Below are positions 1-64,000 of a stretch of DNA of 64,000 nucleotides, one piece after another. The stretch is from contig NZ_JAAAJC010000001.1 in the NCBI RefSeq assembly GCF_009900715.1, positions 981,216 to 1,045,215 on the forward strand. The letters run 5' to 3'. This DNA comes from Halococcus salsus (GTDB taxonomy: Archaea > Halobacteriota > Halobacteria > Halobacteriales > Halococcaceae). The position numbers were made by a program, and so were the translations under genes. Position 1 is the first letter of the stretch, and the number at the start of each line of letters is the position of its first letter. The notes under the pieces are model-generated. The model searched no databases. It was not told the DNA's origin and saw nothing but the letters and a program-made list of their open reading frames with translations.

Positions 1-614
1 CGCCGCCGTCCTCGTTCTTCGACCCGAGCATCGTGACCGACGACGACGAGGACCGCGAGTGGCGGATCGAGTACACGAAACGCGCCATCGAGTTCGCCGA
101 CGCCGTCGACGCGCCCGCCGTCAGCATCGGCACCGGCCGCCCGCTCGCCAACAACCCGCCCGAGCAGGCCCACGAGTACCTCCGCGACTCGCTCCACACG
201 ATCCTCGACCACGCCGAGGAACACGACGTCCGGGTCGGGATCGAGTACGAACCCGAACTCCTCGTCGAGTGTACGGACGAGGTGCTCGCGCTGATCGGCG
301 ACGTGGGTCGGGACTCGCTCGGCGTCAACCTCGACCTGGGCCACGCGGCGGTCTACGGCGAGGATCCGGCCGAGGCGATCCGCCAGTGTGCGGGTCACAT
401 CACGGGGATCCACCTCGAAGACATCGCGGGCGGGCGACGCGGCAAGCACTACCATCTGGTTCCGGGCGACGGCGACCTCGACTTCCGGGCGATGTTCGAC
501 GCGCTCGACGACGTCGACTACGACGGGTTCGCGACGCTCGAACTCTACACCTACACCGCGAACCCCGACGAGGCCGCCAGTCGGGCTGCCGACGCGCTCG
601 CCGAGTTCCGATAG
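1..614 (+). CDS. Sugar phosphate isomerase/epimerase, TIM-barrel (5' truncated)
   Basis: The gene runs in from the left edge: the frame is open from base 3 with no stop, so the N-terminus is missing. The visible ~203 residues are the C-terminal part of an AP-endonuclease-2-like TIM barrel (xylose isomerase-like superfamily). Conserved metal-ligand positions are recognisable: Glu in IEYEPE, Asp/His in NLDLGH, His in GIHLED, and Glu in ATLELYTY near the end. Members isomerise or epimerise sugars or sugar phosphates; the substrate cannot be read from sequence. It ends 59 bases before the folate gene on the same strand, with no sign of a functional link. Confidence 0.85.
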   Translation, partial: PPSSFFDPSIVTDDDEDREWRIEYTKRAIEFADAVDAPAVSIGTGRPLANNPPEQAHEYLRDSLHTILDHAEEHDVRVGIEYEPELLVECTDEVLALIGDVGRDSLGVNLDLGHAAVYGEDPAEAIRQCAGHITGIHLEDIAGGRRGKHYHLVPGDGDLDFRAMFDALDDVDYDGFATLELYTYTANPDEAASRAADALAEFR

Positions 615-673
615 CGACCGGCGGGGGTCCGAAACTCCGATAACCTCAAACCCGCGTCGAACGCGGTTCGGAC

Positions 674-3124
674 ATGGAGTTCCACGACGCGGCGAACTTC
701 CTCTTCGGGCTTCGCCGTTACCCCCCGAGACCGGGGCTCGCGGCCACCGAGTCCCTGCTCGACCACCTCGGCGACCCCCACGAGGGACTGACGGTGGTCC
801 AGGTCGCCGGTTCGAACGGCAAGGGGAGCACCGCCAGGATGACCGAGTCGGTCCTCCGCGAGGCGGGCCTCGACGTCGGTCTCTACACCTCGCCCCACCT
901 CGATTCGGTTCGCGAGCGGATCCGGACGAACGGCCGCCAGCTGACCGAGGCCGCGCTCGTGGAGTACGTCGAGACCGTCCGGCCGTACGTCCTCGACCGC
1001 GCGGCCGCGGGGACATCGCCCACCTTCTTCGAGACGGTGACGGGGCTCGCGCTCTGGGCGTTCGCGCGAAACGAGGTCGACGTCGCGGTCCTCGAGGTCG
1101 GCATCGGCGGGCGCTACGACGCCACCAGCGTGACCGACCCCCTCGTGAGCGCGGTGACCAGCGTGACGCTCGAACACACCGACGTCCTCGGCGACACCGT
1201 CGAGGCGATCGGGCGCGACCTGGCCCACGTCGCACCCGCCGACGGCCGACTCGTGACCGCCGCCGACGGCGACGCGCTCGCGGGGATCGAGGCACAGGCC
1301 GACGAGGTGGTTCGGGTCGGCGACGATGGGGCCGTCGGGGTGTCCTACGGCGGCCGAACGGGGATCGAGGGACGCGTGCGGCTCTCCGGTTCGGACTGGC
1401 GCGTCGAAACCCCGATTCCACTGGTCGGCGCACACCAGGCCGACAACGCCGGCGTCGCGACGCTGCTCGCGAGACAGGTCTCGTCGGCGCTCGACGTCGA
1501 CCTTTCGACGGACACCATCGAACGCGGGCTCCGCACCGCCCACTGGCCCGGCCGGTTCGAGGTCATGGAACGCGAGCCCTTGGCGGTGCTCGACGGGGCC
1601 CACAACCCCGGTGCGTGCGAGCGGCTCGCGAGCACGTTGGCGGAGTTCGACTACGACGACCTCCACCTCGTCTTCGGCGCGCTCGCGGACAAGGACCACC
1701 GGGGGATGGTCGAGGGGCTCCCGACCCCCGACAGCGTCGTGGCCTGCCGCCCCGACGTCGACCGGGCCGAGGACAACGCGGTGCTCGCGGCGGTCTTCGA
1801 GGACGTCACCGGGATCGACGTCGAGACGACCAGCGACGTCACCGACGCGCTCGCGAACGCGCTCGGGCGGGCGGACCCCGACGACTGCGTACTGGTCTGT
1901 GGCTCGCTCTACACGGTCAGGGAGGCCAGAACCCGCTGGAGCCGGCTCGACGTTCCAAAGGCTGTCGACGACGTGGCCGACGCCCGACGGGCGCTTCGGG
2001 AGACCCACGTCACCGACCCCGGCATCTACCGGATGCGCGGCAAGGCGGTCCACCGAACCCTGAAGACGCGCGTTCGGCCGCGGCAGGCTCAGTACCTGAA
2101 GGAGGAGCTCCTCTCGCTCGGTGGCGAGTGTGCGATATCGGGGCTCAACGACCAGGACGAGGAGTTCCTCGACGTCCTCCTGATGGGCACCCTCGCGCAG
2201 TTCAAGCGGCTCACCCGGAAGCTCGACGCCCAACCCTACGGCCTCGGACCGCTGGCCGAGGGCATCGCCGACGCGCTCTCGCTCGGTGACGGGGATCGTG
2301 ACCGGGGCTACCCGTGGGACGACCGAACGGCTGTGATGGGCATTCTGAACGTCACCCCCGACAGCTTCCACGACGGCGGCGAGTTCGAGACCACCGAGCG
2401 GGCCGTCGCACGCGCCGAGGAGATGCTGGCGAACGACGTCGACGTCATCGACGTCGGTGGTGAGAGCACGCGACCCGGTGCGGACGAGGTCCCGGTCGCG
2501 GACGAGCGTGATCGAGTCGTGCCCGTCATCGAGCGGCTCGCGGACCGGGACGTTCTCGTGTCGATAGACACCCGGAAGGCGTCGGTGGCGCGCGCGGCGC
2601 TCGACGCCGGCGCGGACATCGTGAACGACGTCTCGGGGCTCGCCGACCCCGAGATGCGGTTCGTGGTGGCCGAGTACGACTGTCCGGTGGTGGTGATGCA
2701 CAGCATCGACGCGCCGGTCGATCCCAGTACCGAAGTCGACTACGACGACGTGGTCGCGGACACGCTCCGCGAGCTCCGCGAGACGATCTTGGTGGCCGAA
2801 CGGGCGGGTATCGACCGCGAGAACGTCATCGTCGACCCCGGGGTCGGTTTCGGGAAGAGTAGAACCGAAAGCTTCGCCGTGCTCGGTCGGCTCGGCGAGT
2901 TCCGCGCGCTCGGCTGCCCGATACTGTTCGGCCACTCCCACAAGTCGATGTTCGACCTCGTGGGGCGCGACGCCGACGAGCGCCTCCAGGCGACGGTGGC
3001 GGCGAGCGCGGTGGCCGCCGAACGCGGGGCCGACATCCTGCGGGTCCACGACGTCGCGGAGACCGTGGCGGCGGTCCGGGTCAGCGAGGCTGCGAACGAC
3101 CCCGACGCGTTCACCATCGATTGA
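674..3124 (+). CDS. folCP: Folylpolyglutamate/dihydrofolate synthase - dihydropteroate synthase fusion
   Basis: A single 816-residue protein joins two folate-pathway enzymes. Residues ~1-430 are a Mur-ligase-type FolC domain with the P-loop GSNGKGST at 46-53 and the TSPHL segment after it; it ligates glutamate to dihydropteroate or folate. A linker of ~110 residues resembles the N-terminal extension of archaeal DHPS-like proteins. From about residue 555 the FolP (dihydropteroate synthase) barrel follows, with NVTPDSF, DVGGESTRPG and DPGVGFGK. The usual SRKS motif reads SHKS. The FolC-FolP fusion is known in haloarchaea. The first ATG after the isomerase gene is the natural start. It is followed by an independent VOC gene. 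Confidence 0.93.
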   Translation: MEFHDAANFLFGLRRYPPRPGLAATESLLDHLGDPHEGLTVVQVAGSNGKGSTARMTESVLREAGLDVGLYTSPHLDSVRERIRTNGRQLTEAALVEYVETVRPYVLDRAAAGTSPTFFETVTGLALWAFARNEVDVAVLEVGIGGRYDATSVTDPLVSAVTSVTLEHTDVLGDTVEAIGRDLAHVAPADGRLVTAADGDALAGIEAQADEVVRVGDDGAVGVSYGGRTGIEGRVRLSGSDWRVETPIPLVGAHQADNAGVATLLARQVSSALDVDLSTDTIERGLRTAHWPGRFEVMEREPLAVLDGAHNPGACERLASTLAEFDYDDLHLVFGALADKDHRGMVEGLPTPDSVVACRPDVDRAEDNAVLAAVFEDVTGIDVETTSDVTDALANALGRADPDDCVLVCGSLYTVREARTRWSRLDVPKAVDDVADARRALRETHVTDPGIYRMRGKAVHRTLKTRVRPRQAQYLKEELLSLGGECAISGLNDQDEEFLDVLLMGTLAQFKRLTRKLDAQPYGLGPLAEGIADALSLGDGDRDRGYPWDDRTAVMGILNVTPDSFHDGGEFETTERAVARAEEMLANDVDVIDVGGESTRPGADEVPVADERDRVVPVIERLADRDVLVSIDTRKASVARAALDAGADIVNDVSGLADPEMRFVVAEYDCPVVVMHSIDAPVDPSTEVDYDDVVADTLRELRETILVAERAGIDRENVIVDPGVGFGKSRTESFAVLGRLGEFRALGCPILFGHSHKSMFDLVGRDADERLQATVAASAVAAERGADILRVHDVAETVAAVRVSEAANDPDAFTID

Positions 3125-3191
3125 AGCACTCGACGAGCGCGCCGTCGGCGGGCGGCAACAGCGCTTTCCACCACCGACCCGACCGTCGAGC

Positions 3192-3596
3192 ATGGCCTTC
3201 GAACCCGTCGACCTCGACCACGTCGCGCTCCGCGTCGGCGACCTCGACGACGCGCTCGCGTTCTACCACGACCGCCTCGGGCTCGCCGTCCGGGACCGGG
3301 ACGCCTTCGAACGCGACGAGGTCCCGTTCGTGGCGGTCGCCGCCGGCGGCCGGCACCTCCACCTCGTGCCGACCGACGAGCCCTTCGACGTCGACGGCGA
3401 GCACGTCTGTCTGTTGCTCCGATCCGACGAAACCGACACCCGCGAGGCGATGGCGACGCTGCTCGACGAGCTCCGCGAGGCGGGCGTGACGGTCGAGTCG
3501 GGCGAGCCCCACGAACGACTCGGGGCCTACGGTCGCGACTGGGCGGCCTACGTTCGCGACCCCGACGGCCGCCGGGTCGAACTCAAACTCCACTGA
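3192..3596 (+). CDS. VOC-superfamily (glyoxalase/dioxygenase-like) protein
   Basis: This 134-residue protein has the paired beta-alpha-beta-beta-beta fold signature of vicinal-oxygen-chelate proteins: LDHVALRVGDL at the N-terminus, HLHLVPTDE in the middle, and DPDGRRVELKLH at the end. His and Glu residues at these places are the usual metal ligands. The family includes glyoxalase I, extradiol dioxygenases and fosfomycin-type resistance enzymes, and the substrate cannot be assigned. It lies 67 bases downstream of the folate fusion gene on the same strand but has its own start, so co-transcription is possible but not shown. Confidence 0.85.
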   Translation: MAFEPVDLDHVALRVGDLDDALAFYHDRLGLAVRDRDAFERDEVPFVAVAAGGRHLHLVPTDEPFDVDGEHVCLLLRSDETDTREAMATLLDELREAGVTVESGEPHERLGAYGRDWAAYVRDPDGRRVELKLH

Positions 3597-3653
3597 GTCG
3601 GGTTGAATCCGTCCCGATCCTCCCCGTACGATCTAGCTACCTAGTGATATTCG

Positions 3654-3661
3654 TTACAATA
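3654..3661 (+). promoter_or_regulatory. Putative TATA box for the TbsP-like regulator
   Basis: TTACAATA is centred about 27 bases before the ATG at 3685. That is the spacing expected for a leaderless haloarchaeal transcript. It sits in an A+T-richer patch (3630-3680) of otherwise G+C-rich DNA. Confidence 0.45.
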
Positions 3662-3684
3662 GCAACCCGCATTGTCCTATGTAG

Positions 3685-4515
3685 ATGACGTTCGCAACAC
3701 AGTCGGTCCGGACCGAAAGAAACGTTACCGAGGTCTGTCACGCCCTGCTGGACGGCCGTTCGGATGACATCCTCGTGGTCGGCCCGTCGCCGGCGGTCAT
3801 CGAGGGTCTCCTCGACGCCCTCGACGACCGCACCGACCCGCCCACGATACGCCTGCTCGCGGCCGAGTCGGTGCTGAAGGCGTTCGTGCGTGACTTCACG
3901 GACGCGGCGACCCTCGCGGACTTCGTCGCCGCCGACGTGGTCTCGCTGAGCGTCTCGGCGGACCTCTTCGATGGCCCGCTCGTGCTGACCGACGACGAGG
4001 TGGTGTCGGTCGTCTCGACCGAGAACCGGAGTGCGATCCTGAGCACCGACGACGAGACGTTCGTCGCGACCGCCCGGGAGGAGTACACCGCGTGCTGGGA
4101 GAACGCCGAGCCGTTCAGCCTCCGAACCCCGCCGCTCTCGCGCGTCCACGAGACCATGAACGAGGAGTTCGGCTCCGAGACCACGGCGGACTTCGAGCGG
4201 ATGCGCGCCTCGCTCGCCCACGACGACGCCTCGGGCGGTCTCGACGAGGTGGACATCAGCCTGCTCGCCGCGGCGAAGAACGAGGTGCTCCTCTACGACC
4301 TCAGCACGTGGGGCGAGAGCGTCGGTCTCGCCAGTCGCGCGACCTTCTCACGGAAGAAGACCCAGTTCGAGGACGCCGGCCTGATAGAGACCGAGAAGGT
4401 CCCGATCGACGTGGGTCGGCCACGGCTCCGGCTCCTGCTCGGGGACGACCGCCTTCGCGACGCCACCGACTTGGTCGCGACCGCCGAGGAGCTGCTCGCG
4501 GACGCCGACGTCTGA
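3685..4515 (+). CDS. TbsP-like transcriptional regulator (DUF5821-type)
   Basis: This 276-residue protein has an N-terminal alpha/beta region similar to a DICER-like regulatory fold (segments LVVGPSPAVIEGLLDAL and TIRLLAAESVLKAF). Residues ~195-260 form a winged-helix-like region (LLYDLSTWGESVGLASRATFSRKKTQFEDAGLIETEKVPIDVG in outline). It matches the haloarchaeal family that includes TbsP, described in Haloferax as acting with TrmB on the gluconeogenic gene gapII. A second copy lies at 47753-48589, and the two align across their length, most strongly in the C-terminal DNA-binding part. Targets of this copy are unknown. Assignment is by recognition of the family, not by a search. Confidence 0.7.
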   Translation: MTFATQSVRTERNVTEVCHALLDGRSDDILVVGPSPAVIEGLLDALDDRTDPPTIRLLAAESVLKAFVRDFTDAATLADFVAADVVSLSVSADLFDGPLVLTDDEVVSVVSTENRSAILSTDDETFVATAREEYTACWENAEPFSLRTPPLSRVHETMNEEFGSETTADFERMRASLAHDDASGGLDEVDISLLAAAKNEVLLYDLSTWGESVGLASRATFSRKKTQFEDAGLIETEKVPIDVGRPRLRLLLGDDRLRDATDLVATAEELLADADV

Positions 4516-4556
4516 AGAGGCATTGATTCGTTCGGTCCGATACGCTTCGAACGCCG

Positions 4557-5342
4557 TCAGACCTGGCCGTAGCCCTGGAGCGAGAGCCAGACCGACCCGA
4601 CCACCAGCACGAGCCCGACGACGACGACCGCCCAGTCGACGGTGTCGAACGCCGGTTTGTCGTAGAACGTCCGGTCACGTCGCGGGTCGAACCCACGGGC
4701 TTCGAGCGCCATCGCCTGGGTCTGGACCGACCGGACCGCGGTCATGAACACCGGGACGATCAGCGGGATGTAGGCCCGGAATCGGGCGATCGGGTTCGTC
4801 CCGCTCACCTCGTGGCCGCGGGCGGCCTGGGCCTGCCTGACGGTGCCGGTCGCGCCGAGGAAGGTCGGGAACAGCCGGAGGGCGGTCCCGACCGCGAAAC
4901 AGAAGGCGTAGGGGAGCCCCAGCGACCGGAGCCCGGTGACGATCTCCTCGTTCGAGGTGGTCGTGATGAACAGCAGCCCACCGAGGATGAACGCCACGAT
5001 GCGTTCGCTCCGCCCGAGCGCGAACAGGAGCTCGTAGGTCGTGACGGCGAACCACGGGGTCTGGAGCACGACGGTGTCGCCGGGTGGGGTGAACGCCGGC
5101 CAGAGCACGAACCCGACGAGGAACACCGCGACGATCACGAACGAGAGGCGCTTGACGTTGCGCCACCCGCCGGCGTACACCAGCGCGACGAACAGCGCGA
5201 CGAGTGGGACGGCGACCACGACGGGGTTCCCGAAGACGTAGGCGGTCGTGAGCACGCCGACCAGCAACGCGAGCATCGACCGGGCGTTGAGCCGGTGGAG
5301 CATCGTGGGTTTGTCGACGTAGAGCGAGGTCGAGCCGCTCAT
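4557..5342 (-). CDS. ECF transporter T component (EcfT)
   Basis: EcfT is the transmembrane coupling subunit of an energy-coupling-factor importer. The 261-residue protein has about five hydrophobic segments and the paired Ala-Arg-Gly-type coupling motifs (ARGHEVSG near residue 180 and EARGFDPRR near 220) that contact the ATPases. Its ATG overlaps the stop of the upstream double-ATPase gene by four bases (ATGA), indicating translational coupling. Gene order on the minus strand is S component, fused A1A2 ATPase, T component. The substrate depends on the S component and is not identified. Confidence 0.9.
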   Translation of the reverse strand: MSGSTSLYVDKPTMLHRLNARSMLALLVGVLTTAYVFGNPVVVAVPLVALFVALVYAGGWRNVKRLSFVIVAVFLVGFVLWPAFTPPGDTVVLQTPWFAVTTYELLFALGRSERIVAFILGGLLFITTTSNEEIVTGLRSLGLPYAFCFAVGTALRLFPTFLGATGTVRQAQAARGHEVSGTNPIARFRAYIPLIVPVFMTAVRSVQTQAMALEARGFDPRRDRTFYDKPAFDTVDWAVVVVGLVLVVGSVWLSLQGYGQV

Positions 5343-7219
5343 TCGAGGCCCCCGTCGTTCGCCGTTCCCCGCGGCGTGCTGTCGGCCGAGACCGCGTTCT
5401 CGCCGCCGAGCCCGGCCACCACCTCGTCGACCGAGAGCGCCGGCAGGTCGCCCTCCCCCGCGAGCCGGTTCGAGAGCGCGACCGGTTGCGGGGACTTGAG
5501 GTCCCAGCGTTCGAGCGCGTCGACGTCGGCGAACAGCTCACGGGTCGGGCGGTCGGCGACCTTCTCGCCGTCGGCCATCACCACCGTTCGGGGCGCGTAC
5601 CGTGCCACCGTACCCATACTGTGGGTCACCATCACCAGCGTGAGCCCATCCTCGCGGTTCAGCCGGGCCGCGAGGTCGAGGAACTGGCGTTGCTGTGCGG
5701 CGTCGAGCCCCGTCGTGGGTTCGTCGAAGACGATGACCTCGGGGTCGGTGGCGAGGATGCTCGCGAGCGCGACCCGCTGGCGTTGGCCCTTCGAGAGGCT
5801 GAACGGGTCGGCCTCCTCCAACCCGTCGAGTTCGACGGTCTCGATCGCCCGCTCGACACGTCTGTCGAGGTCCTCGCCCTCCAGCCCGAAGTTCTCCGGG
5901 CCGAACCGGACCTCCTCGGCCACCGAGGTCGCGAAGATCTGGTGGTCGGGGTTCTGGAAGACGTAGCCCACCGACCGACCGACCTCGCCCATCGAGAGCG
6001 CGGAGACGTCGCGGTCGCGCCACCGCGCGCTCCCCGAATCCGGGGCGAGCAATCCGTTGAAGTGTTTCGCGAGGGTGGTCTTCCCGCTGCCGTTGTGGCC
6101 GACGATGGCGACCACCTCGCCCTCGCGGACCGTGAGGTCCACGCCGTCGACCGCCCGGACGACGCCCTGGTCGGTATCGTAGGTGTGCACGAGGTCGTCG
6201 AACTCGAAGACCGGGTCGCCGAGGGAGCCGCCGGTGCCGGCCGGCGCACCCGGGAGCGAGCCGTCGCGGGTCGCGGGCGGGGTCCATTCGAGGTCCCTCC
6301 CGGCGACGCACTCGACCGCCTCCTCGACCGTCAGCGGGTTCTCGTCCGGCCAGCCCACCCGGTCGAAGACGTCGACGACGGCGGGAACGCCGACACGTGC
6401 CTCGCGGAGCGCGTCGGCGTCGGTGAACACCTCGCGTGCGGTGCCGTGACGGAAGACCCGACCGCCGCGGAGGAGCACTGCCCGGTCGGCGAGCAGCGCC
6501 TCCTCGATCTTGTGGGTCACCAGCACGATGTCGCTCGGGCTGCCCGCCTCGCCCGCGTGGTCGGCGAGCGAACGGACCACCGAGAGGGTGTCGCGACTGC
6601 CGCCGGGGTCGAGATCGCTCGTGGGTTCGTCGAGGAGCAGGAGGTCCGGGTGGTTCGCCATCACGCCGGCGAAGACGAGGCGCTGTTTCTGCCCGCCCGA
6701 GAGGGTGTCGGGCGAGCGGCGGCGGTCGAGGTCCCCGAGGCCCATCAGGTCGAGCGAGCGCTCGATGCGGTCGCCGATCTCCTCCGGCGGGACCGCGAGG
6801 TTCTCCGGCCCGAAGGCCACCTCCGCCGAGATGCTCGTCCCGAAGAGCTGGTCCTCGTAGTCCTGGAGCACCATCCCGACCACCTCGGCCATCTCGCTGA
6901 CGCGAGCCTCGGTGGCGTCGCGACCGAGCACCGTCACGTCGCCCGAGAACGAGCCCGTGATGAAGTCGGGGATGATCGAGTTGAGGGTGCGGAGGAGGGT
7001 TGACTTCCCACCGCCGCTCGCACCCATCACGACGGTGAACGAGCCGGGGGCGAAGTCGAGGCTCGTCCCGCGGAGCACCGGCCCGCCGCGTTCGTCGGGG
7101 TCCGGTGCCGAGTCGTCGGCGAAGGTCGCGGCATCCGGCAGGTCCACGCCCTGCTCGTAGGCGAAGACCACGTCTTCGAGCCGGGCTGCGGGGTCGGTTT
7201 CGTCGGTCGCTTCTCCCAT
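5339..7219 (-). CDS. ECF transporter fused double ATPase (EcfA1-EcfA2)
   Basis: This 626-residue protein holds two complete ABC ATPase domains in one chain. The first has Walker A GASGGGKST, signature LSGGQKQR and Walker B LLLLDEPTSD. The second has GHNGSGKTT, the diverged signature LSKGQRQR and VIVFDEPTTG. In most organisms these are two proteins, EcfA and EcfA', forming a heterodimer. I chose the ATG at 7219 over an in-frame GTG at 7243 because TTTAA at about 7247-7252 would give a leaderless transcript there. It lies 42 bases after the S component gene and overlaps ecfT. Confidence 0.92.
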   Translation of the reverse strand: MGEATDETDPAARLEDVVFAYEQGVDLPDAATFADDSAPDPDERGGPVLRGTSLDFAPGSFTVVMGASGGGKSTLLRTLNSIIPDFITGSFSGDVTVLGRDATEARVSEMAEVVGMVLQDYEDQLFGTSISAEVAFGPENLAVPPEEIGDRIERSLDLMGLGDLDRRRSPDTLSGGQKQRLVFAGVMANHPDLLLLDEPTSDLDPGGSRDTLSVVRSLADHAGEAGSPSDIVLVTHKIEEALLADRAVLLRGGRVFRHGTAREVFTDADALREARVGVPAVVDVFDRVGWPDENPLTVEEAVECVAGRDLEWTPPATRDGSLPGAPAGTGGSLGDPVFEFDDLVHTYDTDQGVVRAVDGVDLTVREGEVVAIVGHNGSGKTTLAKHFNGLLAPDSGSARWRDRDVSALSMGEVGRSVGYVFQNPDHQIFATSVAEEVRFGPENFGLEGEDLDRRVERAIETVELDGLEEADPFSLSKGQRQRVALASILATDPEVIVFDEPTTGLDAAQQRQFLDLAARLNREDGLTLVMVTHSMGTVARYAPRTVVMADGEKVADRPTRELFADVDALERWDLKSPQPVALSNRLAGEGDLPALSVDEVVAGLGGENAVSADSTPRGTANDGGLE

Positions 7220-7246
7220 TCTTATGGTTCGCTCGCTTCCCACACG

Positions 7247-7252
7247 GTTAAA
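7247..7252 (-). promoter_or_regulatory. Possible internal TATA box before the fused ATPase gene
   Basis: On the minus strand GTTTAACC lies ~28 bases before the ATG at 7219, in the short gap after the S component gene. It could give a separate leaderless transcript for the ATPase and T component, so these could also serve other S components. This is inference from spacing only. Confidence 0.3.
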
Positions 7253-7261
7253 CGCAATTTT

Positions 7262-8053
7262 TTAGCTCACGATCGACGAGAGTCGTTCGCCCGAGATCGC
7301 CGCGAAGGCGAACGCGAGAACGAGCCCGACCGCGCCGAGCACCAGCTGGACGGTCGAGCCCGGGGACGCGACGAACGTCCCGACCGCGATCCAGACGAAC
7401 GCGACGACGAGGAACCCGACGGCGGCGAGCTGCGTTCGCGAGCTGCTCACGTTCGGGAGGTCCTCGTTTCGCATCACGTCGGGGTAGAGGAGACCGAGGT
7501 CCTTGACCCGCCCCCAGAGCAGGAAGAGCAGGATCGGCCCGAGGATCGCCGACGTGAGGAAGTTGTTGATACCGATCGAGACGCTGATCGCCGGGAAGGG
7601 CGCGAGGCCGAGGGTGTCGAGCCCCCACGCGATGGTCGACGCGGTGAGCGCCGAGGCGACCGCCGCGATGACGACGTACTCGGCGAGCTGTTTGCCGGTG
7701 TTCGTGCGGAAGTCCGGTTCGTTGCCGCTCGATAGCGGCCCGAGGCTCCCCCAGAGCTTGTAGCCGATCATCCCGTAGAAGAAGTTGCCGATGAACCCGA
7801 AGATGCTCCCCGGCGAGAGCGTCCCGCCGAAGATATCGCCGATCAGGTTGCCGATCGCCGACCCCCACGCCGCCGCGGGGCCGAACATCAGCCCGAAGAT
7901 CACCGGAAACACGTTCGCGGGGCGAACGCTGACGAACCCCGGGATGAGCTGAAACGCCTTAAAGGGGATCAGGATCGCGGCGTAGACGGCCGCCACCACG
8001 GCGACCAACATGATCATTCGGGTGTCGCGCCACATCGTGAATGCTTCTCGCAT
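7262..8053 (-). CDS. ECF transporter S component (substrate-binding membrane subunit)
   Basis: This 263-residue integral membrane protein has about six hydrophobic segments. The first (MLVAVVAAVYAAILIPF) is followed by the S-component-like stretch RPANVFPVIFGLMFGPAAAWGSAIGNLIGDIF. It sits directly upstream of the fused ATPase and EcfT genes, so it should define the substrate of that transporter. The substrate is unknown. An in-frame ATG at 8146 exists, but the start at 8053 is preferred because a strong TATA-like element lies 35 bases upstream of it and GAGGAG lies nine bases before it. The 5' leader is too short for a riboswitch. Confidence 0.85.
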   Translation of the reverse strand: MREAFTMWRDTRMIMLVAVVAAVYAAILIPFKAFQLIPGFVSVRPANVFPVIFGLMFGPAAAWGSAIGNLIGDIFGGTLSPGSIFGFIGNFFYGMIGYKLWGSLGPLSSGNEPDFRTNTGKQLAEYVVIAAVASALTASTIAWGLDTLGLAPFPAISVSIGINNFLTSAILGPILLFLLWGRVKDLGLLYPDVMRNEDLPNVSSSRTQLAAVGFLVVAFVWIAVGTFVASPGSTVQLVLGAVGLVLAFAFAAISGERLSSIVS

Positions 8054-8082
8054 TATACGACGCTCCTCGAAGACGCTACGCT

Positions 8083-8093
8083 TAAAATATTTG
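8083..8093 (-). promoter_or_regulatory. TATA box of the ECF transporter operon
   Basis: On the minus strand AAATATTTTAA preceded by GCGAAAGC (BRE-like purines) stands out in G+C-rich DNA. It would place the transcription start near 8062, close to the ATG at 8053. Confidence 0.55.
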
Positions 8094-8239
8094 CTTTCGC
8101 TTGGATGCCTGATCGCTTTCGCGCCGTATTCCGTCACATTCGACACAGCACTGGGTGCCTAGTGGGCCACGACGGGCCGAGCGCTCCCCGCCGACGACGG
8201 AGCGGTAGGTCTATTTCCCGCCCGCGAGTCGGCCGCGGT

Positions 8240-9421
8240 ATGCAGACCATCGTGCTCGCGGCCGGCGAAGGCACCCGGATGCGACCGCTCACCGCCCACA
8301 CCCCGAAACCGATGCTCCCGGTGGCCGACCGCCCGCTGTGCGCCCACACCGCCGACGCCGCGGTCGCGGCCGGCACCGACGAGCTGATCTTCGTGGTCGG
8401 CTACGAGGCCGATGCCGTGCGCGAGCACTTCGGCGAGGAGTACCGCGGGGTGCCCGTCGCGTACGCCACCCAGGACGAGCAGCTGGGCACCGCCCACGCC
8501 GTCCGGGCGGCGCGCGAACACCTCGACGGCGAGTTCGCGGTGCTCTACGGCGACGACCTCTACGACCCCGCGAGCATCGAGGCGCTGTTCGCCTCGCGCC
8601 CCGGGATCGCGGCCTACCGCGCCGAGAACCCCTCGAACTACGGCGTGCTCGACACCGACGGCGACCGTGTCGTGGGTGTCACCGAGAAACCGGAGAACCC
8701 CGAGACGGACCTCGTGAGCGCGGGCGCGTGCGTGCTGCCCGGCGAGGCCCGCGAGTGGCTCGACGTCGAGCAGAGCGCACGCGGCGAGTACGAACTCACC
8801 GACGTGCTCGATAGGGTGTTTGCCGAGTACGAGGTCTCCTACACCCCACTCGACCGCTGGATGGGGGTCGGCCGACCGTGGGAGCTCCTGATGGCGAACG
8901 AGTGGAAGCTCGCCGACATCGAGCGACGCATCGAGGGTGACGTCAGCGAGCGCGCGGAGCTCCGCGGGCCGGTCGTCGTGGAGGAGGGCGCGGCGATCGA
9001 ACCCGGCGTCGTGGTCGAGGGACCGGCAATCATTCGGTCGGGAGCCCACGTCGGTCCGAACGCCTACGTCCGCGGCGCGACGCTGCTCGGCGAACGCGTT
9101 CGAGTGGGTCACTCCGTCGAGATCAAGAACTCAGTGGTGATGGCCGAGACCCACGTCCCCCACCTCTCCTACGTCGGCGACAGCCTGCTCGGCCGCGAGG
9201 TCAACTTCGGGGCTGGTACGACAGTAGCGAACCTCCGTCACGACGACGAACCCGTGAAACAGACGGTGAAGGGCGACCGGGTCTCCACGGGTCGACGGAA
9301 GTACGGCGTCGTGGTCGGCGACGGCGCGAAAACCGGCATTCACACCACACTCCACCCGGGTGTGGTGCTCTCGGCGGGGGCGCGGACGATGCCCAACGAG
9401 ACGGTGGACCGCGACCGATAG
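8240..9421 (+). CDS. Bifunctional sugar-1-phosphate nucleotidyltransferase / acyltransferase, GlmU-like
   Basis: The 393-residue protein has an N-terminal Rossmann-type nucleotidyltransferase domain with the signature LAAGEGTRMRPLT at the very start. It is followed by VTEKPENP and, from about residue 245, by left-handed beta-helix hexapeptide repeats (GPVVVEEGAAIEPGVVVEG in outline). This architecture is that of archaeal enzymes making UDP-GlcNAc or dTDP-sugar precursors for glycoproteins and exopolysaccharides. The long open frame starts at 8105, but the family signature begins right at the ATG at 8240. A TATA-like CTATTT at 8211-8216 fits a leaderless transcript. Confidence 0.88.
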   Translation: MQTIVLAAGEGTRMRPLTAHTPKPMLPVADRPLCAHTADAAVAAGTDELIFVVGYEADAVREHFGEEYRGVPVAYATQDEQLGTAHAVRAAREHLDGEFAVLYGDDLYDPASIEALFASRPGIAAYRAENPSNYGVLDTDGDRVVGVTEKPENPETDLVSAGACVLPGEAREWLDVEQSARGEYELTDVLDRVFAEYEVSYTPLDRWMGVGRPWELLMANEWKLADIERRIEGDVSERAELRGPVVVEEGAAIEPGVVVEGPAIIRSGAHVGPNAYVRGATLLGERVRVGHSVEIKNSVVMAETHVPHLSYVGDSLLGREVNFGAGTTVANLRHDDEPVKQTVKGDRVSTGRRKYGVVVGDGAKTGIHTTLHPGVVLSAGARTMPNETVDRDR

Positions 9422-9439
9422 ACCGGGGTTCGACCGCTC

Positions 9440-10153
9440 TCAGTCCTCGACCTCGCCGTCCTCCCAGCCCTCCGAGAAGACCTGGTCCTCCGGCACGTCG
9501 AGGTCGGCGAGGTGCTCCTTGGTGTCGACGACCATCTGGGGCACCCCACAGACGTAGAAGTGCCTGTCGAGGTCGTCGAGCACGTCCTCGACGTGGTCCT
9601 GGACGTGCCCGGTGCGACCGTCCCAGTCCTCGTCGGAGAGCGAGAAGGTGAGCGAGAGGTTGTCGTGTTCGCTCGCGAGCTGGTCGAGCGTCTCGCGGTA
9701 CATGAGGTTCTCCTGGTTCTTCTCGCCGTAGAGGAAGTGTGCTTCACCAGTCCCTTCCTCCAGATACTGTTTCAGCATCGCCATCATCGGGGTGATCCCC
9801 GTTCCCGTCGAGACGAAGACGACGTCCTCGTCGGTGTCCCGGAGCGAGAGCTCGCCGTGGAACTCGGCGAGCGTGATGGTGTCGCCGGGGTCGCGGTCGT
9901 GCATGTAGACCGAGGCGGTGCCGTCGTCGTAGCGCTTGATCGCGAGGGTGATCGCGTCGTTGCCGGGCGTGTTGGTCGCGGTGTATGGTCGCGAGACCTC
10001 CGCGTCCTCGTCCTCGTCGGGATTCTCCTGTTCGAACTCGACGTTGGTGTGCTGGCCGGGTTCGAACTCGAAGGGCTCGTCGCGCTCGACGACGAACTGC
10101 TTCACCCGGGGCGTCATCCGATGGATCGACGTGATGGTTGCCTCGAACGACAT
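9440..10153 (-). CDS. FAD-dependent ferredoxin/flavodoxin-NAD(P)H reductase-like protein
   Basis: This compact 237-residue ferredoxin-NADP reductase fold protein has an N-terminal FAD-binding barrel with RPYTATN (the RxYT/S flavin motif). The C-terminal nucleotide-binding domain has STGTGITPMMAML and ends with the YVCGVPQMV segment. No iron-sulfur domain is attached, so the electron partner must be a separate protein. Likely roles are electron transfer between NAD(P)H and ferredoxin or a redox enzyme; the partner is not visible here. The longer upstream reading frame is a chance extension; family similarity begins at the ATG at 10153. Confidence 0.85.
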   Translation of the reverse strand: MSFEATITSIHRMTPRVKQFVVERDEPFEFEPGQHTNVEFEQENPDEDEDAEVSRPYTATNTPGNDAITLAIKRYDDGTASVYMHDRDPGDTITLAEFHGELSLRDTDEDVVFVSTGTGITPMMAMLKQYLEEGTGEAHFLYGEKNQENLMYRETLDQLASEHDNLSLTFSLSDEDWDGRTGHVQDHVEDVLDDLDRHFYVCGVPQMVVDTKEHLADLDVPEDQVFSEGWEDGEVED

Positions 10154-10282
10154 GGGAGCACCTCGCCGTGTATCGTTGTAAGCCCCGGGCTTGCGGTACG
10201 CGTGACCGAGTTCGCTCGATCCCTCCACGACCACGCCGGCCCGAAGTGGTGGAGTTATGCGGGCCGACGCCCTCGATAGCCC

Positions 10283-10462
10283 ATGGTCGACCCAGTCTCC
10301 GACGTGGCCGAGGACACCGAAGAAACCGCGCCGACGTGTGCGACCTGCGGCGAGACGATCCTCAACGAGCCGACCCACCGTGTGACGACCGAGGTCGCGG
10401 ACGGAGCCGTGGTGACCACCCACTTCTGCGACGAGGACTGTCTCTCCGCGTACGAGGGCTAA
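10283..10462 (+). CDS. Small zinc-finger protein (59 aa, DUF7576-like)
   Basis: This 59-residue acidic protein carries CATCGETI near the middle and HFCDEDC near the end, a four-cysteine zinc-ribbon or TRASH-like arrangement (CxxC ... CxxxC). Small haloarchaeal proteins of this pattern are common and belong, as far as I recognise, to the DUF7576 group, whose function is unknown. It lies between two minus-strand genes and has its own ATG. The short reading frame is supported by the cysteine pattern and haloarchaeal codon use. Confidence 0.7.
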   Translation: MVDPVSDVAEDTEETAPTCATCGETILNEPTHRVTTEVADGAVVTTHFCDEDCLSAYEG

Positions 10463-10545
10463 TCGAACGCCGGACCACCCGTTCGACCCGACCGCGCCGC
10501 CGACACCGCAGCCGTATCCCGACCGGACCATCGTGGACGGGCGGG

Positions 10546-12351
10546 CTACAGCCGACCGATGAGACGTTCGACGAGGCCCCGTTCGGTGGAGCGTTCGGCG
10601 ATCACCACCGAACACGACACCCCGTCGACGACGTCGAATCGGAGCGAGTCCGAGACGAGCCGCGAGAGGACGCCCGCTTCGGTCGCCCCCAGCACCAACA
10701 GCGAGTGGTCCGCGGCGACCCGCCGGATCACGGGGCCGACGTCGCCGGCCTCCACCACCCGCTCGGCGTCCGCGAGGTCGTGCTCGGTCGCCCACTCGTC
10801 GAGGAACGCCTCGCCCGCCTCGCGGTCGGCCGGCGTGTCGACGACGCGAAGCAGTGTGACCGAGGAGCCCTTGCTCGACCGGTAAGCCCGCGCGACCTCG
10901 GCGCTCAGCTCGGGGGAGGGACCGTTGCCGACCGGTACCAGCACCCGCGAGGCGTCGGTGCCGCGGTCGTTGAGCACGAGGAAGTCCGCCTCGTGGTAGT
11001 GGGTGAGCTCGTCGAGCGGGCGCTCGGTGCGGGCGTCGGCCCAGGGCCGGTCCGAGCCCCAGCCCATCACCACGAGGTCGGCGCACATCCGGTCGGCGGC
11101 GTCGAACACCTCCTCGAACGACCGCCGTGAGACGATGGTCGAGGTCTCGGTCGCGACCTCGTAGGACTCGGCGAGCTCGCGGAGCGGTTCCATCCGTTCG
11201 GTCGAGTTGGCGACGATCCGCTCGCGGTCGGCGACCCGGTAGCTCGCTGGGGTGTCGGGCGTCTGGATGATGTGGACGACGTGAACCACCGCGTCGTCGT
11301 GGCGGCTGGCGAGCCGGCAGGCGAGGTCGACCACCGGCGCTTCGGTTCGCGGGTTGCCGATCGGCACCAGCACCCGGTAGGTCCCGTCGTCGGCGACCGT
11401 CGCGCTGGTGTCGACCATCGAGACGTACGACCGACCGGCCAACCCGCCAAGCAGCCACTCGCGGACCGAGAGCTGTCGTTGTGCGCCCTCGAACCGAGCG
11501 GCGTCGCGGCGCTCGGCGGAGGTCTGGAAGTAGTTGACCGCCGTCACCAGGACGATCCCGCCGACGGTGTTGCCGAGCAACACCGGGATCACGAACTGCG
11601 TCAGCCCGGCGACGAGTTCGAGGTTCCCCGCGAGCACGAGATAGAGCATCTCGGTGAACGAGACCACGACGTGGAAGAGGTTCCCCATGGGTATCGCGAG
11701 GAAGGCGAGGTAGACCACGACGAGCCGGGAGATGGTGTCGCGCGAGGCGTAGACCACCCAGACCACGCCCGCGACGATCAGCCCGGCGAAGACCGCCTTC
11801 GAGAACAGCGCGGGGGCCGGCGTGTCGATGCCGTGCTGGGCGTGTTCGAGCGCCGCCTGGGTCGCCGCGGGCGAGAACACCCCGCCCCACGTCAGCGCGA
11901 CCGCGCCCAGCCCGCCGCCGGTGAGGTTCCCCGCGAGTACGATCGTCCAGTGACGGAGGAGCCGGGGGAGGCTCACGAGACGTTCGAGGGTGAGCGCGAC
12001 GGGAGGGAGGGTGTTCTCGGTGTAGAGCTGGTAGCCGCCGATGATGATGTAGATGAATCCCAGCGGGTAGAGCAGCGCGCTCAGGACGGGGTCGTGGTCG
12101 GTCGCGGCCGTCATCGAGGAGTAGAGCAGGAAGGTGATCGTGATCGCGAAGCCCGCGGCGAGCCCGCTGAAAAACAACTCGCGCCGACCCGAGGTGACCT
12201 CCTCGTCGGCGGCGGCGATGATCCGCTGGAAGACCTCGTCGGCCGAGAACCGGTCGCGCACCACGGCCCCCGCCGCCGGCACGCCGCTCCGCGAGCGGTC
12301 GATCGCGTCGCGAACCTGCCCGTCGTCGCCGGGGTCGTCTCGACTGGCCAT
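10546..12351 (-). CDS. Formate/nitrite transporter (FNT) fused to two UspA domains
   Basis: This 601-residue protein has three parts. Residues ~30-290 form a six-helix FNT channel domain (starting FSADEVFQRIIAAADEE, with GNLTGGGLGAV and GNTVGGIVLVTAVNYF). Residues ~325-460 and ~465-590 are two universal-stress-protein domains (YRVLVPIGNPRTEAPVVDLA and SRVLVPVGNG; DLVVMGWG and LLVLGATEAG). The channel should pass formate, nitrite or a similar small anion, and the Usp pair probably senses nucleotide or stress state on the cytoplasmic side. It is divergent from a formaldehyde-dehydrogenase-like gene across 119 bases. Such fusions are known in haloarchaea. Confidence 0.9.
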   Translation of the reverse strand: MASRDDPGDDGQVRDAIDRSRSGVPAAGAVVRDRFSADEVFQRIIAAADEEVTSGRRELFFSGLAAGFAITITFLLYSSMTAATDHDPVLSALLYPLGFIYIIIGGYQLYTENTLPPVALTLERLVSLPRLLRHWTIVLAGNLTGGGLGAVALTWGGVFSPAATQAALEHAQHGIDTPAPALFSKAVFAGLIVAGVVWVVYASRDTISRLVVVYLAFLAIPMGNLFHVVVSFTEMLYLVLAGNLELVAGLTQFVIPVLLGNTVGGIVLVTAVNYFQTSAERRDAARFEGAQRQLSVREWLLGGLAGRSYVSMVDTSATVADDGTYRVLVPIGNPRTEAPVVDLACRLASRHDDAVVHVVHIIQTPDTPASYRVADRERIVANSTERMEPLRELAESYEVATETSTIVSRRSFEEVFDAADRMCADLVVMGWGSDRPWADARTERPLDELTHYHEADFLVLNDRGTDASRVLVPVGNGPSPELSAEVARAYRSSKGSSVTLLRVVDTPADREAGEAFLDEWATEHDLADAERVVEAGDVGPVIRRVAADHSLLVLGATEAGVLSRLVSDSLRFDVVDGVSCSVVIAERSTERGLVERLIGRL

Positions 12352-12470
12352 TGCAGGTGGGTGTTCCGGCGAGAACTAAGCATTGGCGTTCGCCCCGGCC
12401 TCAATGCGGTGATTTACCATGGGGAAAATACATTACCACACGCGTCGAAGGATGGGTGGAGTCACAACAC

Positions 12471-13634
12471 ATGTCAATGAGAGCCGTCGTCTACCAGGGC
12501 GCACACGACGTCGCGGTCGAGGACGTCGACGAACCGGAACTCGAACACCCCAACGACATCGTGATCGACATCACGACGTCGTGTATCTGTGGGTCGGACC
12601 TCCACATGTACGAGGGGCGAACCGCGGCCGAGCCGGGGATCGTCTTCGGCCACGAGAACATGGGGATCGTCGAGGAGGTCGGCGAGGGCGTCTCCAGCCT
12701 CGAAGAGGGCGACCGCGTCGTCCTCCCGTTCAACGTAGCCTGCGGCCACTGTCGCAACTGCGAGAACGGCAAGACCGGGTTCTGTACCAACGTCAACCCC
12801 GGCTTCGCCGGCGGGGCCTACGGCTACGTCGCGATGGGACCCTACAAGGGCGGGCAGGCGGAGAAGCTCCGGGTACCCTATGCCGACTTCAACGCGCTCA
12901 AACTCCCCGAAGGGGGAAGCAACGAGGATTCGTTCGCGCTGCTCGCCGACATCTTCCCGACGGGCTGGCACGGCACCCGGCTCGCCGACCTCCAGCCTGG
13001 GGAATCGGTCGTGATCTACGGCGCGGGTCCCGTCGGATTGATGGCCGCCTACAGCGCGAAGATCCAGGGGGCTTCGGAGATCTACTCCGTGGACCGCGTC
13101 CCGAGCCGACTGGACCTCGCACGCGACCACTGCGACGCCACCCCGATCAACTTCGAGGAGGGCGACCCCGTCGAGCAGATCAAGGACATTCACGGTAGCG
13201 GCGTCGACAAGGGCGTCGACGCGGTGGGCTATCAGGCGGTGGACCCGGACAAGGAGGCCGACAGCGCCTACGACCCCGCCCGCGAGAGCCCCGCGAACGT
13301 GCTCAACAACCTCATCAGAACCGTTCGCCCGACCGGCCAGCTCGGCATCGTCGGGCTCTACGTCCCCGAGGACCCCGGCGCGCCGGACGACATGGCCGCT
13401 CAGGGCCGCCTCGGCATCGACTTCGGCCTGCTGTTCGAGAAAGGGCAAAAGTTGGGAACCGGCCAGTGTGACGTGAAATCCTACAACCGGCAGCTCCGCG
13501 ACCTTATCATCGAGGGCCGGGCCGACCCGAGTTTCCTCGTCTCCCACCGCGTGGGCCTCGACGAGGCTCCCGAGATGTACGAGCGCTTCGACAACCGTGA
13601 GGAAGGCGTCACGAAGGTCCTGCTCGAACCCTAA
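12471..13634 (+). CDS. Zinc-dependent dehydrogenase, glutathione-independent formaldehyde dehydrogenase-like
   Basis: This is a 387-residue medium-chain dehydrogenase. The catalytic zinc site is visible as CICGSDLHMYEG and GHENMG. The structural zinc loop is CGHCRNCENGKTGFC, and the NAD-binding Rossmann motif is YGAGPVGLMA. Length, the long insertion after the structural zinc loop, and the TGWHGT and DAVGYQA segments resemble Pseudomonas FdhA-type formaldehyde dismutase/dehydrogenase more than simple alcohol dehydrogenases. ATG at 12471 is used; 12477 is an alternative. Neighbours are an FNT channel and a formamidase-like gene, so a C1 role is plausible but unproven. Confidence 0.88.
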   Translation: MSMRAVVYQGAHDVAVEDVDEPELEHPNDIVIDITTSCICGSDLHMYEGRTAAEPGIVFGHENMGIVEEVGEGVSSLEEGDRVVLPFNVACGHCRNCENGKTGFCTNVNPGFAGGAYGYVAMGPYKGGQAEKLRVPYADFNALKLPEGGSNEDSFALLADIFPTGWHGTRLADLQPGESVVIYGAGPVGLMAAYSAKIQGASEIYSVDRVPSRLDLARDHCDATPINFEEGDPVEQIKDIHGSGVDKGVDAVGYQAVDPDKEADSAYDPARESPANVLNNLIRTVRPTGQLGIVGLYVPEDPGAPDDMAAQGRLGIDFGLLFEKGQKLGTGQCDVKSYNRQLRDLIIEGRADPSFLVSHRVGLDEAPEMYERFDNREEGVTKVLLEP

Positions 13635-13675
13635 CCAACTCTCGACCCTTTATCCACGATCTTCCGGAGCGGCCG

Positions 13676-14620
13676 CTACGGGAACAGCGAGTCCGCGACG
13701 TAGGCCGAGACGGTCCAGTTCGGCGCGTCGACCACTTGATTCACCTTCAGGTCGACCGCGACCGAGGCGAGGACGTAGGCCTGCTCGCGCGTGAGCCCGC
13801 GTTCGGCTTCGAGGTGGTCGAGCATCCGCGAGGTCGCGAGCCGGCAGGCGTCCATGAGGTCGTCGCTGATCCCGACCGTGGCGTGAGCGGGTTCGTCCCG
13901 GCCCGAGGGCGTGAACGGCCCCTCGGTCTCGAACTCTGGGGCCGTGAGGTCGCGTTCCACCAATCGAAGGCGAGCGGTGACGTCCATCGGCGCTTCGATA
14001 CCGGTGAGGCAGACCTCGCCGTCGCCCTGGGCGGCGTGGCAGTCGCCGATCGAGAACAGCCCGCCCGCGACCTCGACCGGGAGAAATAGCGTGCTCCCGG
14101 CGGTGAGATGTTTGACGTCGAGGTTGCCGCCGACGTTTCGCGGCGGGGTCGTCGAGTGTGACCCCGGCTCCGCGGGCGCGAGGCCGAGGTTCCCCGGAAA
14201 CGGCGCGAGCGGGACCTCGATCCCGCTCTCGAAGGCAGCGACTCCGTCTTCCAAGTCCCAGTTGTAGCAGAACGGCTCGGGGAACTCCTCGGAGAGGAGG
14301 CCGGCCCCGCTGTCGCCGGGCGGGAAGTACGAGACACCGTGGCCGTGGTGCTCGAAGTCGAGGAGGTCGACCGCGAGGGTGTCGCCAGGCTCGGCTCCCT
14401 CGATCTCGATCGGACCGGAGAGCGCGTGGCCTTTCGAGTCCATCGCGGCGATATCCGCACCGGTGGCGTCCCGCGGGAGCTGGTTGTCGGCGGCGTCGCG
14501 ACACTCGAACCGGACGACCGCGCCGTCCGCGACCGTCGCGACCGGGTCGAGACCGTTGTCCCAGGTGTAGTGGATGTTCTCGTCCGTGTCGGTAACGACG
14601 GTATCGGGGTTCACACCCAC
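13676..14620 (-). CDS. Acetamidase/formamidase family protein
   Basis: This 314-residue protein of the acetamidase/formamidase (FmdA/AmdA) family hydrolyses short amides to acid and ammonia. Diagnostic segments are HYTWDN near the N-terminus, GHALSGPIEIEGAEPGD, HHGHGVSYFPPG, the central NVGGNLDVKHL and LFSIGDCHAAQGDGEVC, and VDLKVNQVVD near the C-terminus. The conserved acidic and His residues of the metal/active site lie in the GDCHAAQGDGE block. The start is GTG. It converges with the formaldehyde-dehydrogenase-like gene, 41 bases apart. Confidence 0.9.
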   Translation of the reverse strand: MGVNPDTVVTDTDENIHYTWDNGLDPVATVADGAVVRFECRDAADNQLPRDATGADIAAMDSKGHALSGPIEIEGAEPGDTLAVDLLDFEHHGHGVSYFPPGDSGAGLLSEEFPEPFCYNWDLEDGVAAFESGIEVPLAPFPGNLGLAPAEPGSHSTTPPRNVGGNLDVKHLTAGSTLFLPVEVAGGLFSIGDCHAAQGDGEVCLTGIEAPMDVTARLRLVERDLTAPEFETEGPFTPSGRDEPAHATVGISDDLMDACRLATSRMLDHLEAERGLTREQAYVLASVAVDLKVNQVVDAPNWTVSAYVADSLFP

Positions 14621-14688
14621 ACGACAGCCGCCGGTGTCTTCATCCTACGGGCGGGACCGCGATGCCGATCCGACCGACCAGTCCGGTC

Positions 14689-16338
14689 TCATCGCCGCAG
14701 GCGGTCGCGGAGCGCGGGAACGAGCGTCGCGGTGCCGAACGAGACGAGCGCGCCCGCGGCGACGAGGAGGCCGAGCCCCGAGAGCCCCGGTTCGGGTGAG
14801 GGTGGCTGGACCGTCAGGTTCCGAACCTCGGGGACCGCCGACGGAGTTCCGACCGGCTCGTCGGTACCCTGGCTCGCGGTACAGTCCGCGCCGTAGCCGA
14901 CGTTTCGGGTGGTCACCCCGACGATACTCGCCGGCCCTGCGCCGGGGAGGCGGACACAGCTATCCGCGAGCACGGAGTTCGGCCGCGCGTCGGTCCCGCT
15001 GACCGCCGGGCCGTCCGTCGCGCTCCCTCGTATCTCGATCCGGTCCATCCGTATCGCCTGCGGCCCCGTCGACGCCCGGTGTGGCCCCGTTCCGGGTGCG
15101 TCGATCCGGACTGCCGGCGTCCCGTCGATGTCGGTCGTCAGTCGGCAGTTGTGCAGCCGGCCGGTGCCCGCGCTCCCCTCGAAGACGACGAGACCGGGAC
15201 AGCGCGCCAAATTTCTGGCCCGGACGTCGAGATTTCGAAAGCGTGCGCCCTCCTTGTTGAGCGGGCCGGTCTCCGACCGCACGCCGCTCACGCCCTGGAT
15301 CTCGCCGATCGTGAATCGACCCGGCCGGTCGTCGGGCCAGCGGCTCGCGTCGAGCACGATGGTCGCCCCGTCGCAGAACGATTCCGCGCCGCTGATCCGG
15401 ACGGCGGTGTTGTTGTTGTTGACGAAGCTGCCGCCGACCACCTGGACCGCGCCGGGGGTTCGGGAGGCGTAGAGACCGTTCTCCCAACCGTGGAGGGTGG
15501 GTTCGACGAACTGGATCACACCCCTGTTGGCCGTGCCGACGAACGCAGCCGGCACCCCGCCGGCGACGTGGCCCGGTGGCGGGGATTCGGGCCGAACCCA
15601 GGCGTGCGAACCCGCGTTGGTGCCGCCGACCGCGCGGAGGTTCTCGATCCGGACGCTCGCCGCCCGGTTCGTCGCCACGGGCCGTACCAGCGCCTGCTGG
15701 TCGTCGCCGATGGCCTCGGCCGGCCCGCGAAACGTGAGCCCGCGGGCGTCGAGGTGGTCGTCGGTCGAGAGGAGCAGCGAGACCGCGGCCCGGTCGGCGC
15801 GCTGGTCGATCGTGACCCCCTCGAACAGGCCGCGCGAATCGGTGTGAACGTTCAGCTCGCATCGAACCCCGGAGTCGACCCGGAAGACCGCCCGCGGGCC
15901 GACGATACCGAACGGTCCGGCGGGCGAGATGCTGACGTCGCCCGCGATCCGGTAGGTACCGGCGGGAAACTTCAATCGAACCCCGTCCAGGTCGCCACTG
16001 GCGTCGGCGCGTTCGAGCGCCTCGTTCAGGGGGCCGTTCGACCCGAGCCCGAGGTACTCGACCGCGTTCACCGTCCGGTCGAACCCGGACGACCCCGAGC
16101 GCTGGGTGACCTGGCGTTCGACCGTTGCGAGCGCGCGGTAGGCGGCCCTGGAGGGTGATCCCGGCGTCTCGAATCTCCCACGATGGGGTCGAGCGCCGTT
16201 CGTGACGGCCACCGAGTCGGGACCGGCGGGCGGTCGGGCCGCTACGGGACGGGACAGCGCACTCCCCGCGCCGACGCCGAGCCCCGCGCGCAGGAATCCC
16301 CGCTTGGTGCACTCGAAGTCCGACGACGGCTCCTCCAC
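14689..16338 (-). CDS. Tat-exported right-handed beta-helix protein with C-terminal membrane anchor
   Basis: This 549-residue surface protein is unrecognised beyond its fold. The N-terminus contains a Tat-like signal (TKRGFLRAGLGVGAGSAL, Lys-Arg instead of Arg-Arg). The body has short repeating strands typical of parallel beta-helix proteins (for example VRIENLRAVGG, AVRISGAESF and IRMDRIEIRG). The C-terminus is a short Pro/Glu linker, PGLSGLG, a hydrophobic segment and a basic tail (RDRLRR), resembling a sorting or anchoring signal but not a canonical PGF-CTERM. The GTG at 16338 is chosen because it places the signal peptide at the N-terminus; the open frame upstream to 16509 lacks it. Polysaccharide binding or cleavage is possible. 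Confidence 0.72.
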   Translation of the reverse strand: MEEPSSDFECTKRGFLRAGLGVGAGSALSRPVAARPPAGPDSVAVTNGARPHRGRFETPGSPSRAAYRALATVERQVTQRSGSSGFDRTVNAVEYLGLGSNGPLNEALERADASGDLDGVRLKFPAGTYRIAGDVSISPAGPFGIVGPRAVFRVDSGVRCELNVHTDSRGLFEGVTIDQRADRAAVSLLLSTDDHLDARGLTFRGPAEAIGDDQQALVRPVATNRAASVRIENLRAVGGTNAGSHAWVRPESPPPGHVAGGVPAAFVGTANRGVIQFVEPTLHGWENGLYASRTPGAVQVVGGSFVNNNNTAVRISGAESFCDGATIVLDASRWPDDRPGRFTIGEIQGVSGVRSETGPLNKEGARFRNLDVRARNLARCPGLVVFEGSAGTGRLHNCRLTTDIDGTPAVRIDAPGTGPHRASTGPQAIRMDRIEIRGSATDGPAVSGTDARPNSVLADSCVRLPGAGPASIVGVTTRNVGYGADCTASQGTDEPVGTPSAVPEVRNLTVQPPSPEPGLSGLGLLVAAGALVSFGTATLVPALRDRLRR

Positions 16339-16375
16339 GATATGATACTGCTGGGGACCCGCGGCGTGATGAGCG

Positions 16376-16750
16376 TTATCCCCCGAAGTGGACGACGGGG
16401 ACGCCGACCGCGGCGAACGAGACCAGACCGAGGGTGCCGAGGAAATAGAGGAGTCCGACCGGAGGGAGCCAGACCACGAACCCGAGCGCGCTCGCGGCCG
16501 GCCAGCCACACGGGTAGCGAACCGCGACGAGCACGACCCAGACGAGGAGCGCCAGCACCGGACCGAGGACCGGGGTGGACGCGAGGAACAGGCTCACCGC
16601 ACCCCAAGCCACCGCGCCGGCCAGCGCAAGTAGCAGTCCGTCGACGGGCTCGATCGCGTTATCGACGAGCAGGCGAACCCCGGCGTAGATCCCCACCCCG
16701 CCGACCAGCGTGGCGACCAGAACGATGAGTACAGTATCGAGAAGCGCCAC
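16376..16750 (-). CDS. Small multi-pass membrane protein, unknown function
   Basis: The 124-residue product is almost entirely hydrophobic, with four likely transmembrane helices (residues ~5-28, 38-60, 65-80 and 95-118). No catalytic or binding motif is visible. GTG start. It lies 37 bases upstream of the beta-helix gene and 13 bases downstream of the HerA-like gene on the same strand, so the three may be co-transcribed. I do not recognise the family. Confidence 0.65.
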   Translation of the reverse strand: MALLDTVLIVLVATLVGGVGIYAGVRLLVDNAIEPVDGLLLALAGAVAWGAVSLFLASTPVLGPVLALLVWVVLVAVRYPCGWPAASALGFVVWLPPVGLLYFLGTLGLVSFAAVGVPVVHFGG

Positions 16751-16763
16751 GGAAACGTCCGTC

Positions 16764-18464
16764 TCAGAACCCGTCGGCCAAGCTTCGGGTCCGTTCGCGC
16801 CCGAGGCTCGTCTCGCGGAGCTCCCGAACGCCGGCCGGGTCCACCTCGACCATCAGCCCCTCGTCGGTGTGTTCCTTCCGGACGGTTCGCATCGATTCGA
16901 GCGTGGTCGCCACCGTGGTGATCTCGTCCGTGCTCGACGCCCCGAGTCGGTCGAGGAGCGTGCGCTGGCTCACCGGGCCGTCCGCGTCGATGAGCGTGGC
17001 GACGATCCCCTTCGCGTACGCTGGCGACGCTCGCGAGTGGTCCTCGGTTCGCGCGATCTCGTGGCGAACGATGTCCATCTCGAGCAGGTCGGCGGAGGAC
17101 GGCTCGTCCGCTGGATCAGGGTCCGACCCGCCGGGGCCACCGGGGTCGTCGGCGACCCTGATCGGGTCGGCCTCGCCCGTCTCGGAGGCCGGTCCGTCGG
17201 CGGTTTCGTCGGTCGCTTGGACCTCGCTACCCTCGTCGGTATCGAGGGCGTTGTCGGCGTCGACCGTCCCGGCGATGTCGGCAGTGGTGGTCGTGTCGTC
17301 GGCGTCGTCGCTGGAAGTGGTGTCGGCTGTGGCGTCGGAGCTGGCGGCGTCGGTGCTACTATCCGAAACCTCGTCGTTCGCCTCGAAGTCGCCGAGTTCG
17401 TGGTGCGTCGGTTCGTCGTCCGAGCCGGGTCGCCGATTCGCTGACGGTACACCGTCACCGGTCAATGCGCGGGTGAACTGCTGGGCCATCTCGCTGAGGT
17501 CACGCGCCCGGGCGAGCTCGCGTTCGAGCTCCGCGATGCGCTCGTTCTTGCGTTCGAGGTCGGCTTCCAGTTTGGCGAGGCGGTTCTCGTGCTCGCGCTT
17601 CTGGTCCGATATCTCGGTGAGGTCGCCGAGCAGCCCCTCGCCGATCGACTTGAGTTCCGGGCGGTCGACGTCGCCGAGCCCCGGTGTCGAGCCCGCGTCG
17701 AAGGTCCGTTTCCGGCGGACCTGCACCCGGCGGCGGGTGCCGTCCCAGTCGGTGACGAGGATCGCCTCGCCGTCTGCGAGGTTCTGTACCGCTTCCGCGG
17801 CCTGGTTGTCGAGGACGCGCCCCACGACGGCGGTGTCGTTGTTCCAGGTGAGGCGGTGCCAGCAGAGCCAGTCACACTGGGTGATCACGTCCTTCTTGAC
17901 GTTCGCCGGGCGCTGGGAGATCCCACAGAAACCGAGGCCGCGCTTGCGGCCGCGTTTGGCCACCCGGACGAGCATCTTCCCGGCCTCGGTGAGTCCTCCC
18001 GATTCCGGGATGAACTCGTGGACCTCCTCCACCAGTAAGAGGAACGGCCGTCGGGCCTCCTGTTCGCGTCGGAACAGCGCCTCGACGGTCGCGCGAACGA
18101 TGTCGTGGCCGCCGTCGTCGAGGTAGGCCGAGACGTCGAGGATCACCGGGACGCCGCCGTCGAGCGCGAGCTCGGCGAGCTTGTCGGCGTGTTCGGTGCC
18201 GACCTGGACGTCGCACTCGTCGTCGCCCCCCGCGTGGAGGACCTCGTAGCGCTCCTTCAATCCGTAATATTCGCCATCGGTGTCGACGATCATGAGCGGG
18301 TGGCCGTCGTCGAGGAGCTCCTCGGCGACCACGCTCGCGGTGTTCGACTTCCCGCCGCCGCTCTTTCCCGTGACGAACCCCCGACCGGTGAGGAGCTCGA
18401 TCGTCGGGATCCGAACCTCGCCGTCGGCGTCGAGCGTGACCGTCTCCGTCGTCTCACTCGCCAT
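16764..18464 (-). CDS. HerA/DUF87-like AAA+ ATPase with coiled coil and winged-helix C-terminus
   Basis: This is a 566-residue protein. Residues ~20-260 form a HerA-type RecA-like ATPase: Walker A GKSGGGKSNT at ~33-42, Walker B FLLLVEEVHEF, and the downstream arginine-rich KRGRKRGLG and SQRP sensor segments. Residues ~285-335 are a charged coiled coil. A ~130-residue Asp/Thr/Ser-rich disordered linker follows. The last ~100 residues look like a winged helix (SQRTLLDRLGASSTDEI). HerA-family ATPases pump or unwind DNA, usually with a nuclease partner. The divergent neighbour at 18698 has a PD-(D/E)XK-like motif. This group is common in haloarchaea; its exact role is not known to me. Confidence 0.85.
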   Translation of the reverse strand: MASETTETVTLDADGEVRIPTIELLTGRGFVTGKSGGGKSNTASVVAEELLDDGHPLMIVDTDGEYYGLKERYEVLHAGGDDECDVQVGTEHADKLAELALDGGVPVILDVSAYLDDGGHDIVRATVEALFRREQEARRPFLLLVEEVHEFIPESGGLTEAGKMLVRVAKRGRKRGLGFCGISQRPANVKKDVITQCDWLCWHRLTWNNDTAVVGRVLDNQAAEAVQNLADGEAILVTDWDGTRRRVQVRRKRTFDAGSTPGLGDVDRPELKSIGEGLLGDLTEISDQKREHENRLAKLEADLERKNERIAELERELARARDLSEMAQQFTRALTGDGVPSANRRPGSDDEPTHHELGDFEANDEVSDSSTDAASSDATADTTSSDDADDTTTTADIAGTVDADNALDTDEGSEVQATDETADGPASETGEADPIRVADDPGGPGGSDPDPADEPSSADLLEMDIVRHEIARTEDHSRASPAYAKGIVATLIDADGPVSQRTLLDRLGASSTDEITTVATTLESMRTVRKEHTDEGLMVEVDPAGVRELRETSLGRERTRSLADGF

Positions 18465-18650
18465 TCGTCACCCCTCGTCGGAGGCGGTCCAGTGCTCCGT
18501 GCGTCTCACCCGGTCCGGGTGCGGCTCGACTCCCCATTCGTACCGGTTCTGCAACCGGCAGACACAAAATCCTAGCGGACGGGCCGACCCCACCGGGTCG
18601 ACCGGAAAACACGGCGACGTGGGCACGACCGTTCGTCTCCGTACCGCGCA

Positions 18651-18658
18651 GGTATAAG
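18651..18658 (+). promoter_or_regulatory. Putative TATA box for the nuclease-like gene
   Basis: GGTATAAG lies 40 bases before the ATG at 18698, giving a predicted start near 18681 and a short leader. It is the only TATA-like element in the 233-base divergent gap 18465-18697. Confidence 0.5.
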
Positions 18659-18697
18659 TGCGGACGGCGCGTAGCCGCCGACCGACCCCCGCCCACG

Positions 18698-19306
18698 ATG
18701 AACGAGGACGAGCTCACGAACGCGCTGATCCGCCACCACAAACGAAGCGAGCGGGCCGCTCGTTCGCGTGGCGAGCGGGACGTCGAGACGAAGCTCTACC
18801 CCGAGGAACACTACAACCACTACGGCGACCGGGGCGTCGTCGACCTCTATCAGACCACCGGGAGGTCGAGCGGCCACCTCTACGAGGTCAAATCCGAGTC
18901 CGCGGTGCGCCACGCGACCGGCGCGAACGAGATCGTCCGGCAGTTCAACCGGATGCGCGGCCACTTCTACCCCGGCACCGACCACCCGGTTCCCGACGAG
19001 GTGCACTTCGAGCTCTGTTTCCTCCCGACCGCGCTCACCGCTCGGCACCTCGTCGAGAACGCCGAGATGTACGCCCAGTGCGTCGCGAACGACGTCTCGC
19101 GACTAGACGAGGTCGACCGGGTCGTCGCCAACATCTGTTTTCGGCTGCCGGACCCCGAGACGATCCGCCCGGTCGTCGCGTTCACCAGCACCTCGCCGTT
19201 CCACGGGATCACGAACGACAGCTTCCCGGCGTACGCGGCCGAGACCAACCCCGCGGTCTACGAGCGCATCCGGTCGTCGCTCGCGAGACGGTCCTCACCG
19301 GACTGA
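18698..19306 (+). CDS. Uncharacterised protein with PD-(D/E)XK-like motif
   Basis: I do not recognise this 202-residue protein as a named family. Residues 46-66 read as a buried strand, VVDLYQ, then a turn, then LYEVKSES. They place Asp49, Glu63 and Lys65 in the D-(x)13-ExK arrangement of PD-(D/E)XK nucleases, with an upstream Glu30 as the possible helix-1 acid. The rest is helical and Arg/His-rich, with no other known domain. It is divergent from a HerA-like ATPase gene and converges with the formylglycine-generating enzyme gene, stop codons back to back. Nuclease function is inference from the motif alone. Confidence 0.7.
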   Translation: MNEDELTNALIRHHKRSERAARSRGERDVETKLYPEEHYNHYGDRGVVDLYQTTGRSSGHLYEVKSESAVRHATGANEIVRQFNRMRGHFYPGTDHPVPDEVHFELCFLPTALTARHLVENAEMYAQCVANDVSRLDEVDRVVANICFRLPDPETIRPVVAFTSTSPFHGITNDSFPAYAAETNPAVYERIRSSLARRSSPD

Positions 19307-20305
19307 TCAGGCGACGTCGACCACACACCGGAAGCCGATGTTCCCGGTCGAGCTGTCGGGCGTGTTCTGCGAGCGCGCCGCGACCCGGTAGCGGTTGCAC
19401 CACGAGCGGTGGCAGAGGTACGACCCGCCCCGCATCACCCGTGAATCGCCGTCGGGCGGACCCGTCGGGTTCGTCCGGGAGTACGCCTCGGTCGTGTGGT
19501 AGTCCGGGCTGAACCAGTCGGCACACCACTCCCAGACGTTGCCGGAGACGTTGGAGAGCCCGAACCCGTTCGGTTCGTAGGCGGTCACGGGTGCGGGACC
19601 GAGGTAGCCGTCGTCGCCGGTGTTGTGCGTCGGGAAGTCGCCCTGCCAGATGTTGCAGCGGTGCTCGCCGTCGGGCCGGAGTTCGTCACCCCACGGGTAC
19701 CGCTTGCCCTCCAACCCGCCGCGTGCGGCGTACTCCCACTCGGCCTCCGTCGGGAGGCGCTTGCCGGCCCACTCGGCGTACGCTTGGGCGTCGTTCCACG
19801 AGACGTGCGCGATGGGCTGTTTCAACCGGTCGTCTCCGACCACGCTCGAACTCGGCCCCTCGGGTCGGAGCCAGGTCGCGCCCTCGACGGCGACCCACCA
19901 CGGCGCTGCCGCCACCGACTGCATCACGTGTGACTCGTCGGCGGCTGCGACGAAGTCCTCGAAGACGAACGACCAGCCGAACCGCTCGGCCTCGGTGGTG
20001 TACCCCGTCTCGCGAACGAACCGGAGGAACTCGGCGTTCGTCACGGCGAACCGGTCGACGTAGAACGGGTCGAGCGCCACCTCGCGTGCCGGCCCCTCGC
20101 CGTCCTCGGGGAAGCCGACCTCGTCGTCGGTGCCCATCGTGAACCGACCGCCGTCGAGGCGGACCATTCGCCTCGTGCGCTCGTCGTCGGCCGTCGCCGG
20201 GGCGGTTCGTTCGACTCCGTCCCGATCGGCCGCCGAGGGTCGCTCTCGCGATGACCGCTCCGGGTCACGTGAGGCCGCACAGCACGTCCGGTCGTCCCGT
20301 GCCAT
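19307..20305 (-). CDS. Formylglycine-generating enzyme (SUMF1/FGE) family protein
   Basis: This 332-residue protein has the FGE-sulfatase fold: MVRLDGGRFTMGTDD, DPFYVDRFAVTNAEF, VSWNDAQAYAEWAGKRLPTEAEWEYAARGG and GNVWEWCADWF. Unlike most SUMF1-fold proteins, it keeps the copper-binding cysteine pair of true FGE: GGSYLCHRSWCNRYR, with Cys298 and Cys303 at the five-residue spacing of human Cys336/Cys341. True FGEs oxidise a sulfatase Cys to formylglycine. A Cys-Cys pair also occurs near the N-terminus (TCCAAS). No sulfatase gene lies in this window. The ATG at 20305 is preferred to the long upstream extension. Confidence 0.9.
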   Translation of the reverse strand: MARDDRTCCAASRDPERSSRERPSAADRDGVERTAPATADDERTRRMVRLDGGRFTMGTDDEVGFPEDGEGPAREVALDPFYVDRFAVTNAEFLRFVRETGYTTEAERFGWSFVFEDFVAAADESHVMQSVAAAPWWVAVEGATWLRPEGPSSSVVGDDRLKQPIAHVSWNDAQAYAEWAGKRLPTEAEWEYAARGGLEGKRYPWGDELRPDGEHRCNIWQGDFPTHNTGDDGYLGPAPVTAYEPNGFGLSNVSGNVWEWCADWFSPDYHTTEAYSRTNPTGPPDGDSRVMRGGSYLCHRSWCNRYRVAARSQNTPDSSTGNIGFRCVVDVA

Positions 20306-20477
20306 GGCCGCTCCTCGCGCCGTCGGAGTGAAGGGGTTACGGTCCGTCCGCCGACTCGTCCGAGCGCACTCGCGAACCGACCTCAGGTCCGACGAGAGGG
20401 GTTTCGTCGGGCGACCGAACGGGATAAATGAGTCCGCGAGTCGGTAGGTTGAAGGACGGCGACCGGGAGACGGTACC

Positions 20478-20753
20478 ATGGCAACCCAGCGGCGACAGCG
20501 CTTCGTCTACGGGCAGACCGCCTGGATGCTCGCGACGGTGGTCTGCCTGTCGCTGCTGGGCGCGCTCTCGCTGGAGCTCTTCTTCGTCCTCTCGCTCATC
20601 GGCTTTCTCGTCGTGGTCGAGCTCACCGCCCCGTTCGCTGTGACGCCGCGCTGGCGGGCCCGCCTCCGGTGGGTTATCCTCGCCGGGCTCGTCGTCTTCG
20701 CCTACGTCGTGATCCGACGGGTGCTCGCCATCCTCCCCCAGGGTGTGGTCTGA
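20478..20753 (+). CDS. Small membrane protein preceding DUF4350/MoxR genes
   Basis: This 91-residue protein has a basic N-terminus, a long hydrophobic hairpin (residues ~15-52) and a second hydrophobic segment (~65-85). It has no recognisable motif. GGGAG nine bases before the ATG is a good Shine-Dalgarno match, and ATAAAT at 20425-20430 is the likely TATA box. Its TGA overlaps the next ATG by one base, so it belongs to the DUF4350-MoxR operon. Confidence 0.75.
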   Translation: MATQRRQRFVYGQTAWMLATVVCLSLLGALSLELFFVLSLIGFLVVVELTAPFAVTPRWRARLRWVILAGLVVFAYVVIRRVLAILPQGVV

Positions 20754-21808
20754 TGGATCGGCCGGATTTCACCTATCCCCAGGTCGTGCTCGTCGGGCTC
20801 ACGGTCGTCGTCGCCGTCGGCCTCGTCCTCGCGGCGACCACGTCGAGCGCGGCGTTCGGGTCGTTCAACCAAGGCTGGGACGGGGCCTCGCAGCTCCAGG
20901 ACGAAGCTCGAGCCGTCGGGGCCGAGGGCGAGATCGTCAGGAACACCAGTCAGTACTCGAGCGGGCCGGCGAACGGCTCCGTCGCGGTCGTGCTCTCGCC
21001 GGAGACCGGCTACGGCCCCACCGACACCGACCGTCTTCGGGCGTTCGTCCGGCGCGGCGGCACCCTCGTCGTCGCCGAGGACGTCGGACCGCACTCGAAC
21101 CCGCTGCTCGCCCGGCTGGGCGCGAGCGCACGCGTGGAGGGCGACACGCTTCGCGACGAACGCTACAACTACCGCTCGCCGGCGCTGCCGGTCGCGCGGA
21201 ACGTCTCGAACGTGGGTCTGCTGGCGGGCGTCGACAGCCTCACGCTCAACCACGGCACCGGCGTCGACCCCGACGGCGCGACGGTGCTCGCGAGTTCGTC
21301 CAGCGTGGCGTATCTCGACACCAACGCCAACGACGAACTCGACGACAGCGACCCGGTGGGGAGCTATCCGGTGGCGACGACCGAGTCGGTCGGAGCGGGC
21401 CGAGTGGTCGTGGTCGGCGACCCGAGCCTGTTCATCAACGCGATGCTCGATCGGTCCGACAACCGGGCGTTCGTTCGGTCGCTGTTCGCCGACCACGACC
21501 GGGTCCTGTTGGACTACTCCCACGCCGGTCGGCTGCCGCCGCTCTCGGTGGCGCTGCTCGTCGTTCGGGACGCGCCACTCCTTCAACTGCTGCTCGGGAG
21601 CCTCTGTCTCGGCGTTCTCGGGCTCTGGACCCGTCCCCCGAGGGCGCTTCGGCGGCTCACCGATCGATTCGGGAGCGAGCCGGCCCCGGACCCGACCCTG
21701 GACGCCGACGAACTCTCGTCGTTCGTCCGGAGCCGGCATCCGGAGTGGGACGACGAGCGGGTCGACCGGGTGATACGAGGGATTATGAGCCGGCGGGATG
21801 AGGACTAA
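20753..21808 (+). CDS. DUF4350 domain protein, membrane anchored
   Basis: This 351-residue protein has an N-terminal transmembrane helix (~10-28) and an extracytoplasmic DUF4350 domain of the GATase-like fold (VAVVLSPETGYGPTD, AFVRRGGTLVVAEDVG, GAGRVVVVGDPSLFIN). A second helix near ~290 is followed by a cytoplasmic tail with a short helical domain. DUF4350 proteins typically accompany MoxR ATPases, DUF58 and DUF4129 proteins in a membrane-associated chaperone-like system of unknown substrate. Start: the ATG overlapping the upstream TGA. The stop is three bases before moxR. Confidence 0.85.
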   Translation: MDRPDFTYPQVVLVGLTVVVAVGLVLAATTSSAAFGSFNQGWDGASQLQDEARAVGAEGEIVRNTSQYSSGPANGSVAVVLSPETGYGPTDTDRLRAFVRRGGTLVVAEDVGPHSNPLLARLGASARVEGDTLRDERYNYRSPALPVARNVSNVGLLAGVDSLTLNHGTGVDPDGATVLASSSSVAYLDTNANDELDDSDPVGSYPVATTESVGAGRVVVVGDPSLFINAMLDRSDNRAFVRSLFADHDRVLLDYSHAGRLPPLSVALLVVRDAPLLQLLLGSLCLGVLGLWTRPPRALRRLTDRFGSEPAPDPTLDADELSSFVRSRHPEWDDERVDRVIRGIMSRRDED

Positions 21809-21811
21809 CCA

Positions 21812-22804
21812 ATGACCGAACCGGACGAGATTTACACCGCCCTCCACGACGAGATGGAGTCGGTGCTCATCGGCAAGGAGGAGCTCGTCGAGGGGATGAC
21901 GATCGCCCTCCTGACCCGCGGGCACGTGCTGCTCGAAGGGGTGCCGGGCGTCGCGAAGACCACCGTCGCCCGGCTGTTCGCTCGGGCAAGCGGGCTGGGA
22001 CACAACCGGGTCCAGCTCACCCCGGACGTGCTCCCGGCCGACATCACCGGCACCCACATCTATCGGGAGTCGACCGGCGAGTTCGAGCTCCAGCGCGGAC
22101 CCGTCTTCGCGAACCTCGTTGTGGCCGACGAGATCAACCGCGCGACGCCGAAGACCCAGAGCGCGCTGCTCGAAGCCATGCAGGAGCGCCAGGTCACGAT
22201 CGACGGCGAGACCCTCGCGCTGCCGGAGCCGTTCATGTTGATCGCGACCCAGAACCCCATCGAGATGGAGGGGACCTTCGAGCTCCCCGAGGCCCAGCGC
22301 GACCGCTTCCAGTTCAAGCTCACGGCGGACCTCCCGACGAAGACCGAAGGCCGGGAGCTCCTCGATCGGTTCGACACCGACCCGACGCTCGGCCCCGACC
22401 GGATCGAACAGGTCGTCACGGCCGAGGAGCTCCTCGACGCCCGCGAGACGGTGGCCGAGGTCTACGTCGACGGGACGGTGAAGGAGTACATCCTCGACGT
22501 CGTGGGCGCGACCCACGAGAACCCGCACGTCGAGTACGGCGCGTCGCCCCGGGCGAGCCTCGCCTTCCTCAACACCGCGAAGGCCCGCGCGGCCATCACC
22601 GGTCGCGACTACGTCATCCCCGACGACGTGAAGGCCCTCATCGAACCGATCCTCGTCCACCGGTTGGTGTTGAGCACCGACGCCTCGCTCAGCGACGTCT
22701 CGGTCGCGGACGTGCTCGACACCATCGCCGCCGAGACCGAACCACCCGGCGAGGACGTGGCCGAGCCACAGGCCGCGGTGAGCGACGGCGGGAAACAGGA
22801 ATAA
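21812..22804 (+). CDS. MoxR-family AAA+ ATPase
   Basis: This 330-residue MoxR ATPase has Walker A GVPGVAKTT, Walker B VVADEINRA with the following PKTQSALLEAMQE block, the sensor QNPIEMEGTFELPEAQRDRF, and the lid domain at the C-terminus. MoxR proteins act with DUF58/VWA partners in maturation of protein complexes. It is the last gene of the operon that starts at 20478. The expected DUF58 and DUF4129 partners are not adjacent: they lie at 39864-43603. A different MoxR (CoxD type) is at 36462. Confidence 0.93.
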   Translation: MTEPDEIYTALHDEMESVLIGKEELVEGMTIALLTRGHVLLEGVPGVAKTTVARLFARASGLGHNRVQLTPDVLPADITGTHIYRESTGEFELQRGPVFANLVVADEINRATPKTQSALLEAMQERQVTIDGETLALPEPFMLIATQNPIEMEGTFELPEAQRDRFQFKLTADLPTKTEGRELLDRFDTDPTLGPDRIEQVVTAEELLDARETVAEVYVDGTVKEYILDVVGATHENPHVEYGASPRASLAFLNTAKARAAITGRDYVIPDDVKALIEPILVHRLVLSTDASLSDVSVADVLDTIAAETEPPGEDVAEPQAAVSDGGKQE

Positions 22805-22810
22805 GCGCCG

Positions 22811-23695
22811 TCAGTCGTCCCACGAGCACGTCACGAGGTAGTCGGCGCGGTCGTCCTCGACCGACCGGACGGTGACCGACACCGGTCTGTCGAGCCCCTC
22901 CGCGAACCCGACGCCGAGAAACGACGCTACGGGGTGGTCCATCCGGTCGACCGCGCCGTACGCGCTCCCGTCGATCCCGATCGTCACGTTCCCGCCCTCC
23001 CCGTCGGATTCCCCGGAGACGTCGCGCGTCGTGCTCCGCACCAACTCGAACTCCTCGACGAGCCCGTCGGCGAGACGGTCGGCCAGACGGTCGGCGTCGG
23101 CGGGGAGCGCCGTCGAGAGCGCCCGGCGGAACTCCTCGAACAGCGGCCCGCCGCTCGGATGGAGGCTCAGCCCGCGAGCCGCCTCGTCGTCGATGACGAA
23201 CACCGACCCGAGGGCCATCGGATCCGGCGGCCGGTACTCGGCGTGCTGGGGGACGAACAGCCGTATCGAACTCCCCTCGACGGTCTCGGGACCCGGGAGG
23301 TAGACCCGGTCGTCCTGAAGCCCGAGTTCGTCGACGAGCGCGGCTTCGGTCGTCGCGAACGCGCTGTAGACCCCCTCGCCGACGGTCGCCGAGACGAACT
23401 GCTCCGGCGTGAGGTAGTAGGTGAGCGCGGCGGCGAACAGTCCCGTCCCGCCGAGCGCGAACAGCACGGTTCGGGTGTTCGGAAAGAGCACGCCGCCGAG
23501 CGCCGCGACCAGCCCGACCGCCGCTAGCGCGAGCGCCGTCCGACGGTACTGGGTTCGACGGGCCCGCGCGTACTCCTCGCGGAGGCGCTGGTTCTCCTCG
23601 CGCAACACCTCGATCCGCGCCGTGCGGTCGTCGTCCGGGGACGGCTCCCGCTCCATCGGCTCTTCATCGTCCGGCCGTGCGACGGTCTCACTCAC
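22811..23695 (-). CDS. Haloarchaeal membrane protein with N-terminal coiled coil (possibly DUF7982)
   Basis: This 294-residue protein has a charged N-terminus, a short coiled coil (VLREENQRLREEYARARR, ~29-46), two adjacent hydrophobic helices (~52-92), and a large C-terminal soluble domain without known motifs. I believe it matches haloarchaeal DUF7982, but this is from memory. It overlaps the stop of the upstream DUF7519-like gene by eight bases (GTG start), so the two are co-translated. It converges with moxR six bases away. Confidence 0.75.
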   Translation of the reverse strand: MSETVARPDDEEPMEREPSPDDDRTARIEVLREENQRLREEYARARRTQYRRTALALAAVGLVAALGGVLFPNTRTVLFALGGTGLFAAALTYYLTPEQFVSATVGEGVYSAFATTEAALVDELGLQDDRVYLPGPETVEGSSIRLFVPQHAEYRPPDPMALGSVFVIDDEAARGLSLHPSGGPLFEEFRRALSTALPADADRLADRLADGLVEEFELVRSTTRDVSGESDGEGGNVTIGIDGSAYGAVDRMDHPVASFLGVGFAEGLDRPVSVTVRSVEDDRADYLVTCSWDD

Positions 23696-24173
23696 GCTCG
23701 ACCAACCCCAGTCGAACCCGTTCGTACCGGTGGGCCGCGTAGAGGACCAGTGCGAGCCCGGCGACGAACGCGCCGCCCGTGAGCGGGACCGAGTCCGTCG
23801 TGCGGAAGACCAGCCACGTCAAGCCGCCGACGGCGACGCCCGCGACGAGCGTCGCCACGACCGAACGTACCGGCTCCGCGTGGTCGACGAGCCCGGAAAC
23901 GAGGACGAGACACAACCCGGCTTCGGCGAGGGCGAAGTCGGTCACGGGGCCGTCGAACGGAAGCAGGCCGACGAGCACGACCTGTCCGAGCGCGAACGCG
24001 ACCGCCGTGCCGAACAGGTACTGCCCCGCACCAACCGCGACCGCGACGAGCAGCCCGAGAGGACCGACCAACAGAACCGTCGTCGCCGTCGCGACGAGCA
24101 CCCCGAGCGCGGCGAGTGATCGCCGTACGCGCGGGTGGCGATCGACCCCGGTGGCGCGAACGGTAGCACTCAC
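23688..24173 (-). CDS. Haloarchaeal membrane protein (DUF7519-like)
   Basis: This 161-residue protein has five or so hydrophobic segments and few charged residues, and no catalytic motif. It resembles the DUF7519 family that usually follows a DUF58 gene in haloarchaeal MoxR clusters. Here the DUF58 gene is 15.7 kb away on the same strand. GTG start. A T-rich patch at 24240-24250 supplies AAAAAATAAG on this strand as a possible TATA box ~70 bases upstream. Confidence 0.72.
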   Translation of the reverse strand: MSATVRATGVDRHPRVRRSLAALGVLVATATTVLLVGPLGLLVAVAVGAGQYLFGTAVAFALGQVVLVGLLPFDGPVTDFALAEAGLCLVLVSGLVDHAEPVRSVVATLVAGVAVGGLTWLVFRTTDSVPLTGGAFVAGLALVLYAAHRYERVRLGLVERE

Positions 24174-24406
24174 TTCACGGGCTCCCGGAACGGTCGCTGG
24201 GAAGCGGAGCGGTTCACGTGTTCGAATCCACCCAGGACGGCTTATTTTTTGCCCTTCCCGTTACGAAAAACGGGCCGCGTTCGGGGTCGAACACCCGACA
24301 CGAGCGGCGGAGCCGACCGGAACGTCGGTCGGATCGATCGTTCGACGACACATCCCCGGAGCGTTCTCCCGGGATACATCGTTCGTTCTTTTCTCCCGAC
24401 CCGAAG

Positions 24407-24414
24407 TTTTATAG
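24407..24414 (+). promoter_or_regulatory. TATA box of the LolA-like gene
   Basis: TTTTATAG with purines before it (CCGAAG) is centred ~28 bases before the ATG at 24439. This fits a leaderless transcript. The surrounding 24400-24438 is strikingly A+T-rich. Confidence 0.6.
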
Positions 24415-24438
24415 AGGTTATAGTAGATAAAACAACTG

Positions 24439-26199
24439 ATGATATCAATGAAGCAGCTGGGCGCGATAGTGGTCGCGCTCGGTCTGCTCACCGTCGCGGT
24501 TCCGGCCTCGGGGGTCTCCTTGTTCGGCGGCGACCAGGTCGCGAACGCGGCGAGCCCACAGGCGGACGTATCGAACGGCGCGAACGCACAGGTCGAGTCG
24601 ACGGTGACCGAAACCGCCAACGAAACGACCGCAACCGCCTCTGACACGGCGACCGAAACCGCCACCGCAGCCGGCACGGCGACTGGGACGGCGTCCGGAG
24701 ACGGTGACCGGACGTTGCTCGACGTCTATCAGGACGCACGGACGTCCTACGAGGGGCTCCACGACCTGAGCGCGACGGTCGAGAGCGAGACTGTAGTCTC
24801 GAACGACGCCGGGAGCCAGTCCTACAACGCGAGCGCGAACGTCTCGTACAAGGCACCCGATATGTTCCGGCTCGACGTCCTCGAACCCGAGGCCCAGGCC
24901 GGCACCATCGTGGCCTCGAACGGCACCGCGGTGATGTACTACGACCCCGCGACCGACACCACGACGGCGATCCCGGCCGCGGAGCTCACCGGTGACGTCT
25001 CGCCGGCGAGCACGATGGGTGGAGCGGCGGGCGGCGTCTCGCAGGCCGACGCGATGGGCATGAACGCGAGCGCGATGGGGATGGGTGACCCCTCGGCGAT
25101 GCTGGCCGACAGCGACGTGACCTACGAGGGGACCGAGATGGTCGACGGCTACACGACCGACGTGGTCGCCATCGAGAGCGAGAACGAGTCGCTCGGCTAC
25201 ACCGCCTCGGCGACCGTCTACCTCGACCGGGCGTCGAGCGTGCCGGTGAAGGGCGTCTCGAACGTCACCCTCACGACCGAGGGTGAGACGACCACGATCA
25301 ACACCTCGTTCCTCGTGAGCGACCTCGCGGTCAACGCGGGCATCCCGAACGCCACCTTCGACCTCGCCGACGGCGACGTGACGCCGGTCGAGGAGCGGCC
25401 GATGCCCCAGAACGCGACGTACTACCAGGTGGACTTCGTGACGGGCGAGCCGATCGAGGAACTCCGGAGCGACGAGGGCTACTACACCCCCGATAGACTG
25501 GTCCGCTTCGCGCACGGCAACACCGATTCGGGCGTCACGCGCGTCTCCGACGGCGAGTTCGTGACCGACGAAACGGTGGCCGACCGGATCGAGAGCGAGG
25601 ACATCGCGGTCGAGGACGACACCGCGACGATCACCTTCACCGTCAGCGAGGGCGAGCCGATCGACCTCACCCTCGCGAGCTACGAGAAGCCCGGCCCCGG
25701 CTGGAGCCCCCAGACCGAGGCCGACCAGGTGTTCGTCGACAGCGACACCGAGACCTTCGAGTCGGGAACCCACACGCTGACCGTCGACCTCCCCGACGAG
25801 AGTACGGAGGACTCGACGGTGACGACCACGGCGACAGCGACCGAAACGGAGACGACGGCGGCAGCCGAGACGACGGCGACGGCAACCGAAACGATGGAGA
25901 CGGAGACGCCGACGTCGAGTGCAACGGACACGGCGACGGCGACCGAAACCGCGACAGCGACCGATACGGCGGCGGCGACCGACACTGCAACGGCGACCGA
26001 AACCGCGACGACGACCGAAACCGCGACGGCGACAGCAAGCGCCGCAGCGGCGAGTGATGCTTCGGGCGACGACCTCAACTGTGACGATTTCCCGAGCCAG
26101 GAAGCCGCACAGCAGAACCTCGAGAACAATCCGAGCGACCCGAACCAGCTCGACGGTGACGACGACGGCGACGCCTGCGAGTCGGGTGTGGACTCGTAG
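24439..26199 (+). CDS. Secreted LolA-like protein with Thr-rich stalk and C-terminal excalibur domain
   Basis: This 586-residue exported protein has a hydrophobic signal peptide (~5-25). A Thr/Ala/Glu-rich stretch follows, and residues ~90-310 resemble LolA/RseB-type lipoprotein-carrier domains as found in haloarchaeal surface proteins (DVYQDARTSYEGLHDLSATVES and YKAPDMFRLDVLEP). A second beta-rich domain (~320-450) comes next. A ~90-residue imperfect TATETATATDT-like stalk leads to a C-terminal 37-residue excalibur calcium-binding motif (LNCDDFPSQEAAQ, then DGDDDGDACE). Excalibur is typical of bacterial surface proteins. There is no lipobox or PGF-CTERM. The start at 24439 fits the leaderless promoter; an in-frame ATG at 24448 is the alternative. 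Confidence 0.82.
   Translation: MISMKQLGAIVVALGLLTVAVPASGVSLFGGDQVANAASPQADVSNGANAQVESTVTETANETTATASDTATETATAAGTATGTASGDGDRTLLDVYQDARTSYEGLHDLSATVESETVVSNDAGSQSYNASANVSYKAPDMFRLDVLEPEAQAGTIVASNGTAVMYYDPATDTTTAIPAAELTGDVSPASTMGGAAGGVSQADAMGMNASAMGMGDPSAMLADSDVTYEGTEMVDGYTTDVVAIESENESLGYTASATVYLDRASSVPVKGVSNVTLTTEGETTTINTSFLVSDLAVNAGIPNATFDLADGDVTPVEERPMPQNATYYQVDFVTGEPIEELRSDEGYYTPDRLVRFAHGNTDSGVTRVSDGEFVTDETVADRIESEDIAVEDDTATITFTVSEGEPIDLTLASYEKPGPGWSPQTEADQVFVDSDTETFESGTHTLTVDLPDESTEDSTVTTTATATETETTAAAETTATATETMETETPTSSATDTATATETATATDTAAATDTATATETATTTETATATASAAAASDASGDDLNCDDFPSQEAAQQNLENNPSDPNQLDGDDDGDACESGVDS
25810..26045 (+). repeat. Degenerate ACCGAAACGGCGAC-type coding repeat (Thr-rich stalk)
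   Basis: About 235 bases of imperfect 6- to 12-base repeats (variants of gcgacggcgaccgaaacc) encode the Thr/Ala/Glu/Asp-rich stalk of the LolA-like protein. A shorter run of the same type is at 24600-24690 near the N-terminus. It is likely prone to length variation by slippage, and its threonines are candidates for O-glycosylation. Confidence 0.8.
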
Positions 26200-26477
26200 T
26201 CACGAACCGAATCGGACGAACCGAACGTTTCGAGGGGATACATCGGATTTCGGTCGGGATCGCTCGAACCACGTTCTGCTCGCACGTTTCTCACACACCG
26301 TTTCGGATGAACGACCGCTCTCGCTTCGTGCGCCGTTCGTCCTCATCCGCTACGACCGGCGTCCCGGCTCTCACTCTTCTCTCGACACCAGTGAGTGCGC
26401 TGGGGCGGAACGAATGGATGCATAGCGGGGTGTGGAACGGCGGAAGAACTATCTCATCGCTGGCAATTCGATAACGA

Positions 26478-27107
26478 ATGAGACTCGTCCTCGATTACGG
26501 TGGCGTCCTCGCCGACCACGTCGACGAGCGGGAGTACGCACACCTGCTTGGCGTCTCCCCGGACCGGGACCCCTACCCCGGCTGGTTGGCCTACTACCTC
26601 TTTCGGACCGGGTTTCTGGACACCGAAGCCCAGTACGTCGACCTGCTGTCGACGCTGACCGGCGCGACCGAGGCGGACTGTCGCGAGTACGTCGAGCGGA
26701 CGTGGCTCGATCCAGCGTTTCCGGCGGAACGCGTGGAACTCCTCACCGAACTGGCGACCCAGCACTCCCTCGTGTTGCTCGGCAACATGGTGAAGCCCTG
26801 GGTCGAGTCGGTGCTTCGGGACCACGGGGTCCGGGACTGTTTCGATGCGCTCCTGGTTTCGAGCGAGCTGGAACGGCCGAAGCCACATCCGCGGGGCTAC
26901 GTCCGTAGCATGGAGGGGACGAACGAGACGGTCGTGATGGTCAGCGACGAGTTCAACGAGGACCTCCTGATGGCCCAGTGTCTCGGGATGACGACGGTCT
27001 GGGTCGAGAACGAGGACGACGAGGAACCGTACCGGCGGCCCGACTACACCATCGAGGATTTCACAGTGCTTCCAGCGGTCCTCGATCGGATACGGCGTTC
27101 GAACTGA
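26478..27107 (+). CDS. HAD-superfamily hydrolase
   Basis: This 209-residue protein starts directly with the HAD nucleophile motif, MRLVLDYGGVLADH (Asp6). Motif II is in LLGNMV, motif III lysine in ERPKPHP, and motif IV in VMVSDEFNEDL. The second Asp of motif I is Gly, as in the haloacid-dehalogenase/epoxide-hydrolase branch, so a phosphatase role is less certain. The substrate is unknown. The preceding 278 bases (26200-26477) hold no gene that I can support. Confidence 0.85.
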   Translation: MRLVLDYGGVLADHVDEREYAHLLGVSPDRDPYPGWLAYYLFRTGFLDTEAQYVDLLSTLTGATEADCREYVERTWLDPAFPAERVELLTELATQHSLVLLGNMVKPWVESVLRDHGVRDCFDALLVSSELERPKPHPRGYVRSMEGTNETVVMVSDEFNEDLLMAQCLGMTTVWVENEDDEEPYRRPDYTIEDFTVLPAVLDRIRRSN

Positions 27108-27187
27108 GCGAACGATCACTTTCCGATGAGAGGCGGTTCGGCGGCGAGCGCGCCGGTCGGTGGACTTCACAGGGTCCGGGCCCGTCC

Positions 27188-28636
27188 TCAGTCGTCGGCC
27201 GGGCTCGCACCGGGTCGGTAGCTCCGACTGACGCGCTTCCACTCGCCGGTGGCGAGTCGGTAGTAGTTGAGGGCGGCCGGCACGGTGGTCTCGGCCGCGA
27301 AGGAGAGGTAGATCCCCCAGACCCCGAGCGGCGTCGTCGCGCCGAGGTAGGCCAGCGGGATCGCGACGAAGAACGTTCCGACCGCCTGGCTCGCGAACGG
27401 CCAGCGCGTGTCGCCGCTCGCGTCGAGCGGGCCGGCAGCGCCACCCGTGACCCCCTGGAAGACGATGGCGATACAGGCCGCCGAGACCATCGAGACCGCG
27501 AGCGGGATCGCGGGGCTGGTCGGGTTGTCGACGAACGCCCGGACGATCGGTTCCGAGAGGACGAACACCACGGCCGCCGAGAGCAGGTAGACGCCGACCG
27601 CGAACCGGACGATCTCGAAGCCGTAGGCCTCGGCGGTCTCCTCGTGGTTCTGGCCGAGTTCCTGACCGACGAGGCTGGAGGAGGCGAGCCCGAAGCCCCA
27701 GCCGGGCGTGTTCATCAGCCCCCAGATCCGTCTGGCGATGACGTAGGCGGCGACCACCTCGGTGCCGAAGAGGCCGACGATCGCGAGCATCGGGAACTCC
27801 GCGACGGTCCAGACGAGGTTGCGACCCATCACCGGGGTGCCGATATCGACGAGCTGCGAGACGAACTCGCGGTCGAGGTACGACCCCAGGGGGTCGATCC
27901 GGACGGGGAACTCGCCGATGCCGGGGAACCGGCCCGCGACGAGCCCGGTCGCGAACACACCGCAGACGACCGCGTTCGAGACCACGGTCCCGATGGCCGC
28001 ACCGACGACACCCATCCCGAGCCCGAAGATCAGCGCCGCGTTGATGAGGCCGTTGGCGACCGCCCCCGCCGACCGGAGGATCATCGGTGTGCGGGCGTCG
28101 TTGAAGCCGATGAAGACCCGACTCCCGATGAGGTTGAGCGCCGCGAACGGCACGCCGAGCGAGACCACTTGGAGGTACGACGCACCGAGCGCGGCCGCTC
28201 GCGGGTCGCTGGTCATGAGCCCGACGAGGTCGGGCGCGAACACCCAGAATATCGCGACGATCGGGAGGGTGAGGCCGACGACGACGGCGGTGCTCGACCG
28301 GACCGTCTGGCCGATCCCGTCGTGCTCGCCCGCGCCGTAGCGCTGGGAGACGAGCGCGATCGTGCCCGCGGCGATCCCGCCGCCGATGGCGAAACCGAGC
28401 CCCCAGAACGGGCCGGCGAAGCCGACGCCCGCGATGCCCGCCGAGCCGACCGCGATGCCGACCATCGCGACGTCGACGGCGTTCTTCGACATTCTGGCGA
28501 TGCCGGTGACGATACGGGGCCACGCGAGATCAGTGGTCCGGCGCGCACGTTGCCGGTCGATGATCCCGAGCCAGGACAGCACGAAACCGACGGCCGAAAC
28601 GAGAAACCGGATAGGGTTTGGAACGGATAGCAACAC
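27188..28636 (-). CDS. MATE-family multidrug/toxin efflux transporter
   Basis: This 482-residue, twelve-helix MATE transporter has internal repeat segments TDLAWPRIVTGIARMSKNAVDVAMVG and GFAGPFWGLGFAIGGGIAAG. A second half begins after residue ~240 with IGTPVMGRNLVWTVAEFPMLAIVGLFG. These proteins export cationic compounds using Na+ or H+ gradients. The GTG start at 28636 gives an N-terminal amphipathic extension shared by haloarchaeal relatives. The gene is divergent from the hypothetical gene at 28933. Confidence 0.92.
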   Translation of the reverse strand: MLLSVPNPIRFLVSAVGFVLSWLGIIDRQRARRTTDLAWPRIVTGIARMSKNAVDVAMVGIAVGSAGIAGVGFAGPFWGLGFAIGGGIAAGTIALVSQRYGAGEHDGIGQTVRSSTAVVVGLTLPIVAIFWVFAPDLVGLMTSDPRAAALGASYLQVVSLGVPFAALNLIGSRVFIGFNDARTPMILRSAGAVANGLINAALIFGLGMGVVGAAIGTVVSNAVVCGVFATGLVAGRFPGIGEFPVRIDPLGSYLDREFVSQLVDIGTPVMGRNLVWTVAEFPMLAIVGLFGTEVVAAYVIARRIWGLMNTPGWGFGLASSSLVGQELGQNHEETAEAYGFEIVRFAVGVYLLSAAVVFVLSEPIVRAFVDNPTSPAIPLAVSMVSAACIAIVFQGVTGGAAGPLDASGDTRWPFASQAVGTFFVAIPLAYLGATTPLGVWGIYLSFAAETTVPAALNYYRLATGEWKRVSRSYRPGASPADD

Positions 28637-28675
28637 CCTCCCTACCCGATCGCGACGTAAAGGCGTTTCAGTATG

Positions 28676-28775
28676 ATTCGTATATACTGTACAAATATGG
28701 ATGAAAACTTGGTGAAATTCCGAGTTACATCCTCACACGGACCGGTTTTCTCCGATTTTATATCACGATCTATTT
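28676..28775. promoter_or_regulatory. A+T-rich divergent promoter region
   Basis: In the 296-base gap 28637-28932, about 100 bases are unusually A+T-rich. They include the palindromes GTATATAC (28680-28687) and TGTACA (28688-28693), and a TTTATATC near 28756-28763. They probably contain TATA boxes for both the MATE gene (minus) and the gene at 28933 (plus). No coding region or RNA is seen. Confidence 0.45.
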
Positions 28776-28932
28776 TGTTGTCGGTCGACACGTCTCGTCG
28801 ATCGGCGGCCATCGACGGAGTTTAGGGCCGCCACCGGCTCGTGGGACCATGGTCGCACAGACGATGGATCGTGTTCCGCGATAGCCGTCCCGACCGCCGC
28901 CCGTTCTCCCGTCAATCGTGTGGTGAGCGGCG

Positions 28933-29742
28933 GTGACCGGCATCGCCACCTTCTCGATGGCCGGCTTCGACGGGGTCGCGCTCAAACCGACCGAGGTCGA
29001 CCTCGACCGGGTCAGCCTCGACGGGGTCGAAAGGGCGGTGATCGACTACGAGGGTCGCGAACGGGTCCCGAGTTCGGAACGACTCGCCGACCTCGCGCAG
29101 GGGACCGACCTCCGGGTCACGACGCCGGTCCGTGCCGACGGCTTCGACCCGCTGGGCGACGACCGGCTCGCGGCCCGCCTCCCCCCGAACGTGGGTCGGG
29201 TGGTCGTCGCCGGCAACCCGGCGTATCTCTCGGCGAACGAACGGAGTCGTGCGATCGCGCCACGACTCGGCGCGGCCCGCGAGCGCTCGCCGGGCGCGTG
29301 GGTCGGCACCGAGGGCGTCGAGCGGATCGCGCTCGCGGCGGGTGGCACACAGTTCGAGCTCCTCGAACCCACGACCCTCCGCGAGGTGCGAGCGCTCCGC
29401 GCGGCGGGCTTCGAGGGCGGGATAGCCGTCTACGCACCGGTCGTCTTCAGCGAGGACGAGGACGTCCTCCTCGACGCGCTCGGTGGCTACGTCTCCCGCC
29501 GGGGCTCGGTCGCGGCGTCGCTCGATGCCGCAGCCGACACGTCGGGGGCCGCCGCGGACGGCACCGCGACCGACGCGACGGCCACCGGTCGGTCGCGCTC
29601 GGTGTTGCTCTCGGCCACCGAGGGGTTCGCGCTCGCGGGCCCGCCCGAGACGGTCGACGAACGAGTCGACGAGCTCCGGGCCGCCGGCGTCGACGTCCTC
29701 GTCGGCTATCCGGCGCGCGGGCCGACCGCGTTCGGCCACTGA
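28933..29742 (+). CDS. Haloarchaeal conserved hypothetical protein (DUF7388-like)
   Basis: This 269-residue alpha/beta protein lacks a recognised catalytic motif. Strands VVVAGNPAYLS, GGTQFELLEPTTL and GIAVYAPVVFSE, and the C-terminal DERVDELRAAGVDVLVGYPARGP, suggest a TIM-barrel-like fold reminiscent of luciferase-type monooxygenases. This may be the haloarchaeal DUF7388 family; the name is from memory. Start GTG at 28933. Neighbours do not suggest a role. Confidence 0.7.
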   Translation: MTGIATFSMAGFDGVALKPTEVDLDRVSLDGVERAVIDYEGRERVPSSERLADLAQGTDLRVTTPVRADGFDPLGDDRLAARLPPNVGRVVVAGNPAYLSANERSRAIAPRLGAARERSPGAWVGTEGVERIALAAGGTQFELLEPTTLREVRALRAAGFEGGIAVYAPVVFSEDEDVLLDALGGYVSRRGSVAASLDAAADTSGAAADGTATDATATGRSRSVLLSATEGFALAGPPETVDERVDELRAAGVDVLVGYPARGPTAFGH

Positions 29743-29794
29743 CGGCTGACCGACGAAGACATCACAGGAGAGCTTCCGTCCGACCACTGGTCCC

Positions 29795-30463
29795 TCAGCC
29801 CCGACCGGCGAGGTCGTCGCGGGTGTCGACATCGGCCCGGACGCCCCGGTCGTCGGTCTCGACGACCGCCCCGCGGTCGGCGTCGAGGAGCACCGGTTTC
29901 CCACCCACGTCGCCGCGGACCGCGCGGAGCGCCGGGAAGTGCCGCTCGTCGAAGAGCACGGGGTTCCCGCGGCGGCCGTCGTGGCTCGCCGCGATCGCAT
30001 CGGCGAGGCCTGCCCGATAGGCGTCGACGAGCAGGTCCACGGTTTCGGGGTCGACTCCCGGCATATCACCTGGGAGGAACACGACCGCGTTCGCCCCGAC
30101 CTCGGCCGCCGCGTCCACGCCCGCCCGAACGGACGTCGAGAGCCCACGTTCGTAGTCGGGGTTCGTGACGAATCGAAGGTCCTCGGAATCGCCCTCATCC
30201 TGGGCGAGCGCGTCCCGAACCGCCGCCGCGTCGCAACCGAGCACCGCGACCAGCCCCGAGAGCCGGGCGTCGCGGAGGGTGCGGGCCGCGTGGCGGACCA
30301 GCGGTTCGCCGTCGACGTCGGCGAGGAGCTTGTTCGCCACGCCGAACCGGCTGCTGGTACCCGCGGCGAGGAGCACCCCGACTACCGTCGGATCCGCGGA
30401 CCGCTCCACATCGAGTGCGTCCCGCACCGTGGCCGGCGAGAGCCGACGGAGGTCGTTGGTCAT
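29795..30463 (-). CDS. Molybdenum cofactor nucleotidyltransferase, MocA/MobA-like
   Basis: This 222-residue protein has the nucleotidyltransferase signature VGVLLAAGTSSRFGVANKLLADVDGEPLV at ~27-55 and FLPGDMPGVDPETV in the active-site loop. That pattern fits MocA (CTP:molybdopterin cytidylyltransferase), which supplies the dinucleotide cofactor used by hydroxylases of the CoxL/xanthine dehydrogenase family. Its ATG overlaps the moeA stop by four bases, and both are divergent from the cox-like operon that would need this cofactor. MobA (GMP transfer) is less likely in this context. Confidence 0.85.
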   Translation of the reverse strand: MTNDLRRLSPATVRDALDVERSADPTVVGVLLAAGTSSRFGVANKLLADVDGEPLVRHAARTLRDARLSGLVAVLGCDAAAVRDALAQDEGDSEDLRFVTNPDYERGLSTSVRAGVDAAAEVGANAVVFLPGDMPGVDPETVDLLVDAYRAGLADAIAASHDGRRGNPVLFDERHFPALRAVRGDVGGKPVLLDADRGAVVETDDRGVRADVDTRDDLAGRG

Positions 30464-31668
30464 TCGACCACCGAGTACGGGACGACCTCGATAGTTTCGT
30501 CGGATCCGAGCGACGAGTCGGTGAGCACGAAGCCGTCGGCGAGCGTGGCGCGCGTGCTCGCGGCGACGAGCCCCGCCGCGAACCGCTCCTCGTAGAGCGG
30601 GAGCGGCGAATCGACGTGCCCGAGCGGCATCGCCGTCCGGCCCTCGTCCCCGACTTCGAGAATCACTGGAACGGCGTACTCGATCCCGTCGTCGGGGACC
30701 GAGACAGCGCGGGCGAATTCGGCGGTCGTCGTCGGCATCGCCGTCCTGCCGACGAACAGCGCCCGAGCGACGAGCACCGCGGCGGTGTGGGCCGCGATGG
30801 GCTTGCCCGGCAACCCGACCACCGGGGTGTCGTTCACCAGTGCCGCGGTCACGGGTCGGCCCGGTCGGAGCGCCACGCCGGCGAACAGCCGCTCGTGGTC
30901 GGCGAGTACGTCCGAGACGTGGTCGGCGGCCCCGACGCTCGTCCCGCCGGTGGTGAGGACGGCGTCGTGGTTGGCGGCCGCGTCGGTGATGGCGCTCGCG
31001 ACCCCATCCGGATCGTCCGAGACGGTCCTCGGAGCCGACGGCTCGCCGCCCCACCGACGGACGAGGCCGGCGAGGAAGCCCGAGTCCCGGTCGGGCTGGC
31101 GACCCTCGTGGATCTCGGTACCGGTGGCGACGACGGCGACCGACGGTGGGCGGCGGACCCGAACCGACTCGACCCCGACGTCGGTCAGCAGCGCCGCGTG
31201 TCGCGGGGCGAGCCGGTCGCCGGCCGCGAACAGCCGCTCGTCCGCCGACGCGGTGGTTCCCCGACGGATCACGTTGGTGCCCCCCGCGAGACCGGGGTCC
31301 GTGAGTCGGTCGTCCGCCACGGTCGCGTCCTCGCGCGGGACGACGGCGTCGGCCCGCTCGGGCAGCGGTGCACCGGTCGCGACCGCGACGGCTTCGTCGG
31401 GGTCGGTTCGTGGGGGGGCGTCCTCGGGGGCGACGCTGCCGACGACCGTTCGCGAGCCCTCGTCGGCGGCCGCGACGGCGTAGCCGTCCATCGTGGCGTA
31501 GTCCGTCGGCGGCACGTCGCGGGGCGAGCGCACCGCCTCGGCGAGCGTTCGACCGGCGCTCTCGGCGGGTCCAACGGATTCGGTCGGGAGCGCCCCGAGG
31601 AACCCGGACCGGTGTTCGAGGAGCCGGTCGACCGCGGTCGAGCGCGCCACCATCTCGAGTTCGACCAT
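30460..31668 (-). CDS. moeA: Molybdopterin molybdotransferase MoeA
   Basis: This 402-residue MoeA inserts molybdate into molybdopterin. Characteristic segments are RDVPPTDYATMDGYAV near residue 60, GAPLPERADAVVPREDA, GDRLAPRHAALLTDVG, VATGTEI, the TTGGTSVGAADHV block, and VVGLPGKPIAA. Domain order and length are standard. It is first in a two-gene operon with mocA and is divergent from coxG across 210 bases. The products of the pair should mature the CoxL-type enzyme next door. Confidence 0.93.
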   Translation of the reverse strand: MVELEMVARSTAVDRLLEHRSGFLGALPTESVGPAESAGRTLAEAVRSPRDVPPTDYATMDGYAVAAADEGSRTVVGSVAPEDAPPRTDPDEAVAVATGAPLPERADAVVPREDATVADDRLTDPGLAGGTNVIRRGTTASADERLFAAGDRLAPRHAALLTDVGVESVRVRRPPSVAVVATGTEIHEGRQPDRDSGFLAGLVRRWGGEPSAPRTVSDDPDGVASAITDAAANHDAVLTTGGTSVGAADHVSDVLADHERLFAGVALRPGRPVTAALVNDTPVVGLPGKPIAAHTAAVLVARALFVGRTAMPTTTAEFARAVSVPDDGIEYAVPVILEVGDEGRTAMPLGHVDSPLPLYEERFAAGLVAASTRATLADGFVLTDSSLGSDETIEVVPYSVVE

Positions 31669-31784
31669 GACACGGTTACGGCGAACCGGCGGAATACGCT
31701 GTCGGCGTCTCCCCGGCCGTCGAACCCAGCTCGATCCGCCGTCGCCCGTGGGGACGACTCCGCCCTCGGTCGGTCGTGAGAATA

Positions 31785-31794
31785 AGGCGCGCCT
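31785..31794. repeat. 10-bp perfect palindrome in the moeA/coxG divergent gap
   Basis: AGGCGCGCCT reads the same on both strands. It lies between the divergent moeA and cox-like operons, flanked by A/T-rich GAATA and AAACTATC. It could be an operator shared by both, but there is no direct evidence. Confidence 0.3.
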
Positions 31795-31878
31795 AAACTA
31801 TCAGGATCGACACTAATCTTTTTGTCTTCGAAGGCCGCAGTAGCACGAAGGCAGCGCGTCCTGCCGAGGATACCTGAC

Positions 31879-32544
31879 ATGGAATTCAATGGGACGTTCG
31901 AACTGGAGGACACCACGGTCGACGAGGTCTGGCTCGCGCTCTCGGACCCGGTGATGATCGAGAACGCGCTTCCGGGCTGTCAGTTCCTCGTGCCGGTCGA
32001 GGACGAGGACGTCGACTTCGACGCGCTCCGCGAGGAGCACGGCGATAGGGACGTCGAACCGACGTCGGACCCGGAGGTGATCGCGAACCGCGCGTTCGAG
32101 GAGGGGCAGACCTACGCCACGGTGATCGGCATCAGCATCGGGCCGGTGAACCCCACCTTCGAGACGGTGGTGACCATCGATCACCGCGAGCAGCCGGAGA
32201 TGAAGGCCTCGGGCGAGGGCTCGGCGGGCGACAGCTCGTTCGAGATGAACGCCTGGATGGACCTCGACGGGACCGACGACGGTGTCGAGGTCGACTGGCG
32301 CGCCGAGGCCGAGGTGTTCGGCCGGATCGCGTCGATGGGCCAGCGCGTCATCAACCCCGCCGCGAACCAGGTCGTCAAGCGGTTCTTCTCCTCGGTCCAG
32401 AGCGAGATCCGCGACCGGGAGATCGCCGACAGCGAGGCGATCGACGCGGACGAAGGCGAGGTGGACGACGCGGCGGCGGAGACGGAGGCATCGAACGACG
32501 GCGGCATCGTCGATCGGATCCTCGGGCGGTCACGGAGTAACTGA
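31879..32544 (+). CDS. coxG: CoxG-like SRPBCC protein (CO dehydrogenase subunit G family)
   Basis: This 221-residue protein begins with the typical MEFNGTFELEDTTVDEVWLALSDPVMIENALPGC of CoxG proteins, a START/SRPBCC lipid-binding fold. It has an acidic C-terminal tail ending in a basic helix. CoxG is thought to anchor or recruit the molybdenum hydroxylase to the membrane. It is the first gene of the cox-like operon: its stop is two bases before coxS. The ATG at 31879 is used because the motif begins there. Confidence 0.88.
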   Translation: MEFNGTFELEDTTVDEVWLALSDPVMIENALPGCQFLVPVEDEDVDFDALREEHGDRDVEPTSDPEVIANRAFEEGQTYATVIGISIGPVNPTFETVVTIDHREQPEMKASGEGSAGDSSFEMNAWMDLDGTDDGVEVDWRAEAEVFGRIASMGQRVINPAANQVVKRFFSSVQSEIRDREIADSEAIDADEGEVDDAAAETEASNDGGIVDRILGRSRSN

Positions 32545-32546
32545 CA

Positions 32547-33062
32547 ATGGCAGAACACGACATCGAACTCAGCGTCAACGGCACGGCACACGAACTCAGC
32601 GTGGACTCGCGAACGTTGCTGGTCCACGCGCTCCGCGACGAGCTCGGCTATACGGGCACGAACGTCGGCTGTGAGAGCTCGACCTGCGGGGCCTGTACGA
32701 TCCACCTCGACGGCGAGGCGGTGAAGTCCTGTACCCTGCTCGCGGTCCAGGCCGACGGCCGCGAGGTCACGACCGTCGAGGGGCTCGCCGAGGACGGCAC
32801 CTACGCCCCGATCCAGGAGGGCTTCCAGAAGGAACACGGCCTCCAGTGTGGGTTCTGTACGCCCGGGATGATGCTCGCGGCGAACGACCTCCTCGCGCGA
32901 AACCCGGACCCCAGCGAGGAGGAGATCCGGGAGGCGATCGAGGGGAACCTCTGTCGGTGTACTGGCTATCAGAACATCGTCAACGCCGTCGAGTACGCCG
33001 CCGACCACATGGACCAGGAGGTCGCGGCCGACGGTGGCAGCGACCGCGTGGAGGGCGAGTGA
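32547..33062 (+). CDS. coxS: Molybdenum hydroxylase small subunit, 2x[2Fe-2S] (CoxS-like)
   Basis: This 171-residue iron-sulfur subunit binds the plant-type cluster through Cys42, Cys47, Cys50 and Cys62 (CESSTCGAC ... SC). The second cluster is bound through Cys101, Cys104, Cys136 and Cys138 ([10 protein letters not shown] and LCRCTGYQN). It carries electrons from the molybdenum site in CoxL to FAD in CoxM. The gene is packed between coxG (two bases) and coxL (one base). Confidence 0.95.
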
Positions 33063-33063
33063 G

Positions 33064-35502
33064 ATGGGTATCGAGACCATCGAATCGAAGGACATCGACG
33101 CCGAGGCCGTGCTCGGGTCGGCGGTCGAGCGCCGCGAGGACCCCGCGCTGATCACCGGCGAGGCCGAGTACACCGACGACATCCAGCGGCCGAACATGAC
33201 CCACATGGCGGTGGTGCGGAGCCAGTACGGTCACGCGACGATCGAGGGCATCGACACGAGCGCGGCCGAGGAGCTCGACGGCGTGCTGGCCGTCTACACC
33301 GGCGAGGACGTCGACGTTCCGGGGATGATCCCGACCGGCTGGCAGCTCCCGAGCCTGAAGAACCCGGACCGACCGATGCTCGCGACCGACCGGGTACGCC
33401 ACGTCGGCGAGGCGGTCGCCGTCGTGGTCGCGGAGGACCGGTACACCGCGAAGGACGGCGTCGACCTCGTCGACGTTGACTACGACCGCCAGGACGCGAC
33501 CGTCGACCAGAGCGACGCGCTCGACGACGACGCACCGCGGGTCCACGAGGAGTTCGACGACAACGTCGCCTTCGACTTCGAGCTCGGCGACGAGGACGCC
33601 ACGAACGACGCCTTCGAGAACGCGGCCCACACCGCCGAGGTCGATCTGGAGAACCAGCGGGTGATCCCGAACGCGATGGAGCCGCGGGCCGCGCTCGCGG
33701 AGTACAAACCCAGTTCGGGCGACCTCGAACTCGACCTCACCACCCAGAACCCCCACCTCCATCGGCTGTTGCTCCCGGGCGTCATCGACGTCCCGGAGCA
33801 CAAGATCCACGTCCGCGCGCCCGAGGTCGGCGGCGGGTTCGGGAGCAAGTCGCCGCTCTACCCGGACGAGGCGCTCGCGTCGTGGTGTTCGATGCAGGTC
33901 GAGCGACCGGTGAAGTGGACCGCGACGCGTTCGGAGACCTACCAGACCGACGCGCAGGCGCGCGCCCACCAGACCACCGGCGAGATCGCGATGGACGAGG
34001 ACGGCACGATCACGGCGGTACGGGTGAACACGATCGCCAACATCGGCGCGTACCTCTCGATCTTCGCCGCGGCGATCCCCACGGTTCTGTACGCACCGCT
34101 GCTCTCGGGTCAGTACGAGATCCCGTCGATCTACTGCAACGTAGTCGGCTCGTTCACCAACACGGTCCCCGTGGACCTCTATCGCGGCGCGGGCCGGCCG
34201 GAGGCGCTCTTCGTGGTCGAGCGGCTGATCGACCTGGGGGCGCGCGAGGTCGGCATGGACCCCGCCGAGTTCCGGCGGCACAACTTCATCGGCTCCGACG
34301 ACTTCCCCTACGAGACGCCGGTGGCGGTCACCTACGACAGCGGCGACTACGAACCCGCGCTCGACAAGGCCCTCGACCTGCTCGACTACGACGACCTCCG
34401 CGAGCGCCAGGAGGAGCTTCGCGACGAGGGTCGGTACCTCGGCGTCGGCTTCTCGAGCTACATCGAGGCCTGCGGGCTCGCACCCTCGAAGATCGCGGGC
34501 TCGCTCGGCGCGCAAGCGGGCCTCTGGGAGAACGGGCTGGTCCGGATGCACCCCGGCGGGAAGGTCACGGCGTTCTGTGGTACCTCCGGACACGGTCAGG
34601 GCCACAAGACGACCTACGCCCAGATCGTGGCCGACGAGCTCGGGGTTCCCTACGACGACGTCGAGATCGTCGAGAGCGACACCGACGAGGTGCCCGAAGG
34701 CCGGGGGACCTACGGCTCGCGGTCGGCGGCGGTCGGCGGGAGCGCGCTCTCGACGAGCGCGGGGAAGGTCGTCGAGAAGGCACGGAAGATCGCCGCCCAC
34801 CAGCTGGAGGCCGACGAGGCCGACATCGACTTTTCCGGTGGTGAGTTCAGCGTCTCGGGCGCACCGGACCGTTCGATGACCATCCAGGAGGTCACCCAGC
34901 AGGCCTACCTCGCCCAGGACCTCCCCGAGGGGATGGAGCCGGGGCTCGAGGAGACCGCCTTCTACGACCCGGAGAACTTCGTCTTCCCGTTTGGGACCCA
35001 CGCCGCCGTGGTCGAGGTCGACCCCGAATCCGGCGAGATCGAGTTCGAGAACTACGTCGCCGTCGACGACGTCGGCCCCCAGATCAACCCCAAGATCGTC
35101 GAGGGCCAGATCCACGGCGGGGTCGCCCAGGGCGTGGGGCAAGCGCTCTACGAGGTCGCCGAGTACGACGACAACGGCAGCCTCGTCACGGGGTCGATGC
35201 AGGACTACACGGTGCCGAAGGCCGAGCACGTCCCTCACATGGAGACGGACCACACGGAGACGCCGTCGCCGCACAACCCGCTCGGCGTGAAGGGTGTCGG
35301 CGAGGCGGGCACCATCGCGGCCCCACAGGCCGTGGTGAACGCGGTCGTGGACGCGCTCGAACCGTTCGGCGTCGACCACATCGACATGCCGCTCACGAAC
35401 GAGTCGGTCTGGCAGGCGGTGAACGACAGCGCCGTCGCGGACGGCGGGACGACCGACGAAGCGAGTCGTGACGACGACGCCGACGCGGGAGGTGCGAACT
35501 GA
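33064..35502 (+). CDS. coxL: Molybdenum hydroxylase large subunit, form II CoxL-like
   Basis: This 812-residue xanthine-dehydrogenase-family protein holds the molybdopterin cytosine dinucleotide. It has GGGFGSKSPLYPDE (cofactor), DLYRGAGRPEA with Tyr373-Arg378 in the active-site loop, QGHKTTYAQI, GRGTYGSRSAAVGG, and the catalytic Glu747 in GVKGVGEAGT. True (form I) CO dehydrogenase has AYxCSFR at the loop, with the Cys that bears copper. Here it is YRGAGR, as in form II/aldehyde-oxidase-like enzymes, so the substrate is probably an aldehyde, purine or heterocycle. The stop overlaps the coxM start by one base. Confidence 0.93.
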   Translation: MGIETIESKDIDAEAVLGSAVERREDPALITGEAEYTDDIQRPNMTHMAVVRSQYGHATIEGIDTSAAEELDGVLAVYTGEDVDVPGMIPTGWQLPSLKNPDRPMLATDRVRHVGEAVAVVVAEDRYTAKDGVDLVDVDYDRQDATVDQSDALDDDAPRVHEEFDDNVAFDFELGDEDATNDAFENAAHTAEVDLENQRVIPNAMEPRAALAEYKPSSGDLELDLTTQNPHLHRLLLPGVIDVPEHKIHVRAPEVGGGFGSKSPLYPDEALASWCSMQVERPVKWTATRSETYQTDAQARAHQTTGEIAMDEDGTITAVRVNTIANIGAYLSIFAAAIPTVLYAPLLSGQYEIPSIYCNVVGSFTNTVPVDLYRGAGRPEALFVVERLIDLGAREVGMDPAEFRRHNFIGSDDFPYETPVAVTYDSGDYEPALDKALDLLDYDDLRERQEELRDEGRYLGVGFSSYIEACGLAPSKIAGSLGAQAGLWENGLVRMHPGGKVTAFCGTSGHGQGHKTTYAQIVADELGVPYDDVEIVESDTDEVPEGRGTYGSRSAAVGGSALSTSAGKVVEKARKIAAHQLEADEADIDFSGGEFSVSGAPDRSMTIQEVTQQAYLAQDLPEGMEPGLEETAFYDPENFVFPFGTHAAVVEVDPESGEIEFENYVAVDDVGPQINPKIVEGQIHGGVAQGVGQALYEVAEYDDNGSLVTGSMQDYTVPKAEHVPHMETDHTETPSPHNPLGVKGVGEAGTIAAPQAVVNAVVDALEPFGVDHIDMPLTNESVWQAVNDSAVADGGTTDEASRDDDADAGGAN

Positions 35503-36389
35503 TGTTCCCCGACGAGTTCGACTACTACGAGGCCGAGAGCGTCGCGGAGGCGATCGAGTTGCTCGACGAACACTTGGACGAGGAGACCGAACTACTCGCC
35601 GGCGGTCACAGCCTGCTGCCGGCGATGAAGACGGGGCTGTCGAGCCCCGACGTCCTGATCGACATCAGCGGCATCGAGGGGATGACGGGCGTCGAGGTCG
35701 ACGGCGACACGCTCGTGATCGGCGGGATGACGACCTACGGCGCGATCCTCGAAGCGGAGGAAGTAGCCGAGCACGCCCCCGCGCTCGAAGAGGCGGTGGC
35801 GTGGGTCGGCGACGTCCAGGTCAGAAACCGCGGCACCATCGGCGGCAACCTCGCCCACGGCGACCCCGCGGCGGATCTACCTGGGGCGGCGCTCGCCTCG
35901 AACGCCACCCTCGTGGTCGAGGGCCCGGACGGCGAACGCGAGGTACCGGCCGACGACTTCTTCTTCGGGATGTACGCCACCGACGTCGGTCCCGACGAAC
36001 TCCTCACGCGCGTGGAGATCCCGGTGGCCGACGGCGCGGTCGGCGCGTACGCGAAGAAGGCGAGTCCATCGTCGGGCTACGCGATGGTCGGCGTGGCCGC
36101 GCTGCTCGACATCGACGGCGACACGATCGAGTCCGCCCGCGTCGCCGCCAACGGCGTGATGGACCACGGGGTCCGGCTCGAACCCGTCGAGGAGGCGCTC
36201 GTCGACGGCACGTTCGACGCCGACACCATCGAGGCCGCCGCCGACCACGCGGGCGACGACCTCGACGTGGACCTGATGATGTCGGACCTCCAGGCCTCGA
36301 ACGAGTTCCGCGCCCAGCTCCTCGAGGTCTACACGAAGCGGGCGCTGACCGGCGTCCACGACGCCGCCGACCGGACGGCGGCCGACTGA
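35502..36389 (+). CDS. coxM: Molybdenum hydroxylase FAD-binding subunit (CoxM-like)
   Basis: This 295-residue flavoprotein subunit has FAD-binding motifs AGGHSLLPAMK at ~34-44 and TIGGNLAHGDPAADL at ~112-126, and the CO-dehydrogenase flavoprotein C-terminal domain after ~175. It passes electrons from CoxS to the acceptor, probably the respiratory quinone pool or a ferredoxin. The ATG overlaps the coxL TGA by one base, so translation is coupled. Confidence 0.94.
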   Translation: MFPDEFDYYEAESVAEAIELLDEHLDEETELLAGGHSLLPAMKTGLSSPDVLIDISGIEGMTGVEVDGDTLVIGGMTTYGAILEAEEVAEHAPALEEAVAWVGDVQVRNRGTIGGNLAHGDPAADLPGAALASNATLVVEGPDGEREVPADDFFFGMYATDVGPDELLTRVEIPVADGAVGAYAKKASPSSGYAMVGVAALLDIDGDTIESARVAANGVMDHGVRLEPVEEALVDGTFDADTIEAAADHAGDDLDVDLMMSDLQASNEFRAQLLEVYTKRALTGVHDAADRTAAD

Positions 36390-36461
36390 TCGGCGGGACC
36401 CCGGTCCGCCGCGGTCCGGGCGAGCGAGGGAGCTACATTCCTTGACGACGAAGGGGACACC

Positions 36462-37394
36462 ATGAGCGAACGGCCGACGGGGTTCACCGAGGCGACCGAG
36501 GCCGAGGTCGGGGCCGCGTTCGACGCCACGGGATACGTCGCCGACGACGAGATCGTGACGACGACGGCGCTGTCGCTTCGGCTCGGCAAGCCGCTGCTCG
36601 TCGAGGGCGAACCGGGAGCGGGAAAGACCGAACTCGCGAAGGTGCTCGCCGACGGCTTCGACACCGACCTCGTTCGACTCCAGTGTTACGAGGGACTGAC
36701 AGCCGAGAGCGCGCTCTACGAGTGGAACTACACCAAACAGCTCCTCGCGACGCAGACGGCCGACACGGGGGAGGCTGGATCCGCTGCCGACGATCCGGAC
36801 CACTCCGTCTTCACCGAGGAGTACCTGCTCGAACGCCCGCTGCTCCGGGCGCTCCGAGCCGACGGCGACCGTCCCCCAGTACTCCTGATCGACGAGGTCG
36901 ACCGCGCCGACGAGGAGTTCGAGGCGCTGTTGCTCGAAGTCCTCTCGGAGTTCCAGGTCACGATCCCCGAACTCGGGACGGTCCGGGCGGCGACCCCACC
37001 GGCGGTGGTGATCACCTCGAACCGGACGCGCGGGCTCTCGGACGCGCTGAAGCGCCGGTGTCTCTTCCTCCACGTCGAACCGCCGTCGTTCGAGAAGGAG
37101 CGCGCGATCCTCGAACGGAAGGTCCCGGAACTCGACACCGCGGTGGCCGCCGAGCTCTGTGCCGCGGTCGGGCGGCTCCGCGAGGAACCTCTGTTGAAAC
37201 CGCCGGGGGCGGCCGAGACCATCGACTGGGCGCGTGCGGTGGCCGCGTTGCGTGACGGGTCGGACGAACCCCTCGATCGCGAGACCGTCAGAACCACGCT
37301 CGGCTGTCTCCTGAAGGAGGTCGAGGACGTCGAGCGCGTCGACGACGACCTGCTCGGTTCGTTGCTCACCGCCGCGACGGAGGTCGACGCGTGA
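36462..37394 (+). CDS. coxD: MoxR-family AAA+ ATPase, CoxD-like
   Basis: This 310-residue AAA+ ATPase has Walker A GEPGAGKTE, the pore-loop region YEGLTAESALYEWNY, Walker B LLIDEVDRADEEFEA, and sensor ITSNRTRGLSDALKRRC. In carboxidotrophs CoxD acts with CoxE to mature the metal centre of CoxL. Here it sits between coxM and a CoxE-like VWA gene, whose GTG start overlaps its stop by four bases. It is distinct from the MoxR at 21812, which has other neighbours. Confidence 0.92.
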   Translation: MSERPTGFTEATEAEVGAAFDATGYVADDEIVTTTALSLRLGKPLLVEGEPGAGKTELAKVLADGFDTDLVRLQCYEGLTAESALYEWNYTKQLLATQTADTGEAGSAADDPDHSVFTEEYLLERPLLRALRADGDRPPVLLIDEVDRADEEFEALLLEVLSEFQVTIPELGTVRAATPPAVVITSNRTRGLSDALKRRCLFLHVEPPSFEKERAILERKVPELDTAVAAELCAAVGRLREEPLLKPPGAAETIDWARAVAALRDGSDEPLDRETVRTTLGCLLKEVEDVERVDDDLLGSLLTAATEVDA

Positions 37395-38704
37395 GCCCCG
37401 GCCGCAACGGGACCGAGAGTGGAGCCCCGCTCGCCGCCGCCAGCGACCACGTTCGCGACGAACTCGTGCGGTTCGTCCGGGCGCTCCGGCGGGCGGGCGT
37501 GGCGGTGCCGGCGAACGCGGGCGTCACGGCCGGGCGCGCGCTCGCCGACGTAGGGCTCGACGACCCCGACCGCGTCCGGGTCGCGCTCCGGGCGAGCCTC
37601 GTCGCCGACGCGACGGACCGCCCGACGTTCGACCGGCTGTTCGAGGCGTTCTGGCGGCGGCTCGCCGCCGGTCCCGATACCGCGGACGCAGCGGGGTGGA
37701 CCGACGACGGGCCCGAGGGCGGACTCGCGTCGTTCGGGGCCGAACCGGCCGCCGGTGAGGGAGGAGCACAGGACGACGAGAACGAAGCCGACGAAACGGT
37801 CGCCGAACGCCACGTCGGAGCCGTCATCGGTCGCGAAACCACGGCTTCCGACGCCGACGGCGACGGCGCGACGACCGCACGGTACAGCCCGAACGGCCGG
37901 CGGACGGCGGTGTCGGCAGCCCACGCCAGCCACGAGTTCGGGACGGCGTTCGACACGCTCACCGAAAGCCTCGCGACGCTGTCGGGCCGGCGGTGGCGGG
38001 GGGGCGGCGACGAGCGCCCCGACGTCCGGCGCGCGCTCCGGGCCAGCGTCGCCACCGGCGGCACGGTGGTCGAGGTCCCGCGGCGACGACGCGCGCGGAG
38101 CGAGCTCCGTGCCTGTCTGCTCGTGGACGTCAGCCGGTCGGTGCTCGACGTGGTGGACCGCTCGTTCCTGCTCGAGTTCCTCCGCCGCGCACACGAGGCG
38201 TGGCGCGAGGCGCGGGTGTTCTTCTTCGACGACGACCTCCGTGAGGTCACGTCGGCGTTCGACGCATCGGACGAGCGCGCGCTCGACGCGCTCTCGCGAG
38301 CCGAGGCCGAGTGGGGCGGCGGCACCCGGATCGGCGGCTCGCTCGCCCGACTCCACGAACGCGCGTCGGACGCCGTCTCGCGCGACTCCGTAGTGTTCGT
38401 GGTCAGCGACGGGCTGGAGATGGGCGACGTCGAGACCCTCGAACGCGAGGCGGCGTGGCTCTCGCGGCGGGCGCGGGCGGTGTTCTGGTTGAACCCGCTC
38501 GCGGTCTCGCCGGAATACGAACCCACGGCGCGCGGGATGGCCGCCGCGCTACCCTATCTCGACGGGTTGTTCGCGTTCGCCGGCCCCGACGACCTCGCGG
38601 AGCTGGCGCGCCAGCTCGACCGGCGGGGCCACCACGGCCGTATCGGCTACGAGTACGACCCACGACGGGTCGAAGCGACTCACGAACGGAGACACACCGC
38701 ATGA
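37391..38704 (+). CDS. coxE: VWA-domain protein, CoxE-like
   Basis: This 437-residue protein has an N-terminal helical region (~15-100), an acidic low-complexity linker, and a C-terminal VWA domain. The MIDAS motif DVSRS is visible in LLVDVSRSVLD, followed by VVFVSDGLEMGD and FWLNPLAVSPEY. Partner of the CoxD ATPase in cofactor maturation. GTG start overlapping coxD; its TGA overlaps the coxF ATG (ATGA). The linker is longer and more acidic than in bacterial CoxE. Confidence 0.9.
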   Translation: MSPGRNGTESGAPLAAASDHVRDELVRFVRALRRAGVAVPANAGVTAGRALADVGLDDPDRVRVALRASLVADATDRPTFDRLFEAFWRRLAAGPDTADAAGWTDDGPEGGLASFGAEPAAGEGGAQDDENEADETVAERHVGAVIGRETTASDADGDGATTARYSPNGRRTAVSAAHASHEFGTAFDTLTESLATLSGRRWRGGGDERPDVRRALRASVATGGTVVEVPRRRRARSELRACLLVDVSRSVLDVVDRSFLLEFLRRAHEAWREARVFFFDDDLREVTSAFDASDERALDALSRAEAEWGGGTRIGGSLARLHERASDAVSRDSVVFVVSDGLEMGDVETLEREAAWLSRRARAVFWLNPLAVSPEYEPTARGMAAALPYLDGLFAFAGPDDLAELARQLDRRGHHGRIGYEYDPRRVEATHERRHTA

Positions 38705-39837
38705 CCACGACCGACTGGAGCCTCTCGGAGACCGACGTACTGTCCCGCGTCGGCGACGCGCTCGCCGACGACCGCGACGACGTGCTCGCGACGGTGATCG
38801 ACGTCGAGGGGAGCGCCTACCGACGACCGGGTGCGAAGATGCTGATCCGGCCCGACGACACCGCGGGGTCGATCACCGCGGGCTGTCTCGAAGACGAGGT
38901 CGCGCGGGTCGGCGGCGAGGTCCGCGAGTCGGGCGAGCCGCGTATCGAGACCTACGACCTCACCGGTGGCGACGACGCGCTCTGGGGTCACGGCATGGGT
39001 TGTAACGGGATCATAACCGTTCTTCTCGAACCCGTCGACGAGCGCCACCGTCCGGTGGTCGAGACGGTCGCGGCCCACGAACCGGTCGCCGTCGCCACGG
39101 TCGTCGGCGGTGCGGGGACGGTCGGCGAGCGCGCGTGGTACCGCCCCGACGAGGGCTTCGCGGGTGGGCTCGACGAACAAATTCGGGAGGCACTCGCCGG
39201 GCCGGCCGCCGAACTCCTCGGCGACGGCGGGGCGGACGTCGTCGAGGTCGAGACCGACGACGGACCGATCGAGGTGTTCGTCGACGGGATCGACGTCCCG
39301 CCGCATCTCGTGGTGCTCGGGTCGGGCCCCGACGTCGTTCCGGTCGTCGACCTCGCCAAACGCGTCGACTTCCGGGTCAGCGTCGTGAGCTTCCGCGGTG
39401 CGCGCGCGAACCGGGAGCGGTTCCCGGGGGCCGACGCCGTCCTGTCGAGTTCGCCGGCCGCCCTCGGTGACGACCTCTCGTTCGACGACGAGACCTACGT
39501 CGTGGTGATGACCCACAACTTCGTCGACGACGGCCTCGCGCTCGAAACCCTGCTCGACACGCGGGTGCCCTACATCGGGTTGATGGGACCACGCGAGCGC
39601 TTCGAGGAGCTCCGCGAGGAGTTCGACGACGAGGTCTCGATGACGGGCGAGGACGTCGAGCGGGTTCACACGCCGATCGGCCTCGACCTCGGCGGCGATT
39701 CGCCCTACGAGGTCGCCTACAGCATCGTCGGCGAGGTGCTCGCGGTCGCCAACGGTCGGTCCTCGGGCCACCTCTCGGCGCGTGCGGGACCGATCCACGA
39801 CCGCCGCGACCTCGACGCCGGGGTCGCCCCCGAGTAG
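38701..39837 (+). CDS. coxF: XdhC/CoxI (CoxF-like) family maturation protein
   Basis: This 378-residue protein is of the XdhC/CoxF family. The N-terminal XdhC_CoxI domain has ATVIDVEGSAYRRPGAKMLI, GSITAGCLEDEV and GHGMGCNGIITVLLEP. The C-terminal Rossmann domain has LVVLGSGPDVVPVV and YIGLMGPRERFEELREEF. XdhC proteins hold the molybdenum cofactor, promote its sulfuration and insert it into the hydroxylase. Last gene of the operon; it converges with the DUF58 gene 26 bases away. Confidence 0.93.
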   Translation: MTTTDWSLSETDVLSRVGDALADDRDDVLATVIDVEGSAYRRPGAKMLIRPDDTAGSITAGCLEDEVARVGGEVRESGEPRIETYDLTGGDDALWGHGMGCNGIITVLLEPVDERHRPVVETVAAHEPVAVATVVGGAGTVGERAWYRPDEGFAGGLDEQIREALAGPAAELLGDGGADVVEVETDDGPIEVFVDGIDVPPHLVVLGSGPDVVPVVDLAKRVDFRVSVVSFRGARANRERFPGADAVLSSSPAALGDDLSFDDETYVVVMTHNFVDDGLALETLLDTRVPYIGLMGPRERFEELREEFDDEVSMTGEDVERVHTPIGLDLGGDSPYEVAYSIVGEVLAVANGRSSGHLSARAGPIHDRRDLDAGVAPE

Positions 39838-39863
39838 TCCCGACCGTTCCACCCTACCGGTTC

Positions 39864-41303
39864 CTACTGCGTGTTTCGCGAACTCGCACGCCGGCGTGCG
39901 CTCGACAGGATGGCGTCGATCCGGTCGCGCGGGCCGACCTCGAACGCCGAGACCCGTCGCAGTCGTGCGAGTTCGAGCCGGAAGGACTCGAACTCCCGGT
40001 AGCGCTCGTAGCTGGCTTCGAGGTCGGTGAGGCCGCCCGGTTCGAACAGCGCCGACGGGGTGAGGAAGACGAGCACGCGACCGTCGCCGCGGCGGGCTAG
40101 CCTGACCGTCTCGCGGAGTTCGGCGCGGTTGGCGTCGTCGGTGAAGATCACGGTCCAGACGGTGCCGCTCAGCCGGGCGAGGTGGGCGCGGGCGGTCTCG
40201 AACAGCGGGTCGCCCCTGATGCGTTCGGCGTAGGTGTCGTCCGTCTCGAAGTACGGCCGAAGCGTGCGCCCGAATGCGTCGTCGCCGGAGAGGCGGACGG
40301 CGGCGCGCCGCGAGGTCGCCGGGCTGTGGCTCCCGGAGTCGCCGGCGGTCGTGGTGGCGGGGTCGGTCGCCGTGAGGTCGCGCAGTCGCCCCTCGATGAG
40401 CGAGTACTGCCCGACCGCGGGGTTGCGCCGGTCGGTGAGCCCCTCGTCGCCGACCGCGTAGTAGCCGAGCGGGTCACCGAACGACCGGACGCTGTCGACG
40501 AACAGCAACGCGACCTGGGTGGCGTAGTCGAGCTTCGTCTCGTTCGTCGGCCCGTCGGCCATCGTCGCGCGGTGGTCGACGAGCATCGCGGTGACGATGT
40601 CGGTCTCGATCTCGTACTCGCGAACGTAGGGCTCGCCCATCCGGGCGGTCGCCTTCCAGTCGATCCGACCCGCGGCGTCGCCGGCGACGTACTCCCGGAG
40701 CTCGCCGGGGTCGAGCCCGGCGTCGCGGCGGCCGCTCTCGCGCTCCCCGTAGGCGGCCATCAGCGGGTCGCCGCCTTGCCCGACGTGGACGTCGTGCGGA
40801 CCGCGCGGTTCGACCACCATCGTCGGCGTGGACCCGCGTTCGAAGCGCTCGGTGAAACACCCGGCCGGACCGAGGACCTCGATCGCCGGCGTTCCGAACT
40901 CGTAGGTCCCGGCGACCGCCCACTCGAGGAAGACCGCCGTGCTCGCGGTCGTCTCGCCCGGTTCGAGCCGGACACGGCGGTCCTCGCGGTCCGTCCCGGT
41001 CGCGCTCACCGGCGGCGCGAGCTCGACGGTGACGGCGAGCGACGACGGCTCGGGCAGCCGTACGGCGAGCGTGACCGACGTCTCGCGCTCGGCGACGACG
41101 CGCTCCTGGGCGAGTACCTGCTCGACGACGATCGTGTCGGCGGTCCGCCTCGCCGCCCGAACGAACCGGTACTGCTCGACCGCCAGCCACGCGCCGAGCG
41201 CGGCCGCGCCGACCAGCAGGCGCGGGTCGGCGAAGGCGACGGCGAGGCCGACGAGAACCCCGCCGGCACCGACGAACCCCCAGCCACGGCGCGTGAGTCG
41301 CAT
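39864..41303 (-). CDS. DUF58 domain protein
   Basis: This 479-residue protein has two N-terminal hydrophobic helices (~8-42), a beta-rich middle, and the DUF58 core with REYVAGDAAGRIDWKATARMGEPYVREYE. A VWA-like C-terminus follows (TAMLVDHRATM, VWTVIFTDDANRAEL). DUF58 proteins work with MoxR ATPases. The nearest upstream gene on the strand is DUF4129. Its usual downstream neighbour in haloarchaea, DUF7519, lies at 23688-24173, beyond the cox-like block. Confidence 0.92.
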   Translation of the reverse strand: MRLTRRGWGFVGAGGVLVGLAVAFADPRLLVGAAALGAWLAVEQYRFVRAARRTADTIVVEQVLAQERVVAERETSVTLAVRLPEPSSLAVTVELAPPVSATGTDREDRRVRLEPGETTASTAVFLEWAVAGTYEFGTPAIEVLGPAGCFTERFERGSTPTMVVEPRGPHDVHVGQGGDPLMAAYGERESGRRDAGLDPGELREYVAGDAAGRIDWKATARMGEPYVREYEIETDIVTAMLVDHRATMADGPTNETKLDYATQVALLFVDSVRSFGDPLGYYAVGDEGLTDRRNPAVGQYSLIEGRLRDLTATDPATTTAGDSGSHSPATSRRAAVRLSGDDAFGRTLRPYFETDDTYAERIRGDPLFETARAHLARLSGTVWTVIFTDDANRAELRETVRLARRGDGRVLVFLTPSALFEPGGLTDLEASYERYREFESFRLELARLRRVSAFEVGPRDRIDAILSSARRRASSRNTQ

Positions 41304-41443
41304 GCGTCTACCTCGATAGCGCGATAGTTCAAGCTACTGGTCGTCCGAACGGATCGTGGACCTCGACGGTTCGGCGACCGGTGTGACGCGAATCGTGGTG
41401 AGAAGGGTCGTGCGCCGATCCGTGGCGAAGCGTGGCGAGCCGC

Positions 41444-43603
41444 TCACTCCCCGGTGTGCTCGTCCGATCCGTCCCCGGTGACCGTCTCGGCGTCGTCGAT
41501 CGCGGTGCCCGCCGTCCCCTCCGAGAGGTCGTAGGGCGAGAACGCCGCCTGCTCGTAGAGTTCGGTGAGGCGGCCGAGGGCGGCACCCCGACGGTCCCCG
41601 ACCGCGTTCCGGGCGGCGTCGAGGAACTCCCAGTGGGTGTAGGCCCCGCCGAGCCCGAGGTCGTTTCGGAGCTTCCGCCGGGTGGCCGCGTAGGCGGTGG
41701 CGACCGCGGCCGCCCGGTCCCCCGTGAACAGCTGGTGGTTCGCGGCGTCCAGGAGCGAACCCCAGTCCGCCGTGGTCTCGCCCGTGGACGACCCCCCCTC
41801 CGCGGCGGGGTCGGTCGTCGTCGACGCCTGATCGGCGTCGGAGCCGTCCCGGAGTCGGACGACGGCGTAACCGAGTCCCAGCACGAGGACGACCACCGGA
41901 ACGCCGACGTACCACGGATGCTCGGCGAGGAACGCCAGGAGCTCCGCGAGGAACGTCGGTGTGGGCTGGGCGGGGACGTCGATTCGGAGCCTCGTCCGCG
42001 CGGTGGAAGCCTCGAGACTCGTCCCGACGCCGGCGTAGCGCGCGCCGACCACGATCGGAACCGTTCCCGTGCGCCCGGCGAACACCGACTCCGGAACCGA
42101 GACGTTCGCGTCGTAGCTCCCGTTCTCGTCGGTGGTCACCGTCGTCGTGGTGGTGTCGTTGACCGCGAGCGCCACGGACTCGTTACGGACCGCTTGGTCA
42201 CCGTTCGTCGTGAGGCGACCCGCGAGGCGAACCACCGGCCCGCTCACGTTCGACCCGTTGACGGAGGTCTGCGTTGCGTCGACCGAGAGGGCCGTCGGCG
42301 TCGACCGAACGGTGAGGGGTATCGAGACGTTGTCCCGGGCGAGCGCACGGTCTTCGAGCGGGAGCGACACCCGAACGCTTCGCCGTCCGTCGTTCACCTC
42401 CTTCGGTAGCCGGGCCGAGAGCCGGAAGCCGCCGTTCGACGCCGTCCGCGCGCGGGTTCCGTCCTCGAATCGGAGCTCCTCGCCGTCGACCGAGACGGTG
42501 ACCGGCATCCCCCCCGCACCGATACCGTCGACGGCGAGGCTTCCGTTGACCGTCACCAGCCCACCGTAGCTCACCGCGTTCGAACCGCCGGTCGCCCGCA
42601 GGGTCGGTTCGACCTGGCGGATGTCGACGGGCACCGCGGTCTCGTTGCCGCTGTAGACCGAGCGGTTTCGCGGTAGGTACTGGAGCGTCACGCGCTCGGT
42701 ATCGAGCGGAGCCCGCGTCGGACGGTACGTGAGCCGGTAGACGCCTGTGGCGTTCGTCGTCGTGGTCCCACGGATCCGCCCGTCGACCCGAACACCAACG
42801 GTGCGGTCCGCGAGGCCGGTGCCGTTCGCGGCGGCGACGCGGCCGGTCACGCGAAGCGGCTCGCGGAAGGACATCACACGGTCCGCCCCCCGCGCGGTGA
42901 CCGTCGTGTTGCGGAACTGCTCGATCGAGAGCGATGCGGCGGTCGTGGTGACGTTCCGGCTCACGTTCCGGGTCGTCCGCGTCGCCGGGCTGAGGTCGCG
43001 TCCCGTCCCGTTGGCGATGGCCCCGTAGTTCCGCGTCAGGTTACCGCTCGTCCGGTTGATGTCCGTCGCCAGGGTCTGTGCCCGACGGGCCAGTCGACGC
43101 GCCCGCTGGGTATCGCTGTCGTTCCGGGCGTCGTTGTACGCCTCGACGGTGTTCCGAAATCGCCGAACCTTCGAGGCGTACTCGGTCTGGTTCTCCCTGG
43201 TGCGCTCGAACGCGTTCGTTCGGTTGTCCCCCGAGTCGCTCTCACGGGTGACGTTGACGTAGCCGCTCAGCCACTCCGGATACTCCCCGTCAGACTGGTT
43301 GCAGGCGTCGTACTCGCCGACGGTGAGCCCCTCCGAGCAGTTGACGACGGTCTGACTCAATCGACCCGAAAACCAGCTCTGGAGCTCCGAGACGTTGCCC
43401 GAGGAGTCCACCGATTCGGGGTCCTCCTGCTGGACGCTCGTGTCGTTCGCCGGTGACGCGCCGTTACCGCGCTGAGGAACGATTTCGCTCGCGTCCTCCG
43501 GCGATACCGACGGAACAGCACCCGCGACCGGAGCGCCCACAGCCGCGACCAGGAGCACGCCGACCCAGACCAGCACCCCGGCGCGACGGTGTGTGAAACC
43601 CAC
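41444..43603 (-). CDS. DUF4129 membrane protein with secreted Ig-like region
   Basis: This is a 719-residue protein. A signal peptide (RRAGVLVWVGVLLVAAVGAPVAGA) is followed by a helical extracellular region (~50-230) and beta-sandwich Ig/CARDB-like repeats (~240-560, such as VRVDGRIRGTTTTNATGVYRLTY). A transmembrane helix (~585-610) and a cytoplasmic DUF4129 domain (LLDAANHQLFTGDRAAAVATAY, LRNDLGLGGAYTHWEFL) complete it. Many Asn-X-Ser/Thr sites fit N-glycosylation. I chose GTG at 43603 because it puts the signal at the N-terminus; the frame runs open to 43750. It is 140 bases upstream of DUF58. Confidence 0.85.
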   Translation of the reverse strand: MGFTHRRAGVLVWVGVLLVAAVGAPVAGAVPSVSPEDASEIVPQRGNGASPANDTSVQQEDPESVDSSGNVSELQSWFSGRLSQTVVNCSEGLTVGEYDACNQSDGEYPEWLSGYVNVTRESDSGDNRTNAFERTRENQTEYASKVRRFRNTVEAYNDARNDSDTQRARRLARRAQTLATDINRTSGNLTRNYGAIANGTGRDLSPATRTTRNVSRNVTTTAASLSIEQFRNTTVTARGADRVMSFREPLRVTGRVAAANGTGLADRTVGVRVDGRIRGTTTTNATGVYRLTYRPTRAPLDTERVTLQYLPRNRSVYSGNETAVPVDIRQVEPTLRATGGSNAVSYGGLVTVNGSLAVDGIGAGGMPVTVSVDGEELRFEDGTRARTASNGGFRLSARLPKEVNDGRRSVRVSLPLEDRALARDNVSIPLTVRSTPTALSVDATQTSVNGSNVSGPVVRLAGRLTTNGDQAVRNESVALAVNDTTTTTVTTDENGSYDANVSVPESVFAGRTGTVPIVVGARYAGVGTSLEASTARTRLRIDVPAQPTPTFLAELLAFLAEHPWYVGVPVVVLVLGLGYAVVRLRDGSDADQASTTTDPAAEGGSSTGETTADWGSLLDAANHQLFTGDRAAAVATAYAATRRKLRNDLGLGGAYTHWEFLDAARNAVGDRRGAALGRLTELYEQAAFSPYDLSEGTAGTAIDDAETVTGDGSDEHTGE

Positions 43604-43732
43604 ACTGACGAGTCTCAATGCCCGGATAAAACTGCTTTCCTTCGTTTCGAAAAAAGAGGATGAAACCCCCCCCCAGGTGGCGGGCGAACTGGTCCGCGAA
43701 CGCGTCTCGACCACCGGGGCCGGAGGGCGACG

Positions 43733-43740
43733 TTTATCAC
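43733..43740 (+). promoter_or_regulatory. Putative TATA box of the acyl-CoA dehydrogenase gene
   Basis: TTTATCAC is centred 27 bases before the ATG at 43764, the spacing of a leaderless transcript. Confidence 0.5.
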
Positions 43741-43763
43741 GCACTATCACCGACTACTCGGGG

Positions 43764-45539
43764 ATGACGTCGGACCCGATCGACTACGCGCGTCTCGACG
43801 AGGGGCGGGAGTGCAACTACTGGGAGCTCGACCGGACTCTCCAGTTCGAGGCGCGGCGAGTCTACCCGGACGACGAGTTCGAGTGGGCCGAGGCGCTCCT
43901 CTCGGCGTTCGGCGAGCGCCTGGGTCACGAGATGGCCGACACCGCCGACCGGATCGACGAGGCGGGCCACGAACTCCGGTCGTTCGACAAGTACGGCGAC
44001 CGACTGAACGAGGTCGAGTACCACCCCTCGATGCGCGACCAGGAACGGATCGCCTACGAGGAGTTCCGGGTCACACACGACGCGTTCCACGCCCCACCCG
44101 GTCGGGAATCACCCGTCGGGCTCTGTCACCCGCTGACGATGCAGGCATTGCTCTCGTACGTCGACATCGGCTTTTGCTGTCCCGTCTCGATGACCACGGG
44201 GGTCGCCATCGTGCTCGATCGGTTCGACGACGGACGGCTCGACGAGTATTTCGACGGGTTGACGGCCGCGACCCTCGACGACCACATCGAAGGCGCGATG
44301 TTCCTCACCGAGGAGCAGGGCGGTTCCGACGTCGGCGCGAACGAGGTACGCGCCGAGCCGACCGACGAGGCGGGCGTCTACGAACTCCACGGCGAGAAGT
44401 GGTTCTGCTCGAACATCGACGCCGAGGGCGCGCTCGCGCTCGCGCGGACACCCGACGCGCCCAACGGTGTCGCGGGGCTCTCGCTCTTCCTCGTGCCGCG
44501 CACCAAACCCGATGGCGAGGTCAACGACTCGCACTTCCGTCGGCTCAAGGACAAACTGGGAACTATCTCCGTGCCGACCGGCGAGATCGAGTTCCAGGGT
44601 GCGGCGGCGTATCTCGTCGGCGAGGAGGGACGCGGCTTCAAGTACATGTCCGAGATGATGAACTACGAGCGCCTCACGAACGCGATGGGCGCGGTCGGTG
44701 TGATGGGACGGGCGCTGCTGGAGGCGGAGGTCCGTGCCGCACGACGCGAAGCGTTCGGCAACCCGATCGACGAGTACCCGCTGATGCGACGCGATCTGGT
44801 GGGGATGGCCGTCGACTACGAGGCCGCCGCCGCGTTCTCGTTCGAGGCCGTACGACTCCTCGACGAACGCGAACGGGCGGGCGACGACTCGGCGGCCTAC
44901 AAACTGCTGCGGCTGTTCGTTCCGGTCGCGAAGTACAGGACCGCCCGAATGTCGGTCGAGACCACCTCGTACGCGATGGAGGTCCTCGGCGGAAACGGCT
45001 ACGTCCGCGAGCACACCACCGAACGGCTCCTGCGCGACGCCCAGGTCCTCCCGATCTGGGAGGGGCCCTCGAACGTCCTCGGGCTCGACGTCCTCCGCGC
45101 GCTGAACCGCGAGAACGCCCACGAGGCGCTCCTCCCGTACGTCGAAGGGAAGCTCGACGGGGTCGACCATCCGGCGCTGGAGTCGACGGTCGAGACGGTC
45201 GAATCGAGGTACGGGGAGCTCCAGGACGCGCTGGGAACGCTCGCGACGGAGGACGAGGCGTTCGCCCAGTATCACGCCAAGCGGCTCGCGGACCTCGTCT
45301 TCGACGTGGTGACGGGAGCGCTGTTGCTCGAAGAGGCGCAGTGGGCGATCGATACGGCGCAGGACGGTCGGAAGGCGCTCGTCGCCCGGCGATTCGTCGA
45401 GACCCGGTTCGGCGACGCGAGCTACGGGATCGCCGCCGACGAGCGCTTCGGGATGGCTGACGAGCAGTTCACCGCGGTCGTCAGGTACGGCTCCGTCGAG
45501 CCGGCGACGCTGCTCGACGGGATGGCCCCCGCCGAGTGA
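43764..45539 (+). CDS. Acyl-CoA dehydrogenase, AidB-like
   Basis: This 591-residue FAD flavoprotein is longer than classical acyl-CoA dehydrogenases and has the extra N- and C-terminal helical domains of the AidB/long-chain branch. The FAD/substrate motifs FLTEEQGGSDVGANEVRA and EKWFCSN, and MEVLGGNGYVREHTTERLLRDAQVLPIWEGPSNV, are clear; the latter contains the catalytic Glu region. Likely roles are beta-oxidation of a branched or unusual acyl-CoA; DNA-damage protection as in E. coli AidB is not implied. The long frame from 43593 is an upstream extension; ATG 43764 follows the TATA box. Confidence 0.9.
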   Translation: MTSDPIDYARLDEGRECNYWELDRTLQFEARRVYPDDEFEWAEALLSAFGERLGHEMADTADRIDEAGHELRSFDKYGDRLNEVEYHPSMRDQERIAYEEFRVTHDAFHAPPGRESPVGLCHPLTMQALLSYVDIGFCCPVSMTTGVAIVLDRFDDGRLDEYFDGLTAATLDDHIEGAMFLTEEQGGSDVGANEVRAEPTDEAGVYELHGEKWFCSNIDAEGALALARTPDAPNGVAGLSLFLVPRTKPDGEVNDSHFRRLKDKLGTISVPTGEIEFQGAAAYLVGEEGRGFKYMSEMMNYERLTNAMGAVGVMGRALLEAEVRAARREAFGNPIDEYPLMRRDLVGMAVDYEAAAAFSFEAVRLLDERERAGDDSAAYKLLRLFVPVAKYRTARMSVETTSYAMEVLGGNGYVREHTTERLLRDAQVLPIWEGPSNVLGLDVLRALNRENAHEALLPYVEGKLDGVDHPALESTVETVESRYGELQDALGTLATEDEAFAQYHAKRLADLVFDVVTGALLLEEAQWAIDTAQDGRKALVARRFVETRFGDASYGIAADERFGMADEQFTAVVRYGSVEPATLLDGMAPAE

Positions 45540-45548
45540 CGACACGTT

Positions 45549-47642
45549 CTACCGATCCCGTCCGAGCCGACGCGCGGCGAGACCCGCGACCCCGGCGAGC
45601 GCGGCGAGGACACCGAACCCGGGGCCGTCGGTCGCGGTCGTCTCACTGCTCGCGTTCCCGCCGCTCCCGTTCGTGTCGCCGTTTGCGCTCGCCCCGGAAC
45701 CACCCGTTCGAGCGCTCGTCGCGGGGGCTCCCGCGCTCGTTTCCGCGCCGGTGGCCGCTCGGGACGTGTCGGTCGCGGCGCTCGTGCGGCGGTCCGTGAC
45801 TGCGCCCGTCGTTCCCGACCCGGTCGTCGGGCCGGCCGTCGAGCTCGTCGATGCCGTCCCGGTCGCCTCCGTCGCGGCCGTCGCGTTTTGCGTTCCCGCC
45901 GCAGTGTCGGACGCGGCCTCGCCCTCGGCGGCCGTGATCCGGTGGACCGCCCCGCCGAGGTCGCCGGCGGAGGTCAGCGCGTAGAGGTCGCCGGTCTCGT
46001 CGCGACCGATGGCGATGAGGTAGCCCTCCACCGCGCCGCTCTCGGCACCCGCGATCCGAAGCTTCGAGAAGTCCCACTGGCCGTCCTCGGTCGGGGTCGC
46101 GGCGAACAGCGACCCGCGTGGGTTCCCCTTCTGGCTGTAGTCGCCGAAGACGTACTTGCCTTCGAGCCCGGGGATCGCGTCGTTCCCGTAGATGTAGCCG
46201 CCGACCACCGAGATGCCGATGAACTCGCCGTCGCGCTGGTGCGGGTACTCGACGACCGGGTCCCGGAGGGGCTCGCCCCCGCGGACGTCGGGCGGCGTCG
46301 AGTCGGGGCACTCGTCCGGAACATCGCTCACGTTCTCGGTTCCGAAGCAGTGGGTGCCCTCCCGGACGTTCCAGCCGTAGTTGCCGCCCTTCACCACCCT
46401 GTTGACCTCCTCGTACCGGCTCTGTCCGACGTCGGCGACGTAGAGCTCGCCGTTCGAGAAGCCCATTCGCCACGGGTTGCGAAAGCCCCAGGCGTAGTGC
46501 TCGTCGAGGCCCTCCTCGCCCACCAGTGGGTTGTCCTCGGGGATGCCATAGGGTTTGCCGTCCGACTCGCCGTCGACGTCGATCCGGAGGACGCTCCCCA
46601 GCAGGTTCTCGGTGACGTCCTGGCCGTTGCCGCCCCCGTTCGCCTCGTACCAGTCCTCGGCGTGCCCCGGTCCCATGTCCTTCGGGCTGCCGCCGTCGCC
46701 GTAGGAGGCGTAGAGGTAGCCGTCCGGGCCGAAGGTTATCGCGCCGCCGTTGTGGTACGGCGTCGGTTCGTCGATGGCGAGCAGCACGCGTTCGGAGTCG
46801 GGATCGGCGTGTTCGCCGTCCTCGTCCACGGTGAACTCGGCGAGGACCTCCGTGTGGGAGAACTCCGCCGGCGCGTCGTCGGCGAGCGGGGCGCTGTAGC
46901 GCAGGTAGAACCGGCCGTTGTCCGCGAACTCGGGGTGGAAGGCGATACCGAGCAGCCCCCGCTCGGCGGTGAGCTCGGCCAGCCGGTCGCCCACGTCGAG
47001 GAACGGCTCCTCGCGCAGTCCGTCGTCGGTGTGGACGTAGACCTGGCCCGGGAGGTCGAGCACGAACCGCCGACCGTCGCCCGGCGGGGCGGCGAAGTCC
47101 GTCGGCACCTCGAACCCACCGGCGATCCGGTCGAGGGCCACCGTCGGTCCCTCGGGGACGACGGGTTCGCTGTCGCTCTCGGTGGTGGTCTCGGTCACGG
47201 TCTCGTTTCCGAAGCTGATCGCCCCACGCATCGACCCCTCGTGTGGCTCACAGACGTACTCGGCCATCGCCTCGCTCGCGGTGAACGTGAGGCTCTGGCT
47301 CTCGCCCTCCTCGCTCATCACGGACGTGCGTTCGAGGACGCCGCCGTCGTCGTCGAGCAGCGCGAGGTTGTGGCCGAAACCGTCGAGGTTCGTCCACGTG
47401 ATCCGATACTCCTGGCCCGCTTCGAGCCGGAGCGTCGGATTCGTCTCGTCGGCGATTTCCTCGGGGGATCGCCCCCGCCAGCCGGCGATCTCCCCCCCGA
47501 GCTCGATGGTCGATGCGGTCTGTGCCCGTCCGCCCGCGCTCGCGAGATAGCCCGCCCCCGCGAGCGCGCCGGTCGCGCCGAGCAGCCGACGGCGGGAGAG
47601 CCACACGCCGTCGTCCCGGTCGTTCGCGTTCCCTCGTGTCAT
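45549..47642 (-). CDS. Cupredoxin - PQQ-type sugar dehydrogenase, Tat-exported with PGF-CTERM
   Basis: This is a 697-residue surface enzyme. The Tat signal is SRRRLLGATGALAGAGYLAS (~16-35). Residues ~40-145 form a cupredoxin with type 1 copper ligands His in GHNLALL and Cys, His and Met in CEPHEGSM. Residues ~160-560 form a six-bladed propeller of the soluble aldose dehydrogenase family (ERGLLGIAFHPEF, TPYHNGGAITFGPDGYLY, WGFRNPWRM). A ~100-residue Thr/Ser/Ala stalk and the PGF-CTERM anchor (GPGFGVLAALAG, then RR) end it. Electrons from sugar oxidation could pass to the fused copper domain. ATG 47642 is preferred over the upstream 47678. Confidence 0.9.
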   Translation of the reverse strand: MTRGNANDRDDGVWLSRRRLLGATGALAGAGYLASAGGRAQTASTIELGGEIAGWRGRSPEEIADETNPTLRLEAGQEYRITWTNLDGFGHNLALLDDDGGVLERTSVMSEEGESQSLTFTASEAMAEYVCEPHEGSMRGAISFGNETVTETTTESDSEPVVPEGPTVALDRIAGGFEVPTDFAAPPGDGRRFVLDLPGQVYVHTDDGLREEPFLDVGDRLAELTAERGLLGIAFHPEFADNGRFYLRYSAPLADDAPAEFSHTEVLAEFTVDEDGEHADPDSERVLLAIDEPTPYHNGGAITFGPDGYLYASYGDGGSPKDMGPGHAEDWYEANGGGNGQDVTENLLGSVLRIDVDGESDGKPYGIPEDNPLVGEEGLDEHYAWGFRNPWRMGFSNGELYVADVGQSRYEEVNRVVKGGNYGWNVREGTHCFGTENVSDVPDECPDSTPPDVRGGEPLRDPVVEYPHQRDGEFIGISVVGGYIYGNDAIPGLEGKYVFGDYSQKGNPRGSLFAATPTEDGQWDFSKLRIAGAESGAVEGYLIAIGRDETGDLYALTSAGDLGGAVHRITAAEGEAASDTAAGTQNATAATEATGTASTSSTAGPTTGSGTTGAVTDRRTSAATDTSRAATGAETSAGAPATSARTGGSGASANGDTNGSGGNASSETTATDGPGFGVLAALAGVAGLAARRLGRDR

Positions 47643-47752
47643 TAGTGATCGTTCTATCCGATGCGAGTGGACGTTCACTCAAAGTCGTACCGAAGCGAGT
47701 CGCATTGCCCCCGCCGTCGGGAGACGAAAAATTCGGCTAACGGCGACCGGGA

Positions 47753-48589
47753 TTACGTCTGCGTTCGCGAGAGCGAGCCGTGCGCCGCGCTCGCGATCTC
47801 CTCGGCGCTCGCGCCCTCGAAGCGGTCGTCGGCGAGCAGGAGTCGGAGCCGCGGTCGGCCGACGTCGATCGGGACCTTCTCGGTCGTGATCAGCCCCTGC
47901 TGTTCGAGCGTGGTCTTCATCCGCGAGAACGTCGCCTTGCTCGCGACGCCGACGTCCTCGCCCCACTTCGAGATGTCGTAGAGCAGCGCCTCGTGTTTGG
48001 CCGCCACGAGCAGGCTCGCGCCGACCTCGTCGAGTCCCTCGTTCCCACTGCCGCGGGCGGTTCGGAGCGCGGTGACCATCGTCCGGAAGTCGGTCTCGAC
48101 CTCCGGGCCGAACGCCTCGGTCAGCGACTCCTCGACCTGCGAGCGCGCCGGCGTCCGGAGGCCGAACTCGTCGCTGCGCTCCCAGCTCCCCTGCCAGTGT
48201 TCGTTCGCCTCGTCGACGAACGTCGTGTCGTCGGTCGCCAGCCCCGCGGTGTACCGGCCCGCGGGGACCAGGGAGACGAGCTGGTCGTCGGTGACGACCA
48301 GTCCGGTTCCGACGGGCTCGTCGCTCGTCCGGAGTTCGAGCGTGCCGGCCTCGACGAGCTCCGCCGCCGTGCTTGCGAGAACGAAGTCGCTGCGTACCCC
48401 TTTCAGCACCGACTCCGCCGCGAGCAACCGCACCGTCGGCGAGTCGTCCAACTCTCCCAGAACGTCGAGAAGCGCTTCGGTCGTCTCGTTGTCGACGCCG
48501 ACGACGAAGGTCTCCCCCGATTCGTTTCCGAGGATACGTTCGAAGAGCTCGGTTTTCGACGCCACCACACTATTTGAGGCTGCGGTCAT
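47753..48589 (-). CDS. TbsP-like transcriptional regulator (second copy)
   Basis: This 278-residue paralogue of the protein at 3685-4515 shares TVRLLAAESVLKG, LGLVVTDDQLVSLV-type strands, the LLVAAKHEALLYDISKWGEDVGVASKATFSRMKT winged-helix region and the LIxTEKVPIDVGRPRLRLLL C-terminal block. TbsP is a haloarchaeal regulator reported to act with TrmB on carbon metabolism genes. It is divergent from the copper-protein gene across 459 bases and follows (same strand, upstream) nothing nearby, so it appears monocistronic. Targets are unknown. Confidence 0.72.
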   Translation of the reverse strand: MTAASNSVVASKTELFERILGNESGETFVVGVDNETTEALLDVLGELDDSPTVRLLAAESVLKGVRSDFVLASTAAELVEAGTLELRTSDEPVGTGLVVTDDQLVSLVPAGRYTAGLATDDTTFVDEANEHWQGSWERSDEFGLRTPARSQVEESLTEAFGPEVETDFRTMVTALRTARGSGNEGLDEVGASLLVAAKHEALLYDISKWGEDVGVASKATFSRMKTTLEQQGLITTEKVPIDVGRPRLRLLLADDRFEGASAEEIASAAHGSLSRTQT

Positions 48590-49048
48590 GCCGAAACATA
48601 CGGTCCCATCGCATAGGAACCTTTTGGCTTCGGACGGCCGCTATCCGGCCACATCGACGGGACTCGTCGTTCACGATCCATCGGGTGCGTCGTGCGCTAT
48701 CGCGTCTCGCCACTGACGCGCCGGACTCGCGAACACGTCGCCGCGATCCGAACCATACGTCCGACGTGGCCACCGCGTGTCGTGGTTTTCGGTGGTGGGA
48801 CCGACGGAAGTGATACCGACCGACCCGATCGACGGTTCGGTCTCCCGACGGCGTCGTCGGCGATACCGAACGACTCCCAGGTCGATGTCGTCGATCCCGG
48901 TCGCGACCGGACGGACGATCGCCAGTGAAGCCTCGTTTTCCAAAACATAGTCCCGGCACGTTTTCGGATCGTTCGGTCGGGGACGTCCGTCGTTCGGTGG
49001 TCGTTACCCACAACGCAGGAAAACCGTCGTGCCCTCAAACGACGTGCA
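48590..49048. other. 459-base gap without a supported gene
   Basis: Only short frames occur, the longest a 90-residue minus-strand frame (48671-48943) with an Arg-rich, unconvincing composition and no start signal. Both ends are near divergent gene starts, so promoters for the TbsP-like and copper-protein genes should lie here. An inverted repeat CGTCGT-N8-ACGACG sits at 49025-49044. No tRNA, rRNA or hairpin RNA was recognised. Confidence 0.5.
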
Positions 49049-49387
49049 ATGGTAGTTCAGCAGATCGGTCTGAGCGACGAGATGGAAACGTGCGTCGACA
49101 CCTGTATCGAGGCCGCGGAGGTCTGTGAGTGGTGCGCCGACGAGTGTGCGGGTCACGGCGAGGAGATGAGCGAGTGTCTCCGACTCTGCCGGGACGTCGC
49201 CGACCTCGCCTCGCTGTGTGCCCGGCTGTGCGTCCGCGACTCCGCGTTCAGCTCCCAGGTCGCCGAGGCCTGTGCCGAGGCGTGTGAGGCCTGTGCCGAG
49301 GAGTGCGAGCAACACGACCACGACCACTGCCAGGCCTGCGCCGAGGTCCTGCCCCGCTGTGCGGAGACCTGCCGGAACATGGCCTGA
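49049..49387 (+). CDS. Cys-rich four-helix copper-binding protein (DUF326/Csp-like)
   Basis: This 112-residue protein has 17 cysteines, mostly in CxxxC and CxxC spacing along helices (CVDTCIEAAEVCEWCADEC, CAEACEACAEEC and CQACAEVLPRC in order), and an HDHDH patch. This is the pattern of four-helix-bundle copper storage proteins (Csp/DUF326), where inward-facing Cys bind many Cu(I) ions. There is no signal peptide, so it is a cytosolic type. It starts at the first ATG after the 459-base gap. Confidence 0.88.
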   Translation: MVVQQIGLSDEMETCVDTCIEAAEVCEWCADECAGHGEEMSECLRLCRDVADLASLCARLCVRDSAFSSQVAEACAEACEACAEECEQHDHDHCQACAEVLPRCAETCRNMA

Positions 49388-49414
49388 ACACGGGTTCGAG
49401 CGACGAGGACCTTC

Positions 49415-50242
49415 TCAGTGAGGGATGTCGAAGATCCCGCCCATCCAGTCGGGTGCATTTGGCTCGTAGACCGCCCGGTCCCGATCCAGGTCGGTGAGAC
49501 GTCGGTGGTCCGCCTCCTCTAGCTCCCAGTCGAAGACCGCGAGGTTGGCTTCGAGGTGCTCCGCCGACCCGGACCCGGGGATGGTCGCGACGCCGCGCTC
49601 GAACGCCCACCGGAGGACGACCTGAGCCGGCGTTCTGTCGTACTTTTCAGCGAGCTCCCCGACGACTTCCTCGTCGAACACCTCCGTTCGTGCGAGCGGC
49701 GCGGAGGCCTCCACGACGACGTCGGTCTCCTCGCAGTACTCGACGAGGTCGGGCCGCTGGAACCACGGGTGGAACTCGATCTGGTTGAGGGCGATCGGAA
49801 CGTCCGAGATGTGGTTCGCGTTGCTGAGCTGGTAGGTGCTGAAGTTCGAGACGCCCACGTTCCGGACCTTCCCCTCCTCGTGGAGCGTCCCCATCGCGTC
49901 GAGGGTCTCGCGTAGCGAGATCGCGGGGTTCGGCCAGTGGACCAGATAGAGGTCGAGGTACGCCGTCCCGAGCCGGTCGAGCGAGTCCTCGCAGGCCTCG
50001 ATCACCGACTCGTAGTGGAGGTTCGCGGGACGGACCTTCGAGGTGAGGAAGAGGTCCTCGCGCTCCTCGTCGGCGATGGCCTCGCCGATCTCGGTCTCGT
50101 TGCCGTAGGCTTCGGCCGTGTTGAGGCGGGTGTAGCCGATGTCGAGGGCGGTTCGGACGGCTTCGGTGCCGAGCCCGCCGGTACCGAGCCCGACCATCGG
50201 TAGTTCGTCGCCGCTCGGGAGGGGTCTGGATGGAACAGCCAC
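49415..50242 (-). CDS. Aldo/keto reductase with Asn in place of the catalytic Asp
   Basis: This 275-residue AKR barrel reduces aldehydes or ketones with NADPH in its family. Lys of TSKV and His of LVHWP are intact. The usual DTAxxYGNE motif reads NTAEAYGNE, so the tetrad Asp is Asn (codon AAC instead of GAC). The C-terminal NADP-binding block (TIPGSGSAEHLEANL) is present. Asp-to-Asn in this position reduces activity in studied AKRs, so function may be altered. It is divergent from the nucleoside hydrolase gene (101-base gap). Confidence 0.88.
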   Translation of the reverse strand: MAVPSRPLPSGDELPMVGLGTGGLGTEAVRTALDIGYTRLNTAEAYGNETEIGEAIADEEREDLFLTSKVRPANLHYESVIEACEDSLDRLGTAYLDLYLVHWPNPAISLRETLDAMGTLHEEGKVRNVGVSNFSTYQLSNANHISDVPIALNQIEFHPWFQRPDLVEYCEETDVVVEASAPLARTEVFDEEVVGELAEKYDRTPAQVVLRWAFERGVATIPGSGSAEHLEANLAVFDWELEEADHRRLTDLDRDRAVYEPNAPDWMGGIFDIPH

Positions 50243-50313
50243 AGCCGCGAAACGCAGGGGGCGGTATTAGTCGTTCCCCACCCCCTCGCACTCGGACCCC
50301 GCGGAGTGGATGG

Positions 50314-50321
50314 CTATTTAC
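50314..50321 (+). promoter_or_regulatory. Putative TATA box of the nucleoside hydrolase gene
   Basis: CTATTTAC lies ~27 bases before the ATG at 50344, consistent with a leaderless transcript. Confidence 0.5.
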
Positions 50322-50343
50322 CGACGTGGCATCCAGCGGAGCC

Positions 50344-51285
50344 ATGAAGGACCTCCTCGTCGACTGCGACCCGGGCCACGACGACGCGATGGCGCTGTTG
50401 CTCGCGCTCGCGTCGGATCGGGTCGCCCTCGAAGCCGTCACGACGGTCGCCGGCAACCAGACGATCGAGAAGACGACCCGGAACGCCTGCCGCGTGCTGA
50501 CTCTGGCCGACCGGACCGACGTCCCCGTCGCCCGCGGCATGGGAGCCCCGCTGGTTCGCGACCAGGTCACCGCCGGCTGGGTCCACGGCGAGAGCGGCCT
50601 CGACGGGGCGGACCTCCCGGAGCCGGAAACGGAGCCGATCGAGCGACACGCCGTCGAGACGATCGCCCAAACCGCCGCCGAGAGCGGGGCGCTCCACATC
50701 GCGCCCGTCGGACCGCTCACGAACGTCGCCGTCGCGCTCCGGAAACATCCCGACATCGTCGAGGACATCGAACGGATAGTGCTGATGGGTGGCACAACTG
50801 AGGACGGGAACGTCACGCCGGCCGCGGAGTTCAATATCTTCGCCGACCCCGAGGCGGCGAAAGTGGTCTTCGAAGCCGACGTCGACGTCACGATGGTCGG
50901 GCTGAACGTCACCCGCGAGGCCCGTCTCGACCGCGACCACGTGGCGCGGATCCGCGAGCTGGACGCCGCGGTCACGACGGTCGTCGCGGACCTGCTGACC
51001 TACTTCCTCGACGTCTACGAGGCCTCGTTCGAGTGGGACGGCGTCCCGATCCACGACGCGTGTGCCGTCGCCGAAATCGTCGAACCGGGGGTCCTCGACA
51101 CCGAGTACACCTTCACGACCGTGGAGACGAAGGGCGAGTCGACCTACGGTCGAACGGTCGCCGACGTCCGCGGCGTGAGCGACGACTGGCCGAACGTCGA
51201 GGCCCCGAACGCGAACGTGGCGGTCGACATCGACCGCGACCGGTTCGTCGAGATGCTTCTCGACGCGTTCGAAACCTACCGGTAG
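50344..51285 (+). CDS. Inosine/uridine-preferring nucleoside hydrolase family protein
   Basis: This 313-residue nucleoside N-ribohydrolase has the calcium-binding Asp cluster at the N-terminus (DCDPGHDDAMALLLAL, residues ~6-21). It also has TTVAGNQTIEKTTRNACRVL, the GPLTNVAVAL block, MGGTTEDGNVTPAAEFNIFADPEAA, and the C-terminal HDACAVAEIV. It releases the base from ribonucleosides in purine or pyrimidine salvage. The ATG at 50344 is where the family motif starts; the upstream frame from 50230 is an extension. Confidence 0.93.
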   Translation: MKDLLVDCDPGHDDAMALLLALASDRVALEAVTTVAGNQTIEKTTRNACRVLTLADRTDVPVARGMGAPLVRDQVTAGWVHGESGLDGADLPEPETEPIERHAVETIAQTAAESGALHIAPVGPLTNVAVALRKHPDIVEDIERIVLMGGTTEDGNVTPAAEFNIFADPEAAKVVFEADVDVTMVGLNVTREARLDRDHVARIRELDAAVTTVVADLLTYFLDVYEASFEWDGVPIHDACAVAEIVEPGVLDTEYTFTTVETKGESTYGRTVADVRGVSDDWPNVEAPNANVAVDIDRDRFVEMLLDAFETYR

Positions 51286-51374
51286 GGAAGACCGGTTTCG
51301 GACGAAAGAAAGTCGAGCGGACGGTGCGTGTCACGGCCCGTTCGTGGTGTGGATCGGTGTCGTCGACCGACCAG

Positions 51375-52556
51375 CTATTCGAGCGGGACCTGGCCGCGGA
51401 TCTCGCCGTCGGGGTTGGCCGTCGTGTGAACGTTCACGTAGAGCCCCTCGTCGGCCATCGACTGCAGGTCGGAGACGGTCTTGCCTTCGAGCGGACCCAC
51501 GAGGTCGGACTCGGTGATCGTCCCGCTCGCGATCTGGCCGTCCTCGCTGGTGCCGTCCTCGTTCGGACCGTAGAGGAAGGCGACGACCGGGCCGTTCTCC
51601 TCTGACCCACCGAGATGGAAGTGGGCCGCGGTGACGTCCTCGATGTTCATCACCGAGAGGTCGTATCGGAGCGCGTAGCTGTCCCCGGTATCGACGAGCG
51701 TGAGCCCCGCCTCGCCGCTGGCGTCGGTATCGACCGGTGGGACCTCGTTGTCGCCCGAGAGCTGGACGGTGAACTGTCGGACGACGTCGCCCTCGACGCC
51801 GTCGTCACCCTCGGAGTCGTCGCCGCTGCCGCCGCTCGCGCCGACGATGAACTGCTTGACGATCGGGAGCACCTGCTCCATCGTCCGGGCCGGGTTGAAC
51901 GCGTTCGGCGCGGGGCGCTGGAGGTGGAGGAGCTGGAAGTAGGTCCAGTGGTTGGCCTCGACGCTGTGGATCGAGAGCGCGGCCGTGAGGACCTCCTCGC
52001 TGTCGATCATGGGTGCCGCGCCGGCGTAGGCCGAGACGCCGACCGACTCCAGACGGTCGGCGACGGCGACGAACTCCTCCATGGAGTCGTAGGGGAACTC
52101 GTAGTCGGCGGGTTCGACCGGTGTGCCACCCAGCTGCTCGATGGTCTCGGTGAGCGCGTCGACGTGGGCTTTCTCGTGGTCCCGGACGTCCTCGATCTGC
52201 TGGTAGACCGAGTACTGGAGGGTCGGGCGGGCGAAGTAGTTCGCGACCGCCGAGCTCTCTACCTCCCACTCGGAGTGGTTGGCGAGGAACTCGTCGTAGA
52301 ACGCGTACTCGAGGTGTTCGAGCGCGAGCGCGTAGTTCAGGATGTCGACGTCGCTCGGGTCGTCGCCCGAACCCGAGCCGGAGCCCGAACCGCTGTTGGC
52401 ACCGACGGTCCCGGCACCGAGCGCCGAGAGCGCGGTTGCGCCGGCTCCGACTTTGAGCGCGTCGCCCATCATCTCTCGTCGTGAGCGAACCTGGCCTTCG
52501 ACTCGCCCGATCAGTTCGAGGACCCCCTCCCCGGAGTTGGTAGTGTCGTCTGTCAT
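51375..52556 (-). CDS. Ferritin-like domain protein fused to CHRD domain, Tat-type signal
   Basis: This 393-residue protein has a Tat-like motif (RSRREMMGDALKVGAGATALSALGAG, ~24-50) and a Gly/Ser linker, followed by a Ferritin_2-type four-helix domain (~65-245). That domain includes LNYALALEHLEYAFYDEFL and RDHEKAHVDALTETI, with the Glu/His residues of a possible metal site. Residues ~275-393 are a CHRD domain (SGDNEVPPVDTDASGEAGL, AAHFHLG, HTTANPDGEIRGQ). The role is unknown; such proteins are surface proteins in stress or desiccation contexts. ATG 52556 is used. Confidence 0.88.
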   Translation of the reverse strand: MTDDTTNSGEGVLELIGRVEGQVRSRREMMGDALKVGAGATALSALGAGTVGANSGSGSGSGSGDDPSDVDILNYALALEHLEYAFYDEFLANHSEWEVESSAVANYFARPTLQYSVYQQIEDVRDHEKAHVDALTETIEQLGGTPVEPADYEFPYDSMEEFVAVADRLESVGVSAYAGAAPMIDSEEVLTAALSIHSVEANHWTYFQLLHLQRPAPNAFNPARTMEQVLPIVKQFIVGASGGSGDDSEGDDGVEGDVVRQFTVQLSGDNEVPPVDTDASGEAGLTLVDTGDSYALRYDLSVMNIEDVTAAHFHLGGSEENGPVVAFLYGPNEDGTSEDGQIASGTITESDLVGPLEGKTVSDLQSMADEGLYVNVHTTANPDGEIRGQVPLE

Positions 52557-52563
52557 AGTTTTG

Positions 52564-52577
52564 CGTGCGGACGCACG
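52564..52577. repeat. 14-bp palindrome upstream of the ferritin-like gene
   Basis: CGTGCG-GA-CGCACG is a perfect inverted repeat ending eight bases before the ATG (minus strand, 52556). A poly-A/T stretch (CATAGTTTT side and GAAAAAACTATC at ~52600-52612) is likely TATA DNA on the minus strand. It could be an operator or a 5'-leader hairpin. Confidence 0.4.
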
Positions 52578-52748
52578 TAATCGTACACCGCGTTCAGAGA
52601 TGAAAAAACTATCGTCACCCCGGGTTCTATCCGCTTCCGTGGCTCGGGAGGGATCGGGAGACGACCATAGCGTTCGGCGAACGACGGCCGGAAGCCAGCA
52701 CGCGAGCAACGGTCGTCCGTCCGCACGGTGAGCGGGCGAACACACCCC

Positions 52749-53756
52749 TCAGAAGTCGCTCAGCGCGGTCTGGTTGTTCTTCAACGACCGCGCGGTGAGG
52801 TCGAACTCGGCTTCGAGGTGGGTCGCGAACGCGTCGGCGAAGCCGTGTTGGGTGTAGACCCGCTCGGGCTCCAGTGTCTCGACGGTGTCGACCAACTCGG
52901 AGAAGTCGCTGTGGTCCGAGAGCACGAATATCTCGTCGTAGCTCCCCCGATACTTGAACGACTCCTCGATGGCCCAGCCCGAAAAGCCCGCCTTCAGCGC
53001 GCCGGTCGACTCGGCGATCGAGTCGACGAACGAGAGCCGGTTGGTCTGTGCCGGGAGGAGCAGCGCGTCGCCCGCCCCGAGCGTGGTGGCCTCTTCGTAG
53101 CGTTCGGCCCCGAAGTCGACGTCGTAGGCGTCCTCGATGATCGCGTTCAGCCGCGCCGTGGCGTCCGTAACGAACAGCCGCTCACGATTCGAGCGCCCGA
53201 CCAGGAGCTCGAGCTCCTGGGCACGACCCAGGGTGTAGCCGAAGAGCAGGACGGGCGTGTCGTGGGTCTCGTCCAGCCAGTCGACGATACGCGCTTCGAG
53301 CACCGCCTGGTCGTCGAAGACGTACTCGGGCTTTCCATACGTGGTCTCGGTGACCAGAACGTCGACGTCGTACTCGTCCGCGACCGCGCCCGCGTCGAAC
53401 CCGTCGAGCAGAAACCTGGATCGCGGCGAGAAGTCGCCCGTGTAGAGGTAGGTGGTCCCGTCGGGGTCGTCGACGACCGTCGCTCGGGAGCCCGGCACGT
53501 GACCCGCCGGGACCTGCTCGACTCGTGGATGGGTGGTCCGGGTGAGGGGGGCCTCGTCCTCGCGGCGCGCGTTCGCCAGCCGAGCCGTGACGTCGGAGCA
53601 GACCACCGCCTCGGGGGCGCGCGTGTAGAGGTGGTCGCCGTGGGCGTGGCTCAGTCCCACGACGTCGCCCGCGGGTTCGGTGGCGTCCGCGACGAACGTC
53701 TCGCCCGTCGAGAGCGTTATCTCTACGCCGTCCCGGAGGCTGACACCGCTGCTCAT
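52749..53756 (-). CDS. Metallo-beta-lactamase-fold nuclease-like protein (ligase-associated type)
   Basis: This 335-residue MBL-fold protein has the motif SHAHGDHLYTR (residues ~35-45, His/Asp ligands) and VLVTETTYG. The later region (SGWAIEESFKYRGSYDEIFVLSDHSDFSELVDTVE) resembles CPSF/SNM1-type beta-CASP nucleases and the exonucleases often linked to ATP-dependent DNA ligase. It is 61 bases downstream of the ligase gene on the same strand, which supports a DNA end-processing role. RNA processing remains possible. Confidence 0.85.
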   Translation of the reverse strand: MSSGVSLRDGVEITLSTGETFVADATEPAGDVVGLSHAHGDHLYTRAPEAVVCSDVTARLANARREDEAPLTRTTHPRVEQVPAGHVPGSRATVVDDPDGTTYLYTGDFSPRSRFLLDGFDAGAVADEYDVDVLVTETTYGKPEYVFDDQAVLEARIVDWLDETHDTPVLLFGYTLGRAQELELLVGRSNRERLFVTDATARLNAIIEDAYDVDFGAERYEEATTLGAGDALLLPAQTNRLSFVDSIAESTGALKAGFSGWAIEESFKYRGSYDEIFVLSDHSDFSELVDTVETLEPERVYTQHGFADAFATHLEAEFDLTARSLKNNQTALSDF

Positions 53757-53817
53757 CGAGGGTGCCCCTCCGACCGCACGGCTCGCACGGGCCGGCTCGG
53801 TCGTGTCTCTCGGTGTC

Positions 53818-55488
53818 TCATTGGTCCTCGTAGAGTCGTTCCACCCGTTCGAACCGGTCGGCGTCCTCGGGGCCGAGGTCGTCGCGAAAGCCGCCGAACC
53901 GAGGGAAACGGAGTGCGTAGCCCGAATCGTATTTCGTGGACTCCTGTATCGCCTCGTACTCGACCTCGACGACTACTTCCGGACGGAGCTTCGCCGTTCG
54001 ACCCTCCACGGACCGAATGAGGGGTTCGAGTTTGTCGGTGATCTCGCGGAGTTCGGCGTCCGTGAGACCCGAGAACATCCGCCCGACCTCCCGGAGCTCC
54101 TCGCGGTCGGCGTCCCAGCAGGCCAACCGTAGTCGCCCCAGCCACTCGCTCTTGCGGCCCGCGCTCCACTTGGCCTGGACCACGACGAGGTCGAGCGGCT
54201 CCATCGTGGGCTTGACCTTCAGCATGTAGCCGACCCGCGACCCCGGCTGGTAGCCCGCGTCGAGGTTCTTCACCATCAGGCCCTCCTGGCCGTCGTCGAG
54301 CGCGTCCCCGTAGAACGCTTCAGCCGCTTCGAGCGAGTCGGTTCGAACGTTCTCGGCCCGCTGGACCGTCTCGCTTTCGGGGACGACGACCGATTCGAGG
54401 CGGGAGAGTCGGTCCGCGAGCGCCGTTTCGACGAGCGGGTCGCCGTCGTGATAGAGCAGGTCGAAGGCGTGGACCGTGACCGGATACGCGGCCGCGAGTT
54501 CGTCGATGTCGGTCTTGCGCTTGATGCGCTTCGAGAACTCTTGGAACGGTATCGGCCGGCCGGTCTCAGGGTCGTAGCCCACCACCTCGGCTTCGACGAT
54601 CGCGTTCTCGACGTCGACCTCGTCCCGCACCGCCTCCACGACGTCCGGGAACTGCTCGGTGACGTCCTCGAGCCGGCGGGTGAACACCCGAACCGCGTCG
54701 CCGTCGACGTGGATCTTCACCCGCATCCCGTCGTACTTGTACTCGAGCAGCGGGCGGTCGGTCGACGCCAGCGCGTCGTCGAGACCCTCGGCTTTCTGCG
54801 CCAGCATGGCCTTCACCGGCCGGAAGAGCTCGACATCGAGTTCGTCGAGCCCCTCGCGTCCTCGGTCACGGGCCGTCTCACTCACGACGCGGAAGTCGTT
54901 CGTGACCTCGTAGGCACGTTCGACCGCCCGGACCGCGTCGTCGGAGCCGTCGAGAAACGCCCTCGCGAGTGCATCCCGGATGGTGCTCTCGCCGACGCCC
55001 AGCCGCATCGTCCCGACGATGGTTCGAACGACGTACCGGGCCTCGTCGGCGCTCGCGTCCCCGAGCAGATCCGCGATATCGTCGGTCGCTCGGGTTTGGC
55101 TGCCCGACCCCTCGTACGCGGCGAGCCCCCGAAGCGTGTCGTAGACCTGCCGGACCGAGAGGCTCCCCGAGAACAGCGTCGTCTGGACGCGGTTCTCGAC
55201 CGCTTTCGCCGCGGCGTCGCCGAGGTCGCCCGTCTCGCGCCGCCAGTCACCGATCCGGTCCGCGTCGACGCCCGTCGCGTCGCTCAGGGCGTGAACCGTC
55301 AACGACGACGAGACGCCGAGGTCGTCGGGTTCCCACGAGGCGAAGACCCGCCCGCGAGCGAGGCCGGTGAGCTCGCCCAAGAGGTCACCGGCGTCGGCGA
55401 ACAGCTCGGCGAGGATGGCCGTCTTCTCGAGCGTCGACGGGGTGGCGTCGAGACGGTCGTAGCACTCGACGAGCTGTGAATATTCCAC
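53818..55488 (-). CDS. lig: ATP-dependent DNA ligase
   Basis: This 556-residue replicative-type archaeal DNA ligase has an N-terminal DNA-binding domain (~1-200). Its adenylation domain has the nucleotidyl-lysine motif EYKYDGMRVKIH (Lys251), FTRRLEDVTEQFPDVV, VEAEVVGYDPETG, EGLMVKNLDAGYQPG and MLKVKPT. The OB-fold C-terminus follows. The start GTG 55488 gives the family-typical beginning (VEYSQLVECYDRLD). The frame continues open to 55791 but upstream residues are not ligase-like. It probably shares an operon with the MBL nuclease. Confidence 0.95.
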   Translation of the reverse strand: MEYSQLVECYDRLDATPSTLEKTAILAELFADAGDLLGELTGLARGRVFASWEPDDLGVSSSLTVHALSDATGVDADRIGDWRRETGDLGDAAAKAVENRVQTTLFSGSLSVRQVYDTLRGLAAYEGSGSQTRATDDIADLLGDASADEARYVVRTIVGTMRLGVGESTIRDALARAFLDGSDDAVRAVERAYEVTNDFRVVSETARDRGREGLDELDVELFRPVKAMLAQKAEGLDDALASTDRPLLEYKYDGMRVKIHVDGDAVRVFTRRLEDVTEQFPDVVEAVRDEVDVENAIVEAEVVGYDPETGRPIPFQEFSKRIKRKTDIDELAAAYPVTVHAFDLLYHDGDPLVETALADRLSRLESVVVPESETVQRAENVRTDSLEAAEAFYGDALDDGQEGLMVKNLDAGYQPGSRVGYMLKVKPTMEPLDLVVVQAKWSAGRKSEWLGRLRLACWDADREELREVGRMFSGLTDAELREITDKLEPLIRSVEGRTAKLRPEVVVEVEYEAIQESTKYDSGYALRFPRFGGFRDDLGPEDADRFERVERLYEDQ

Positions 55489-55601
55489 GAGTAGTCGAGG
55501 ACACGAAAACCAAAAAAGTCGCGGGTTGCGGACGCAACGCCCGGTCGAACGGTGAACGAAGGGGGCCGTCGTCCGTCGTCGACGGCTGGCTTCGAGACGA
55601 G

Positions 55602-57053
55602 CTACGAGCGCCGTCCGGGGTAGGTGTCCCGCCACGGCCGGACGCGTTCGAGCGCGGCGCTCGCCGCGAGCACCGTCTCGTCGGCGTGTCGCCGACCGAC
55701 GACCTGGAGCCCGACCGGGAGTCCATCGACGAACCCCGCGGGTATCGACGCGACCGGGTGCCCGGGGAGGTTGAACGGCCAGGTGAGACACCAGTCCACG
55801 ACCGGGTTCGCGACCGACGCCTCGTCGATCGTCTGGGGGCCGTCCCGCCCGTGTTCGAACGGGGGCACCGCCGTCGTCGGGGTCACGAGCAGGTCGTGCT
55901 CGTCGAGAACGGCCTCGACGGCGTCGTAGAAGTCGGTCCGTGGCCGGTCGGCGCGCTTGTACGAGACCGCGTCGGCGTCCTCGCCGATCCGGACCATCGT
56001 CCGCACCGAGGGCGAGAGCCGCTCGCGGTCGCCGTCACCGATGATGCCCTCGGCCTCGAACCCCTCGACCATCGAGGCGAACACGACGGTCGAGATCTGC
56101 GTGAACGCGTATCGGAGGTCCGACAGCGACCCGTCGTAGGGCGGGTCGGTTCGCTCGACGTCGTCCACGACGCCCGCGAGGTCGGCGAGCGCGTCGTCGG
56201 TGACGTCGGCGACGCGCTCGGCGACGTCGAAGATGCCGAGGTCGCGGCTGTACGCGACGCTGAGGTCGCTCGTGTCGCGGTCGAGCGCGTCACGGTAGGA
56301 CTTCTCGGGTGCGGGAAGACTGTACGGGTCGCGCGGATGTGGTCCCGAGAGGACGTCGAGGGCGAGCGCGGCGTCCTCGACGGTCCGCGCGAGCGGGCCG
56401 ATGCTCGTGAAGGGAGTCGACAGAACGAACCCGTCGGGTCGGGTGGCGGTCGGCACCCGGCCGAAGGAGGGTTTGAGCCCGTAGACGCCACAGAAGGCGG
56501 CGGGGACGCGTATCGATCCGCCCATGTCCGAGCCCTGGGCGAACGCCGCGAGGCCGTCGGCCACGGCGGCCGCGCTGCCGCCGGACGACCCGCCCGAGAC
56601 CCGCTCGGGGTCGAAGGGGGTTCCCGTCCGGCCGTGGAACGGGTTCTCCGTGACGAGCTTGTGGCCGAACTCCGGGGCGTTCGTCGTGCCGACGACGACC
56701 GCGCCCGCGGCTTCGAGCCGTTCGGTGACGACGGCGCTCTCCTCGGGGACGAACTCCCCGACCGCCGCCGACCCCATCGTCGCCGGGATCCCCGCCTTGT
56801 AACCGAAGAGGTCCTTGAGCGCGACCGGCACCCCGGCGAGCGGGCCCGGGTCCTCGCCGCGCTCAACGGCCGCCTCGATCTCGTGGGCGCGCTCGCGGGC
56901 GTCGTCCTCGACGAGCGTGACGTACGCGTTCGTGACGTCGTTGCGGGCCGTGGCTCGGTCGAGGACCGTCTCGACGACGTCGACCGGCGACAGGTCGCCC
57001 GCGCGGACCCGCCCTGCGAGCGACGTCGCGGTGGTGAACGGGATATCGGACAT
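55602..57053 (-). CDS. Amidase-signature enzyme
   Basis: This 483-residue amidase-signature hydrolase has the Ser-cisSer-Lys triad visible: Lys in VALKDLFGYK, the two serines in VSGGSSGGSAAAVADG and GSDMGGSIRVPAAFCGVYGLKPS. The family includes GatA, but here no gatB/gatC genes are adjacent, so it is more likely a free amidase acting on short or aryl amides. The ATG at 57053 is used. It lies 113 bases upstream of the ligase gene on the same strand but with its own start region. Confidence 0.92.
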   Translation of the reverse strand: MSDIPFTTATSLAGRVRAGDLSPVDVVETVLDRATARNDVTNAYVTLVEDDARERAHEIEAAVERGEDPGPLAGVPVALKDLFGYKAGIPATMGSAAVGEFVPEESAVVTERLEAAGAVVVGTTNAPEFGHKLVTENPFHGRTGTPFDPERVSGGSSGGSAAAVADGLAAFAQGSDMGGSIRVPAAFCGVYGLKPSFGRVPTATRPDGFVLSTPFTSIGPLARTVEDAALALDVLSGPHPRDPYSLPAPEKSYRDALDRDTSDLSVAYSRDLGIFDVAERVADVTDDALADLAGVVDDVERTDPPYDGSLSDLRYAFTQISTVVFASMVEGFEAEGIIGDGDRERLSPSVRTMVRIGEDADAVSYKRADRPRTDFYDAVEAVLDEHDLLVTPTTAVPPFEHGRDGPQTIDEASVANPVVDWCLTWPFNLPGHPVASIPAGFVDGLPVGLQVVGRRHADETVLAASAALERVRPWRDTYPGRRS

Positions 57054-57193
57054 AGATCCGCATCCCGCGTCGACACCAAAAGGGTTCCTGCGGTCGGTTC
57101 CCGTCGTCGGCGACCACTCGACCGTCCCGGATTCGGAATCCTCGAAGACCGGTGTGAGCCAAAGGCTATGTCCTTCCCTCCGGGATCGGGACT

Positions 57194-57616
57194 ATGGCCA
57201 ACGACACGGATGAGACCGGGACCGGAAGTCCGCTGTGCATCGTGATGGGGCTCGTCTACGTGGTCGCGGGCGTGCTCCACTTCCTCGTCCCGAGGGCGTT
57301 CGCCCGGATCGTCCCGCCATCCCTCCCTCGTCCGGTGGGGCTCGTCTACCTCTCCGGGCTCGCCGAGGTCGTTCTCGGGGCCGGGGTCATGGTCCGGCGC
57401 ACGCGGCCGCTCTCGGCCTGGGGGATCGTGGCGCTGCTGGTCGCGGTGTTCCCGGCGAACGTCCACATGGCGACCAGCGGGATGGTACCCGAGTCGGTCC
57501 CCGACCGTGCTCGCGGGCTCGCACGGTCGGGGCTCTGGGTACGGCTCCCGCTCCAGGGCGTGCTGGTCCTCTGGGCCTGGCGGTACACGCGCTCGGGACG
57601 GCCCACGCCCGAGTGA
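57194..57616 (+). CDS. DoxX-like integral membrane protein
   Basis: This 140-residue protein has four hydrophobic segments (~13-33, 45-65, 73-93 and 112-128), with LVYVVAGVLHFLVPRAF near the start and FPANVHMATSG in the middle, as in DoxX/MauE-like quinone-interacting membrane proteins. The function is uncertain. It starts at ATG 57194 and is divergent from the amidase gene across 140 bases. Confidence 0.75.
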   Translation: MANDTDETGTGSPLCIVMGLVYVVAGVLHFLVPRAFARIVPPSLPRPVGLVYLSGLAEVVLGAGVMVRRTRPLSAWGIVALLVAVFPANVHMATSGMVPESVPDRARGLARSGLWVRLPLQGVLVLWAWRYTRSGRPTPE

Positions 57617-57794
57617 GCGGTCGGGAAACTCGGCTCCGACGAGCCGTCCGAAAGCTCGTCCGACCGACAGCCTCAGGTGTTCGGGAGGTGAAGGATACGG
57701 TCACGAACATGGACTGGAATCGGAGACGACCGCGTGCGACGACCCGGGAACGGTAACACGGTGACCGACGCGTATCCGGCCGATTCCACCGACC

Positions 57795-58559
57795 ATGGAT
57801 AGGCGCGCGCTCCTCGAACGCGCCGGCGCGGTCCTCGGTGCCGTCGCCGTCGCGGGCTGTGGGTCGGTCGCGATCCCGGACGAGTTCTCCAGCGGGAACG
57901 ACGACGACCCGGGATCGTCCCCGACCGAGACGACCACCCGACGGCCCGACACCGATGCGCCGGCCGACGGGACGTCGACCCGACGGACCACCGAGCGCCC
58001 CACCGTCGACGCGACGACGGGCTCGACGCCGACGCGACGGCCGACGGCTCGATCCACGACGACGGCACCGACACGAACCGAGACGGCGCTGGCGACGCCG
58101 AACCCGCCCGCGAACCGGTTGTTGCTGGCGGAGGAGGTGGGCGACCGGTGGCGCTACCGGAGCGAACCAACCGAGCGTGGAAACGGGACCATCACCGCGG
58201 TCTACGGGATGGTCCGGGAGCCATCGGCGAAGCTTCGGACACGGCTCTGGCCCTGCGAGGGCGAATCGCTGGCCAACCTCGGGGGGACCTGTTCGCTCGG
58301 CAACCTCCCCGAACGCTATCGGGCGATGGACGACGTCGAGACCGCGACGCCGGCGGTCGGCGAGACCGCGTTCGCGTGGTGGGCGGGTGCGACGACCGAC
58401 ATCGAGGTCGTCGCGAACGGGCACGTGTTCCGGATGACCTACACCACCCCCGGACCGAGCGCGGTAGCTACCGGCGGTGCCGACGACCGAAACCCCGTCC
58501 TCCGACGACTCACTCGACTCGCGCGTCGACAGGCCGACAAACTCGGGACGGTCGCCTGA
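57795..58559 (+). CDS. Predicted lipoprotein with Thr-rich linker
   Basis: This 254-residue protein has a signal peptide with the lipobox AVAGC (Cys22) and paired Arg before it (DRRALLERAG), so a Tat-exported lipoprotein is likely. Residues ~35-105 are a Thr/Asp/Arg/Pro-rich linker. The C-terminal ~140 residues (EEVGDRWRYRSE, YRAMDDVETATPAVGETAFAWW) form a compact domain seen in other haloarchaeal lipoproteins, with no known activity. I do not recognise a named family. Confidence 0.75.
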   Translation: MDRRALLERAGAVLGAVAVAGCGSVAIPDEFSSGNDDDPGSSPTETTTRRPDTDAPADGTSTRRTTERPTVDATTGSTPTRRPTARSTTTAPTRTETALATPNPPANRLLLAEEVGDRWRYRSEPTERGNGTITAVYGMVREPSAKLRTRLWPCEGESLANLGGTCSLGNLPERYRAMDDVETATPAVGETAFAWWAGATTDIEVVANGHVFRMTYTTPGPSAVATGGADDRNPVLRRLTRLARRQADKLGTVA

Positions 58560-58569
58560 CCGGAGCGGG

Positions 58570-58854
58570 CTATCGGTCGCGAACGGCCTGCCACCGACCG
58601 GCGCGCCACTCCCAGAGGAGTTCGAGTCCGATCCACCCCAGGCTCCAGACGACGATGACCGTCGCGACGAGCGCCGTCGTGGAGAGAACCCCGAAGGACT
58701 CGGTGAGCGCGACCAACACCGGATAGAGCAGCCCCGAGAGCGCGATGGCGAGCACGAGCCCCCCGACGGCACACGTGTGGTGTTCGGTCCAGCCGACGGT
58801 CGTCACCGGGTTCGATTCGTGCTCGGTTTCGGACGCGGCCTCCTCCTCGTCCAT
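58570..58854 (-). CDS. Small two-helix membrane protein, unknown function
   Basis: This ~94-residue protein starts MDEEEAASETEH and has two hydrophobic helices (~32-52 and ~57-80) and a basic C-terminus (WEWRAGRWQAVRDR). An in-frame GTG at 58881 is an alternative start: a TATA-like TTGATTATC near 58902-58910 could serve either. There is no motif to suggest a function. It converges with the lipoprotein gene. Confidence 0.6.
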   Translation of the reverse strand: MDEEEAASETEHESNPVTTVGWTEHHTCAVGGLVLAIALSGLLYPVLVALTESFGVLSTTALVATVIVVWSLGWIGLELLWEWRAGRWQAVRDR

Positions 58855-59022
58855 GCCGTGGTGTGCGTACACACTTGTCACCCTCTATCGTGTGTCTGTG
58901 TGGATCGATAATCAACGTTTCGCCCATGTCGGAGGCGGTGGGCCGGCAGCGACGAGGGACCGAGCCGGGTCATGTCGAGCCCCTCAAAAGGGTCGGCCCC
59001 GCATCGAACGCCGAGGACGTCG

Positions 59023-59217
59023 ATGAAGGATTTCTACAAGAAGCTCATGAAGATGAGCATCGAGGACGCGGAGGAGATCGCCCGCGAGAGCGAGATGGAC
59101 GCGGTCAACGAGATGGCGATGCAGCTCTACCAGACCAGGGTGCGCCACTGGCAGCTGAAGGCGACCGAAGAGCGACAGCTCGACTTCCCCGACGACCCGA
59201 TGGCCATGTACGACTGA
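59023..59217 (+). CDS. Small conserved-looking helical protein (64 aa)
   Basis: The 64-residue product starts MKDFYKKLMKMSIEDAEEIARE and is predicted to be mostly helical, rich in Glu, Met and Lys, ending DPMAMYD. It has haloarchaeal codon use and a clean ATG. I do not recognise the family. It stands alone between a divergent membrane gene and the cobalt/nickel transporter operon. Confidence 0.6.
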   Translation: MKDFYKKLMKMSIEDAEEIARESEMDAVNEMAMQLYQTRVRHWQLKATEERQLDFPDDPMAMYD

Positions 59218-59389
59218 CGCTGTCCTCCGAAGCCCTTCGTAACCCATCGCAGCGGTCCCCTCGACCTGTGGGGCGGCTGTCTCTCGAACCCACGACATGT
59301 TCGAGCGGGCGCGCCTGTTCGAAACTACACTACCAACACGACCAGCTTCCTTTGCAATTCTTGGCAAACGTTGCTCTCTCTATGCGCAA

Positions 59390-59399
59390 GGTTATTATC
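59390..59399 (+). promoter_or_regulatory. TATA box of the CbiMNQO-type operon
   Basis: GGTTATTATC is centred ~30 bases before the ATG at 59425, so the transcript is probably leaderless. The A+T-rich preceding segment (59341-59390) contains TTGCAATTCTTGGCAA-like near-repeats that could bind a regulator. Confidence 0.55.
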
Positions 59400-59424
59400 T
59401 AACCAGTTTCGATTAGCAACCGAT

Positions 59425-60105
59425 ATGGCACACATCCACCTCGGCGAGGGGTCGTTCCCGCTGTGGGCGCTCGTCCTCTGGACCGTTCTCGGCATCGGCC
59501 TCCTCGGGGTCGCCACGTACCGCGTCCGGAAGAACGGGATCAGAACCAGCCAGGTCGCGCTCGCGGGTATCGGTGCCGCGGCGAGCTTCGCGGTCTTCCA
59601 GCTCAACCTCCCGGTCTGGGGTGGGATCCACATGAACCTCACCGGGCTCGTCGGCATCCTCGCCGGGCCGCTGCTCGGGGCGGTCATCGCGCTCGTGGTC
59701 AACGTCTTCTCCGCGGCGCTCGGTCACGGCGCGGTCGGGCTGCTCGGCGCGAACGTGCTCGTCAACGCGACCGAGGCCATCGTCGCCTACTACGCCTTCC
59801 GTACGTTGGTGGGCATGGACTGGGACGTCTTCCCCGCGAGCGCGAGCGCCGCCACGCTCGGGCTCTCCACGGGCGCGGTCCTGATGGGAGCCATCATCGT
59901 GGTCTCCGGGGTCAACGGCAGCGCCCTCCCGCGTTCGGACCTCGCTATCGCCGTCGCCGGCATGGTCGGGCTCAACCTCGGCGTGGCCGTCGTCGAGGGA
60001 CTGCTGACCGGGTTCATCGTCCAGTTCCTCGCCTCGATCCGACCCGACCTCGTTCCCGGCGTGACCCGCACGGAACGCGACACGACCGACGGGGTGAGCG
60101 CCTGA
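59425..60105 (+). CDS. cbiM: Cobalt/nickel ECF transporter substrate-specific component, CbiM-like
   Basis: This 226-residue membrane protein begins MAHIHLGEGSFPLWAL, close to the CbiM/NikM N-terminus in which the amino end and His residues bind Ni2+ or Co2+. About six to seven helices follow, with GGIHMNLTGLVGILAGPLLGAVIALVVN as the family core. The spacing of N-terminal His differs slightly from bacterial MHIxDG. It is the first gene of a four-gene operon. Choice between cobalt and nickel is not possible from sequence. Confidence 0.88.
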   Translation: MAHIHLGEGSFPLWALVLWTVLGIGLLGVATYRVRKNGIRTSQVALAGIGAAASFAVFQLNLPVWGGIHMNLTGLVGILAGPLLGAVIALVVNVFSAALGHGAVGLLGANVLVNATEAIVAYYAFRTLVGMDWDVFPASASAATLGLSTGAVLMGAIIVVSGVNGSALPRSDLAIAVAGMVGLNLGVAVVEGLLTGFIVQFLASIRPDLVPGVTRTERDTTDGVSA

Positions 60106-60434
60106 TGCAACGCTGGAAGCAGTACGGCGGGCTCGCCGGTTTGCTCGCGGTCTGTCTGGCCGCCGGGCTCTACGGCTTCACCTCGACCGGCGGCGCGCTC
60201 CCCTACGCTGAACGGTTCGGACAGGCGCTCCAGCGGGGCGCACAGGAGGGCGGCGGGCCGATCGTCGACCTCGGACGCGGCGTCGTCATCGCCGGACCGA
60301 TCAGCAAGGGTGGGCTCGTCACGGAGTACGTCGCGGTCGTCGTCCTCCTCGTCGTGCTCGGGGTCGGGTTGTACGTGTACGCGATCCGCTATCGAGGCGG
60401 GAGCGACCGGGACAGCGGCCAGGACGCGGCCTGA
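60105..60434 (+). CDS. Small membrane subunit of the cobalt/nickel transporter (CbiN-like position)
   Basis: This 109-residue protein has two hydrophobic helices (~10-25 and ~75-95) separated by a soluble loop, the topology of CbiN or NikL-type accessory subunits. The ATG overlaps the cbiM TGA by one base. Sequence similarity to CbiN is not obvious by eye, so the name rests on position and topology. Confidence 0.7.
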   Translation: MQRWKQYGGLAGLLAVCLAAGLYGFTSTGGALPYAERFGQALQRGAQEGGGPIVDLGRGVVIAGPISKGGLVTEYVAVVVLLVVLGVGLYVYAIRYRGGSDRDSGQDAA

Positions 60435-60436
60435 GC

Positions 60437-61252
60437 ATGACGACGCTTTCGAACCACGTCCCCGATCCGCGACTGATCACCGCCTACGCCGAACACCGTG
60501 ACAGCCCGCTCCACCGGGTGAACCCCTGGACCAAGCTCGGCGTCGTCGCCGTGCTCGTCCTCGCCGTCACCGTCGTGGACTCGCTCGCGGTTCTCGCCGG
60601 TCTCTACGCCGCGACACTCCTCGTCTACGGCGTCGCCAAGCTCCCGTACCGACGGCTAGTGCGGTGGTACACGCTACCGATGTTGTTCATCGTCTCGGTG
60701 GCCGGGCCGATCACCTTCCTCGAACCCGGGAGTCCGATCCTCGGTGCGCTCGCGACCCCGGTCGGCGAGCTCTCGGTGACGTGGGCGGGGGCCGCGCTGT
60801 TCGCCGAGCTGGCCTGCCGGTCGCTGACGGTCGTGACGTTCGCGCTCGCGGCGTCGATGACGACGAAATACAACGACATCGCCTACCTCCTCGGCCGGGT
60901 GTTCCCGGCCCCGATCGACCAGGTCGCGCTGTTGACCTACCGGTTCACCTTCGTCATGCTCGAAACCCTCGAAGACCTCGTGAAGAGCGTGCTCGCACGC
61001 GGGGCGAACCTCGGGGAGTTCTGGGCGAACAGACGGCTCTACGCACGGATCCTCGGGATGACGATGCTGACCGCCATCGAGCGCTCCGAGCGGCTCGTCA
61101 AGTCGATGGCGGCGCGCGGCTACGAGGGCGACATCACCCTCTACGGCGACGTCCGCCGCCCGCCAGCGAGAGAGGTCGCCGCGGTCGTCGGGCTGTTCGT
61201 CCTCGTCATCGCCTACGCGCTCGTGGTTGCCTACGGGGTGGTGACGATATGA
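60437..61252 (+). CDS. cbiQ: ECF transporter T component, CbiQ-like
   Basis: This 271-residue membrane protein has the N-terminal HRVNPWTKLGVV start typical of CbiQ/EcfT, about five helices, and the coupling motifs LARGANLGEFW and MAARGYEGDITLYGD. It pairs with the ATPase encoded next, whose ATG overlaps its TGA (ATGA). It starts two bases after the small subunit gene. Confidence 0.92.
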   Translation: MTTLSNHVPDPRLITAYAEHRDSPLHRVNPWTKLGVVAVLVLAVTVVDSLAVLAGLYAATLLVYGVAKLPYRRLVRWYTLPMLFIVSVAGPITFLEPGSPILGALATPVGELSVTWAGAALFAELACRSLTVVTFALAASMTTKYNDIAYLLGRVFPAPIDQVALLTYRFTFVMLETLEDLVKSVLARGANLGEFWANRRLYARILGMTMLTAIERSERLVKSMAARGYEGDITLYGDVRRPPAREVAAVVGLFVLVIAYALVVAYGVVTI

Positions 61253-62160
61253 GCGAGCACCCGACGGCCGACGCAACGGGGGATGCAGCGGACACCGAGC
61301 CACTGGTCGACCTTCGCTGTGAAGCCCACACCTACCCCGACGGGACCGTCGGGATGCACGACGTCGAGTTCGCGGTCCATCCCGACGAAGTCGTCGCGCT
61401 GGTCGGCGGCAACGGGTCGGGCAAGTCGACGCTGCTCGAACACCTGAACGCGACGCTCGTGCCCGACGAGGGCGAACTCCGCGTGACCGGCGAGGAGGTG
61501 ACGAGCGAGAACAAGGCCCACGCCCGTCGGGAGGTCGGCTTCGTCTTCCAGGACGCCGACACACAGATCGTCGCCCCCACCGTCCTCGACGACGTGCTGT
61601 TCGGGCTCCACAACTACGGCGTGCCCACTGACGAGGCGGAGCGGCGGGCCCGCGAGGCGCTCGCGACCGTGGACGCGAGCCACCTCGAAGACCGCATCCC
61701 GCACTACCTGAGCGGCGGCGAGAAGCGGCTCGTTGGGCTCGCCGGCGTGCTGGTGCTCGACCCCAGCGTGATCGTGCTCGACGAGCCGTTCGCCGGGCTC
61801 GACCCCGAGCGCTCGCGGCTGGTCGCCGACCGGATCCGCCGGATCGACGCCGAGGGGATCAGCGTCGTCCTCTCGACCCACGACCTCGACACCGCGGCCG
61901 CGATCGCCGACCGGGTCTGCGTGATGGCCGACGGGGGCGTCGTCAGCAGTGGCACCCCCCAAGAGATCTTCTACGACGACGACCTGCTGGACCGGGCCAA
62001 CCTCCACCCACCGAGTACGGTTCGAATCGCGCGTGGTGCGGGGCTGGACACCGAGGCACGGCCGGTCACCGAGGCCGAACTCGTCGCGTTGCTCGACGGG
62101 CGGTCGGCAGGGACGGACGACGGAGCGGTCGTTCACACGGATACGGAACCGACCGACTGA
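61249..62160 (+). CDS. cbiO: Cobalt/nickel ECF transporter ATPase, CbiO-like
   Basis: This 303-residue ABC ATPase has Walker A GGNGSGKST, Q-loop FQDADTQIVAPTV, signature LSGGEKRLVGLAG and Walker B VIVLDEPFAGLDPERS. The H-loop is in LSTHDLDTAA. It powers the CbiMQ-type importer as a homodimer, in contrast to the fused double ATPase of the other ECF system at 5339. Its C-terminal ~50 residues are an acidic extension of the kind found in haloarchaea. Confidence 0.94.
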   Translation: MSEHPTADATGDAADTEPLVDLRCEAHTYPDGTVGMHDVEFAVHPDEVVALVGGNGSGKSTLLEHLNATLVPDEGELRVTGEEVTSENKAHARREVGFVFQDADTQIVAPTVLDDVLFGLHNYGVPTDEAERRAREALATVDASHLEDRIPHYLSGGEKRLVGLAGVLVLDPSVIVLDEPFAGLDPERSRLVADRIRRIDAEGISVVLSTHDLDTAAAIADRVCVMADGGVVSSGTPQEIFYDDDLLDRANLHPPSTVRIARGAGLDTEARPVTEAELVALLDGRSAGTDDGAVVHTDTEPTD

Positions 62161-62211
62161 CGCGCTCGGTCGACCGCGACCGCCGCGGACGCTCGAAAAC
62201 CGAAAACCGAC

Positions 62212-62375
62212 CTACTCGTCGTCCGTCTTGGGAGACTCGTCCATCGCCTTGAGCGTGCGCTCTTCCAGCGACGTGAGCTCGTGTTTGCGCGCCGTCCGGA
62301 GCGCGTTCTCGCCGACGCCGTTCGCGTGCTAGCGACGTCGTAACGCCTGCCGATCTCGGTCGTCGAGGGCTCCAA
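62212..62375 (-). pseudogene. Probable frameshifted small gene downstream of DUF456
   Basis: Two minus-strand frames form a plausible ~54-residue acidic helical protein only if joined. The first part (from a TTG at 62375, six bases after the DUF456 stop) reads EPSTTEIGRRYDVA. The second part (62212-62328) reads HANGVGENALRTARKHEL, then TSLEERTLKAMDESPKTDDE, and ends at TAG. An in-frame TAG at 62329-62331 blocks the second frame. One missing base near 62328-62334 would restore it. It could be real decay or a sequencing error. Confidence 0.35.
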
Positions 62376-62381
62376 CTCCCT

Positions 62382-62864
62382 TCAGAGGAACGCCACGGCG
62401 AGCATCGCCACAAGTATCGTGAGGGTCAGGAGGACCTGAACGATCGTCGAGGTGAGCATCCCGACCACGGTGTAGGCGGCGGTCCGGGCACCCCGGATCG
62501 GGTCGCCGTGGCGGTAGAACTCGGCGGCGAAGACGGTGACGACGACCCCGACCACGAGCCCGAGCGGGCCGGTGAGGAAGAAGAGGACGAGCCCAACGAC
62601 CCCGGCGAGGGCGCTCGTCACCAGCGACCCGCCACCGGCGGCGGCGGAGATCGCCCCCGAGAAGTAGTCGGCGACGAACGCGAGCAGCCCGATGAGGGTG
62701 AGCGCGGTGAGCAGCCCGAGCCCGGGCTGGCTGTAGCCCGTAGCGTACCAGTAGCCGTAGACGCCGACGAGCGAGAGGAGCGCGCCCGGGATCAGCGGGA
62801 AGAGGCTGCCGACGACGGCGAGCACGAGGACCCCGAGGGCGACGAGCGCGAGGGGTTCGACCAT
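62382..62864 (-). CDS. DUF456 family membrane protein
   Basis: This 160-residue protein has four to five hydrophobic segments: the family-typical LVLAVVGSLFPLIPGALLSLVGVYGYW near the N-terminus, then FVADYFSGAISAAAGGGSLVTSALAG and TGPLGLVVGVVVTVFAAEF. The function is unknown. ATG 62864 is used because the family begins there; the frame continues upstream to 62924. It is divergent from the riboswitch-crcB operon. Confidence 0.85.
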   Translation of the reverse strand: MVEPLALVALGVLVLAVVGSLFPLIPGALLSLVGVYGYWYATGYSQPGLGLLTALTLIGLLAFVADYFSGAISAAAGGGSLVTSALAGVVGLVLFFLTGPLGLVVGVVVTVFAAEFYRHGDPIRGARTAAYTVVGMLTSTIVQVLLTLTILVAMLAVAFL

Positions 62865-62958
62865 GTCCTGACTCTCGGGCGACGGGAGTAAACTCCACCG
62901 GCCTCGGGCGTGGGAATTCCTCAACGACTAAATGCACCAGCCGCCCAGGGGCTTCATC

Positions 62959-63010
62959 GGGCGATGGAGTCCGCCTGCCCCAACCGCTGGGTTTCCAGCT
63001 GATGACTCCT
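62959..63010 (+). ncRNA. Fluoride riboswitch (crcB motif)
   Basis: The transcript here matches the crcB-motif fold closely. GGCGATGGAGTCCGCC makes the first hairpin (GGCG/CGCC) with GGAGTC in its loop. CTGG-GTTT-CCAG makes the second stem (62988-62999). CTGATGACTCC follows, whose GACTCC pairs with the loop GGAGTC as the defining pseudoknot. A TATA-like ACTAAATG at ~62928-62935 would start transcription just before it. It ends 14 bases before the crcB start, so control is probably at translation or transcript stability rather than by a T-rich terminator, which I do not see. Confidence 0.9.
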
Positions 63011-63023
63011 TCTCCAGCCAGCC

Positions 63024-63428
63024 ATGCCCGACACCCACCCGCTCCGAACGCTCGAATCGGTCGTCCTGATCGCCATCGGCGGCTTCTCCGGCTCGAATCT
63101 CAGATATTTCGTCGCCACGCTGGTCCCGGGACCGGTGGGGACGCTCGCGGTCAACGTCGTCGGGAGCTTCGTGCTCGGGTTCGTCCTCTACGAGGCGATC
63201 TACACGGGGATCCTCGCCGAACGGATGCAGCTGGTCTTCACCACGGGCTTTCTCTCCTCGCTCACGACCTACAGCACGTTCGGCGTTCAAACCGTGCTCC
63301 TCGACACGCCGCTCCTGATGGTCGGGAACGTCGTCGCGACCTACGCTCTCGGTTTCGCAGGCGTGTTCGCGGGGCGTGCGCTCGCCCGCCGTATCGAAAT
63401 CGATCCCGAACGGGGGGCGAGCGCGTGA
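63024..63428 (+). CDS. crcB1: CrcB/Fluc fluoride channel subunit 1
   Basis: This 134-residue, four-helix fluoride exporter subunit has GGFSGSNLRYFVA, the NVVGSFVLGF motif (conserved Asn, pore) and TGFLSSLTTYSTFGVQT (the TxSTF box lining the fluoride path). Fluc works as a dual-topology dimer; two adjacent different genes usually form a heterodimer with opposite topologies. The ATG at 63024 follows a fluoride riboswitch. Its TGA overlaps the next ATG by one base. Confidence 0.95.
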   Translation: MPDTHPLRTLESVVLIAIGGFSGSNLRYFVATLVPGPVGTLAVNVVGSFVLGFVLYEAIYTGILAERMQLVFTTGFLSSLTTYSTFGVQTVLLDTPLLMVGNVVATYALGFAGVFAGRALARRIEIDPERGASA

Positions 63429-63784
63429 TGGAGATCCATCCCGCCCACCTCGTCGGGACCGGCGGGGCCATCGGGGCGCTCTGTCGGAGCTACGTCAGCC
63501 AGCGGCTGAACACGACCTACCCGCTCGGAACGCTCACGGTCAACGTCGTCGGGAGCTTCGTGCTCGGGCTGGTGACGTTCGCCGGCGTGGGTGGCGACGT
63601 CGCGCTCCTCGTCGGGACCGGTGCCTGCGGTTCGTTCACGACGTTCTCGTCGTTCTCGGTCGAGACCTTCCAACTGGCCGAGGCCGACGACTGGGGACGG
63701 GCCGCCGCGAACGCGATCGCGAACCTCGTCGGGTCGCTCGCAGCGATCGGGCTGGCGTGGTTCCTGTTGCAGCTCGTCGGCTGA
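63428..63784 (+). CDS. crcB2: CrcB/Fluc fluoride channel subunit 2
   Basis: This 118-residue second Fluc subunit has GTGGAIGALCRSYVSQ, NVVGSFVLGLVTF and GACGSFTTFSSFSVET. Charge pattern and length differ from the first subunit, as in heterodimeric Fluc pairs inserted in opposite directions. Translation is coupled to crcB1 by the one-base overlap. Confidence 0.95.
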   Translation: MEIHPAHLVGTGGAIGALCRSYVSQRLNTTYPLGTLTVNVVGSFVLGLVTFAGVGGDVALLVGTGACGSFTTFSSFSVETFQLAEADDWGRAAANAIANLVGSLAAIGLAWFLLQLVG

Positions 63785-63792
63785 ACAGCGAG

Positions 63793-64000
63793 TCAGTCGA
63801 CGTAGCGGGCACGTTCGGCCCGTGCCGCCTCGTCGCCGTAGCGTTCGATCAGTGGCTCGTAGGCGTCCCCGAGCCCACGGAGACACTCCCGAGCGGAGTC
63901 GTAGCCGAGTTCGTCGGCGACCGCCGAGGCGGGTCGTGACTGGAGCACGCGCATCACCAACAGTCGCTCCTCGCGGGCCGACAGCGCGGTGCTCTCTGGG
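63793..64000 (-). CDS. Unidentified protein, C-terminal part (truncated by window end)
   Basis: The minus-strand frame ends at 63793 and runs off the right edge, giving the last 68 residues. They are helical and acidic/Arg-rich: SAREERLLVMRVLQSRP, ASAVADELGYDSARECLRGL, and a tail ending ARYVD. The DELGYDSARECLRGL stretch could be a helix-turn-helix, but too little is visible to name the protein. It converges with crcB2, nine bases between stops. Confidence 0.55.
   Translation of the reverse strand, partial: PESTALSAREERLLVMRVLQSRPASAVADELGYDSARECLRGLGDAYEPLIERYGDEAARAERARYVD

Follow-up and report, generated by a model that had tools for sequence, protein, structure and literature searches.

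Two divergent genes and their surroundings

The window, the whole 64,000-nucleotide stretch analysed here, lies in contig C1 of a 3.52-Mb genome of the class Halobacteria, assembled into 30 contigs (G000). Within it, the genes for a HerA-like ATPase and for a small protein are arranged divergently, with 233 bp between their start codons. This layout had been described in a sequence-only reading of the DNA, and both open reading frames were confirmed at their positions (Table 1). The TATA-like element ahead of the small gene sits inside a 32-bp block that is identical in the alignment with the sister species (G007). The small gene is followed by a convergent gene for a sulfatase-modifying-factor-like protein, and no tRNA was found in the 64,000 nucleotides. 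The 124-residue protein encoded downstream of the ATPase matches no Pfam family; this membrane-type protein also stands beside the ATPase in the sister species, and among the clustered ATPase loci it occurs in these two genomes only.

The small open reading frame differs from the 94%-identical copy of the sister species at 27 bases, of which 18 are at third codon positions, with a dN/dS of 0.29. This third-position bias and ratio indicate a real gene under purifying selection.

Table 1. Coordinates of genes and predicted features in the window
Feature	Position	Strand	Basis
Gene for 202-residue protein with predicted PD-(D/E)XK fold	18698..19306	+	ORF, ATG start; fold; conservation; dN/dS 0.29
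Predicted active-site stretch of the small gene	18842..18892	+	Asp49 18842-18844, Glu63 18884-18886, Lys65 18890-18892
TATA-like element (TATAA), about 40 bp 5' of the small-gene ATG, putative promoter	18653..18657	+	Sequence and alignment
Gene for 566-residue HAS-less HerA-like ATPase	16764..18464	-	ORF, ATG start; DUF87 5.8e-08
ATPase Walker A, residues 33-40 (GKSGGGKS)	18345..18368	-	Invariant columns
ATPase Walker B region, residues 142-147 (LLLVEE)	18024..18041	-	Sequence comparison
ATPase coiled coil, residues 269-335	17460..17660	-	AlphaFold2 helix 269-335 and heptads
ATPase acidic linker, residues 341-465 (Asp+Glu 30%, Lys+Arg 2%)	17070..17444	-	Composition; mostly without predicted structure
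ATPase C-terminal domain, residues 466-566, winged-helix-like order	16767..17069	-	AlphaFold2, low confidence
Gene for 124-residue protein, four hydrophobic segments	16376..16750	-	13 bp downstream of the ATPase gene, same strand

The small protein: predicted fold, family and distribution

The translation of the small gene contains Asp49, Glu63 and Lys65, residues whose nuclease-like spacing had been singled out from the sequence. In 11 aligned relatives, Glu36, Asp49, Glu63, Lys65, Gly75, Ala76, Asn77, Glu78, Arg81 and Gln82 are invariant. In a broader alignment of 34 rows (A2, which drew on 33 of the 63 loci considered below), Glu36, Asp49, Glu63, Gly75, Ala76, Asn77, Arg81 and Gln82 are invariant, and Lys65 and Glu78 are present in at least 90% of the rows. 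Because Asp49, Glu63 and Lys65 are conserved among the relatives, their spacing is not a product of chance.

The AlphaFold2 model built with the family alignment (pLDDT of 81 and pTM of 0.82) bears out the PD-(D/E)XK core that had been suggested as putative. Its order of elements, a helix (residues 3–23), three strands (31–35, 50–54 and 58–65), a second helix (76–89) and a further strand (101–108), fits the alpha-beta-beta-beta-alpha-beta core of this superfamily, with Asp49 preceding the second strand and with Glu63 and Lys65 in the third. The top VIA-align matches, at an r.m.s.d. of 4.1–4.2 Å, are 2inb (Z-score of 8.7 and r.m.s.d. of 4.1 Å over 123 residues) and 2okf (Z-score of 8.6). XisH and the other PD-(D/E)XK proteins represented by these entries have the same core as the small protein, which differs from them in sequence (11–12% identity), in having no Pfam match, in its longer C-terminal part and in a haloarchaeal A-T-G-A-N-E-x-x-R-Q helix motif. 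After XisH come AF2093, Cdn1, CdiA-CT, R.BspD6I, EndoMS, FokI and others, mostly of restriction-nuclease-like folds, and acetyl-CoA carboxylase rows also score, at lower values (Z-scores of 5.6–6.7), among the 50 matches listed. Most of these 50 are proteins that we take to be of the PD-(D/E)XK class; NurA is not among the VIA-align matches listed, which carries no weight. At E ≤ 0.001, Foldseek matched the model to nothing in the PDB and to a single entry of the viral library, which is an MmcB-like DNA repair protein (6.5e-4). A Z-score of about 8 is modest, and the predicted structure is assigned to the PD-(D/E)XK fold on the fold and the conserved Asp, Glu and Lys jointly.

At the level of sequence families, the small protein alone has no match in Pfam, NCBIfam or PADLOC at E ≤ 1. 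The 34 family members compared with Pfam, PHROGs and PADLOC gave scattered weak matches that we take as chance, the best being PF18082 (0.0012) and PbeB (0.0018), in 1 of the 34. Against PDB sequences, the single protein gave chance matches only and the family profile none. The protein is thus covered by no Pfam, NCBIfam, PHROG or PADLOC family, in agreement with the first impression that it belonged to none that could be recognized. It represents a newly recognized, unnamed family inside the known PD-(D/E)XK superfamily.

The small protein is most likely a Mg2+-dependent DNA endonuclease; we infer metal binding, cleavage and substrate from the model and the conserved residues. Glu36, Asp49, Glu63 and Lys65 would form a metal site at which DNA is cut by a one- or two-metal mechanism, next to the conserved helix that carries Asn77, Glu78, Arg81 and Gln82. 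XisH and YaeQ are among the closest folds, and to our knowledge neither has an established role as a nuclease; moreover, one natural copy of the small protein (L057) has lost the lysine. Nevertheless, the invariance of Asp49 and Glu63, together with the near-invariance of Lys65 across the 34 rows, is unlike the pattern of a dead fold, so that we consider it unlikely that the protein cuts nothing and is a regulatory or catalytically inactive PD-(D/E)XK relative, a class to which YaeQ- or XisH-like proteins may belong.

The small protein is present in 90 of the 391 Halobacteria genomes, spread over 18 of 86 genera, and 8 plasmid records from Haloferax, Halobellus and Halobacterium contain relatives. 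The protein WP_004060843.1 of Haloferax mediterranei ATCC 33500 is also a relative. Its closest relatives beyond the genus are those of Natronosalvus (41%) and Natribaculum (36%). The search of phage records with the protein found none, and that of viral contigs with the family alignment gave none that was confirmed. The surroundings of the small gene were compared in 65 loci: the window, one plasmid and 63 loci of named genomes, which belong almost entirely to Haloferax, Halorubrum and Halobellus. None of its neighbours recurs from genus to genus: in Halorubrum a gene that we name halocyanin-like from its sequence mostly lies opposite, in Haloferax a gene for a 141-residue protein lies downstream, and in Halobellus the neighbours are others. 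Halospeciosus flavus has two copies, one of which (L057:8001-8621) carries Glu-Met-Thr for Glu-x-Lys and may be inactive. The relative on megaplasmid 2 of Halobacterium sp. GN101 (L041:5923-6798) has a longer C terminus whose Cys pairs look by eye like a zinc ribbon, and it adjoins a phospholipase-D-like gene.

The ATPase, its relatives and their membrane neighbours

The ATPase is HerA-related in its motor core, as had been read from the sequence: it scores 33.5 bits with Pfam DUF87 (cut-off of 23.2) and matches the PADLOC HerA models with a best E-value of 8.2e-26. The N-terminal HAS barrel is missing, since Walker A begins at residue 33 and the roughly 32 residues ahead of it leave no space for this domain. 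In the HerA encoded elsewhere in the same genome, Walker A stands at residue 257 and is preceded by 256 residues, which include a HAS-barrel match at 81–154 (E-value of 0.00035, under the cut-off). In the part of the motor examined for HerA's four-helix bundle, Walker A and Walker B are about 113 residues apart in the ATPase, versus about 260 in the genome's HerA, and the ATPase model is unreliable. With the curated HerA equivalog NF040819, the ATPase scores 51.9 bits against a cut-off of 970; the canonical HerA of the genome, at 30.9 bits, also falls below it, which makes this cut-off a weak test here.

The remaining architecture was modelled from the single sequence, with an overall pLDDT of 50. 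The coiled coil that had been proposed coincides with a predicted helix whose mean pLDDT is 82–95 in most 10-residue blocks, the rest of the model being poor, and the long acidic linker is borne out by composition. For the C-terminal domain, which has no Pfam match, a helix-helix-helix-strand-strand-helix order is predicted that suits the suggested winged helix; confidence in it is low, with most blocks at a pLDDT of 55–69. The ATPase would probably form a ring that moves on double-stranded DNA, and the coiled coil and acidic linker may carry a DNA-binding winged helix that targets the motor.

The ATPase occurs in 366 of 391 Halobacteria genomes (94%) at E ≤ 1e-50, and more distant relatives (32–41%) are found in other families of the phylum. 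In 23 aligned rows, the core (residues 1–263) is highly conserved and the C termini vary, some relatives ending in a hydrophobic helix. No partner recurs across families among the relatives outside Halobacteria, and no viral contig was confirmed in searches with the N-terminal part of the ATPase. In one of the families outside Halobacteria, a transporter-like gene (p4, about 458 residues) precedes the ATPase relative in 8 of 8 loci (L188-L194, L206); other families differ, so that this is apparently local gene order. In 7 of 38 loci (L140, L141, L143, L146, L147, L154, L173), which come from three families, the long-form ATPase has nearby a gene that we name DNA polymerase IV-like from its sequence; in 6 of the 7, a gene for a 90-residue protein accompanies it.

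Some ATPases of the window's family (L158-L161, L163, L164, L174, L175) adjoin a protein of 139–141 residues with four hydrophobic segments, for which Pfam and NCBIfam have no family name. This four-helix membrane protein was found in 56 of 381 genomes. Thirty loci sampled from these (L236-L265) include 22 in which an ATPase lies within 1.5 kb of it, in divergent, convergent or tandem orientation, and in 16 of 24 genomes with the membrane protein its gene neighbours an ATPase of this kind (positions compared by eye). In a FastTree phylogeny of the ATPase cores, built with a filter that would drop cores shorter than 150 residues, the near-universal long forms make up one clade without the membrane protein, and the ATPase of the window groups with the patchy, membrane-linked ATPases at weak support (0.57–0.81). 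The idea that the 124-residue neighbour is itself the recurrent four-helix membrane protein was rejected (hmmsearch E-value of 0.55).

Since a patchy ATPase subgroup close to that of the window recurrently adjoins a membrane protein, a membrane-side role for the ATPase is likelier than a partnership with the nuclease, and in these relatives the motor may be tied to the membrane. The membrane DNA motors FtsK, CedB and CedD are of the same HerA/FtsK class (CedD, 47.9 bits against a cut-off of 600). Related ATPases resemble them further in adjoining the four-helix membrane protein and, in some cases, in carrying a C-terminal hydrophobic helix; the ATPase of the window, in contrast, has no hydrophobic segment, and its genome encodes no four-helix membrane protein at E ≤ 0.001. 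Tentatively, and at rather low odds, these observations might be joined into one reading, in which Halobacteria possess undescribed membrane-linked DNA motors, each built on a HerA-like ATPase that lacks the HAS barrel and has an exchangeable C terminus (winged helix or membrane helix), with a patchily distributed four-helix partner of about 140 residues in several orientations. The ATPase of the window would then have branched off, lost this partner and, in two sister species, gained the nuclease across a shared spacer, with another four-segment protein encoded immediately downstream of the ATPase.

Adjacency of the ATPase and nuclease-fold genes

The sequence-only reading had taken the two genes for an ATPase–nuclease pair of the kind that processes DNA ends or acts in defence against phages, a proposal that is not supported by the genome survey, where no conserved neighbourhood extends beyond two sister species. 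In the distance table, compiled by hand for 67 of the 89 genomes that hold both genes, the two share a contig in 21 genomes and are adjacent in only 2 (G000 and G007); the next smallest distance is 48 kb. Searches with tblastn (1e-6) found the ATPase within 8 kb of the small gene in 0 of the 63 named-genome loci, and no nuclease neighbour recurs among 38 ATPase loci (of 41; no ATPase was called in L168, L169 and L170, which were set aside), with genes in part of the genomes called by a home-made codon-score caller. By eye, 89 of the 90 genomes with the small protein also hold the ATPase, which says little given that the ATPase is in 94% of genomes. Most ATPase relatives live without the small protein, and the ATPase is thus independent of the nuclease. 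With a probability of roughly three in four, we conclude that two orphan genes ended up in a head-to-head arrangement within one small lineage and are not a working pair; there is no evidence here linking the small protein and the ATPase.

A young pair would have arisen if the nuclease gene had landed beside the ATPase in the ancestor of the sister species and become its partner, the two sharing a spacer and being made together, with both proteins directed, like HerA-DUF4297, against viral or broken DNA. The divergent order and the spacer with its identical block are kept in both species, as are the proteins (94% identity for the small protein and 88–89% for the ATPase), and HerA-DUF4297 is described in a passage of PMC11291478 as a proven ATPase–nuclease pair. 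We nonetheless judge this improbable, as the arrangement is limited to two near relatives, the small gene is free-standing in all other genera examined, and the genome with the next closest ATPase (G005), which branches with that of the window, has no small protein and other neighbours. The ATPase also has no HAS barrel for docking, the domain with which HerA binds NurA or DUF4297; in solved HerA complexes, according to parts of PMC11291478 and PMC12977600, it is the HAS domain that touches the nuclease.

Known defence systems offer partial likenesses. DUF4297 is of the PD-(D/E)XK class, and in the HerA-DUF4297 defence complex, as in the window, a HerA-type motor core and a nuclease-fold protein occur side by side; unlike that complex, the window has an ATPase without the HAS barrel and an adjacency that is not conserved, and neither the small protein nor its 33 relatives match DUF4297 (Pfam, E ≤ 1). 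Mad8 of the MADS system (PADLOC mad8) has a similarly short architecture to the ATPase, and positions 13–311 of its 314-position profile match residues 15–261 (E-value of 4.7e-12). MADS includes a methyltransferase and a kinase, whereas the eight window proteins around the ATPase contain neither (Pfam), and the ATPase is near-core in Halobacteria, unlike a gene of a defence island. A defence pair by homology was rejected, as there is no conserved linkage.

That the two genes are a divergent HerA-NurA resection pair replacing one lost by haloarchaea is a very remote prospect. It would account for a HerA-like core adjoining a nuclease-fold protein, and archaeal HerA-NurA likewise combines a RecA/DUF87-type motor with a proposed role in end processing. 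Absence has also been stated, in a passage of a review for Haloferax volcanii (neither HerA nor NurA present; PMC7776575) and in part of a 2026 paper for halophiles (HerA-NurA not apparent; PMC12977600). However, the small protein has no PF09376 match and is not NurA (blastp E-value of 3.0 with the NurA of the genome), the ATPase and the genome's HerA differ in the position of Walker A, and the H. volcanii control, like 382 of the 391 Halobacteria genomes, has a NurA (PF09376) match above the Pfam cut-off. The replacement is refuted by the genome's own Rad50-NurA-HerA row on contig C6 (G000:C6:86000-98000, L205), accompanied by a gene for a proteasomal-type ATPase; the window pair, away from this row, has no mre11/rad50 linkage. 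Of 31 loci examined with 1.5-kb flanks, 7 have a HerA relative in the vicinity of NurA. Elsewhere, a portion of PMC9995536 lists both HerA and NurA for a Natrinema, an excerpt of PMC7599335 infers for the haloarchaeal branch the loss of one nurA family, but other herA families, and passages of PMC11276520 name neither protein.

As a pair, the locus is a local juxtaposition of little significance, and its interest lies in the separate genes. The belief that halophiles are without HerA-NurA conflicts with the genomes searched, which bears on how DNA ends are resected in these organisms. About one in four of the searched Halobacteria has a member of a PD-(D/E)XK family that carries no name in four libraries, and literature titles and abstract openings yielded no paper on this family or on this ATPase, although one may exist. 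The ATPase represents a HerA-class motor that is near-universal in Halobacteria and for which no described job was found; the recurrent membrane neighbour of its relatives provides a testable lead on what that job may be.
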